Source of the DNA: a virus
DNA length: 37,125 nt
Reading direction: 5' to 3' (one strand)
IMG/VR virus record: IMGVR_UViG_3300043419_000809
Span: 1 to 37,125 of that record
Positions 1 through 37,125 of this stretch are shown here, piece by piece. A model generated the notes under the pieces. It was given only the letters and a program-made list of their open reading frames with translations, did not search any database and was not told the origin of the DNA. Numbering within the stretch: the stretch's first letter is position 1; each line of letters starts with the position of its first letter. The translations under genes and the position numbers were made by a program.

Positions 1-1
1 A

Positions 2-1693
2 GGTGTGCAGGGCATCCAAGGTGTCCAAGGCGAGCAGGGTGTGAAGGGCGACCAAGGCGTGGTTGGTCCCGCTGGTCCCGTTGGCGCGACTGGTCCTGCC
101 GGACCGACTGGCCCCCAAGGTCCGCAAGGTATCCAAGGTCCGAAGGGCGACACGGGCAATACGGGCGCGACTGGAGCGACCGGGCCGCAGGGTCCGCAAG
201 GCATCAAGGGCGACACGGGCAATACTGGCCCTGCTGGTCCCCAAGGCCCGATTGGTTCTACGGGTGCGACTGGTGCTGTCGGTCCTACTGGTCCCCAAGG
301 CCCCATCGGAGCCACGGGTCCGCAAGGTCCGCAGGGCATCCAAGGCATCACGGGCGACAAGTACGCCACGACCTCGACCACCAGCCTTCTGATCGGCAAC
401 GGCACGAAGTCCCTCACGGTCGCCACCGCGCTGGCTTACACGACCCAGCAGAGCATCGTCATCGCCTACGACAACAGCAACCATATGCATGGTGATGTTG
501 TCTCGTACAACGCTCTCACGGGGGCGATGGTTGCCGACATCAAGAACCACACGGGTGCTGGCACCTATGCCGCCTGGACGGTAAACCTTGAAGGCGCGGC
601 TGGCATCGAAGGTCCGCAGGGTCCGATTGGACTCACGGGGGCTACTGGTCCGGCTGGTCCGACTGGTCCGCAAGGCCCCGCTGGTCCGACTGGGGCTACG
701 GGTGCCACGGGCGCGACTGGTGCCACGGGTGCCATCGGTCCCGCTGGCCCTCAAGGTCCGCAGGGTATCCAAGGCCCGACTGGTGCGACTGGTGCGACTG
801 GTGCCACGGGTGCTACGGGGCCTGCTGGTCCCACGGGGGCTACTGGTGATACGGGCGCGCAAGGTCCGATTGGTTTGACTGGTGATACGGGTCCGCAGGG
901 TCCGCAGGGCATCCAAGGCCCGCAGGGTGACCAAGGCATCCAGGGTGAGCAAGGCATCCAAGGCGAGCAGGGCATCCAAGGCGAGACTGGTCCGCAGGGT
1001 ACGGCTGGCGTTGGCGTTCCTGTCGGCGGTAGCGCGGGGATGGTCTTGGCGAAGATTGACTCGACCGATTACAATACGGAGTGGGTCGCCGCTGGAGGTT
1101 CGGCTGTTTGGGGCGGGATCACCGGGACGGTGACTGACCAGACCGACCTCGTTAGTTACATCACGGGCTTGGGCTACATCGGCGAAGCCCCGATTGATGG
1201 TACGCCGTATGTCCGCAAGGATGGTGCTTGGGATGCCAACACGACCCCTGTCGGTACGGTCAATTGGGGTTTCATCAATGGGACGGTGACGGACCAGACT
1301 GACCTCATGATTTACCTCGGGTCGAACTACTACCCGCTGGTTGGCAATCCCTCTGGCTTCCTCACCAGCGTACCTGCTACGACCGTCAACGGGGTTTACA
1401 CTTTCCCCTATACGCTGGCTATCGGTGACGCCGAAAACATCGTCTACCTGTTTGGGCAAAACTATGTGACGGTCTACATCCCGACCGATGCCACGGTGAA
1501 CTTCCCGATTGGAACCACGGTTCGCTTGGTGATGAACAACTGCTCTTACATCACCGTATCCCCTGCTGACTACGGCATGGCTGGCCCCTCCATCAACAAC
1601 GCCAATACCAACAGCGTGACCTTCTTGACCAGCAACGGCGCGTATGTCGCCAATCTGGTGAAGGTATCCTCTGACTCTTGGGTTGTCGTCTAA
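2..1693 (+). CDS. Collagen-like tail fibre protein, 3' part
   Basis: This is the C-terminal part of a receptor-binding or tail-fibre protein. The frame is open from the window edge and its true start is probably at 36299 on the circular genome, giving about 646 aa. Two long Gly-X-Y collagen-like tracts (roughly codons 1-118 and 200-340) flank a globular insert containing [20 protein letters not shown], a domain that I recognise from phage fibres with collagen repeats. The C-terminal 220 residues are non-repetitive, with two related VTDQTDL-containing units, and probably form the tip. The lysis-like cassette follows five bases after the stop. I infer a trimeric fibre; host receptor unknown. 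Confidence 0.85.
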
Positions 1694-1697
1694 TCTC

Positions 1698-1838
1698 ATG
1701 CTCTACCTCATCGCCATCGTCCTGTCCTTCGCCGCCGGGTTCGCCTGCGGTGTCCTGTTCTTCCGCAACAACGCCGCCAAGATCAAGACCACGGAAGATA
1801 AGGGCAAGGAACTCCTCGCCGCGCTCAAGGGTAAGTAA
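1698..1838 (+). CDS. Small single-pass membrane protein (46 aa)
   Basis: The gene encodes MLYLIAIVLSFAAGFACG followed by VLFF and a short basic, charged tail ending in LKGK. One N-terminal membrane segment with a cytoplasmic or periplasmic charged tail is evident. It starts five bases after the fibre stop and ends ten bases before the lipoprotein gene, so it sits in the lysis-like cassette. It could be a small holin, antiholin or pinholin-like protein, or an inner-membrane spanin partner that is unusually short. No family is recognised; the assignment to lysis is from position only. Confidence 0.6.
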   Translation: MLYLIAIVLSFAAGFACGVLFFRNNAAKIKTTEDKGKELLAALKGK

Positions 1839-1848
1839 CCAATTTACG

Positions 1849-2583
1849 ATGCATCGTATTTTGGTAATTACCCTGTTCGGCTTCACGGCCTGCACCCCGA
1901 CCGCCGACACGCAGGGGACGGGTACTCCGACCGCCGACCTCGGGACCCTCGGGACGCAGATTGACAAGGCCGACCAGCGGGTCGCCGCCAGCATCGCCGT
2001 GGCCTCCGAGAACTCGGACAAGCCCACCATCGTCAAAGCCGAACTCGGGGTAGCCGCCGCCTACCTCCCCAAGCCCGACCAGACCCACATCGACTATGTG
2101 CGGAACCGGGTCGCCCGCAATAACCCAGAGGAATACAAGCGCGCCGAGGATGCGGGTCGCAAACTGCTGGCGGTCATCGACAGCAACTTCGCCAAGGCCG
2201 AAGCCGAAGCCCTCAAGAACAAGCAGGCTCTCGACAACGCCAATAAGCAGATCACCGCGCTCAAGGCGGAGATTGCCCAAGCCAAGAAGGATGTGGTCAC
2301 TTGGACCTGCGCGGGCATCGGGGCTTGCCTAGCCCTCGCCGCCGTAGCCCTCGCCTGGCTCCGGCAGTTCCTAGGTGCCGCCGCCTGTGCCGCCGGGTCC
2401 GCCAGCCTGCTGGCCTTCCCCTCCCTAGTTGAAACCCCTTGGTTCCTGCCCTCCCTTGCCTCGCTAGGCGGCGTTTGCATCGTGGGAGGTATCTGGTATG
2501 CCTTTAAGACGGCAAAGCCCGCTACGGCTTGCCCAGACCCCATCCCCGATGCCAAAGAGCCGAACGATCAAGGTGGTGTTTGA
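1849..2583 (+). CDS. Spanin-like lipoprotein with coiled coil and C-terminal membrane segments
   Basis: The 244-aa product starts with a lipoprotein-type signal (MHRILVITLFGFTAC, lipid-acceptor Cys at residue 15). A Thr/Pro-rich stretch, an Ala/Lys/Glu-rich helical region with a probable coiled coil around residues 95-150 (ALKNKQALDNANKQITALKA) and two or three hydrophobic segments near residues 155-230 follow. An N-terminal lipobox plus a C-terminal membrane anchor is the architecture of unimolecular spanins, which fuse inner and outer membranes in the last lysis step. Its place beside a holin-like gene agrees. The ATG at 1849 is chosen because it gives the signal peptide; the upstream extension does not look like protein. 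Function is inferred from architecture. Confidence 0.6.
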   Translation: MHRILVITLFGFTACTPTADTQGTGTPTADLGTLGTQIDKADQRVAASIAVASENSDKPTIVKAELGVAAAYLPKPDQTHIDYVRNRVARNNPEEYKRAEDAGRKLLAVIDSNFAKAEAEALKNKQALDNANKQITALKAEIAQAKKDVVTWTCAGIGACLALAAVALAWLRQFLGAAACAAGSASLLAFPSLVETPWFLPSLASLGGVCIVGGIWYAFKTAKPATACPDPIPDAKEPNDQGGV

Positions 2584-2815
2584 GGAACTCGGGGATAACC
2601 CCCCTACGACCCGCAATTCGACCAACTTCGGGGAGTTGGACACAAAGACGGGGGTGGTGAGCATCGACCCCCGCCAGCCCGAGGACGAGATGATTGATAC
2701 GATGGTCCATGAGTTCCTCCATGTGGCCTTCCCCCAGATGCCCGAAGGCAAGGTAGCCGCCGCCGCCACCCTCATTGCCGACAACCTCTGGAAGCAGGGG
2801 TACCGCCGCAAATGA
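2549..2815 (+). CDS. Tiny HExxH metallopeptidase-like protein (88 aa)
   Basis: The start at 2549 (MPKSRTIKVVFEELG) lies inside the 3' end of the preceding gene, a 35-base overlap. Near residues 55-59 the sequence reads VHEFLHVAFP, a zincin HExxH signature preceded by an acidic segment (PEDEMIDTM). The whole protein is much shorter than usual zinc peptidases, so it may be a minimal SprT/WLM-like fold or keep only the helix. It lies between the spanin-like and holin-like genes, and its stop overlaps the next start (ATGA). A role in cell-wall or virion-protein cleavage is possible; none is demonstrated. Confidence 0.65.
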   Translation: MPKSRTIKVVFEELGDNPPTTRNSTNFGELDTKTGVVSIDPRQPEDEMIDTMVHEFLHVAFPQMPEGKVAAAATLIADNLWKQGYRRK

Positions 2816-3201
2816 CCCCCCCTCCCCCTGCATCCATCGGCCCGGATGACATCAGCCCAGAGGTCAAGCAGGCGGGCATCGCCGGACTCCTCGGCATGAT
2901 GGGCATGGCGGTTAAGATCATCCTCACGGACGAGAAACTGTCCATCGGCAAGGTGTGTGCCAACCTGTTTGCGGCTATGGCGGTCGCCGTCCTCTCGGGC
3001 TTCGCGCTAGAGGGCTATGTCCAGAACAAGAAGATGCTCTGGGCGTTGAACGGGCTGTCGGGCTACATGGCCCTCCACATCATCGCTTGGGCGGAGTCCG
3101 CCGTGAAAGCCAGGTTGTCGGGCGAACTGAAAAAGGTAGAGAAGGCCGCAGGTATCACCAAGAAACCCAATGCAAAGCGACCAGCCAAAAGGAAGCGTTG
3201 A
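2812..3201 (+). CDS. Holin-like membrane protein
   Basis: The 129-aa product has an N-terminal Pro-rich segment, hydrophobic stretches around residues 22-38 (IAGLLGMMGMAVKIIL), 46-65 (VCANLFAAMAVAVLSGFALE) and 77-93, and a strongly basic tail ending KRPAKRKR. This size, the membrane segments and the charged C-terminus match phage holins of the LydA/superfamily III type. It is translationally coupled to the HExxH gene by an ATGA overlap and overlaps the next membrane gene by 32 bases. The holin would set lysis timing. I cannot distinguish holin from antiholin. Confidence 0.65.
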   Translation: MTPPPPASIGPDDISPEVKQAGIAGLLGMMGMAVKIILTDEKLSIGKVCANLFAAMAVAVLSGFALEGYVQNKKMLWALNGLSGYMALHIIAWAESAVKARLSGELKKVEKAAGITKKPNAKRPAKRKR

Positions 3202-3499
3202 TACCAACCTGCTCTGGGCGGTGACAATCCTCACGGTCGCCGCCGGGATGAGCGCGCTGGGTTCCGCATGGATTTGCGATACGGTTTTGTCCGCCTTCGG
3301 CAACTCGCAGACGATGGCCCTCATCATCGTGGACGGGGGCAAGGAACTGAAGTCGGACGATGCCAACCTTGAGCGTCAGTTGTCCACCGCAACGGTCGCC
3401 TTGCAGACCATCCGGGATTTCGGCTGGGCTTTGGCTCTGGGGTGCTTCGGCGTTCTGGTGGCGGTGCTGGTCAAGGTGTTCAAACAAAAAGCCCCCTAG
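3170..3499 (+). CDS. Two-pass membrane protein of the lysis cassette
   Basis: The 109-aa protein has membrane segments near residues 14-34 (LLWAVTILTVAAGMSALGSA) and 85-104 (FGWALALGCFGVLVAVLVKV) separated by a charged, probably helical loop. It begins inside the 3' end of the holin-like gene and is the last plus-strand gene before a convergent junction. It may be a second holin component or antiholin. The stop lies within a hairpin that acts as a candidate terminator for the opposite strand. Confidence 0.6.
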   Translation: MQSDQPKGSVDTNLLWAVTILTVAAGMSALGSAWICDTVLSAFGNSQTMALIIVDGGKELKSDDANLERQLSTATVALQTIRDFGWALALGCFGVLVAVLVKVFKQKAP

Positions 3500-3514
3500 G
3501 GCATCCTAGAGGGC
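3491..3514 (-). terminator. Intrinsic terminator of the leftward early operon
   Basis: GCCCCCTAGG and CCTAGAGGGC form a ten-base stem with one mismatch around a GCAT loop. Read leftward, the hairpin is followed by TTTTTGTTTG (complement of 3481-3490), the layout of a rho-independent terminator. It lies about 95 bases beyond the Mom-like stop and overlaps the last codons of the convergent membrane gene. Confidence 0.6.
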
Positions 3515-3609
3515 GTTGTCGGTGTGGCTCTGTGGGGTTATAACATCGTGGTGGGTTAATAAGACCGAGTGGCAAACGGCTCGGTTGTGAACTGCCTAGT
3601 GGCGGAAGG

Positions 3610-4287
3610 TTATTCGGCTTTGGTGCCTTGGTTCTTTGGGTAAGGCAAGACGGGATACTTCAGTTTGTTCATTAGTACCTTCTTCCTAGACTTGGAACAG
3701 TTAAAGTAAATGTACCTGTATTTCATACTGCTGAAATACTCCTCAACCATGTCCTCCCCAAACTGATCTATGATTTCCTGTTTGGTCATCCGTTCCCTCC
3801 TTCGGTATACTGTACCCCCGGAATTGTCGGATTGGTTCTTCGGCCTAAAGTATTTCATCTTCGGGCTGATGCCCGTGTAAAGCCAATTGGTTGCTTGGTA
3901 GATGTATCCAATGTGGCCCTGCTCGGAGTCTGCGAAAGAAACGATGATTTCAAACGGGCATTGTTTCAACGCCTGTCCTACGAAGAAACTTTCTGTGTTC
4001 TTTGGCATGGAGTCATCCACCCACAACCTATTGAACTCAACGACATTCTTGCTCTCATCTTCTCCGCAAATACCGTTGCAAAGCGTGTATGACGATGGTT
4101 TGCCAAATACGATTACACCGACAATCCGGCCTTGTTGGAAAAAATCGTCATTGGTCTGTTCATTCGTGAAAAGACCAAAACTTGCGGAGCATGAACATTC
4201 CCGGTGAAGATAATGGTTCTTCACGATTACATCCATAGCCTGCCGATACTCAATCGGCCTAACATGAAGTTGTCCCTTGATGCTCAT
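3610..4287 (-). CDS. Mom-like GNAT-fold adenine modification protein
   Basis: The 225-aa protein has the layout I associate with phage Mom-family adenine modification (methylcarbamoylation) proteins of the GNAT fold: KNHYLHRECSCS near residue 24, a GVIVFGKPSS strand, GICGEDESKNVVEFNRLWVD, SFADSEQGHIGYIYQATNW, and a C-terminal YRYIYFNCSKSRKK element. In phage Mu the Mom protein changes adenines so that host restriction enzymes cannot cut. The gene is visibly AT-richer than its neighbours. It is the last gene of the leftward operon and overlaps the primase-helicase by four bases. A 21-bp direct repeat flanks it, so its last residues (QGTKAE) equal those of the primase-helicase, a sign of recent gain. 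Family assignment is from motif recognition only. Confidence 0.7.
   Translation of the reverse strand: MSIKGQLHVRPIEYRQAMDVIVKNHYLHRECSCSASFGLFTNEQTNDDFFQQGRIVGVIVFGKPSSYTLCNGICGEDESKNVVEFNRLWVDDSMPKNTESFFVGQALKQCPFEIIVSFADSEQGHIGYIYQATNWLYTGISPKMKYFRPKNQSDNSGGTVYRRRERMTKQEIIDQFGEDMVEEYFSSMKYRYIYFNCSKSRKKVLMNKLKYPVLPYPKNQGTKAE
3612..3632. repeat. 21-bp direct repeat, left copy, flanking the Mom-like gene
   Basis: This stretch begins attcggcttt and ends gccttggt. It is identical to 4286-4306. On the minus strand it encodes the end of the Mom-like protein, QGTKAE plus stop. Recombination between the copies would remove a 674-bp unit carrying the gene. Confidence 0.95.
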
Positions 4288-6272
4288 TCGGCTTTGGTGC
4301 CTTGGTAGAACAGCGCGGGGCCGATCTTCTTCGGCTTGAGGATGCCGTTGGTGACCATGCCCTTTATGAGAGCCTCCGCCTGGTCCAATTGCAAGTTATA
4401 TTCCTTGGTCAGTTCTTCCAGCAGGGCTTTCCGGCTGATCGTGGGCTTGGACGAGAAGTGGGCATACTGCTGGCCCACCTTCAGCAACTCAAAGCCCTCG
4501 ACCATCGGGGCGACCTCCCACAGCACCTTGTGGTCGGCGTGTTTCAACTTGAGCGACAGCGTAGGCTTGCCGTCCACCGTCCGCATCCCAGCCAACTTGC
4601 CGCGCTTGGTCAAGTTGAACGAGAAGATGGGCTTGTCCTTGGACTCGCGCCGGACGCTGATGATGGCGCGCGCCCAGTTTACGAGTTCCGAACTCCCAAG
4701 GCCGCTATATGCCATGTCGGAAATCGTCTGCTCATCGGTCGTCTCCTTGGGCTTCGGCTTACCTTCGTGGTGGATGAACACCATGATGCACCCCGTCTCC
4801 TGGAGGACGGGCTGGACGAGGTTACGCAGGAAGTGGGAGCAGACATCCTGCTTGGATAGGTCACCCCCCACATACGAGAGCAACGGGTCCGCCACCAGAA
4901 CATCAAGTTTGAGCCGCACGATGATCTTGCGGCACAGGTCCACGAAGTCCTTGCCCGTCTTGCTCGCCTCGGTGAAGAACCGCAGGTTCTCCCGGCACAG
5001 TGCGCGCTCCTCGCCCGTCAGCATCATCCCACTCGACACTCCTTGAAAAGCCTCCGCAAGGTCGCCCATATCGCACTCCGCTTGGACCACGCCGATGCGG
5101 AGAGGTCGGATGACAGGGATGCCGAACAACTCCCGTCCCACCGCCCACGAAGTTGCCATCTGCATGACGAACGATGACTTTCCAATTCCAGACTGGCCCG
5201 TGACAAGAAGGCTTCCACCTCGGCAAAGGTACCGACCATGACCAATGACATGGTTCGGGTCGTTCTTCGTGTCGTATGTCTCAAGCGTGTCTGTACGGAT
5301 TTCATCGGGAGCATCCTGCCCCTCCCGCCAAGCGATGAAGGCATCCCAGTCCTCCGCGCCGACATTGAAGGCGATGATGCGTTGCTCTTTCTCGCCACGC
5401 TTGACCCCGCCAAGGCGGGACCATCGGGACGGGTTCTTGTTCTGCGGGTCGGGTTCATGGTCGGCTAGGTATTCGTAGATGGTGTTGCGGCGTTCCTCCC
5501 ATTGGGTCTTGTCGGCGGCATCGACCCGCACCCAGGCGTGGATGGACTTGCCGCCGGAGTCCACCAGCAGGCTGATGGGCAGGTTGGACTGCTGGAAGAT
5601 GCCAATCTGCTCGTCCTTGGACTTCTTATCGAACTCGACCAGCACATGGCGATACGAGGCCACGGCGGAGTCCGTACCCGTGAAGTCATCCTTGGCGAAC
5701 GGGTTGATGCGTATCCAAGCCCCCTGCTCTGACTCGGCAAAGTGCTTGCCCTGCTTGGCACCGGGGCCGAAGAACTTGGTCAGCCACTCGGCGCGCGTGA
5801 TGAAGATGCCCTTGGAGGCGGGGAAATAGCGACCATCCTCGGACTGCCCCGCCTCGTTGGTGATGCAGATCACATCCTCGTCCTTGAAGCAGTTGAGCAG
5901 GACATCGGCGGTCGAGTACGGAGTCTGGTTGTCAACCATCTGCGCCAGCACCGTGGGGTCGAACACGAAGCGACCGTTGGCCCCCACCTTGCGTTCCTTC
6001 CCAGCGGTGAGCCAGCCCTTCGGCTTCTCATGCGGCTTGACGAAGGCATCGTTCAACTTGTGGCGGAGTTCCTTCTCGCCCCACGGCGGTGAACAATGGG
6101 ACTTGTTCCACTCGTTGAGAAGCATCCAGGCATCATCGTAGCCGAGGTCGAACCCGTTGGCGAGGATGCTGGCGGCGCGGTAGGTGGCGGGGTGTCCGCC
6201 CTGCCCGGAGTTGGCGGGCGGCAGTTTGGCGAGGTAAGCCCTCGCACCCGTGATGCGGTCTTGGATGGTCAT
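4284..6272 (-). CDS. Primase-helicase (archaeo-eukaryotic primase plus RecA-type helicase)
   Basis: The 662-aa replication protein has three parts. The N-terminus (about residues 1-85) resembles the PriCT-type module that accompanies phage primases. The middle carries archaeo-eukaryotic primase motifs: VEFD near 212, DSGGKSIHAW near 238-247 and the basic NPSRWSRLGG near 280. The C-terminal half is a RecA-fold hexameric helicase (AAA_25/RepA type) with Walker A GQSGIGKS near 359-366, Walker B-like LDVLVADPL and the VFIHHEGK segment. It would prime and unwind at the phage fork. A GTG at 6305, four bases after the upstream stop, is an alternative start adding 11 residues; ATG at 6272 is preferred. 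The last residues YQGTKAE match the end of the next gene. Confidence 0.85.
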   Translation of the reverse strand: MTIQDRITGARAYLAKLPPANSGQGGHPATYRAASILANGFDLGYDDAWMLLNEWNKSHCSPPWGEKELRHKLNDAFVKPHEKPKGWLTAGKERKVGANGRFVFDPTVLAQMVDNQTPYSTADVLLNCFKDEDVICITNEAGQSEDGRYFPASKGIFITRAEWLTKFFGPGAKQGKHFAESEQGAWIRINPFAKDDFTGTDSAVASYRHVLVEFDKKSKDEQIGIFQQSNLPISLLVDSGGKSIHAWVRVDAADKTQWEERRNTIYEYLADHEPDPQNKNPSRWSRLGGVKRGEKEQRIIAFNVGAEDWDAFIAWREGQDAPDEIRTDTLETYDTKNDPNHVIGHGRYLCRGGSLLVTGQSGIGKSSFVMQMATSWAVGRELFGIPVIRPLRIGVVQAECDMGDLAEAFQGVSSGMMLTGEERALCRENLRFFTEASKTGKDFVDLCRKIIVRLKLDVLVADPLLSYVGGDLSKQDVCSHFLRNLVQPVLQETGCIMVFIHHEGKPKPKETTDEQTISDMAYSGLGSSELVNWARAIISVRRESKDKPIFSFNLTKRGKLAGMRTVDGKPTLSLKLKHADHKVLWEVAPMVEGFELLKVGQQYAHFSSKPTISRKALLEELTKEYNLQLDQAEALIKGMVTNGILKPKKIGPALFYQGTKAE
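4286..4306. repeat. 21-bp direct repeat, right copy, flanking the Mom-like gene
   Basis: This copy is identical to 3612-3632 and encodes the last residues and stop of the primase-helicase on the minus strand. It looks like the ancestral copy, because the helicase must have had this end before the Mom-like gene arrived. Confidence 0.95.
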
Positions 6273-6309
6273 GGTGGCGAGGCGGACTTTGCCCGCACCA
6301 ACCACGCCG

Positions 6310-6552
6310 TCAACCGTAAAAGGTTATCATCGTGATCCGACCCTTCACCTCGCGCCGCAGACGCACCGACTTCAGTTTCCCGGCCTTGACCAACTGGTTC
6401 AAATGCCGCCTAGTCTGCGACCTCTGCAAACCGAAGTGCTTTGCCCAGCCAGCCACATCCAGATACCCGGCGGGCGGCTCCTGCTTCGTCCGATTGCGAA
6501 GGTTGGCAATCTCCTCCAGCAGACGCTGGGCTTTTACAGCGGTAGTTTCCAT
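6310..6552 (-). CDS. Small winged-helix DNA-binding protein
   Basis: The 80-aa protein contains a helix-turn-helix segment (YLDVAGWAKHFGLQRSQTRRHL) followed by NQLVKAGKLKSVRLRREVKGRITM, which has the turn and strand pattern of a winged helix. It overlaps the phosphoesterase gene by 19 bases and ends just before the primase-helicase. It may load or regulate the helicase, or regulate transcription of the operon. Function is inferred from the fold and position only. Confidence 0.65.
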   Translation of the reverse strand: METTAVKAQRLLEEIANLRNRTKQEPPAGYLDVAGWAKHFGLQRSQTRRHLNQLVKAGKLKSVRLRREVKGRITMITFYG

Positions 6553-7253
6553 GTGTCAGAGAAATCGTGGATGTGCAGTTTCGGGTGCAGGGACAACTCG
6601 TTGTACTCGCCGTACACGAAGCCCTGCGACCATGCCAGCGTACTGATGCGCGTGTTGGCGTATTCCATAGCCCCCCGGCGGGTCAGCGTCCCCACCGAGA
6701 TGCCCAGCGAAGGCGTGAAGGTGCGACCCGCCTGGATGCTCGCCTTGTGCGTGTGGGCGAAGATGACATTTCCATAGACCCCCGCCATGTCCCGGGCCGA
6801 GTTCTCGTTGTAGATCGTCCCGTGGGTGAAGGTGTAGTTCGCCAACTTGTAAGCCTGCCAGACCCCGGTGTAGGGGATGAGGTTGGCGTGTAGTTTGAGG
6901 CAGGCGGCTTCGATGGCCTCGATGCTCGTCTCCGCCGCCATCGCCCGCAGTTCGTTGTTGCTGTTGCGGTCACGCCACAGGCGCGCCTCATGGTTCCCGC
7001 ACAGCACCGTGGTGCATTGGAGGTTGTTGAGAAAATCGATGCCCCCCATGAGGTCCGGCTTGATGGCATCCCCCTCCCCACTTGAGCCGCCCATGAAGGG
7101 CGACATATCCGTGAAGTCCCCGAGGTGGATCACCTCATGCGGGCGGTACTGTTCCCGAAACCGAAGCACCGCCTCGACCGCCAAGGGGTCGGCGTAGATG
7201 CCGTGGGAGCAACCCACCGCCATGAACCGCCGCCAGGGGGACACGATGTTCAT
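6534..7253 (-). CDS. Calcineurin-like metallophosphoesterase
   Basis: The 239-aa protein has the order of motifs of the calcineurin-like family: GCSHG (residues 14-18), HLGDFTD (43-49), GNHEAR (86-91), FTHGTIYNE and FAHTHK. These residues bind two metals and cleave phosphoester bonds. The first metal-binding motif is normally D-x-H; here the aspartate position is Cys15, so metal binding may differ. Family members act on nucleotides, RNA or DNA ends, and the substrate cannot be told. Its start overlaps the next upstream stop (ATGA), inside the replication operon. Confidence 0.85.
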   Translation of the reverse strand: MNIVSPWRRFMAVGCSHGIYADPLAVEAVLRFREQYRPHEVIHLGDFTDMSPFMGGSSGEGDAIKPDLMGGIDFLNNLQCTTVLCGNHEARLWRDRNSNNELRAMAAETSIEAIEAACLKLHANLIPYTGVWQAYKLANYTFTHGTIYNENSARDMAGVYGNVIFAHTHKASIQAGRTFTPSLGISVGTLTRRGAMEYANTRISTLAWSQGFVYGEYNELSLHPKLHIHDFSDTWKLPL

Positions 7254-7510
7254 GCGCGCAACTTCTTGACCACCTTGTGCTGGTACTCGGGGACGGTGCG
7301 GTGCTTGCGGGGCGATGCCTCATCGACCGCCAGCAGGATGGCAACGGCCTCCTGCGGACTGAACGAGACATGGATGTTGCGGGCGACCCCCTGCCCCAGC
7401 ACCCGGCGGAGCAGGGCGATGCCTTGCGTGTACCGCTTGCCCTTGACCCTATCGGGTTTTAGGAACGGGTGGGAGGGCGGATGGGAAAAACCGGGTGAAC
7501 TGTTTGTCAT
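7250..7510 (-). CDS. Unknown protein (86 aa)
   Basis: The C-terminal part (KRYTQGIALLRRVLGQGVARN, then FSPQEAVAILLAVDEA) looks like two or three amphipathic helices and a basic tail (YQHKVVKKLRA). The start at 7510 (MTNSSPGFSH) lies 62 bases inside the preceding gene in another frame, so the start is uncertain. The stop overlaps the phosphoesterase start. I do not recognise a family. Confidence 0.5.
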   Translation of the reverse strand: MTNSSPGFSHPPSHPFLKPDRVKGKRYTQGIALLRRVLGQGVARNIHVSFSPQEAVAILLAVDEASPRKHRTVPEYQHKVVKKLRA

Positions 7511-7724
7511 GGAGTTGCCAGAAGTGGATGGGCTTGTGCTTGATGTGGGGGTAGACTTCGGACATCCACTTCCACAGTCGGTGATCCCAGCAGAACCAGT
7601 TGCCGCCTTCCCAATGGTCGGCAACGAACTCGGGGTTCTCGACCTTGCCGTTCTCGTAGACGGCGAACAGGGCGTGGCGGGGGACTTTATCACGGTAGGC
7701 TTCAAGGGCTAGGGGGGGCTTCAT
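7449..7724 (-). CDS. Unknown Trp-rich protein (91 aa)
   Basis: This protein is rich in aromatic residues (HWEGGNWFCWDHRLWKWMSE) and ends PSALPPVPKTR. The start overlaps the upstream stop (ATGA), which supports translation within the operon. Its 3' end overlaps the following gene by 62 bases. No family is recognised. Confidence 0.6.
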   Translation of the reverse strand: MKPPLALEAYRDKVPRHALFAVYENGKVENPEFVADHWEGGNWFCWDHRLWKWMSEVYPHIKHKPIHFWQLHDKQFTRFFPSALPPVPKTR

Positions 7725-8059
7725 TTGGTGCGCGGCTTGTATCCGATTTCGAGGAACAGGGCATCCCGCATACGGCGGGCTTCCTCGATGTCCTTGGACA
7801 ACTTGCGGAACTGTTTCTTCCCGTCAATAACCCAAGCCACATACCAGGTCTGGGAGTTCTGGGTCTTGAACAGGTTGCGGTTGGGGTTGTTGGCTACCCG
7901 GTCAAAGTAGTTCTCATCCACCGGGGGGGTGCCGTAGCCGACATTCATAAGGGCCAGAACTTTCTCGACGGGCATCCCGAGGGACTTGGCGCGCTCGTTG
8001 ACGGTGGCGGAGTATTCGGCGGTGGCTAGGGAGCCGTGGATAGGGTATTGGGTACTCAT
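7721..8059 (-). CDS. AP2-like DNA-binding domain protein
   Basis: The 112-aa protein has a C-terminal segment, WYVAWVIDGKKQFRKLS followed by EEARRMRDALFLEIGY, that resembles the three strands and helix of AP2/ERF-like or integrase arm-type DNA-binding domains. The N-terminal part contains a short helical segment (VNERAKSLGMPVEKVLALMN) that may also bind DNA. It is coupled to both neighbours by ATGA overlaps. It could regulate phage genes. The domain match is by eye. Confidence 0.55.
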   Translation of the reverse strand: MSTQYPIHGSLATAEYSATVNERAKSLGMPVEKVLALMNVGYGTPPVDENYFDRVANNPNRNLFKTQNSQTWYVAWVIDGKKQFRKLSKDIEEARRMRDALFLEIGYKPRTK

Positions 8060-8256
8060 TTTTTCTTAGGGTGGAAATTGGGTTTGCCGATGGATACATC
8101 GCGCCAGCGGTCGTAGGCGTTGGCTAGGTCGAGGGTGCCTTGACCCTTGAACAAGAGGATGAGAACCTGGCGACCGAGGGCATCCCCGGCATCCTTGAGT
8201 TCACGGGCGCGGTGGGCGTTCTCGATGGCCTTCCGCTTCATGGGATGATCGGGCAT
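8056..8256 (-). CDS. Unknown basic protein (66 aa)
   Basis: The protein begins MPDHPMKRKAIENAHRAREL and ends KPNFHPKKK, with a helical centre. ATG at 8256 is chosen because it overlaps the upstream stop as TGATG; a longer open frame upstream overlaps another gene. No family is recognised. Confidence 0.6.
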   Translation of the reverse strand: MPDHPMKRKAIENAHRARELKDAGDALGRQVLILLFKGQGTLDLANAYDRWRDVSIGKPNFHPKKK

Positions 8257-8498
8257 CACGGCTGGCCTCCCTTGAGTCGTTCCTTGGCGGTTTCGAAGAA
8301 GGCCGAGCAAAGAACTTTGTCCTGCATGACATTCATTCGGATAGCCAGCAACTCTTGGCTGACATGGGCAAGGCGGGCCTTGAGTTCTTCATAGTCGCTA
8401 TTGAGGACATAGGCACCGTTGGGGTCGAGCATCATGGTGCAATAGAAATGCTCGCCGTGGTTCTTGGCGACCATGTTGAAGCGTTGTTGGTCGCTCAC
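8256..8498 (-). CDS. Coiled-coil-family protein, first paralogue (80 aa)
   Basis: The GTG start at 8498 (GTGAGC) overlaps the upstream stop. The product contains SDYEELKARLAHVSQELLAI and ends ETAKERLKGGQP. The end and the start junction match those of the next two upstream genes, so the three are modular relatives. The N-terminal HGEHFYCTMMLDPNGAYV resembles the RYAMHLSAP-containing part of the second paralogue. Function unknown. Confidence 0.6.
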   Translation of the reverse strand: MSDQQRFNMVAKNHGEHFYCTMMLDPNGAYVLNSDYEELKARLAHVSQELLAIRMNVMQDKVLCSAFFETAKERLKGGQP

Positions 8499-8971
8499 GG
8501 CTGCTTGCCCTCCTTGGCGGCATTCCAATTATTGAGGGCGTAGCCATCCCCTTCGTAATGCAAGGTCATCGCCATCGTGTCCCCTGCTTCAATAAGCCTT
8601 GCAATCTTTACTGCGATTGCATCTTTAAATGCCTCCTTCGCCTTGGTCAGCCGCTCGACCTCGTCCTTTAGTTGACCAACATTAAGCGACAGAGAATAAA
8701 TGCCCTTATGGAGGTGGGAGTTTTCCGCTCCAACCCGCTCGACCTCGGCCTTGAGGCGGGCGACTTGCTCAAGTTCATCATTGAGTTGTCTGCCCATAAG
8801 TTGCGTGTTCTTTTCCCACTTCTCGACCTCGGCCTTGAGGCGGGCGTAGTCATCCCACGACACCCAGCCCCCTGCGGGATCACGAAGCATCTGCGCGCTT
8901 CCGCCCTTCGGGGCTGACAGGTGCATGGCGTAGCGGATGCCATCGCCATCATGTTGACCAAGGTTGCTCAC
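8495..8971 (-). CDS. Coiled-coil protein, second paralogue (158 aa)
   Basis: The GTG start at 8971 overlaps the upstream stop (GTGA). After a short N-terminal domain (DGIRYAMHLSAPKGG) the protein is a long coiled coil with repeated ARLKAEVEK/ARLKAEVERV heptads and LKDEVERLTKAKEAF, ending WNAAKEGKQP. It shares its ends with its neighbours. It may be an oligomeric scaffold or host-interaction protein; no function can be assigned. Confidence 0.65.
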   Translation of the reverse strand: MSNLGQHDGDGIRYAMHLSAPKGGSAQMLRDPAGGWVSWDDYARLKAEVEKWEKNTQLMGRQLNDELEQVARLKAEVERVGAENSHLHKGIYSLSLNVGQLKDEVERLTKAKEAFKDAIAVKIARLIEAGDTMAMTLHYEGDGYALNNWNAAKEGKQP

Positions 8972-9435
8972 GGCTGTCCTCCCTTCTTGGCGGTTTCCCA
9001 CGCCTCCATCGCCAATCTTAGGCTGTGGGGCTGGAATGTGTTGTTCGCCTGTTCGTGCATTTCATCCCCAGCCTTGGTCAGCCTCTCTACCCTGTCCTCA
9101 AGAAAGATGTTTAGATTTCCAATCTTATCAATTGTTATTCCCATCAACAAATGTGCGGAGCAAATCCTTTCAACTTCCTCAAGCGTGGTTCGTCCAGGAA
9201 GTGGAGCCATACGCTTATCGATAAGTTTTCTGATTTCCTCGACATCGGCCTTGAGGCGGGCGTTCTCCGCCTTGACCTTATCATACTCATCGCCAGGCAC
9301 AGCCGTCACGAAGGACGAGGCCCGCAACCGGGACAACTCATCCTCCAACGCCTTGATGCGATCAGCATCGTGCTTGGCGTTGTACCGATACCGCGCCAAC
9401 ACCTCAATCATCTCGTCCATGCTCATGTGGCTCAT
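8968..9435 (-). CDS. Coiled-coil protein, third paralogue (155 aa)
   Basis: The protein begins MSHMSMDEMIEVLARYRYN, contains heptad-rich segments (DRIKALEDELSRLRAS, KAENARLKADVEEI, EDRVERLTKAGDEM) and ends WETAKKGGQP. It is the first of three consecutive coiled-coil genes with similar ends. It lies 17 bases after the helicase-side gene order changes, with a 17-base leader lacking a Shine-Dalgarno sequence. Function unknown. Confidence 0.65.
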   Translation of the reverse strand: MSHMSMDEMIEVLARYRYNAKHDADRIKALEDELSRLRASSFVTAVPGDEYDKVKAENARLKADVEEIRKLIDKRMAPLPGRTTLEEVERICSAHLLMGITIDKIGNLNIFLEDRVERLTKAGDEMHEQANNTFQPHSLRLAMEAWETAKKGGQP

Positions 9436-9452
9436 AATGAAAGGTCTACCTA

Positions 9453-10904
9453 TCAGCGGCGGATTGTAAAGGGCTTTTTGCCAGCCATCCGCCAGTCAGC
9501 CGAAATCGCCGCCGAAGCCTGCCCCACCGACATCTTCAAGGCACCAGCGATGCCGAACTGACGCAACTTGCGGACCTGCTTCACCGTAGCCAGCCCCAGA
9601 CGCTCCCGCGCCTGCAACCGCCCGATCATCCACGAAGCCTGGCTACCCGTCACCTCGACCGCATAGACCTTGAACCGTTCCAGTTCAGCCTTCTGCGCCG
9701 GGATCATCGGAGCCTCGTCCTTGCCCGCAGGAGGCAGGACGAACCCGAAGCAGGCACAAGCCACGGACAGGTCAATCAAACCCCGTTCACGGGCATCCTT
9801 GGCCTGCTGGCGGCGTTCCTCCTTGGCGATGCGGTCAATCATCTTTTGCTCGGCATCCCGGTCGCAGACCTCCGCCACATCCATCGGGCAACAGCCGCCT
9901 TCCTTGACCCCAGCCTTGGCACCCGGGAACACCGTGAAGGCATCCGCAGGCTGGAAGGCGTTTTCGCCCGACACCCACATGGGGTCGAGGATGAGGCAAT
10001 CAGCCTTGCCAGGTGCCGTCCGCAGGCCGCGCCCAATCATCTGGACCCAGAGCGCGCGGGACTGGGTGGGGCGGAGCAGGATGACGCAATCAGTCTCGGG
10101 GGCATCGAAGCCCTCCGTGAACAGGTTGACATTGCACAGCACCTTCAACTCGCCCGTCTTGTAGGACTCGATGGCATGGCTCCGCATATAGTCGTGGGTC
10201 GAGCCGTCCACATGGGCGGAACGGCAACCGCGCTGGTTCAGCAGGCCGACCAACTTCTCGGAGGACTCCACATCGGGCAGGAAGGCGATGGCCTTCTTGC
10301 GATCCCAACGCTTCATTTCCTCAACGATGCTGTCAGCGATGGCTTCCATCGGCTCGTCATAGCCGCGCATGAGGATGCCGGACAACTCAACGGGCATCTT
10401 GTACGCCAGCGGCTTGACGAGGTGACCCTGCTCGATGAGGGTGCGGATGGCGATTTCGTACGCCTGCACAAAGCCGACCTCCTCCAACTTCTGGCGGTCC
10501 ATGCGGTCCGGCGTGGCGGTCACGGCGACCTTCGGACCCGTGAAGGCTTCGGAGAACCTAGCCCAAGACGAGGCGACCGCATGGTGGGCTTCATCGAACA
10601 CGACCAGCGCGGTGCGGCGTTCCTCGGCGGTAATGCCAGCGAACTCACGGGTGAACACCGACAGCACCTTGCCGACCACGCCGAACTTCTGCATGGTGCG
10701 TTCCGCCTGGTCGAGCAACTCCATGCGGTGGGCCACGAAGTAGCAGGGCTTGCCCGGGTTGTCGATTTGCCAGCGGCGCATGATCTCGCTGGCGATGACG
10801 GTCTTGCCCGCGCCCGTGGGGGCGATGACGAGGGGGTTGATGCCCTTCGCCAGATGCGAGCAGGCGGAGGTGACGGCTTCTTCTTGGTAGTTGCGGAGGT
10901 TCAT
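9453..10904 (-). CDS. SF2 DEAH-type DNA helicase
   Basis: The 483-aa protein has the full superfamily 2 set: Q-like MNLRNYQEEAV, Walker A APTGAGKT (28-35), DEAH (104-107), TATP (129-132), motif V NLFTEGFDAP (260-269) and motif VI QMIGRGLR (288-295). The C-terminal 180 residues include Cys-rich GGCCPMDVAEVC and a tail (RKLRQFGIAGALKMS) seen in phage-encoded helicases of this type. Such proteins remodel forks or recombination intermediates or resemble UvsW/RadD. The start at 10904 is chosen for the family-typical N-terminus and the TGATG overlap with the upstream gene. Confidence 0.9.
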   Translation of the reverse strand: MNLRNYQEEAVTSACSHLAKGINPLVIAPTGAGKTVIASEIMRRWQIDNPGKPCYFVAHRMELLDQAERTMQKFGVVGKVLSVFTREFAGITAEERRTALVVFDEAHHAVASSWARFSEAFTGPKVAVTATPDRMDRQKLEEVGFVQAYEIAIRTLIEQGHLVKPLAYKMPVELSGILMRGYDEPMEAIADSIVEEMKRWDRKKAIAFLPDVESSEKLVGLLNQRGCRSAHVDGSTHDYMRSHAIESYKTGELKVLCNVNLFTEGFDAPETDCVILLRPTQSRALWVQMIGRGLRTAPGKADCLILDPMWVSGENAFQPADAFTVFPGAKAGVKEGGCCPMDVAEVCDRDAEQKMIDRIAKEERRQQAKDARERGLIDLSVACACFGFVLPPAGKDEAPMIPAQKAELERFKVYAVEVTGSQASWMIGRLQARERLGLATVKQVRKLRQFGIAGALKMSVGQASAAISADWRMAGKKPFTIRR

Positions 10905-11086
10905 CAGAGCAGGAACAGGTAGTGCTTGGTGATGTTCTTCAGCAGACGCTGGGCGGACAGAGCGTCCGACTGGCGTTCCATCCCGTGAAGGGACAGGATG
11001 CGGTTGGCTTCGGCAAGCCAAGCCTTGGTAGCCACCGGGCAACGGATGGCGGTGAGATAAGCCCAGAGCAGGTCGTGGATGTTCAT
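10904..11086 (-). CDS. Small helical protein (60 aa)
   Basis: The product, beginning MNIHDLLWAYLTAIRCPVAT and ending NITKHYLFLL, is predicted mostly helical. It is coupled by overlaps to the genes on both sides (ATGA upstream, TGATG downstream). No family is recognised. Confidence 0.65.
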   Translation of the reverse strand: MNIHDLLWAYLTAIRCPVATKAWLAEANRILSLHGMERQSDALSAQRLLKNITKHYLFLL

Positions 11087-11364
11087 CGGTTGAGGAAGTC
11101 GTGGAGGCTTTCGGCGTGGAGTTCAGAAACATCTTCGACATCCAAGCCAATTTCCATCCACATATGGTGGACGGCGCGGCGTTCGTTGATGCTCAAGCCA
11201 CGGAGTTCGTGCTTGTACTCGGTCGCCCAGAAGAAGGCGTGACCCATGTAGTTGTAAGTCCCGATGAAGGACTCGTCCAAGCGGACGATCTTCATGTAGG
11301 CTTCGGCGGTGCAGTCCAGCGTGACCTTGGCGGTCTGCGGACGGGTGATGATGTGTTTAGTCAT
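11083..11364 (-). CDS. Unknown protein (93 aa)
   Basis: The ATG at 11364 gives MTKHIITRPQTAKVTLDCTA and an aromatic centre (FIGTYNYMGHAFFWATEY), then an acidic helical tail. It is the first gene after an intrinsic terminator in the operon, so it may depend on read-through or on a local promoter. No family is recognised. Confidence 0.6.
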   Translation of the reverse strand: MTKHIITRPQTAKVTLDCTAEAYMKIVRLDESFIGTYNYMGHAFFWATEYKHELRGLSINERRAVHHMWMEIGLDVEDVSELHAESLHDFLNR

Positions 11365-11415
11365 GTTGGTGGCTTCGTTAAAGACCTTACACCCACCAGC
11401 GGACAGCACAAGCAC

Positions 11416-11440
11416 AAAAAAGGGGGGCTACCTGCCCCCC
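11416..11440 (-). terminator. Internal intrinsic terminator in the early operon
   Basis: GGGGGGC (11422-11428), a five-base loop and GCCCCCC (11434-11440) form a perfect seven-base GC stem. Read leftward the hairpin is followed by TTTTTT (complement of 11416-11421). It lies 24 bases after the stop of the ssDNA-binding-like gene and would reduce transcription of the downstream helicase and primase genes. Confidence 0.8.
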
Positions 11441-11463
11441 GTCAACGACCCTAGGAAAAGCCC

Positions 11464-11904
11464 TTAAAACGGGCCGGGACCGTTCGGCAGGCGGTTGAAA
11501 AACGAGGCTTCATACGCCACCTTCTTCTGCCCGTCCTTCTCGTACTCGCGCGCCGTCACCTTTACCACCAGCCCACGACCCTTGGCCCGGTTAGCCACCT
11601 TCTCCAAGAACGCCTCGTCCACGGTGATCTCGCCCGCGCCCACATACTCCTGCACCTCGGCATCCGTGGCGGTAGCCGCCATGAAGGACTCCAGGCCGAT
11701 GTGGTTGCCGTTGCGGTCCGGCTTGGCGTAGATGATGCCCGTGGTCGCTTCGCCCTCCGCCGTCACGAAGGTGAACTTGGCGTAGTAGTCGGCGTTCTTG
11801 GTGTACTTGGCCTCGAAACCACGGACCGTGACCTCGTAGTTGCCAGCCGCCGTGATCCACTTCTGGGCAGAAGCGGCGTTGGGATTGAACGATTTGATGC
11901 TCAT
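11464..11904 (-). CDS. ssDNA-binding-like phage protein (DUF669-like)
   Basis: The 146-aa protein begins MSIKSFNPNAASAQKWITA, has alternating strands (NYEVTVRGFEAKYTKNADYY, AKFTFVTAEGEATTGIIY) and a polar Gly/Pro-rich end (FNRLPNGPGPF). This layout and its place next to RecE-like and RecT-like genes match the small ssDNA-binding or DUF669-type proteins of phage recombination modules. It would coat single strands made by the nuclease. Assignment is by layout and context. Confidence 0.55.
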   Translation of the reverse strand: MSIKSFNPNAASAQKWITAAGNYEVTVRGFEAKYTKNADYYAKFTFVTAEGEATTGIIYAKPDRNGNHIGLESFMAATATDAEVQEYVGAGEITVDEAFLEKVANRAKGRGLVVKVTAREYEKDGQKKVAYEASFFNRLPNGPGPF

Positions 11905-11928
11905 GTGTTTTTCTGGGTTGGGGGGAAA

Positions 11929-12714
11929 TTAGGACTCCTCGTTGTAGAACGCCCACTTCGGGAGCGTGATGGTCTGGATAGTCTTGGAGTATCCGGGCCA
12001 GTTGTTGTACAGCGAACACTCACGGTAGGTCAAGCAGGCACTCGTCATCATCCGCTTGCCGGACTCCAAGGCTTCGGCATCGAGTTCGTACACCGCCCAA
12101 TCGAACGGAGCCTTCTTCTCGACCGCCACGAAGAAGAACCGCTTGGCCCCCGTCATGTGCAGGTAGAACGCCGCCTGGAGGTTGTACTTGTACTTGGCGA
12201 CATCCTTGGCGAAGGACTCCGCACCAGCGTCCATCGTGGTCTTGATGTCGATGATCGCGCCGCCGTCCGCATGGTGCAGGATGAGGTCGGGGCGACCCTT
12301 GATGTTCGCCCCCTCATGCTTGCCCGTCACGATGTGTTCCTTCAACCGGACGGCATCGGGATACATCGAGGCAATCGTCTCGATGCCAGCCTGCGCGCCT
12401 TCGGCAATCGACATGACCTCATCCATCTCCTCTTGGTCGAGGTACTCCTCGCCCTCCTTGAGCGTGGCGAGAAACGCCTTCTTGATGGCCTTGCCTTCGG
12501 TCGTGCGGGCATCCCAAGTGGGAGCCAGCCGCACCTGCTTGTCGAACACATGGGGTTCCAGCGAGGCGAGGTGGACGAGCCGACCCAACTTGAGGGCCGG
12601 GGTTTCTTCGCGCTCCGCCTTCAGCCAGGCTTGGTAGGCCAGCGGGGACTTGAGGATTTCCTTGGCACCCGAGTAGTTGAGTGCCTTCGTTTCGTTGTAT
12701 GCTTGGTGGCTCAT
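11929..12714 (-). CDS. RecE-like PD-(D/E)XK exonuclease
   Basis: The 261-aa protein has the pattern of phage RecE/Cas4-type nucleases: an N-terminal ALNYSGAKEILKSPLAYQAW, KLGRLVHLASLEP, GRPDLI (140-145, metal-binding Asp143), DIKTT (156-160, D-x-K) and YNLQAAFYLHM (177-187). Such exonucleases degrade one strand of a double-strand end to load the annealing protein. It lies between RecT-like and ssDNA-binding-like genes and starts in an ATGA overlap with a 38-codon gene. Confidence 0.85.
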   Translation of the reverse strand: MSHQAYNETKALNYSGAKEILKSPLAYQAWLKAEREETPALKLGRLVHLASLEPHVFDKQVRLAPTWDARTTEGKAIKKAFLATLKEGEEYLDQEEMDEVMSIAEGAQAGIETIASMYPDAVRLKEHIVTGKHEGANIKGRPDLILHHADGGAIIDIKTTMDAGAESFAKDVAKYKYNLQAAFYLHMTGAKRFFFVAVEKKAPFDWAVYELDAEALESGKRMMTSACLTYRECSLYNNWPGYSKTIQTITLPKWAFYNEES

Positions 12715-12827
12715 TTGTTGTTCTGGTGGAAAAGGTAGGTGATGTAGCAGAGGCCGATTACGGCGACCGTGAAGGACAGGAAGATGAGCATATGCTCAAG
12801 TTCCTTGGGTTCGATGGTGATGGTCAT
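12711..12827 (-). CDS. Micro-membrane protein between recT-like and recE-like genes (38 aa)
   Basis: The ATG at 12827 overlaps the RecT-like stop (TAATG) and the TGA at 12711 overlaps the RecE-like start (ATGA). The product starts MTITIEPKELEHM, has one membrane span (LIFLSFTVAVIGLCYITYLF) and ends HQNNK. Coupling on both sides makes it a credible gene. It may tether recombination proteins to the membrane or act on the host; no family is recognised. Confidence 0.65.
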   Translation of the reverse strand: MTITIEPKELEHMLIFLSFTVAVIGLCYITYLFHQNNK

Positions 12828-13612
12828 TAGATGGTGGCCTCGTATTCGGCTTTGACGGCGGCGGCGAAAGCCTGCGACCGCTTCGGGTGCGACAGCGTGG
12901 CGGAAAGGGTATCGGGAATGTCTGCCCAGCCCTGCGCGTCAGTCAAGTGACCGACCTTGCGGAGAACCCGGACGGCGGCTTCGCGCTGGAACTCGGGGAT
13001 GATGTCCTCAAGGGAGTTCGACACCTCGATGACCCTCGACTGGATGCCGCCCAGTTCCTCGACCGTGATGAAGGAACACTCCGGGGCGACCAGACGGACA
13101 CCTTCCGAGATGGCGCGCGCCGTCAGCATCTGCTTGGGCCACTTCTTCCAGTTGTCCTTCACCGTCTTACCGTCCTTGCCAAAGACGATGCCCTTCTTGG
13201 CGTAGTCATCGAAGGATGCGGTAATCTCGGCGGACGACCCCTTGTTCGTGAATGTAGCCACAACGAGCGTGTCGGTGCGCGTGGTCCACACGACCGTACC
13301 GCCAGCCATCTGGAACTTGGCGAGCAGGGCATCCGACTTGATGGCGAGTTTGCCCTCGATGAAATGGTAGGTGCGCGCCAGTTCCAGCGGCGACTTGCGT
13401 TCCGCCAGGCATTGCATGGCGAGGACTTCCCCGATCTCCGGCTTGTCCACGCCGAAGATGCCGGACTTGAAGATGGCGGCACCCAGCGTCTTGATGGCCT
13501 GCATCGGGTCGCTGATGCGGTCGTAGACGGCGAGGCTCGACAGTTCGTGGGTGTTCATGGGAGCGAGGGGGATGACCTCGCCCGGTTCGGGCTGGTTGGC
13601 TTGGTGGCTCAT
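12827..13612 (-). CDS. RecT-like single-strand annealing protein
   Basis: The 261-aa protein shows the central pattern of RecT-family annealing proteins: EIGEVLAMQCLAERKSPLE, FIEGKLAIKSDALLAKFQMA and WKKWPKQMLTARAISEGVRL followed by VAPEC. RecT anneals complementary strands in phage recombination, usually with a RecE-type exonuclease as here. The ten-base leader after the upstream stop is CTTTCCCACC and has no Shine-Dalgarno sequence. Confidence 0.85.
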   Translation of the reverse strand: MSHQANQPEPGEVIPLAPMNTHELSSLAVYDRISDPMQAIKTLGAAIFKSGIFGVDKPEIGEVLAMQCLAERKSPLELARTYHFIEGKLAIKSDALLAKFQMAGGTVVWTTRTDTLVVATFTNKGSSAEITASFDDYAKKGIVFGKDGKTVKDNWKKWPKQMLTARAISEGVRLVAPECSFITVEELGGIQSRVIEVSNSLEDIIPEFQREAAVRVLRKVGHLTDAQGWADIPDTLSATLSHPKRSQAFAAAVKAEYEATI

Positions 13613-13622
13613 GGTGGGAAAG

Positions 13623-13835
13623 TTAGGCGAGGCCAGCGGAGTTCAAGGCGATCTTCTTCTTGACCTGCTCGATGTCGGCAATCTCCTTGTCGGTGAAGCG
13701 CACGACCTTGGGCGGCGTTCCGACATGGAGGAACCAGTACTTGCCGTCCTTCTTCGGGGTCGGCGTGAGTTTGCGGGCGACGGTGCCATCCGGCAGGATG
13801 ACATAGTTCGTATCGGGGATGATGGTGAGTTCCAT
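13623..13835 (-). CDS. Unknown protein (70 aa)
   Basis: The product (MELTIIPDTNYVILPDGTVA, then KKDGKYWFLHVGTPPK) looks beta-rich in the N-terminal half with a helical C-terminus. NYVILPDGTVARKL resembles HNH-associated or phage homing DNA-recognition segments, but no nuclease motif is present. It sits between the resolvase and the RecT-like gene. Function unknown. Confidence 0.6.
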   Translation of the reverse strand: MELTIIPDTNYVILPDGTVARKLTPTPKKDGKYWFLHVGTPPKVVRFTDKEIADIEQVKKKIALNSAGLA

Positions 13836-13847
13836 AGGTGGCGAAAA

Positions 13848-14279
13848 TCAGAGGTTGTGCTGGCGCGCGTGGGCGAGCAAGCAAAAAGCGTCAGCCGTCT
13901 TGAGCGTGATAGTGTTGAGGGGGAACCGCCGCTGGGCTTCCTGCTTCAACTTGTTCTTCCATTCGGTCGTGGTGGCCTTGCCCTTCGTGCCGACCCCCAT
14001 CGTGGCCTGCCACGCCTGCGGACGCACCAGCACGATGCTGTACCCCTTGCCCTGGAAGAAGCCCTCCAGCCAGCCGCAGGACTTGCCCAACTTGAAGGCC
14101 GCGCTGGACGGGATGAGCCGACCCGTGAACGGCGGCACATTCTCGATGACCACCGTGGTGTTCAGCGGAAAGTGCTGGTCAACCAGTTCCTCGATGTCGC
14201 CCGTGGTGGCGATCTCATGGTGGGGCGAGAACACCCAGCCGCCGTTGGCACCCGGGTCGATGCAGAGGTAGTTTTTCAT
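13848..14279 (-). CDS. RuvC-like Holliday junction resolvase
   Basis: The 143-aa protein has an RNase H-like fold pattern: CIDPGANGGWVF (catalytic Asp8), VVIENVPPF (catalytic Glu), VRPQAWQATMG and TADAFCLLAHAR (C-terminal acidic residue). This order is typical of phage RuvC-like resolvases that cut branched DNA before packaging. ATG at 14279 is chosen because it opens with the first beta strand and overlaps the upstream stop. Confidence 0.8.
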   Translation of the reverse strand: MKNYLCIDPGANGGWVFSPHHEIATTGDIEELVDQHFPLNTTVVIENVPPFTGRLIPSSAAFKLGKSCGWLEGFFQGKGYSIVLVRPQAWQATMGVGTKGKATTTEWKNKLKQEAQRRFPLNTITLKTADAFCLLAHARQHNL

Positions 14280-14578
14280 GCGGTTAGGGAAGGGTATCGG
14301 ATGCACACAATGCTGGAATAGAAGTTGTCCTCTCCGCAAGAACATTCGTCCACCTGCTTGATGTAATAACGCTTGCGTTTGAACACCACGCTGTCCCCAA
14401 AATCAATCTTCAACTTACGCAGGTTCTCTAGGGACTTGCGGCGCACGCTCAATTCAAGTTCGGTGTATTCCAGCCAGCCGCTTGGTTCAAAGTTCTTTCT
14501 AATCGTCCAATTAAGACTGTTCAGTTCCGTGAACTTGCGGGTGTTACCACGGTACAACTTGAACTTGTGGTATTTCAC
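14276..14578 (-). CDS. Unknown basic protein (100 aa)
   Basis: The protein is Lys/Arg- and Tyr-rich and beta-like (KYHKFKLYRGNTRKFTEL, VVFKRKRYYIKQVDECSCGE). It is less GC-rich than neighbouring recombination genes. Overlaps on both sides (ATGA) support translation. No family is recognised. Confidence 0.6.
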   Translation of the reverse strand: MKYHKFKLYRGNTRKFTELNSLNWTIRKNFEPSGWLEYTELELSVRRKSLENLRKLKIDFGDSVVFKRKRYYIKQVDECSCGEDNFYSSIVCIRYPSLTA

Positions 14579-14787
14579 TTGGATTGGGGCTTGGGAAAAC
14601 GCTTCTTCAATTCTTCAAAGCCAGCACTAAAGAAGGCCGCTTCCTCGGCTTCCTTCTTTTCCTTGGCAATCCGCTTGGCCTCATCGTCGGAAGCAATCAA
14701 GCGTTTAGCCGCTTCGCCGCAAAGGGCCAAGTCCTTCGCTTGTTCCTTGGTCAATGCCGGAACCCTTGTGTATCTTACATACATCAT
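14575..14787 (-). CDS. Small charged helical protein (70 aa)
   Basis: The sequence after MMYVRYTRVPAL is Ala/Lys/Glu-rich (EQAKDLALCGEAAKRLIA, RIAKEKKEAEEAAFFSAG) and probably a helical hairpin or coiled coil. Two adjacent ATG codons (14787, 14784) are possible starts. No family is recognised. Confidence 0.6.
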   Translation of the reverse strand: MMYVRYTRVPALTKEQAKDLALCGEAAKRLIASDDEAKRIAKEKKEAEEAAFFSAGFEELKKRFPKPQSK

Positions 14788-14791
14788 AGTG

Positions 14792-15034
14792 TCACTTGAT
14801 TTGCTCGATGATTACTTGACCAGAGACTCGCATTTCACGCCCGTCAGCAAGCGTGAAAACATAACCATAAAGGTCAGTACAAGGGCGGTGTGGAGTAGTC
14901 CAAACATAATCTACCCTATGCTCAAAATATAGGGTGATGCGGTACTTGTCGTTGTTCAGTTCGGGGGTCTTGGATTTCTCCCAACGACAGCCGACCAAAA
15001 GCACCGCCAGAATTAGGACTGAAAAGTTCTTCAC
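14792..15034 (-). CDS. Small lipoprotein (80 aa)
   Basis: The GTG start overlaps the upstream stop (GTGA). The N-terminus KNFSVLILAVLLVGC is a clear lipoprotein signal with the lipobox LVGC. The mature part is about 65 residues (ITLYFEHRVDYVWTTPHRPC). Next to a lysozyme-like secreted protein, it could be an outer spanin, an inhibitor or a superinfection-exclusion lipoprotein. Function is not determined by sequence. Confidence 0.65.
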   Translation of the reverse strand: MKNFSVLILAVLLVGCRWEKSKTPELNNDKYRITLYFEHRVDYVWTTPHRPCTDLYGYVFTLADGREMRVSGQVIIEQIK

Positions 15035-15501
15035 TTGGTCAACTCGTTGTAGATGTTCACCACGCGCGCCGCCGCATCACGCTTCGCCACGGGAGCCTTG
15101 CCCATGTCGAACCCGGACTCCTTGAAGTTCGTGTAGCCCCAGGCGAACATCATGTAGATTTGTTCGTGCGTGGGCTTGGCGATGCCCTCCTTCACCAAAG
15201 TCTCCTTGCACCACGACAGGTACGCCGTAGCCATCGCCCGCTGGACAATCTTGTTCTTCCATTGGGCGCGGCTCAAGGTCGGCATCCCGTTGGCCTTGCG
15301 CCATTGGTTCGCCGTGATCCACGCAATCGTGTGCATCTGCCACGCACCCACCGCCGCGCCACGGTCACCCACCGCCTCGTAGTCCAGCCCGGACTCCACG
15401 GTGGCAACGCAGTTCGTGAACACCACGAACTCCGCCTTCTCTCGGTCGGGCGGGGTCATGGCGGCAAGGGTCAAGGCAAGGGTGGCTAGTGCTTGGGTCA
15501 T
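15031..15501 (-). CDS. Secreted lysozyme/lytic transglycosylase-like protein
   Basis: The 156-aa protein starts with a signal-like segment (MTQALATLALTLAAMTPP). It then has CVATVESGLDYEAVGDRGAA followed by VGAWQMH, which matches the catalytic Glu-Ser motif and the G-x-WQ segment of goose-type lysozyme or SLT transglycosylase domains. It would cut peptidoglycan. Its place as the first gene of the leftward operon is odd for an endolysin, since the holin genes are at the other end of the genome. ATG at 15501 is chosen because it opens the signal segment. Confidence 0.65.
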   Translation of the reverse strand: MTQALATLALTLAAMTPPDREKAEFVVFTNCVATVESGLDYEAVGDRGAAVGAWQMHTIAWITANQWRKANGMPTLSRAQWKNKIVQRAMATAYLSWCKETLVKEGIAKPTHEQIYMMFAWGYTNFKESGFDMGKAPVAKRDAAARVVNIYNELTK

Positions 15502-15651
15502 AGGCCAGCACTCTGCCCCCGCTACGCACACAAGCAAGGATAAAAATCCCCCGGGGGGGAAATGTCTTTTTCCAAAAAAAGAGGGTCGCAATATTTTAGA
15601 CCAGTCATACTTGACGCTTTAGATTAGTCAGAAACGCACCCGAAAAACATC

Positions 15652-15679
15652 ATTATAGCCAATGTCCATGCGGTTCAAA
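15652..15679 (-). promoter_or_regulatory. Candidate leftward early promoter
   Basis: Read leftward, TTTGAA (complement of 15674-15679) and TATAAT (complement of 15652-15657) are separated by 16 bases. The -10 is perfect, the -35 is weak. Transcription would start near 15645, about 145 bases before the lysozyme-like start, and feed the long operon. Confidence 0.5.
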
Positions 15680-15684
15680 CCAAC

Positions 15685-15702
15685 ATTCCCGAACGGTAAC
15701 TT
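15685..15702. repeat. Operator-like 18-bp direct repeat, copy 1
   Basis: ATTCCCGAACGGTAACTT is repeated identically at 15735-15752, 50 bases apart (about five helical turns). The core TTCCCGAACGGTAA is an imperfect dyad. The copies sit between and beside two divergent promoter-like sequences, as expected for repressor or activator sites. Confidence 0.8.
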
Positions 15703-15734
15703 TTGACACAAAAACGCCAAGTTTGGCGTATAAT
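15703..15734 (+). promoter_or_regulatory. Candidate rightward promoter with palindromic spacer
   Basis: TTGACA (15703-15708) and TATAAT (15729-15734) are both perfect but separated by 20 bases, longer than usual. The spacer contains the dyad CGCCAAGTTTGGCG (15715-15728). The long spacer and dyad suggest a MerR-type or other factor-dependent promoter. No plus-strand gene follows for several kilobases. Confidence 0.45.
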
Positions 15735-15752
15735 ATTCCCGAACGGTAACTT
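15735..15752. repeat. Operator-like 18-bp direct repeat, copy 2
   Basis: This is identical to 15685-15702. It begins just after the TATAAT of the rightward promoter-like sequence, so a bound protein would block it. Confidence 0.8.
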
Positions 15753-15782
15753 GCGTAGATTAACCGATCATAATCTACGCAA
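15751..15782. repeat. Perfect 12-bp inverted repeat
   Basis: TTGCGTAGATTA and TAATCTACGCAA flank an eight-base loop (ACCGATCA). The dyad overlaps the end of operator copy 2 and lies about ten bases into a transcript from the rightward promoter-like sequence. No T-run follows on either strand, so it is more likely a protein-binding site, attenuator or origin element than a terminator. Confidence 0.85.
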
Positions 15783-15930
15783 AAATGCGGAGGTTAGCGC
15801 GATTTAAAAACTTTTTTACCTATTAGGAAAAAATCCGCCCGTACCCCCCCCTCCCCCCCCCTCGATATGAAAATCCCGAAAAAATCCCGAAAAATCGCGT
15901 TTTTCTTAATGCAAAAAACTTGCAATAAGG

Positions 15931-16013
15931 ATTTTTCACAGGTTTTTTACAACCATGTTTAATCCGGGGTCGCCAGGTCAAGTTTCGATTTTTCACAGGG
16001 TTTTTACAACCAT
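15931..16013. repeat. AT-rich direct repeat with DnaA-box-like cores
   Basis: A block containing TTTTTCACAGG and TTTTTACAACCAT occurs at 15931-15956 and again at 15988-16013 (period 57). TTTTTCACA differs from the DnaA box TTATNCACA at one position. The surrounding 15780-15960 is very AT-rich, apart from two C-runs, so an origin is possible. Confidence 0.6.
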
Positions 16014-16460
16014 ATTCTGGTCGCCTCCTCTGGCGCGGTCGTCTGCTGGCTGGCCTCGATCGCCTGCTGGTCGCCTGGTGGCCTCTTGGTGGTCGCCTGG
16101 TGGCCTCCTGGCGGTCGCCTCCGGTGCTGGCTGGCTGGATCGCCTGGAGCGCGCTGGGGCTGGCTGGCCTCCTCCGGTGCTGGCTGGCATCTGGGCATGG
16201 CCTCGACCGCATCGACCGCAGGAATGGCCTAGGATGGCCTCTGGCTGGCCTTGGCTGGCTGGCTGGTGGTCTGGATAGGCCAGAGGCCTCCAGAGGCGAC
16301 AGAGAGGCAGGAGAGAGGCAAAGACGAAAGGGGAAGGGGAATGGGCAGGCCATCGCTGGCCTCTGGCTGGTCGCCTGGAGGCAGATCGCGCTCCGGTCGA
16401 GGCAAGGCAAGGCCAGCGCGCTGGCTGGTCGCAGAATGGCAGGACGATGGTTCAAGAGGG
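16014..16460. repeat. Low-complexity island 1
   Basis: The stretch is made of short recurring words (GGCCTC, TCGCCTGG, CTGGCTGG, CCTCCGGTGCTGGC twice, CTAGGATGGCCTC once). The plus strand is A-poor until about 16270, then purine-rich for about 75 bases. It shares words with island 2 at 19930-20270. No coding signal is seen. Confidence 0.7.
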
Positions 16461-16470
16461 GAAACAAGAA

Positions 16471-16494
16471 AGGCCACCGTTGTGACGGTGGCCT
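16471..16494 (-). terminator. Intrinsic terminator of the small-gene block
   Basis: AGGCCACCG and CGGTGGCCT form a perfect nine-base stem with a six-base loop. Read leftward it is followed by TTCTTGTTTC. It lies 37 bases after the stop of the last gene of the leftward block. Confidence 0.7.
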
Positions 16495-16530
16495 GTTGGC
16501 AGGTCGGAATGACGGTCGTTTGCTCCGGTG

Positions 16531-16950
16531 CTACTGCGAGAGGATGCGTTGGGCGCTCTTGGCTACTTGTTGACCAGCAAGGCGAATCTCGGTCGGAGGA
16601 TATTGCCCAGCGCAATACGACCAGGAGGCGCGCTCATGGTTGTACTCGATGCGACCAGAGAACGCATGGCGAGAGGCAACGATCAACGCGCAGGCGAGAT
16701 CGTGCTTGTTGCGCCAAGCGATTTCTCGCCAGGCCTTATCGAACGCCAAGGTTTGCCTGCGAATGATGTTCCTGTCGTGCAGATAGGATTCCCTCTCTTT
16801 GTAATCTCGGAAATCCAGGCGAACGAGCGAACGACCACGAACGAGCGAAAGGAAACCAGCGATGATCGCGCTGGCCTTCTCCTCTGTCATGGCGAGAGAC
16901 GCAGAGGCCATCTTCTCCTCGTTGGTGGGTTTGTATTTTTCAAAGGCCAT
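16531..16950 (-). CDS. Unknown basic protein (139 aa), last gene of small-gene block
   Basis: The product begins MAFEKYKPTNEEKMASASLA, contains an Arg-rich central segment (GRSLVRLDFRDYKERESYLH) and an aromatic segment (ERASWSYCAGQYPPTEIRLA), and ends SAQRILSQ. It overlaps the upstream gene by 11 bases. A hairpin terminator follows. No family is recognised. Confidence 0.65.
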   Translation of the reverse strand: MAFEKYKPTNEEKMASASLAMTEEKASAIIAGFLSLVRGRSLVRLDFRDYKERESYLHDRNIIRRQTLAFDKAWREIAWRNKHDLACALIVASRHAFSGRIEYNHERASWSYCAGQYPPTEIRLAGQQVAKSAQRILSQ

Positions 16951-17350
16951 GTTTGATCGCTTTGTAAGAGGAGAGACTCCAGGCGAAATCCTTGGCCGGA
17001 ATGATGTCCCAACATTCGTAGCAAGAGGATTCCTTGGAAACCTCCACATCCTCCGGCGCGCTGGCGAAAACGATGAACCAGACGCCATCGTAGTACGCAC
17101 ATCGCTTGATCTCCTCGTTGATTCCTCGATTGCCAAGATATCTCTGGCAGTCCTTCTTGATTTGGCTGGTGTTGGTCATGGTAGGGAAATATTCGTTCAA
17201 TTCTCGTTCCGCCCAATAGACTGCTTCTCGCAGATCGTGCAGGTCCTTTTTCGGAATCGGAGGAATTGCATTCTCTGCCTTCTCCAATTTCGATTTGGTG
17301 GCCTTCACATTGGCGATCAATTTGGCCCGGAGGCCTTTGTTGGTGGTCAT
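16940..17350 (-). CDS. Unknown protein (136 aa)
   Basis: The start follows a ten-base leader TTTTCCAACC after the upstream stop. The N-terminus is helical and Lys-rich (LRAKLIANVKATKSKLEKAE) and the C-terminal half has aromatic and Cys residues (AYYDGVWFIVFAS, SSCYECWDIIPAKDFAW). It overlaps the next gene by 11 bases. No family is recognised. Confidence 0.65.
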   Translation of the reverse strand: MTTNKGLRAKLIANVKATKSKLEKAENAIPPIPKKDLHDLREAVYWAERELNEYFPTMTNTSQIKKDCQRYLGNRGINEEIKRCAYYDGVWFIVFASAPEDVEVSKESSCYECWDIIPAKDFAWSLSSYKAIKHGL

Positions 17351-17360
17351 GGTTGGAAAA

Positions 17361-18122
17361 TTAGGAATTGGCCTTCTGCTCGTTGTCGTTGTCCACAATT
17401 CCCTTGGCGGTCGAGGCCAGGACATCAATCATCCTCTCCCGGTGGGCATCCTCGTAGATCGTGCAGAGGGTATTCTCGAAATCGCTCCATGCGTCCATCA
17501 TGTCGAGCGATTCCATCGCATCGCGCATCGAATCGAGAGAATTGCCATTCAGATCGAGCGCGTCCATCATCACATCCATCGGAAGCACATCGCCTGCGTA
17601 CTCGCCAGAGAGAGGCGAGAAGGGAAGGCCATCGTACAATTCTGGATCGCAATCATCCAGCATGGTCAAGAATCGCTTGGAGTTCGGAACAATGTCTCGG
17701 TCGCGCGTCCTGCCTCCGAACGATTCTTGGGCGATCCAATGCGCGGAGTTTTCACCGGAACGCCAGCCAGCATCCTTGGCCTTGGCCTCTGCCTCGTAAG
17801 GACGAGACGACAGCATCGCCTGGAGCGCGAAACCACAACCCTCCAAGCAAGCATTGAGGATGGTCTGGCAATCGGTCGCCATCGCAGAAATCATCGCCTC
17901 GTCATGGTTCGCCTTGTCGCCTTTGTCGGTCGAGATATCGACCAGATCGAGAGACACATCCTCAAAGGCGAACAGATAGGTTTGGTTCGTGCTGGTCTTG
18001 TTAGGCCAGCGCTTGCCAGACCAAGGCCATTCGTTGAAGGCGAAGGGGTTCACATGGACTGTGCTGGTTTCGATGCATACAGAGATGCCATTGGGCATCT
18101 TGATGGTTTGGTGTTTGCTCAT
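17361..18122 (-). CDS. Unknown acidic protein (253 aa), largest in small-gene block
   Basis: The protein begins MSKHQTIKMPNGISVCIETS and is rich in Asp, Met and Ala (PMDVMMDALDLNGNSLDSM). It contains two Trp-rich segments (NEWPWSGKRWPNK, GWRSGENSAHWIAQESFGGR). The length and composition suggest a soluble protein that may bind host factors. The leader before the ATG reads CTTCCACCACCAACACC. No family is recognised. Confidence 0.7.
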   Translation of the reverse strand: MSKHQTIKMPNGISVCIETSTVHVNPFAFNEWPWSGKRWPNKTSTNQTYLFAFEDVSLDLVDISTDKGDKANHDEAMISAMATDCQTILNACLEGCGFALQAMLSSRPYEAEAKAKDAGWRSGENSAHWIAQESFGGRTRDRDIVPNSKRFLTMLDDCDPELYDGLPFSPLSGEYAGDVLPMDVMMDALDLNGNSLDSMRDAMESLDMMDAWSDFENTLCTIYEDAHRERMIDVLASTAKGIVDNDNEQKANS

Positions 18123-18142
18123 GGTGTTGGTGGTGGAAGGTT

Positions 18143-18361
18143 TCAGAGAGAGAGGAGGCGAGAGGCCTTGGCCTCCCTTTTCTGCGCTTGGATTGCCATG
18201 CGCTGGAGTTTCCTCCAATGGCGATCAAGGGAGCGATTGATGGAGGCCTGGCGTTTGGCAGGAAGGGAGGAAAACCATTTTGTCGGAGCGCGATCATTCG
18301 CCTCTCGATTGAAGCGAACGATATCGGCGCGCCGGAACAGGTCGTTGGAGTTTTCTTTCAT
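18143..18361 (-). CDS. Unknown basic protein (72 aa)
   Basis: The sequence (LFRRADIVRFNREANDRAPT, KRQASINRSLDRHWRKLQRM) is Arg-rich and helical. The leader is TTCCAACCATC. It could bind nucleic acid. No family is recognised. Confidence 0.6.
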   Translation of the reverse strand: MKENSNDLFRRADIVRFNREANDRAPTKWFSSLPAKRQASINRSLDRHWRKLQRMAIQAQKREAKASRLLSL

Positions 18362-18372
18362 GATGGTTGGAA

Positions 18373-18456
18373 TCAGAGAGAAAGGAGGAGGATGGCGAAC
18401 GAGTAGCCAACGACCAGGATGATCAAGGCCAAGGCGATTTCTTTGATGGTCTGCAT
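18373..18456 (-). CDS. Micro-membrane protein (27 aa)
   Basis: The product MQTIKEIALALIILVVGY plus SFAILLLSL is a single membrane helix. The ATG follows the leader TTTCACCACC, the same style as its neighbours, and the gene fills the gap between two other genes in the block, which supports it despite its size. Confidence 0.55.
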   Translation of the reverse strand: MQTIKEIALALIILVVGYSFAILLLSL

Positions 18457-18466
18457 GGTGGTGAAA

Positions 18467-18745
18467 TTAGACGATGTAGCCATTGGCGTTGATCGCCTGT
18501 TGAGCATCCTCGATGGCATGGGAAAACTCGTTCTCCTCAAAGGCAGGAGAGAGGCCAAGGGAATCGATGGTCGTCCAATGGCGGAGCATGGATTCGCCTT
18601 GGATCGAACGAGGCAAGGGGTTGCCATCGTTCTCCAGGAGGCAGATTTCGTTGATGCAAACGAGCGCCATAGTCGCCTTTCGCTGGTGTTCGATGAAAGC
18701 GATCACCTGTTCGCGCAGGATGCGCTTCTGTTCGTTGATGGTCAT
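18467..18745 (-). CDS. Unknown helical protein (92 aa)
   Basis: The product begins MTINEQKRILREQVIAFIEH and is helical and moderately acidic toward the end (AFEENEFSHAIEDAQQAINA). Its start is preceded by ten ACC repeats. No family is recognised. Confidence 0.65.
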   Translation of the reverse strand: MTINEQKRILREQVIAFIEHQRKATMALVCINEICLLENDGNPLPRSIQGESMLRHWTTIDSLGLSPAFEENEFSHAIEDAQQAINANGYIV

Positions 18746-18777
18746 GGTGGTGGTGGTGGTGGTGGTGGTGGTGGTGG
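18746..18777. repeat. Trinucleotide repeat before a start codon
   Basis: Ten GGT units and a partial one on the plus strand read CC(ACC)10 on the coding strand, immediately before the ATG at 18745. Slippage could change leader length and expression. Confidence 0.95.
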
Positions 18778-18782
18778 AAAAA

Positions 18783-19115
18783 TTAGGCCTTGTAGGGTTT
18801 GACCATTTGGATCGTCCGGAGGAAATCCAAGGCGATCGTCTGGATGGTCGTGGCATTGGCGTTGCGATAAGCATGAACGAGCGAACCAGAACCCTCCATG
18901 TGGAGACGAAAGGACTCGGTCGCATTCACCAGATATTTGTTGGCGATGGCATCGGAGCGATCGATGTCGTCCTGGCTGGCTTCTCCTTTGTTGATCTTGA
19001 TGGTGATGGCCTCCAATTCGCAGAGGAGGCGATCGATGGTCTGAGCGCGCTCGATGCGAGTCTTGAGAACATTGTCTTTGGTCTTGAACAGGTCGTAGTT
19101 GATGAGGATGGGCAT
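18783..19115 (-). CDS. Unknown helical protein (110 aa)
   Basis: The sequence (MPILINYDLFKTKDNVLKTR, DRLLCELEAITIKINKGEAS) suggests an all-helical protein, with an Ile/Thr-rich end (ANATTIQTIALDFL). The segment RLLCELEAITIKINKGEAS resembles SKTLAKKIKGALASGRIDDD of 19507-19821 only loosely. The leader is 56 bases and nearly free of G. No family is recognised. Confidence 0.65.
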   Translation of the reverse strand: MPILINYDLFKTKDNVLKTRIERAQTIDRLLCELEAITIKINKGEASQDDIDRSDAIANKYLVNATESFRLHMEGSGSLVHAYRNANATTIQTIALDFLRTIQMVKPYKA

Positions 19116-19171
19116 GGTGGTGCTTGGTTTGGTGGTTGATGTGGTGGATGTGAGGAAGGATGGGCGATGGT

Positions 19172-19444
19172 TCAGAGGGAGCGCAGGACGCGCTGGCGAA
19201 CAGACTCCACATCGACAAAACCGATGCTGGCGTTGTGGATGTTGTTTGAGACGAACAGGAGATCATCGACCAAGATCGCCCAGGCCTTGGCCTTGGCCTC
19301 GTCCTTGTGCTTGTGCCAGCCTTCGCCATTGTTCTGGGCGCGAATGGCGTTGATCTTGGCCTCGATGGTGGCCTCCATCGCCTGGAGCGATTCGATGCGC
19401 TTGGCCTTGATCTGCTTGGTCTGCTTGGTGCTGGTGGTGGTCAT
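19172..19444 (-). CDS. Unknown helical protein (90 aa)
   Basis: The product (TKQTKQIKAKRIESLQAMEA, TIEAKINAIRAQNNGEGW) is helical and basic at the N-terminus, with an acidic, hydrophobic C-terminal half (AWAILVDDLLFVSNNIHNAS). The leader ends ACCAAACCAAGCACCATC, nearly the same as that of the next gene. No family is recognised. Confidence 0.65.
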   Translation of the reverse strand: MTTTSTKQTKQIKAKRIESLQAMEATIEAKINAIRAQNNGEGWHKHKDEAKAKAWAILVDDLLFVSNNIHNASIGFVDVESVRQRVLRSL

Positions 19445-19506
19445 GATGGTGCTTGGTTTGGTGGTGCGCTGGTGAATGTGGAGGATGTGTTGGGAGTTTA
19501 CAAGGA

Positions 19507-19821
19507 TTATTTCGAGGCCTTGTTGATGATGTCCTGGGCGAGAACGACCGCGCTCGATTCATGGTCGCAACCAAGATCGCCTTCGCCAAGGCCAAGGCCT
19601 CGTTCCTGGATGATGAGCAGGTCGTTGGTCATCGAGGAATGGAGGCGAGACAGCAGGTCGTTCGCCTTGTCGTCATCGATGCGACCGGAGGCCAGCGCGC
19701 CTTTGATTTTCTTGGCGAGAGTCTTGGATCGCTTCAGAGAGGCGATGGCCTTGGCGATGACATTGATGTCTCGCATGGCGCGCTCGATGTTGTCCTGGTC
19801 GTTGATGGATTCGATGATCAT
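19507..19821 (-). CDS. Unknown helical protein (104 aa), first gene of small-gene block
   Basis: The product (NDQDNIERAMRDINVIAKAI, ASLKRSKTLAKKIKGALASG) is predicted helical, with a C-terminal LGCDHESSAVVLAQDIIN. It is the promoter-proximal gene of the leftward block, and its leader reads CCACCACCAAACGACCACCACC, without a Shine-Dalgarno sequence. No family is recognised. Confidence 0.65.
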   Translation of the reverse strand: MIIESINDQDNIERAMRDINVIAKAIASLKRSKTLAKKIKGALASGRIDDDKANDLLSRLHSSMTNDLLIIQERGLGLGEGDLGCDHESSAVVLAQDIINKASK

Positions 19822-19929
19822 GGTGGTGGTCGTTTGGTGGTGGGTTATGCTTGGTGCATCACCACCATGACAGGCCAGGCGACCAGCACAAGCACATTCT
19901 GGACGAAGTTTACAGAGGCCTTTCTGGTG

Positions 19930-20270
19930 GTCTAGGATGGCCTCCAGGCGATCACCAGCATGGCCTGCCCAAGATGGCCTGCCTTTGGCCTCTGGTCGCC
20001 TCCGGTGGCCTCTGCCTCTCTAGTGGGCGCGCTGGCCTCTGCCTCCTGCCTCTGCCTCTGGCTGGCCTCCTCTGGCCTCTCGCCTCCTGCTGGCCTCTAG
20101 GATGGCCTCCTGCCTCCGGTGCTGGCCTTCCCTCGTCCTGCCTCCCATCCTGCCTCCTGGCCTCTCCTAGAGGCCAAGGCCATGCCCATCGTCTGCCTCT
20201 GCTAGAGGCCACCCCATCCTGCACCACCAGCAGACCACCAGGCCAGCGATCTGGGCGCGCTCGTCTCGAT
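19930..20270. repeat. Low-complexity island 2
   Basis: This A-poor plus-strand tract repeats CCTCC about nine times and CCTCCT about five times, so the leftward strand is rich in AGGAGG. It contains TGGCCTCTCCTAGAGGCCA, a small hairpin near 20158-20176, and shares CCTCCGGTGCTGGC and CTAGGATGGCCTC with island 1. Confidence 0.7.
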
Positions 20271-20332
20271 GGGGTTTCACCGATTTTTGACGGGCCGGTT
20301 TAACATAGGCAAACAGGTCATGTTAAGGGATT

Positions 20333-20473
20333 TTGACAATTTTTTTACGCTTATATTTTTAAATCATACCTTTTTGGTCATGTTCCGAAGCGGTCGAACC
20401 TGGGAAAACCGCTGGTTTACCCCACTTTTCCCCACTCCTACCCCCGAATAAGACATCTATTTAGGGGTTTTTT
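20333..20473 (+). ncRNA. Possible short rightward RNA
   Basis: TTGACA at 20333-20338 with a TATTTT-like -10 at 20354-20359 (15-base spacing) precedes a hairpin, CCCC-G-AATA (20442-20450) with TATT-TA-GGGG (20458-20467), followed by six T. This is a promoter-terminator pair spacing about 105 bases with no gene between. The promoter is weak, so the RNA is speculative. Confidence 0.25.
20442..20473 (+). terminator. Rightward intrinsic terminator-like hairpin
   Basis: The stem pairs CCCC (20442-20445) with GGGG (20464-20467) and AATA (20447-20450) with TATT (20458-20461), with a small bulge. TTTTTT follows at 20468-20473. Confidence 0.5.
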
Positions 20474-20550
20474 CAAGGGGGGGGCTTTAGCCCTCCGACC
20501 CCGATGAATACCGGGGAGTAAAAAGACCAAAATCTAGGGCAATCAAGGTT

Positions 20551-20611
20551 GTGTCTACTGTAACGCCATAGTCATGACTATATCCACGACAGTATCCATG
20601 ACAGTAGACAC
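20551..20611. repeat. 11-bp inverted repeat enclosing palindrome and tandem repeat
   Basis: GTGTCTACTGT (20551-20561) and ACAGTAGACAC (20601-20611) are perfect arms. Inside lie the 14-bp palindrome ATAGTCATGACTAT (20568-20581) and two tandem TATCCAYGACAG units (20581-20592, 20593-20604). The word TACTGT/ACAGTA occurs four times between 20555 and 20627. Confidence 0.9.
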
Positions 20612-20614
20612 GAA

Positions 20615-20656
20615 TATATTTACTGTATCCCTAAAGGGATAACAATAGTAAATATA
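20615..20656. repeat. Nested dyad
   Basis: TATATTTACT (20615-20624) pairs with AGTAAATATA (20647-20656). Inside, ATCCCT (20627-20632) pairs with AGGGAT (20635-20640). Confidence 0.9.
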
Positions 20657-20658
20657 AT

Positions 20659-20718
20659 AAGGGTTTCACCCTTAATTGGCTTTACGCCTTTTAGGGCTTG
20701 CCATTAAGGGTGACCCTT
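20659..20718. repeat. Repeated AAGGGT...ACCCTT hairpins before the first rightward gene
   Basis: AAGGGT-TTC-ACCCTT lies at 20659-20673 and AAGGGT-G-ACCCTT at 20706-20718. The second directly abuts the ATG at 20719, so it could hide the start or be a binding site that controls translation. Confidence 0.85.
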
Positions 20719-21114
20719 ATGCAACATCAGCCGATGAGCCACCACGAAGCCGATCAGCCGAACGCGCCGCGCCGCAAGCGTGGGCGGAGAGATTTCAACA
20801 GCAAGCCGACCTACTGGCAGACGATGTGGAAAAAGCACCCGGAGCGTCTGCGTGAACACATCACACGGATGTGTGCGGCGCGCGAGGGCAAGGCGGCGGA
20901 GAGGGGTCGGCTCATCCAGGCAATCTTCGACATGATGCCGACCGAGCCGATGCGCCCGTTTGAGTTGCGGGATACTCTGGCCCTGCTGTGGCGCGAGACT
21001 TACGGCGAGACGCTGGATCGCAAGACGGCTTGGGCCACGGTGAAGGCGGCACAGCGGCGTGGGATGGTCGGGCAGACTGACGACAACCTGTACTTCGTCC
21101 GGCACAGCGTTTGA
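20719..21114 (+). CDS. Basic, winged-helix-like DNA-binding protein
   Basis: The 131-aa protein has a basic N-terminus (NAPRRKRGRRDFNSKPTYWQ) followed by helical segments and a C-terminal PFELRDTLALLWRETYGETL, DRKTAWATVKAAQRRGMVGQ that looks like a winged helix. As the first gene of the rightward arm it may regulate late genes or help packaging. An in-frame ATG at 20734 (MSHHEADQ) is an alternative start that would avoid the adjacent hairpin. Confidence 0.6.
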   Translation: MQHQPMSHHEADQPNAPRRKRGRRDFNSKPTYWQTMWKKHPERLREHITRMCAAREGKAAERGRLIQAIFDMMPTEPMRPFELRDTLALLWRETYGETLDRKTAWATVKAAQRRGMVGQTDDNLYFVRHSV

Positions 21115-21141
21115 CCTGTTGACTGGATACAGGTTGTCGGC

Positions 21142-21354
21142 ATGACTGTGGATACATTGGTCATCGACAACCACAGCGACTTCGTTCCCGAAGGTCTTGA
21201 GAAAGACATCATGGAGTTGCGGCGTGTCGCCAGCCGGAACATCTTCCGCGCTTGCCAGATACCCGACACCGAGGTGGCGGCTCTGCTGGTCAAGGAGGCG
21301 AGCGTGATGCTGACGGTGGCGGTCAAGGTGGAGGAGATGCTGGAGAACCTATGA
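21142..21354 (+). CDS. Unknown small protein (70 aa)
   Basis: The sequence (MTVDTLVIDNHSDFVPEGLE, KDIMELRRVASRNIFRACQI) is acidic and helical. The stop overlaps the next start (ATGA). Its place upstream of the terminase genes suggests a packaging or regulatory role. No family is recognised. Confidence 0.6.
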   Translation: MTVDTLVIDNHSDFVPEGLEKDIMELRRVASRNIFRACQIPDTEVAALLVKEASVMLTVAVKVEEMLENL

Positions 21355-21917
21355 GCGCGAAGTCCGAGATGCGGGCGATCTACGCCGCCTGGTGGAAGCG
21401 ATGCACCGCCGAGCAGAGGGCGAAGATGCTGGAGACTGGCTTCGACCCCGAGAACCCCGAGTCCAGCGGAGTGGGCTTGGCCTACCGCTATGTGGACTCG
21501 GACAACGAGACATCTTATGACAACGATGGACGGATGCAGAACACGCATGGGCCTCGTGGCTACAATGTGGACTCGATACAGCGGCGGGAGTATCGCCCCG
21601 AGGATTACTACTTGCCGTCAACGCCGCACATGACCGACCGCAACTACACCAAGGACGAGGTGTTGGACATCATCTCCAAGATACTGTCGGTGCTGGGGGA
21701 CAGCGACCATCCCGAGAACCGCTTGCAGGCGACCTGCATCCTCATCGCCATCGGGATGCCCGGTCAGCCGCGCATGACGGCCTTGGCGAAGGAACACGAT
21801 CTGACTCGGGCGGCGGTGAGCCTGCGGGTCAAGACCATCCAGCGGAAACTCGGGTTGCCGCCCTCGGTGTACATGAAATCCGAACACGCTTGCGCGAGGC
21901 TGAAGAAGAAGAAATGA
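21351..21917 (+). CDS. HTH protein with sigma-like C-terminal domain
   Basis: The 188-aa protein has a C-terminal domain ILSVLGDSDHPENRLQATCI, MTALAKEHDLTRAAVSLRVK then TIQRKLGLPPS, which has the helix-turn-helix and basic recognition helix of sigma region 4 or a related regulator. The N-terminal 90 residues (WWKRCTAEQRAKMLETGFDP) are not recognised. It immediately precedes terminase small subunit (ATGA overlap). It could be a packaging-associated protein or a late transcription regulator. The assignment is by eye. Confidence 0.6.
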   Translation: MSAKSEMRAIYAAWWKRCTAEQRAKMLETGFDPENPESSGVGLAYRYVDSDNETSYDNDGRMQNTHGPRGYNVDSIQRREYRPEDYYLPSTPHMTDRNYTKDEVLDIISKILSVLGDSDHPENRLQATCILIAIGMPGQPRMTALAKEHDLTRAAVSLRVKTIQRKLGLPPSVYMKSEHACARLKKKK

Positions 21918-22543
21918 GCGAACGCCCACGACCCATCGACATCGCCGGACGGCTTGGCATCTCCAAGCAACTCGTCAACGCCTACATCACCCAAGGGATG
22001 CCCATCGACTCCATCGAGGCGGCGGAGTCTTGGGTCATGTCGAGGCGCGCCGTCCGTGGAGGGTCGCAGGCCGGGGTCACCAGCGACAGGGACTTCAACG
22101 AGACGGTCGAGCGTCAGCGCGAACTGAAGGCTCTGGCCCACCGCAAGTACCTAGACGACCTCGCCAACGACTCGCCCGATGCCAGCAAGTCCTACTCGAC
22201 CTATGACAAACTGGTAAAGACGCTCATCACGATGGAGAAGGAACTCCACGCGCGCCAGATCGCCAGCCGTGAGTTCATCCGCACCCAGACCGCCATCGAG
22301 CGTTTCGGCAAGATACTGACCAACCTCCGCAACGAGTTGACCCAACTCGGGACCAAGGTGGCATCGAGGGCGAACCCAGACCACCCGGGGCGCGCGTTGA
22401 AGGCCATCGATGAGGAGATCACCCGCATCCTGTCCCGTGTGAGCGAGGCGGTGGCGGAGTCCGAGGAGGAGGTCAAGATGCCCGAGGCCGACCCAATTGA
22501 GGTTGACGGCACTACCGAGGAGGTCGATGATACCGAAGAATGA
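21914..22543 (+). CDS. Terminase small subunit (Nu1-like)
   Basis: The 209-aa protein opens with a helix-turn-helix (DIAGRLGISKQLVNAYITQG, MPIDSIEAAESWV) like that of Nu1-type small terminases, followed by a long helical part (ETVERQRELKALAHRKYLDD, YSTYDKLVKTLITMEKELHA) and an acidic tail. The small subunit recognises phage DNA for the large subunit. The order small subunit, large subunit, gpW-like, portal, protease matches lambda. A PP-loop gene intervenes before the large subunit. Confidence 0.8.
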   Translation: MSERPRPIDIAGRLGISKQLVNAYITQGMPIDSIEAAESWVMSRRAVRGGSQAGVTSDRDFNETVERQRELKALAHRKYLDDLANDSPDASKSYSTYDKLVKTLITMEKELHARQIASREFIRTQTAIERFGKILTNLRNELTQLGTKVASRANPDHPGRALKAIDEEITRILSRVSEAVAESEEEVKMPEADPIEVDGTTEEVDDTEE

Positions 22544-23412
22544 GTTATTTCGAGCCACCCCCCCCCACAAAATACACCGTACTGAACCTAGGTGCTGGTG
22601 TGCAATCTTCCGCGCTCGCTTTGATGGCGGCTAAAGGAGAAGTTGGCCCTATGCCGGACTTTGCCGTGTTTGCCGACACACAGGCCGAACCAACGAGCGT
22701 CTACAAGTGGCTCGACTGGCTGGAGACGCAGTTGCCGTTCCCCGTGATCCGTGTGACCAAGGGTAGCCTAACGGAAAGCATCTTGAAGATTAGGATTAAA
22801 GAAAAGTGCAAGTATTCCGAAGCACCCATGACTTACCTTCGAACGAACATCCCTGTTTATGGACTAACACCAAGCGGAGAAGTTCGCCCTGCGTTGGGTC
22901 GTGCTTGTACTGCTGACTTTAAGGTGGCTCCAATTTTGAAGGAAATCAGAAAGCGTTGCCAGATTAAGCATGGTCAGAAAGATGTAACCGTTACTCAATG
23001 GATTGGCATTTCCTATGATGAGATGCAACGGATGAAACTACCGAGTAACGCTTGGACGCAACACCGCTGGCCTTTGATTGAAAAACGGATGACCCGTACT
23101 CATTGTAAAGATTGGATGGTTAAAAATGGTTACCCAGAACCTCCTAGGTCTGCCTGTTACTATTGCCCATTCCATGATGATGATGAATGGCGTAGACTAA
23201 AGAAAGAAGATCCAGAACATTTTGCCAAGGCTGTCGAGTTCGACAAGACATATCGCAGGCTTCAAAATGAGAACCCTGGAGGTTTGCGTATTGAGGTTTA
23301 TCTGCACAAGTCCTGCAAGCCGCTGGATGAGGTGGATTTCGACTCCGATCCAGATTGCGGTCAGATTGACTTCGACTTCAAATCCGAGTGCGAGGGTATG
23401 TGCGGACTGTGA
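22540..23412 (+). CDS. PP-loop (PAPS-reductase/DndC-like) protein between terminase genes
   Basis: The 290-aa protein has an N-terminal PP-loop variant LNLGAGVQSSALAL (residues 15-28) in place of SGGKDS, then FADTQAEP and FPVIRVTKGS, RACTADFKVAPI (Cys123) and RSACYYCPFHDDDEW (Cys206, Cys209). This is the pattern of PAPS reductase-like adenine nucleotide alpha-hydrolases, a family that includes DndC of DNA phosphorothioation and tRNA sulphuration enzymes. The three Cys may bind an iron-sulphur cluster. The gene is less GC-rich than both terminase genes and overlaps them (ATGA, GTGA), so it appears gained. Substrate unknown; DNA modification before packaging is an inference. Confidence 0.7.
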   Translation: MSYFEPPPPTKYTVLNLGAGVQSSALALMAAKGEVGPMPDFAVFADTQAEPTSVYKWLDWLETQLPFPVIRVTKGSLTESILKIRIKEKCKYSEAPMTYLRTNIPVYGLTPSGEVRPALGRACTADFKVAPILKEIRKRCQIKHGQKDVTVTQWIGISYDEMQRMKLPSNAWTQHRWPLIEKRMTRTHCKDWMVKNGYPEPPRSACYYCPFHDDDEWRRLKKEDPEHFAKAVEFDKTYRRLQNENPGGLRIEVYLHKSCKPLDEVDFDSDPDCGQIDFDFKSECEGMCGL

Positions 23413-25256
23413 GCGACCAGACGGCTGACCTCTACGAGTCGCACCTGCGAGCGTTGCTGGCCCCAGACCCAGACGGGGACATCGTGGACTGGCTGGAGTC
23501 CAATGTGAAGAATATGCCGGGGCCGATGCCAGGTGCGTTTAGGGTCGAGTCCACGCCGTACCTGTCGCCCATCCTGCGGGCGATGACCGATCCCGAGATA
23601 CACACCATCGTGGTCTTTGGTGCCGTCCAGATGGGCAAGTCCACCCTGCTGGAACTCTGGTCCGCCTACATCGCCGCCCGCACACCCGGTCCGGCCCTGC
23701 TCTTGCAGGATGTGGACTTGAACGCCAAGGACTGGCAGGCGAACCGCCTCAAGCCAATTTGGGAGGCTACGCCAGCCGCGCAAGCCAAGATGAGCCAGAC
23801 GGAGAAGTCCAACTGGCATACCCACCAGTTCCAGCGATGCACGATGTGGGTGCTGGGTGCCGACAACAAGCGAAACCTGCAACGCCGTTCCATCCGCTTC
23901 CTCGGCGGGGACGAAGTGTGGTCGTGGAAGAAGGGTCACCTTGGCGAAGCCCAGCGTCGCCGCACCGCCTTCACTTGGAACGGCAAGTCCGTGTTCATCT
24001 CGCAGGGCGGGGTCGAAGGCGATGACATCACGAACCTCTGGAACACCTCCGACCGCCGTGAATGGATGTTCCGTTGCCTGTCGTGCCACACGCTCCAGGC
24101 TTACGAGTGGGAGCAGTTGATCTACCCCGAGGATGCCAAGGGCGGCGGAGGCTGGGAAATCGAGAAGGTCAAGAAGGGCATCAAGTACCGCTGTAAGTCG
24201 TGCGGTCAGATGCACGATGACTCTTTCGCCGTCCGGCAGGAGATGAACCTCAAGGCCGAGTATGTGCCGATGAACCCGTCCGCACCGAAGGGTGTGGTCG
24301 GCTTCCATTGGAACTCGCTGTGCGCCCAATGGGGCTTGTCGTGGGGCGACCTTGCGGAAGAAGCCATCAACGCCAAGCGCGCCTACGATGAACACGGGGA
24401 CGATACGGCCCGCATCGAGTTCAAGCAGAAGCGGCTCGCCGTGTCGTGGGTCGAGAACCCGGACGAGGACGGCGGCGAGGTCATGCCCAGCGGCTACAAG
24501 ATGGCTGACCCGTGGAACGATGAGGCGGCGATGGTGGACGGCAAGTTGATGCCCGCACCCATCACGGACGACCACCGCAAGTCCAAGCAGTTCGCCTGGC
24601 TACGCTCGCTCAATGTCGATGTGCAACGCAACGGCTACTACGCCGTCTGCCGCAGTTGGGCGACCGATGGCAAGTCCCGTGGCAAGGAGTGGGCGTTCCT
24701 CGCCACCGAGGACGATCTGCGGGCTTTCCAACTCAAGCATGAGGTATCTAACTTCTTCGTCTTTCTGGACTCGGGTGACGGTCCGAATACTGATGCCGTG
24801 TATCGCCTGTGCGCCAAGTATGGATGGAACGCCACCAAGGGCGCGGGACAGAACGAGTTTGCCTGGCGTATCCAGACCCCTTACGGCATCAAGGTCGCCT
24901 ACCGTCCCTACTCTCGGGCAAAGGTGATCCAAGTCGGCGCGCAGTCCTGCAAACTGTTCCTGTACTCCAACCTAGTGTTCAAGGATGCCCTTGCCCGCCT
25001 ACGCAGGGCCGGGGCGCACACCTACCCCGAGGACTTCGGGGACGAGTACCGCAAGCAGATGCAGTCCGAGCATCGGACCAAGAACAACGCCGGAACCCCC
25101 ATCTGGGTACCCATCGGTGACCGGGCTAACCACCTGTGGGACTGTGAAGTTCAAGGCATCCTATTCGCCATGATGTCGAAGATCATCGGCAAGGGTAAGA
25201 ACAAGGGGGCGACGGTGGCGGAGGAGAAACCTGCGGTCGAAGCAGAAACCGCTTGA
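23409..25256 (+). CDS. Terminase large subunit (lambda gpA-like)
   Basis: The 615-aa packaging ATPase has Walker A GAVQMGKST near residues 72-80, Walker B-like RRSIRFLGGDEVW, and a zinc ribbon (CLSCHTLQAYEW ... YRCKSCG) as in gpA-type terminases. The C-terminal half contains conserved acidic segments (FFVFLDSGDGPNTDAVYRL) consistent with the RNase H-like nuclease. The GTG start at 23409 overlaps the upstream stop. This protein pumps DNA into the prohead and cuts the concatemer. Confidence 0.9.
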   Translation: MSDQTADLYESHLRALLAPDPDGDIVDWLESNVKNMPGPMPGAFRVESTPYLSPILRAMTDPEIHTIVVFGAVQMGKSTLLELWSAYIAARTPGPALLLQDVDLNAKDWQANRLKPIWEATPAAQAKMSQTEKSNWHTHQFQRCTMWVLGADNKRNLQRRSIRFLGGDEVWSWKKGHLGEAQRRRTAFTWNGKSVFISQGGVEGDDITNLWNTSDRREWMFRCLSCHTLQAYEWEQLIYPEDAKGGGGWEIEKVKKGIKYRCKSCGQMHDDSFAVRQEMNLKAEYVPMNPSAPKGVVGFHWNSLCAQWGLSWGDLAEEAINAKRAYDEHGDDTARIEFKQKRLAVSWVENPDEDGGEVMPSGYKMADPWNDEAAMVDGKLMPAPITDDHRKSKQFAWLRSLNVDVQRNGYYAVCRSWATDGKSRGKEWAFLATEDDLRAFQLKHEVSNFFVFLDSGDGPNTDAVYRLCAKYGWNATKGAGQNEFAWRIQTPYGIKVAYRPYSRAKVIQVGAQSCKLFLYSNLVFKDALARLRRAGAHTYPEDFGDEYRKQMQSEHRTKNNAGTPIWVPIGDRANHLWDCEVQGILFAMMSKIIGKGKNKGATVAEEKPAVEAETA

Positions 25257-25381
25257 CCTGCCCCACCTCACGGGTAGGTTCCCTACCAGTCGGCGGTTCA
25301 CGCGCATGGGGTGTCATTGGTGGCTCTGGTGGCGCAAGGTGTGAACCGCCGACCCCTCTCTTTACATCGGGCTAATTCCAA
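25257..25381. other. Structured intergenic segment after the terminase gene
   Basis: GTCGGCGGTTCAC (25289-25301) and GTGAACCGCCGAC (25341-25353) are a perfect 13-bp inverted repeat around a 39-base loop. Another small hairpin, GGTAGG-TTC-CCTACC, lies near 25274-25288. CCCTCTCTTT follows the long stem, so it may stop transcription, protect RNA or be a cis element. The first late motif follows at 25361. Confidence 0.75.
25361..25380 (+). promoter_or_regulatory. Late motif copy 1 (before gpW-like gene)
   Basis: TTTACA-TCGG-GCTAATTCCA precedes the ATG at 25382 by one or two bases. It matches the motif TTGACA-N4-GCTAATTCC found five times in the structural arm, with one mismatch. Confidence 0.7.
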
Positions 25382-25648
25382 ATGGCGCGAGCAACTGGTA
25401 TTTTCACGATTTTGTCGATTGCCGACATCGAGGACATCGTTGCGCGCGCCGTCGCCCTGCTGAAAGAGGGCAAGACCATGATGGAGTACACCGACTCGGG
25501 TACCTCCGTGGTGAAAGGTTGGCCCATCGACATCCAGACGGTGATGCTTGAGGCCCGTTACGCCCTGCAACTGAAAGACCCCCAGAAGTATGGGCAGGTC
25601 GATAAGGTTCGTGTCTACAACGGCCTTAACAACTTCCGTTCGATGTAA
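25382..25648 (+). CDS. gpW-like head-tail joining protein
   Basis: The 88-aa product sits exactly between the large terminase and the portal, the position of lambda gpW. The segment ALLKEGKTMMEYTDSGTSVV and DIQTVMLEARYALQLKDPQ resembles the helix-strand-helix of the family. The stop overlaps the portal start (TAATG). Similarity is weak, so position carries most of the weight. Confidence 0.6.
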   Translation: MARATGIFTILSIADIEDIVARAVALLKEGKTMMEYTDSGTSVVKGWPIDIQTVMLEARYALQLKDPQKYGQVDKVRVYNGLNNFRSM

Positions 25649-27264
25649 TGAGCAACGCCCCCCGCAAGAAGAAGAAAACGCCCGTAGTCCGCGCCGAGAA
25701 GCCCACGCTTCCGAAGGCTGGGGACTTCACGCCGAAGAAGCAGGCGAGCGCGGGGCCGGGCATCTTCAGCAATTTCGAGTCCGCCAAGTTCAGCAACAAG
25801 CGTTCTTGGATTTGGTCGTCCTGGCCCCAGGACTTCAAGAAAACCATGACGGTGTTCGACCGCATGGAGACGACCCGCAGGATGCGGTACTTGGAACTCA
25901 ATGCGGGCCTCATCCGACAGGCGATTGGGGACATGGCATTGTACTCGGTCGGCTCTGGGATCAAGCCGCAGGCGGAGTCCGGCGACGAGGTTTGGGACGA
26001 TGCCGCCGAAGCCTACTTCCGTGAATGGGCGGAGAAGAACACCGACATCACGGGACGCTACTCGCTCTTTGAACTCCAGCACATCGTCTGCCGTCTGATG
26101 GACCGAGATGGCGAGTGCTTCATCGTCAAGACCCGTGGTCCAGGTGGTGCGCCCAAGTTGCAGGTCATCGAGTCGCACCGTGTCGGCAACGCCGCCTCTG
26201 GCGCGCCGCCCCCCGGCATGGTGGACGGCATCATGTTCGGCCCCTACGGTGCGCCGGTCTACTACAACATCTTGCGTTCGGACGGCTCCAGCCGACAGGT
26301 TCCCGCCAACGCCGTCCTGCACCTATACGAGCCGGAACTAGCCTCTGGCGCGCGCGCTTACAGCCCCCTTCAGCACAGCATCAACAACATCATCGACATG
26401 ATGGAAATCTTGTCGCTGGAGAAGTTGGCGGTTAAGACCAGTTCGGACATCACCCGCACGATCACCCGTGAGAACCCGCAGTTCGACGGCTCGCAGTCTG
26501 ACTTTGAAGCCTTCGGGATGCGTCCGCAGGATTACGGCAACAACGGGCTGACGGACCCCAACGAAGCCTCGACCTTCATCGGCGGCAAAATCCTGTCCCT
26601 TGCCCCTGGCGAGAAGTTGGAGTCCTTTGAGTCGTCCCGCCCGAACCAAGCGTTCACGGGCTTCATCGACCACCTCATCCGTGACTCGCTCTCGGGCTTC
26701 CTGCCCTACGAGTTCACCTACGACCCGACCAAGATTGGCGGTGCGTCCGTTCGCCTCATCATCGCCAAGGCCGACCGCAAGTTCCAGCACCGCCAGTCCA
26801 TCCTCATCCAGCGGTTCCTCACCCCGGTCTGGGGCTATGTCATCGGCAACGCCATCAAGGACGGCATCCTGCCCGCCAACGACTACTGGCACCGAGTCCA
26901 ATGGACGACCCCCCGCCGTGTCACCGTGGACACCGGGCGCGATGCCATCGCCAACCGCGCCGACATCAAGGCTGGCCTCAAGTCTTGGACCCAGCACCAA
27001 CTGGAGATGGGCAACGACCCGAAGGCGGTCGCCCGTGAACTGTTCGCCGAGAAGGCCCACTTTAAGCAACTTGCCGAGGAGTTCGGCCTCCAGGTTTCCT
27101 CCGCCATCATGCCCGAGAATGTGGCTCCCTCCGATGTCGATGCCGCCTATCAGAGCGATGACGAGAAGGAGAAGGCGGCGATGGATGACGGCGCGAAGAT
27201 CGAAGCCGACCCGGACGACCCCAATGTTGGCCCCGACCCTCTGAACGAACCTTCCGATGAATAA
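25648..27264 (+). CDS. Portal protein (lambda gpB-like)
   Basis: The 538-aa protein has the order and segments of lambda-family portals: RRMRYLELNAGLIRQAIGDM, MDRDGECFIVKTRGPGGAPK, LQVIESHRVGN, HLYEPELASGARAYSPLQHS and DSLSGFLPYEFTYDPTKIGG. The portal ring is the channel for DNA and the site of tail joining. The C-terminus is acidic (DPDDPNVGPDPLNEPSDE). The protease gene overlaps it by eight bases. Confidence 0.9.
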   Translation: MSNAPRKKKKTPVVRAEKPTLPKAGDFTPKKQASAGPGIFSNFESAKFSNKRSWIWSSWPQDFKKTMTVFDRMETTRRMRYLELNAGLIRQAIGDMALYSVGSGIKPQAESGDEVWDDAAEAYFREWAEKNTDITGRYSLFELQHIVCRLMDRDGECFIVKTRGPGGAPKLQVIESHRVGNAASGAPPPGMVDGIMFGPYGAPVYYNILRSDGSSRQVPANAVLHLYEPELASGARAYSPLQHSINNIIDMMEILSLEKLAVKTSSDITRTITRENPQFDGSQSDFEAFGMRPQDYGNNGLTDPNEASTFIGGKILSLAPGEKLESFESSRPNQAFTGFIDHLIRDSLSGFLPYEFTYDPTKIGGASVRLIIAKADRKFQHRQSILIQRFLTPVWGYVIGNAIKDGILPANDYWHRVQWTTPRRVTVDTGRDAIANRADIKAGLKSWTQHQLEMGNDPKAVARELFAEKAHFKQLAEEFGLQVSSAIMPENVAPSDVDAAYQSDDEKEKAAMDDGAKIEADPDDPNVGPDPLNEPSDE

Positions 27265-28318
27265 CCTTCACGCCGCCTACCACAACGGGACTCCGATGCT
27301 CATCGAGTCCTACAAGGCCAAGTCTCACCTTGAACGGGTTGCCCAGTTCGACCCTACCGCCATCCAAGCCAATTCGGACATCGAGGATACGCTTGAACTC
27401 ATCTTCGGGCCGCGCCCCAAGATGGCGAAGAACGCTGGCCTTGCCGTGATCCCCGTGAAGGGTGTCATCGGTTGCGGAATCAGCGAAATCGACAAGATGA
27501 CTGGTTCCTGCGATGTCGAGGATATCGAGGAGATGCTGGAGGACGCCGAGCGTGACGACAACATCAAGGTCATCATCTTCGATGTGGACTCCCCTGGCGG
27601 TACGGTGACGGGTGTCCCCGAACTCGCCAAGCGTATCCGCAAGTGCAAGAAGCGCACCATCGGCTGGACCTGCAAGCAGGCTTGCTCCGGCGGTTTCTGG
27701 CTCCTCTCGCAATGCGATGAGGTCTGGGTCAGCGGCTCGTCCATCGTGGGCAACATCGGTTGCTTCATGGGCTTCCTCAACGAAGCCAAGGCGTACGAGA
27801 TGGAAGGCTACAAGGTCGAGTTGTTCAAGTCTGGCTGGGCGAAGGCCGCTGGCTACCCCGGCACCGAAACGACCCCCGAGCAGAAAGCCCTGTTCCTTGC
27901 CGATGTGAAGGAAACGCACGACTGGTTCATCATGGATGTTTCCTCGGTCCGCACGATGGCGAAGGTCGAGGATATGCAGGGTCAATGCTGGTCCGGTCGC
28001 CAAGCCGCCGCCAAGTTGCTGGTCACGGGCATCAAGGACTCCCTCGATGACCTGCTCATGTACATTGACGAGGAAATCTACGAAGCCTACGAGGGCGCGG
28101 AGCCTTCGGTCGGCAACATCGGCACCTACGCCAAGGCAATCTCCGCCGAAGTCACCCCCGAGCAGGGCAAGGACGAGGACGGCACCGCCCCCATCTCGGG
28201 CGACAAGAAGAAGAAAAAGAAGGCCGATGGCGAAGAAGATGACGAGGAGGGCGAGAAGGAATTGCCCGATGACCCGGGGTGCAACCCCATCATCACGGAC
28301 GAAAAGACCAAGGGCTAA
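27257..28318 (+). CDS. S49-family prohead protease (gpC-like)
   Basis: The 353-aa protein has the ClpP-like S49 signature: VIIFDVDSPGGTVTGV, QACSGGFWLLS with nucleophile Ser144, and ELFKSGWAKAAG with the probable base Lys191. The last 70 residues are Lys-rich then acidic (DKKKKKKADGEEDDEE). In lambda the equivalent protease matures prohead proteins and its C-terminus also gives the scaffold. A separate scaffold-like gene follows here. Confidence 0.88.
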   Translation: MNNLHAAYHNGTPMLIESYKAKSHLERVAQFDPTAIQANSDIEDTLELIFGPRPKMAKNAGLAVIPVKGVIGCGISEIDKMTGSCDVEDIEEMLEDAERDDNIKVIIFDVDSPGGTVTGVPELAKRIRKCKKRTIGWTCKQACSGGFWLLSQCDEVWVSGSSIVGNIGCFMGFLNEAKAYEMEGYKVELFKSGWAKAAGYPGTETTPEQKALFLADVKETHDWFIMDVSSVRTMAKVEDMQGQCWSGRQAAAKLLVTGIKDSLDDLLMYIDEEIYEAYEGAEPSVGNIGTYAKAISAEVTPEQGKDEDGTAPISGDKKKKKKADGEEDDEEGEKELPDDPGCNPIITDEKTKG

Positions 28319-28319
28319 C

Positions 28320-28340
28320 TTGACACCCTGCTAATTCCAA
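28320..28340 (+). promoter_or_regulatory. Late motif copy 2 (before scaffold-like gene)
   Basis: TTGACA-CCCT-GCTAATTCCAA lies one base before the ATG at 28342. Confidence 0.75.
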
Positions 28341-28341
28341 A

Positions 28342-28812
28342 ATGAGCAAACTGTCCCTGGAAGAACGGTTCAACGCCCTCCAAGCGGCGTTCACGGGCAA
28401 GACCACCGAGGTCGAGTCCAAGGTTGCCGAAGTGTCTGCCCTCACCGCCAAGATCAGCGAACTGGATGGCGTGGTCGCCTCCAAGGAAGCCAGCCTCATC
28501 GAGATGAACGCCAAGTTCACCGAAGCGACCGAGAAGTTCGCCGCCTCGGAAACCATCATCGCCAGCCTCCGTTCCGAACTGGAACAGGCGAAGGCCGCGC
28601 ATGAGTCCGCTGGTAAGAAGGCCGCCAACATCGTGGCCTCGGTCGGCGTGAACCCGGTCGAAGTCTCGCCCGCCGATATCGCCGTGTCCGCCAAGTCGGA
28701 CCAGGATGTTGCCGATGAATGGGTCGCCCTCAAGCAGAAGGATGCCAAGGCCGCTTCGGCTTTCTACACGGCTAACCGCCCCGCCATCCTGCGCGCTTCC
28801 GGCCTCAAGTAA
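28342..28812 (+). CDS. Scaffold-like coiled-coil protein
   Basis: The 156-aa protein is a long coiled coil (EERFNALQAAFTGKTTEVES, SEVSALTAK-like heptads, LRSELEQAKAAHESAGKKA) followed by a helical C-terminus (ADEWVALKQKDAKAASAFYT). Its size, helical nature and place before the coat protein match phage scaffolding proteins, which shape the prohead and leave before maturation. No sequence family is recognised. Confidence 0.7.
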   Translation: MSKLSLEERFNALQAAFTGKTTEVESKVAEVSALTAKISELDGVVASKEASLIEMNAKFTEATEKFAASETIIASLRSELEQAKAAHESAGKKAANIVASVGVNPVEVSPADIAVSAKSDQDVADEWVALKQKDAKAASAFYTANRPAILRASGLK

Positions 28813-28846
28813 TTTCCCCCTCACTCTAACCCCGTAAAATACTAAT

Positions 28847-29761
28847 ATGTCCAACTCCATTGGTGGCTTGACCCTCCAACTCGTTGCCGAGGAAAGCCTC
28901 CGCACCCTCGTCCCCGAACTCGTGCCGCTGACCAAGATCGCCGTCACCGACTTCGGTTCCTATGTCGCCGAGCGCGGCTCCACGGTCCACACCCGCTACG
29001 CTGGTTCCTTCACCTCGTCGAAGTACAACCCGGCTAACGGCTATGTCCCGACCAACGCCGACTCGACCGATGTCGCCATCACCCTTGAAGAACCCGACTA
29101 TGTTGATGTCGCCTTCACGGATTTCGAGGCTTCCACGCTCTCCCTTGAGCGCCTCCGCCGCCTGTTCATGGCTCCGATGGCTAACGCCATCCAGTTGTCC
29201 CTGTTCAAGGCCGTTCTCGGCAAGGTGACCAACGCCAACTTCTCCGCCAAGGCTTACAACGGCACCCAGGCTCTGTTCGACCGCAAGGCCGTTGCCGCCG
29301 CCGCCACGAACCTCACCAAGGCGAACCTGCCTCACAACGACCGCGCCCTCCTGCTCTCGCCGGACGCGCTGGGCCAGTTGGTGCAGGATCCGTCCGTTGC
29401 CCAGACCTTCTCGTACGGCGTCTCGGATGTCATCCAGAACAACGCCATCGACAAGAAACTCCACGGCTTCTCCGTCAGCGAGTTCAACGGCTTCGCTGGC
29501 CTCGGCACCCCGACCACGGAAGGTCTGAACGGCATCGCTTCCTGCCGTGAGGGTCTGGTGATCGTCACCCGAGTCCCTGCCGCCCCGACCACGGGTGGTG
29601 GCGAACAGATGAATGTGACCGACCCCGAGTCCGGCTTCACCTTCGCGCTCCGCTACTTCTACAACTGGCAGATGGGTACCCACAATATGCAGGCCGTCTG
29701 GCTCCAGGGTACCTCCGTTGGCAACCCCAACGCCCTCCAGCGCATCATCTTCACCGCCTAA
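28847..29761 (+). CDS. Major capsid protein
   Basis: The 304-aa protein lies where coat genes lie, after the scaffold-like gene. It contains KIAVTDFGSYVAERGSTVHT and ADSTDVAITLEEPDYVDVAF, similar to P22-type coat or HK97-fold major capsid proteins, and DRALLLSPDALGQLVQDPSV near the middle. It would form the shell. The leader is short and nearly free of G (CTAACCCCGTAAAATACTAAT). A strong hairpin follows the stop. Confidence 0.85.
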   Translation: MSNSIGGLTLQLVAEESLRTLVPELVPLTKIAVTDFGSYVAERGSTVHTRYAGSFTSSKYNPANGYVPTNADSTDVAITLEEPDYVDVAFTDFEASTLSLERLRRLFMAPMANAIQLSLFKAVLGKVTNANFSAKAYNGTQALFDRKAVAAAATNLTKANLPHNDRALLLSPDALGQLVQDPSVAQTFSYGVSDVIQNNAIDKKLHGFSVSEFNGFAGLGTPTTEGLNGIASCREGLVIVTRVPAAPTTGGGEQMNVTDPESGFTFALRYFYNWQMGTHNMQAVWLQGTSVGNPNALQRIIFTA

Positions 29762-29810
29762 TCAGCGGTCAGTTTAGGGGGCGGTTCACCGACCCCGATG
29801 CGACAATGCC

Positions 29811-29855
29811 GAGAGGCCCATCTCCTTGCCATAGGAGGTGGGCTTCTCCCTTTTG
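29811..29855 (+). terminator. Terminator-like hairpin after the coat gene
   Basis: GAGAGGCCCATCTCC and GGAGGTGGGCTTCTC form a 15-base stem with two wobble pairs around an eight-base loop. CCTTTTGG follows, a weak T tract. It would separate coat transcripts from the next late motif. Confidence 0.65.
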
Positions 29856-29856
29856 G

Positions 29857-29876
29857 TTGACACCCCGCTAATTCCA
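29857..29876 (+). promoter_or_regulatory. Late motif copy 3 (before joining gene)
   Basis: TTGACA-CCCC-GCTAATTCCA lies one base before the ATG at 29878. Confidence 0.75.
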
Positions 29877-29877
29877 G

Positions 29878-30216
29878 ATGGCAGACCTTCCCGCAGAATG
29901 GGCGACCGATGCCCTTGAAATCCTTGGGGAAATCCCGAAGGCGGTCACCGTCAAGAATGTGCCGGGTGGCACCCCCGTCCCCCTCAACGCGCTGATGAGC
30001 CAGCCTGCCATCATGCAGGACTTGGAGACGGGCGGTTTCACCTCCTCGACCTCGTTTGATGTTAAGTTCCTGCGGTCTGGTCTGGTATCCCACCCGGGGC
30101 TGGTGGCCCACGGCAACATCATCGCCTACAACGGAGAGCAGTATCGCATCATGACGGTCACCGACCGACCTCCCTCGGCGTGGGTGATCTGCAAGGTGCA
30201 GACGCTGGTGCAGTAA
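29878..30216 (+). CDS. Head-tail joining/head-closure protein candidate
   Basis: The 112-aa protein follows the coat gene, the usual place of head completion or head-closure proteins. The middle and end (GFTSSTSFDVKFLRSGLVSH, GNIIAYNGEQYRIMTVTDRP) look beta-rich, as in gpFII/SPP1 gp16-type proteins. The stop overlaps the next ATG. Family not recognised; position and size only. Confidence 0.6.
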   Translation: MADLPAEWATDALEILGEIPKAVTVKNVPGGTPVPLNALMSQPAIMQDLETGGFTSSTSFDVKFLRSGLVSHPGLVAHGNIIAYNGEQYRIMTVTDRPPSAWVICKVQTLVQ

Positions 30217-31163
30217 TGGCTTTTAGGATTACGGTACAAGAGGGTGTCCGCATGGATGCCAGCCTGTATGCTCTCCATGTCGGTATGTTTTGCCAGGTCA
30301 TGCGTAAGACCGTGGCTGAAGTTGTTAAGGACGAAGCGCGCCTACTTGCCCGTGATGCCTGCGACCTTTATCCCCCGTTCTCCGGGTCTGCCCCGCAAAT
30401 CACCAAAGGCGGAGAGGGCGGCTTTGGTTTGAAGGCAAGGAACAAGGGTCAAGCCGCAGTAAACCGGGACATCCGCCATATTTTCGCCCCACTAGACCAA
30501 GCACCCGCTGGCCTTGTGGCCCAGCGTGGCAACCTAGGCATCTTTGACGCTTGGGTGAGGGCGAAGGCTGACAAGCCAGCCCCCCATTCGCCAGGGTGGC
30601 TTTTTGAAGCCTTCAAGACCAGCGGCATGGTCACGCAAGCCGACTTTGATTTGTTCAAGGAAAAACGCCACGGCAACTTGGCTGGCGCAGGCAACATCAT
30701 GCTCAATGAGTCCGAGGGACAGATTGGTGCCATCCACAGGTTTGTCCGTGGTCCTAATTATAAGGTCAGCAAGAACCGCAAGCCGGACTTCTATGTGCGC
30801 GACTGGAAGATGGTCGAGCGATACATCAAAAAGACCCAACAGCGCGTAGGTAAACTCAAGGCCGGGTGGTACTGGGCGGCGAAGAAACTTGGAAAAATCC
30901 CTCAATCGAAATGGATTGAAGGACAAGGTTCAAAGAACGCCATCTGTGACCCGATGCTTGTTGGCCCTAATCCCAAGGTCCGCATCGGCAACGCCATCGG
31001 CAGGGATTATTCACAAGGCTGGCACCTATTCCAGAAAGCCTGGAACCACCGTGGCTACGCCATGCGCGTAAGAATGTTGAAGGCTTTGAGTGGCAAAAAG
31101 AACCACGGCACCCTTCTAGACCTTACACGAAAACTGCAAGGTTTCGATGTAACTCAAATCTAA
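30216..31163 (+). CDS. Head-tail or neck-region protein (315 aa)
   Basis: The protein contains helical and basic segments (AEVVKDEARLLARDACDLYP, YIKKTQQRVGKLKAGWYWAA) and a conserved-looking GNAIGRDYSQGWHLFQKAWN. It is placed between the closure candidate and the tail terminator-like gene, where minor head, connector or HK97-gp10-like proteins lie. The segment KAGWYWAAKKLG supports an HK97-gp10-type fold only loosely. Function by position. Confidence 0.5.
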   Translation: MAFRITVQEGVRMDASLYALHVGMFCQVMRKTVAEVVKDEARLLARDACDLYPPFSGSAPQITKGGEGGFGLKARNKGQAAVNRDIRHIFAPLDQAPAGLVAQRGNLGIFDAWVRAKADKPAPHSPGWLFEAFKTSGMVTQADFDLFKEKRHGNLAGAGNIMLNESEGQIGAIHRFVRGPNYKVSKNRKPDFYVRDWKMVERYIKKTQQRVGKLKAGWYWAAKKLGKIPQSKWIEGQGSKNAICDPMLVGPNPKVRIGNAIGRDYSQGWHLFQKAWNHRGYAMRVRMLKALSGKKNHGTLLDLTRKLQGFDVTQI

Positions 31164-31164
31164 C

Positions 31165-31605
31165 ATGAGCATCCCGTTCTATTCCGCCCGTACCATTGTC
31201 GAGGAAAAGGTCCAAGCCTACCTCGCCGCCGCCCTCACGGGTGTCGCCGTCCACAAGGGCATCACGCCGGAAACCAAGGTAATCCCATTGATCACCGTCT
31301 ATGCCAAGTCCAGCCGCGCCGCCGAAGCCTTGGGTAATAATCCCTATGGCAACTACACGGTGACGCTGGAGATCGGGGTCTACTCGTCCGCCGATGACGA
31401 CACCCTCGACCAGCACCGCACCCGGGTCCAGACCGTCCAGAACTATATGTCCGACAAGGCGGCTCTCAAAGCCCTCTGGACGCTCGGTACGGACGGCATC
31501 CTGTACGACCTCTGGGTGAACCAGGACGAGGAGGGTATGCACCAGCGCAAGTACGGCAACCTGCTGGAGTACACGGTATTCGTGATGCTACCCCCCGCCC
31601 CTTGA
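31165..31605 (+). CDS. Tail terminator-like protein
   Basis: The 146-aa product (VEEKVQAYLAAALTGVAVHK, NPYGNYTVTLEIGVYSSADD) fits the gpU-type layout of a mixed alpha/beta tail terminator. A new late motif and the next tail gene follow within 30 bases. Assignment by position and secondary-structure pattern. Confidence 0.55.
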   Translation: MSIPFYSARTIVEEKVQAYLAAALTGVAVHKGITPETKVIPLITVYAKSSRAAEALGNNPYGNYTVTLEIGVYSSADDDTLDQHRTRVQTVQNYMSDKAALKALWTLGTDGILYDLWVNQDEEGMHQRKYGNLLEYTVFVMLPPAP

Positions 31606-31620
31606 CAACCCGCTAATTCC
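31602..31620 (+). promoter_or_regulatory. Late motif copy 4 (before tail gene)
   Basis: TTGACA-ACCC-GCTAATTCC precedes the ATG at 31632 by 11 bases; the motif starts inside the terminal codons of the preceding gene. Confidence 0.75.
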
Positions 31621-31631
31621 AAAGACTTCCT

Positions 31632-31970
31632 ATGCCCGCCCCTATCGAATATGGTGTTGCCCTTTTCTTCGGGCTTCGTGACTCCGTGACCTACATGGTG
31701 GTGCAGTCCGACGACATTTCCCAGTCCTTTGCGCTGGATGTCGAGGTCGCCAACGAGGAAGGCGTGGTCATCACAAACCACCTCGATGACCGCCGGAAGG
31801 AGATCACCCTCGATGGTGTTCTCAAGGCCGCTGATGCCATTCCCGAGAACGGCACCCAGTTCACCTACGCTACCGTCCAGTACATCCTCAAGTCGATTGA
31901 CGACAAGGGTGTGAACAAGGACTACCGCAAGGTCACCGTCAAAGGTATCAAGTACCAGGAAATCGCCTAA
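31632..31970 (+). CDS. Tail tube or tail-module protein candidate
   Basis: The 112-aa beta-rich protein (VTYMVVQSDDISQSFALDVE, EGVVITNHLDDRRKEITLDG) resembles small tail-tube-like or tube-associated proteins. Its own copy of the late motif fits a high-copy structural protein. It precedes the assembly chaperone-like gene and the tape measure. The family is not recognised. Confidence 0.55.
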   Translation: MPAPIEYGVALFFGLRDSVTYMVVQSDDISQSFALDVEVANEEGVVITNHLDDRRKEITLDGVLKAADAIPENGTQFTYATVQYILKSIDDKGVNKDYRKVTVKGIKYQEIA

Positions 31971-31986
31971 AAGGCGCGCATCCCGA

Positions 31987-32562
31987 ATGGATGCTCGTTA
32001 CCTCAAGGCTACGACCGTTCTCCCGCTGGATGTAAAAGTCTGCGGGAAACGGTTGATGCCGTTCTGCCTCCGCCACCGGGTGCAACTTGAGACTATCGAC
32101 TCCCCGTTCCTCGATTTCCAGAAAAGGTCTTTCAAGGCCATTGATGTGATCATGGCGGTCCGCATTATGTCCACCTTGAATAAGGTTCGTGTATCCGCGC
32201 CGATTACCTTGCGCGAGCAATTCTACCTTGCTTGGTTGAACGCCAGCAAGGACAGGCTTGCTCGGTCTGTAGGTCGTGTACTCGGCATCATGTTTGAGTC
32301 CTGCTCATACCCAAAAATCTGGTCGAAGCAGGATAAGAAGAACAAGGAGAACATCCCGTGGACCCTTGCCTGCGTCGCCAACAATGTCCGCAACGGTTGC
32401 TCTCTTGAGGAAGCCTGGACTATGCCGGAAGGTGAAGCCGTCTGGATGAGCATCTCCCACGGCATCTACAACGGCTCTGACATCCAGATTGTATCGACCG
32501 ATGACGATGCGATGCTGGACGATTTCGACAACATCATCAACCGCTTCAAGAACACGAACTAA
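31987..32562 (+). CDS. Tail assembly chaperone-like protein
   Basis: The 191-aa protein lies directly before the tape measure, the classical position of tail assembly chaperones. Helical segments (NSYTLREQFYLAW-like SAPITLREQFYLAWLNASKD, NNVRNGCSLEEAWTMPEGEA) and an acidic end are seen. I did not find a convincing slippery site for a programmed frameshift. The ATG follows a 16-base leader, and the stop overlaps the tape measure start. Confidence 0.5.
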   Translation: MDARYLKATTVLPLDVKVCGKRLMPFCLRHRVQLETIDSPFLDFQKRSFKAIDVIMAVRIMSTLNKVRVSAPITLREQFYLAWLNASKDRLARSVGRVLGIMFESCSYPKIWSKQDKKNKENIPWTLACVANNVRNGCSLEEAWTMPEGEAVWMSISHGIYNGSDIQIVSTDDDAMLDDFDNIINRFKNTN

Positions 32563-33734
32563 TGGCTAACTCGGAAGTAGTTGTAACGGTTGAAGCAGAC
32601 ACCAAGCCTTTGGAAAAGGGTTTGAATGATGTCACTAAGGAGGCTTCCAAGGGAGGCAAAGGCGCTAAGGCGGAAGCGGGTGGCTTCCTTTCTACACTAG
32701 GCAGGGCTTACGGTCAGTTCTCCATGATCTTCTCTGTCCTTCAGGCGGGTTTTGAGTTCGTGATGAAGTACGCCACGATGGCGCGTGAACTTCGCAATAT
32801 TTCCGTTGCGACCGGCATCCCTGTCGGTGAATTGAGGAACTTTGAACTTCAAGCCAAGCAGGCTGGCATCAGTACGCAGGCGATGGCCCATTCGGTAGCA
32901 CAATTCAACAAGAACATGGGCGCGGCGAAAATCCAAGGTTCCGAAGTCAACGCTCTGATGGCTAAATTGGGCGTAGGTTTGACCGACTTGAAGGAAGGTA
33001 CATTCACCTACAAGGACGCGCTGATGGCCCTTGCCGCTTCCTTTGAGGCCGGGACCGATGATGCAACGCTGATGCATTACGGTGTGCAGTTGTTCGGTTC
33101 ATCTTTCGAGCAACTGCTCCCCCTTATCAAGCAAGGTAGCGTTGAGATGAAAAAATCATCGGAGGCTATGGTCGGAACGAACAAGGACTCCGTACGGGTG
33201 TTGGCTAACCTTGCGGACTCATGGGATAATTTCTGTCAAACCATCGAAAATAGTTTCATCAATATTTTCGGATTTATTGGCAATGCCTTCGCAGAATTGA
33301 CCGATATATTGAACAACGACATCCTAGCGTTGTATCACTCTATTTTTTCATCTTCCCCGGAAACCCAAGGTACGGACTACGCCAACGATGTTTTCAAGCA
33401 GATGTCCAAGGGTCTGACCAAAGAACAGCAGAAGGCTTACTTCGATGAGTTTGGATCGCTGATGGGCGATGAAGCCCGTAAGTTCTACGATAAGCGCATC
33501 AAGGAACTGACCGAAAGCCAAGGAAAGAAACTCACCCCCCAAGGTCTTACGGAAGCCCAGGGCGCATCCACCATCCAACAGATGGGCGGCGGCGACATCG
33601 TTTCCGCCATCGCCTTTACCCCACTTGAGCGCATCGCCGCCGCCACCGAGCAGACGGCGAAGAACACCGAGAAAATCCAAACCGTCGAGGATGCCGCGCC
33701 CGTCCAGACCACATTCACCAACCTAGGTTTCTAA
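32562..33734 (+). CDS. Tape measure protein (short)
   Basis: The 390-aa protein begins VTVEADTKPLEKGLNDVTKE and has Ala/Gly-rich helical segments with LQAGFEFVMKYATMARELRN and a hydrophobic ENSFINIFGFIGNAFAELTD. These features fit a tape measure that sets tail length. By the usual rule of about 0.15 nm per residue it would predict a tail near 60 nm, short for a siphovirus. No lytic domain is evident. Confidence 0.75.
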   Translation: MANSEVVVTVEADTKPLEKGLNDVTKEASKGGKGAKAEAGGFLSTLGRAYGQFSMIFSVLQAGFEFVMKYATMARELRNISVATGIPVGELRNFELQAKQAGISTQAMAHSVAQFNKNMGAAKIQGSEVNALMAKLGVGLTDLKEGTFTYKDALMALAASFEAGTDDATLMHYGVQLFGSSFEQLLPLIKQGSVEMKKSSEAMVGTNKDSVRVLANLADSWDNFCQTIENSFINIFGFIGNAFAELTDILNNDILALYHSIFSSSPETQGTDYANDVFKQMSKGLTKEQQKAYFDEFGSLMGDEARKFYDKRIKELTESQGKKLTPQGLTEAQGASTIQQMGGGDIVSAIAFTPLERIAAATEQTAKNTEKIQTVEDAAPVQTTFTNLGF

Positions 33735-33735
33735 T

Positions 33736-34677
33736 ATGCCATCCCCTCCCATCATCAAGTACGGCAACGACCTTTCCGCAGAAGCCGTACAGCCGGGTTG
33801 GACAATCGAGAGCGATGGCTTCGGCTTGCTCCAGTCCTCGGTGACCTTCAAGTGGGCCGACACGACCGCGCATCGCACCGACTTTGCCGCACACTTCTAC
33901 CGTGGCGCGAGCCACCCGGACCCGTCCTACTCCGGCATCCTCAAGTTGTATCGGGCGACCATGACGGTGGACAAGGGCAAGTTCATCACGGTCAAGGCCG
34001 ACTACTGCGGCATCGCATCTGCCTACACGGAACTTGGTCACACCTATCCGCAGGTGCAGATGACCTCCGCCGCCGCCTCGGAGTCCATCCAGTCGCACCC
34101 GAACTTCATCAACATCAATTGCACCAGCATTGAAGGTTCGACCAGCCCGCAGAAGCCTTTGGCTGGCCCTCCTCCCGCCGCAGGTGGTTTTGAGCCTAGC
34201 CTAACGATCAACCCAAACCGCGCCGCCTGGACTCCGAAGATTGCTGGTTCCGGGATCGTCAATAACTGCCAGTTTATCGGCTTCCTGCCGAACCAAAGTT
34301 CTACCGATACGAGCGTCAACATCAAGGCTGGCATCAGGTCGTACTACAAGCCGCAGAACACCCTTCGTGTACTGACTTACTACTCCAGCGTGGATGCCGC
34401 GCTTGAGTTGTCGTCGTATGTCGGTTGGGTCACCAATGGCACCAAGTTCGCTTTGCCGACCGAGTACAAGAAACTCGGCAAGCCCCAGAACCAAGGCGGG
34501 TATACGGGTGGCATGAACTACTCGGCTACTTGGCTCGCCAGCATCAATCCGAACTTCTTGGTCACCAACTGCTCGGTCGAACTGTACGGTACGATCTACA
34601 AGGTGACCGCCGACCTCACGCTGTCCGGCCTCGGTGGTTGGGATAAGGATGTCTACCCCGTAATCTCCGGCGAATAG
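33736..34677 (+). CDS. Tail protein (313 aa)
   Basis: The beta-rich protein (NDLSAEAVQPGWTIESDGFG, GILKLYRATMTVDKGKFITV) follows the tape measure, where distal tail, baseplate or tail-tip proteins lie. It contains Pro/Gly-rich linkers (SPQKPLAGPPPAAGGFEPSL). No known family. The stop overlaps the next GTG start by one base. Confidence 0.55.
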   Translation: MPSPPIIKYGNDLSAEAVQPGWTIESDGFGLLQSSVTFKWADTTAHRTDFAAHFYRGASHPDPSYSGILKLYRATMTVDKGKFITVKADYCGIASAYTELGHTYPQVQMTSAAASESIQSHPNFININCTSIEGSTSPQKPLAGPPPAAGGFEPSLTINPNRAAWTPKIAGSGIVNNCQFIGFLPNQSSTDTSVNIKAGIRSYYKPQNTLRVLTYYSSVDAALELSSYVGWVTNGTKFALPTEYKKLGKPQNQGGYTGGMNYSATWLASINPNFLVTNCSVELYGTIYKVTADLTLSGLGGWDKDVYPVISGE

Positions 34678-35288
34678 TGAAATCAATCTCTGGTTTCAAC
34701 TCCTCGGGGTACGGTTCGTTTGGCGAGGGCGATGTCATTTCCGCCAGCGCGCTCAACCGTATGGGGGCTGGCATCGACAAGAACCGCACGATGTTCTCGC
34801 AGGGCATTGAGTTCCAATCGTCAATCGGCGGCGTGGCCTTCAACGCGCCGCAGGAGGTTGTGTTCAACGCCATCTCAACTCCATTCGCCGTGTACCTCGA
34901 TACGGTCGAAGGCGTGACGGTAATCCGGGTCGTCCCTGGAACCGTCAACAATGTCATCCCGTACATCAACGGTACTCTGATGACGGCGAACTACACGCCG
35001 CTTACGGCTCCGACCACGGCTGGCACCTATGTGGTCACCATCAAGTGCAAGGCCGACCCCGCGCCTGCTTTCTTCCCGAAGTCAGACTCCGAAATCAAGG
35101 TCGAGACTTACCCCACCACGGACACGGACACCGAGGGTTACATCACCTTGGCTATCGTGACGGCGACCGCCGCTACTGGTGGCGGCGTTGATTTGGTTAT
35201 CAACCAGTCTGTCAGCGGTAGCCTTTGGGCGGAGCGTCACAAGTACACGGAGCCTGGGACGGCCTCGTACTTCTTCTACCGGGTATGA
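34677..35288 (+). CDS. Tail-tip or adhesin-associated protein (203 aa)
   Basis: The GTG start overlaps the upstream stop. The protein (GYGSFGEGDVISASALNRMG, VIRVVPGTVNNVIPYINGTL) is Gly/Thr-rich and beta-like. The gene order suggests a tail-tip component or fibre connector. No family is recognised. Confidence 0.55.
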   Translation: MKSISGFNSSGYGSFGEGDVISASALNRMGAGIDKNRTMFSQGIEFQSSIGGVAFNAPQEVVFNAISTPFAVYLDTVEGVTVIRVVPGTVNNVIPYINGTLMTANYTPLTAPTTAGTYVVTIKCKADPAPAFFPKSDSEIKVETYPTTDTDTEGYITLAIVTATAATGGGVDLVINQSVSGSLWAERHKYTEPGTASYFFYRV

Positions 35289-35941
35289 ACGAGACGACCC
35301 GCCCTATGAGCCAAGGGCGACTCCCCGTGGCCGTAGGCAACGCTAGCGTAACAGTCGATGGTCTATATGGGCCTTACACGAACAGGGAGGTATCTTTCCC
35401 TTCTTACCCGCTTGAGGTAAAGGGATACATCACAGAAGGCTATGGAAAGGACAGCACACTATCTCCTTTTGGATTGGTAGGAGGAACGGTACAGATACAA
35501 TGGCTGAATGAGTTCGATGAAAGAATTGTTTCAGTTGGAAGTGATTACTTCGTATATAGAACTCCCAAGTTCCGTGTTGGCGTAACACAGGATGATGTAA
35601 TCAACCGCAAGTGGATTGGTGTAAGCATGACCTTGATGGCTGAACAAACCACAGATGTGTATTCTTATGTGGAACCCGGCCCTCCTGTTTTGGTATCTAG
35701 CAACCCAACGCCTCAGTTCTTTACATACACATTCTCGGCGGCTGACGATCCCACGATTGGGTCGCCAGATTACCTTCCCCCAAATACAACCAGCAAGGTC
35801 GTGCTTGGAAATGAGTTTCTGGCTAACTCTATCGTGTACACTAGTCTCACCCCCCCCGTTTCATACACCTTTACACAGGCCACTCCGGACGGTTATGGAA
35901 CCTTTCTGACATTCCGTTATATCAGCATAACCCCCCCTTGA
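35285..35941 (+). CDS. Tail accessory protein (218 aa)
   Basis: The ATG at 35285 overlaps the upstream stop (ATGA) and opens MNETTRPMSQGRLPVAVGNA. The remainder is beta-rich (DEFDERIVSVGSDYFVYR-like segments, YSYVEPGPPVLVSSNPT). The coding sequence is clearly less GC-rich than its neighbours, hinting at a separate origin. No family is recognised; probable host-binding or tip component. Confidence 0.6.
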   Translation: MNETTRPMSQGRLPVAVGNASVTVDGLYGPYTNREVSFPSYPLEVKGYITEGYGKDSTLSPFGLVGGTVQIQWLNEFDERIVSVGSDYFVYRTPKFRVGVTQDDVINRKWIGVSMTLMAEQTTDVYSYVEPGPPVLVSSNPTPQFFTYTFSAADDPTIGSPDYLPPNTTSKVVLGNEFLANSIVYTSLTPPVSYTFTQATPDGYGTFLTFRYISITPP

Positions 35942-35948
35942 GGCTGGT

Positions 35949-35970
35949 TTGACACTCGGCTAATTCCAAA
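35949..35970 (+). promoter_or_regulatory. Late motif copy 5 (before fibre module)
   Basis: TTGACA-CTCG-GCTAATTCCAAA precedes the ATG at 35976 by five bases. Confidence 0.75.
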
Positions 35971-35975
35971 GCCCT

Positions 35976-36299
35976 ATGGCAACTCCGACCTTTAGTTTCA
36001 CCAAGGGGTCTACCCTTTCGATTGGGGGGGTCTACACCCAGTCCAGCCCCAGCGCGCCCGCCAACCTGGACGGCGTTGACCTGTACTGCACCCTCCGAGA
36101 TGCCCGGGGCTACGAGCATCCCCTCACCGTCACCGTCACCAGTTCGACCGACTTCACCCTGTTCTACGCCAACACGCAGGATTGGCATTGGGGGGTCGGA
36201 TTCATGGACATCCTGTTCGTCACCAACGGCGTAGCCATCTACTCCGAGACGATCAATGTCATCATCCTCAACAATGTGACGAAGAACTCCTTTACCTAA
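35976..36299 (+). CDS. Baseplate- or fibre-associated beta protein (107 aa)
   Basis: The protein ([40 protein letters not shown]) is an immunoglobulin-like or BppU-like beta domain of the kind placed directly before phage fibre genes. The stop overlaps the fibre start (TAATG). It may attach the fibre to the tail tip. Confidence 0.6.
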
Positions 36300-37125
36300 T
36301 GGCAATCACCCTCACCATCAACGAGTCGGCTAGCATCACCATCGACCCGCAACTCCCGGTGGTCGCCGCTACGGTGACTGTCGGGACGACCACCACGGGC
36401 GCGCCAGGGACCAATGCCTCGGTCGTCAATGTTGGTACCCCCGTCAACGCCGTCCTCAACTTCACCATTCCCGAGGGCGAGCAAGGCCCTGTCGGGGATA
36501 CTGGTCCGCAGGGCATCGCTGGTCCCGCTGGTCCGCAGGGTAGCCAAGGTGTGCAGGGCATCCAAGGTGTCCAAGGCGAGCAGGGTGAGCAAGGCCCGCA
36601 GGGGGTCGTTGGTCCCGCTGGTCCCGTTGGCGCGACTGGTCCTGCCGGACCGACTGGCCCCCAAGGACCGCAAGGTATCCAAGGTCCGAAGGGTGACACG
36701 GGCAATACGGGCGCGACTGGAGCGACCGGGCCGCAGGGTCCTCAAGGCATCAAGGGCGACACGGGCAATACTGGTCCTGCTGGTCCCCAAGGTCCGATTG
36801 GTGCCACGGGTGCGACTGGTGCTGTCGGTCCTACTGGACCCCAAGGCCCCATCGGAGCCACGGGTCCGCAAGGTCCGCAAGGCATCCAGGGCATCACTGG
36901 CGACAAGTACGCCACGAACTCGACCACCAGCCTTCTGATCGGCAACGGCACGAAGAACCTCACGGTCGCCACCGCGCTGGCTTACACGACCCAGCAGAGC
37001 ATCGTCATTGCCTACGACAACAACAACCATATGCATGGTGATGTTGTCTCGTACAACGCTCTCACGGGGGCGATGGTTGCTGACATCAAGAACCACACGG
37101 GTGCTGGCACCTATGCCGCCTGGAC
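36299..37125 (+). CDS. Collagen-like tail fibre protein, 5' part (runs off window)
   Basis: The ATG at 36299 overlaps the upstream stop. The N-terminal 60 residues ([40 protein letters not shown]) probably attach the fibre, and Gly-X-Y repeats begin near residue 61. The frame is open to the window edge. Bases 36547-37125 align to 1-579, in the same frame, so this is very likely the 5' part of the gene that enters at base 2. Joined, it gives about 646 residues. Confidence 0.85.
36547..37125. repeat. Terminal direct overlap with bases 1-579
   Basis: This stretch matches 1-579 with no indels and about 26 substitutions by my count, most at third codon positions and clustered at 41-61. The constant offset is 36546. 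It is consistent with contig ends that overlap on a circular or permuted genome, assembled from sequence variants. Confidence 0.85.

Follow-up and report, generated by a model that had tools for sequence, protein, structure and literature searches.

Mom-family DNA-modification gene in a phage cargo slot was probably joined to its operon through a second copy of the primase-helicase gene end

Introduction

Mom proteins belong to the GNAT superfamily, and their reaction at adenine N6 has been called momylation in work on jumbo phages (PMC7824862). In phage Mu the com gene overlaps mom, and the structure of Mu Mom (PDB 8bv8) is described as that of the inactive mutant S124A. Short duplications that tie a cargo gene to its neighbour have been described in mycobacteriophages (PMC3029335). 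The 3′ ends of Island3 genes 67 and 68 have 60 bp in common, such that the cargo gene copies the 3′ end of the gene upstream and the C-terminal 18 residues are alike, with a single copy in the relative Brujita. In LRRHood, a 1.35-kb insert of four genes, including a repressor, sits at a gene end between 29-bp direct repeats, of which relatives have one copy. Short conserved boundary sequences have also been linked to phage mosaicism (as cited in PMC3029335), the shared gene-end sequence serving as the exchange point, and measurements of recombination between homeologous sequences by Red proteins have led to its proposal as a source of such mosaicism (PMC2327257).

The locus analyzed here lies in a viral sequence of 37,125 nucleotides (IMG/VR record IMGVR_UViG_3300043419_000809, positions 1 to 37,125; hereafter the window). 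Like the repeat-bounded mycobacteriophage cargo, its Mom gene is missing from close relatives that have the two neighbouring genes, and it is flanked by direct repeats that are single in relatives; as in Island3, the cargo copies the 3′ end of the gene upstream. In contrast to the Island3 pair, which is one case with a cargo of unknown function and a longer repeat, and to the four-gene LRRHood insert, the cargo here is a single DNA-modification gene, and unlike the boundary sequences, the shared stretch flanks one gene at either end and forms part of two coding sequences. The mark of joining is of a known kind, with single precedents in mycobacteriophages. We consider it likely that a Mom DNA modifier occupies a cargo slot in this phage and was lately joined there via a second copy of the primase end.

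Results

The gene at 3610-4287 (minus strand) encodes a protein of 225 aa that the earlier note had called Mom-like, and profile searches, which could have placed it in another GNAT family, returned the Mom family instead. The match to Pfam Mom (PF25680; E = 6e-43, 147 bits against a curated cut-off of 27) covers positions 2-201 of the 202 in the profile, phrog_1384 is matched with E = 2e-53, and a sequence search of the PDB gave Mu Mom (8bv8) as the sole match (E = 1.7e-11). Identity to Mu Mom is about 30%. An AlphaFold2 model of the protein (pLDDT 85.6) resembles 8bv8 with a Z of 19.5 and an rmsd of 3.5 over 182 residues, as against a Z of about 12 for the next GNATs. In an alignment of 47 Moms that includes Mu's, 28 positions show a conservation of 90% or more, and the equivalent of Mu S124, S100 in the window protein, is invariant across all 47. 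The other motifs of the conserved active-site region, HY, ENR, SxAD, YQAxN and PYPK, are likewise present (H25, Y26, E84, N86, R87, S100, S117, D120, Y130, Q131, N134, Y216, P217, K218). Because GNAT folds are common, the protein could conceivably be a GNAT of another function that does not modify DNA; the gap between the two fold scores, the full-length Pfam match and the conserved S124 equivalent make this extremely improbable. By its sequence and modelled fold, the window protein is a true Mom-family enzyme, and, going by what its family does, its most likely role is to modify adenines of the DNA of the phage itself and thereby shield that DNA from host restriction. Mu Mom ends at PYPK, whereas the window protein carries an extra tail, NQGTKAE, of which residues 221-225 have a pLDDT below 50, so that the copied tail is predicted to be disordered.

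Directly upstream lies the primase-helicase gene (4284-6275, minus strand; PF13481 6e-16, phrog_2597 3e-55), whose listed reading frame begins at 6305 and for which relatives favour an ATG at 6275 (MTIQDRI). GCCACC precedes this start (6276-6281), as it does many relatives' primase starts, with no clear Shine-Dalgarno sequence (GCCACCATG). The 3′ ends of the two genes bear an exact 21-bp repeat (ACCAAGGCACCAAAGCCGAAT on the minus strand), at 4286-4306 in the primase and at 3612-3632 in Mom, and a check of the frames bore out the earlier statement that each copy encodes QGTKAE and a stop. The primase ends ...FYQGTKAE-TGA (TTC TAC CAA GGC ACC AAA GCC GAA TGA) and Mom ends ...YPKNQGTKAE-TAA (CCA AAG AAC CAA GGC ACC AAA GCC GAA TAA). 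No third copy was found with up to three mismatches allowed and none of 100 shuffled sequences held such a repeat; the pair is far beyond chance. An assembly fluke is unlikely, since a contig from another dataset (L001) has the same arrangement, with 3 mismatches over 4,940 bp. The low GC content that had been remarked on was also confirmed, Mom having 45.0% against 60.6% for the primase and 58.1% for the window, lower than each 650-nt stretch sampled in the window.

Primase and Mom overlap by 4 nt at their stop and start codons (ATGA, 4284-4287, minus strand), where in Mu it is com that overlaps mom; no overlapping regulator like Com was noticed at this locus. This overlap is conserved in 20 other slot Moms, and the arrangement makes translational coupling of primase and Mom likely. 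A consensus scan found no promoter-like site on Mom's strand, and Mom shares with the operon a hairpin resembling an intrinsic terminator at 3491-3514 (minus strand), common to Mom-less relatives, although the scan also gives about one site of this kind in shuffled sequence. Between Mom and the hairpin is a 93-bp spacer (3517-3609, minus strand) for which a search of relatives returned L001 and no other; it holds a possible short hairpin of its own (ACCGAG...CTCGGT). A convergent small gene (3170-3499, plus strand) forms the other boundary of the slot. The unit consists of Mom and the spacer only, with no transposase, integrase or homing nuclease.

To place this arrangement, 80 contigs fetched by the primase and 80 fetched by Mom served as the set of relatives. 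The stretch between the primase-helicase 3′ end and the operon terminator is a slot that, in the 80 primase-related contigs, holds Mom in 21 (L001 included), a C5-methyltransferase-like gene in 3 (phrog_757 1.5e-32, PF00145), a DruA-like gene in 2 (PF14236 8e-15, PADLOC DruA 1.6e-21) and no recognised gene in 54, where "Mom-less" means that no Mom lies in the slot behind the primase and many contigs are fragments. Since the stop of the convergent gene overlaps the primase stop in several empty relatives, the empty slot has a length of zero in these. The earlier proposal that Mom had been gained as cargo with the operon end kept is supported, in that close relatives are without it or have another gene in its place.

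Wherever Mom follows the primase directly, which is the case in 21 contigs, the left junction is ATGAGCATC, so the left end of the cassette is shared, and the right ends vary. In most relatives Mom ends with YPKK and two variable residues, after which come a stop codon and terminator region that Mom-less relatives have immediately behind the primase (GCCTAG-GAAGCCCG, GCCTAG-CCGCCCCG, GCCTAA-AGACCCCC). Flanking repeats of note were found neither around the methyltransferase and DruA-like slot cargo nor around other genes of the window, where the best was 16 of 18 at the RecE gene (score 12). The methyltransferase-like cargo (L008, L075, L080) occurs in two primase clades that are about 70% identical. 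The DruA-like (Druantia, DUF4338) gene lies at 1257-2099 of L088, between primase and Mom, and is also present in L070, a contig that ends after it; the end of this gene, GACGCATGAGC, is similar to the primase end.

On a maximum-likelihood primase tree parsimony requires 12 changes of the Mom state, and branches with good support make at least 7 of them unavoidable. Contigs with and without Mom occur together in each of two sets of identical primase proteins. L029 (Mom) and L027 (no Mom) have flanks 98.7% and 98.2% identical over 2.9 and 1.8 kb, and two further presence/absence pairs have flanks at 99.5% and 97.7% (L052/L053) and at 99.5% and 95.7% (L060/L061). The phage most similar to the window around the slot is L075, which holds 1,372 bp of the primase at 98.2% identity and matches the other flank at 97.0% over 1,816 bp, from window position 3510 downward. 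The main difference between the two is that L075 has a methyltransferase where the window has Mom and the spacer. Thus, "recently gained" is supported for the window lineage by flanks 97-98% identical to those of a methyltransferase-bearing relative, and Mom in the slot is old in the wider group. With the spacer counted, the window has about 770 bp more than its closest relatives, rather than the 674 bp originally given.

The Mom protein is 87-91% identical to those of the 72-80% identity clades, which reflects constraint, because third codon positions of Mom are only 44-49% identical to these clades; those of the primase are 53-57% identical. A recent transfer from the sampled relatives, hinted at by 89% protein identity, was rejected on the same third positions. 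GC3 is 0.57 for Mom against 0.81 for the primase, and the composition and third positions suggest that the window Mom probably came from an unsampled source of lower GC content. One alternative is that Mom is ancestral in the slot, that the Mom-less relatives are independent losses, and that the tail arose through replacement of a resident Mom's end by that of the primase. Mom and primase divergence being roughly similar among the 72-80% identity clades, and the left junction being the same in both clades, this scenario is conceivable; the greater third-position divergence of the window Mom, its lower GC3 and the lack of Mom in the primase sisters of the window phage nevertheless leave it doubtful.

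As to the origin of the second copy, nucleotide homology with most other slot Moms stops exactly where the 21-bp copy begins (query base 656 of 678), and the tails of other Moms are unrelated and mostly short. A Q/E-G-T-K end, in turn, is found across primases that are 70-100% identical, Mom-less relatives have the same primase end, and the repeat is single-copy in L008 and L075 and, with one change, in L002. Because homology to Mom ends at the repeat, Mu Mom ends at PYPK and the primase end is widespread, these alignments indicate that copying ran from primase to Mom. No exact single-copy precursor of the window arrangement was found among the relatives. The likeness of the primase end across such distances might also mean that this end has a job of its own at the operon terminus, as an RNA signal or protein tag, and that the copy was kept for it; other slot Moms, however, end without QGTKAE and keep the downstream region, and, the tail being predicted disordered, such a role seems very unlikely.

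Does the repeat drive gain and loss of Mom? It occurs only in the window phage and the near-identical L001. In 20 relatives Mom lies equally far from the primase and shares no more than 5-7 bp with the primase end, yet they gain and lose Mom; relatives of this sort were what the earlier note had named as refuting its reading, and the repeat was therefore rejected as a general driver. Loss between the repeats would produce a scar (GAATAACCTTCCGCC...), and a search for it as GARTAACCTTCCGCCAC gave 5 matches, of which only L001 is a relative. Mom-less relatives of the window clade have other sequences after the primase stop and so do not stem from the window arrangement by repeat-mediated loss. 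Precise loss by recombination, also suggested earlier, stands as something that the repeats would permit, and no relative carries its trace. A stronger version would have the repeats act as working homology arms, with the unit leaving as a circle and re-entering by recombination as a small mobile cassette. A repeat of this length could suit annealing of the RecET/Red type, for which the phage encodes RecE- and RecT-like proteins, and mirror-image duplications at the primase start (L006, L163) have counterpart sites without an upstream Mom (L005, L066). Given the same on/off pattern in the 20 repeat-free slot Moms and the missing scar, we regard such a cassette as unlikely. The repeat is a mark of the join, and neither a dedicated mobility site nor the motor of turnover in the family.

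The window repeat belongs to a broader pattern of Moms that borrow the start or stop of a neighbour. Downstream cargo copies the 3′ end of the upstream gene over 21 bp in the window phage, 13 bp in L090 and 14 bp in L098, the last taking in what may be a ribosome-binding site. Cargo that lies upstream instead copies the 5′ end of the gene after it: the primase start in L163 (25 of 25 bp) and L006 (19 of 20), 36 bp with 33 alike in L092, before a gene that is DnaB-like by eye, and 23 bp in L167. In relatives with no upstream Mom (L005 for L006, L066 for L163), the left copy corresponds to the position of the primase start. Where upstream-type Moms stand next to other genes their N-termini differ, in keeping with borrowing of the neighbour's start.

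Flanking repeats scoring at least 13 were found for 8 of 106 distinct non-tandem Mom genes on viral contigs, compared with 3 of 324 size-matched control genes of the same contigs (Fisher p = 0.0009), a p-value that overstates the case in that 5 of the 8 positives were already known when the test was drawn up. The individual instances carry more weight than this p-value. Large scores also came from the tandem Moms of L128, which were left out, and from a false start assignment in L135, a contig absent from the final positives.

Several relatives, among them L006 (1626-2315), L163 (1414-2103), L039 (1084-1773) and L074 (3753-4439), have directly upstream of the primase a Mom of another type, with about 35% identity to that of the window, its first codons copying the primase start (MTIQDRI, MTTEDRIS); L039-L041 and L045 have Mom on both sides of the primase. 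In L137 a 27-bp repeat surrounds Mom (1438-2184), with one copy in non-coding sequence upstream and the other at the Mom stop, and so is not of the neighbour-end type. The three tandem Mom genes of L128 (4923-7125), with a junction repeat of up to about 105 bp, suggest recent tandem amplification.

Discussion

In the reading that we prefer, a Mom cassette of lower GC content would have entered the window lineage recently by recombination, the Mom core becoming fused at its end to a duplicate of the final 21 bp of the primase gene. The join would have provided Mom with its QGTKAE tail and stop codon and left both genes whole, in a layout that is that of an insertion with a short target duplication. 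The most likely agents may be short-homology annealing by the RecE/RecT-like pair, or illegitimate joining, with selection for intact gene ends presumably following. Circumstantially, short-homology recombination would be available to this phage because it encodes a RecE-like exonuclease of the exonuclease VIII family (11929-12714, minus strand; phrog_412 1e-62), a RecT-like single-strand annealing protein (12827-13612, minus strand; phrog_561 2e-13), an SSB and a Holliday junction resolvase. Stop-start coupling at the ATGA would probably tie the expression of Mom to that of the replication genes, such that the modifier is made as the DNA is copied.

The locus shows at base-pair resolution how an anti-restriction gene can join an essential operon with neither gene harmed, and the natural pairs with and without Mom, with flanks 98-99% identical, make Mom's value against restriction measurable. 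We further put forward, as a tentative generalization that we would not yet favour, that Mom cassettes, and perhaps other single-gene cargo, enter beside replication genes via a recurring 13-36 bp duplication of the neighbour's end, the cargo borrowing a start in the upstream slot or a stop in the downstream slot and the neighbour staying intact. If so, short-homology annealing proteins would make neighbour-end duplication a general route for gaining and swapping anti-restriction genes, and copying of this kind would be a partial answer to how phage mosaics join so neatly at gene ends.

A literature search for Mom in phages of Verrucomicrobiota found no paper in the collection searched. A contig of a Verrucomicrobiota MAG (L161) carries a 99% identical primase fragment, which is a hint to the host only, as binning can err. 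Elsewhere in the window, a PAPS-reductase-like gene of low GC content (22540-23412; phrog_424 4e-43) lies between the small and large terminase genes and is possibly another cargo, and long collagen-like Gly-X-Y repeats at the window start (5-1693) belong to a probable tail-fibre protein.
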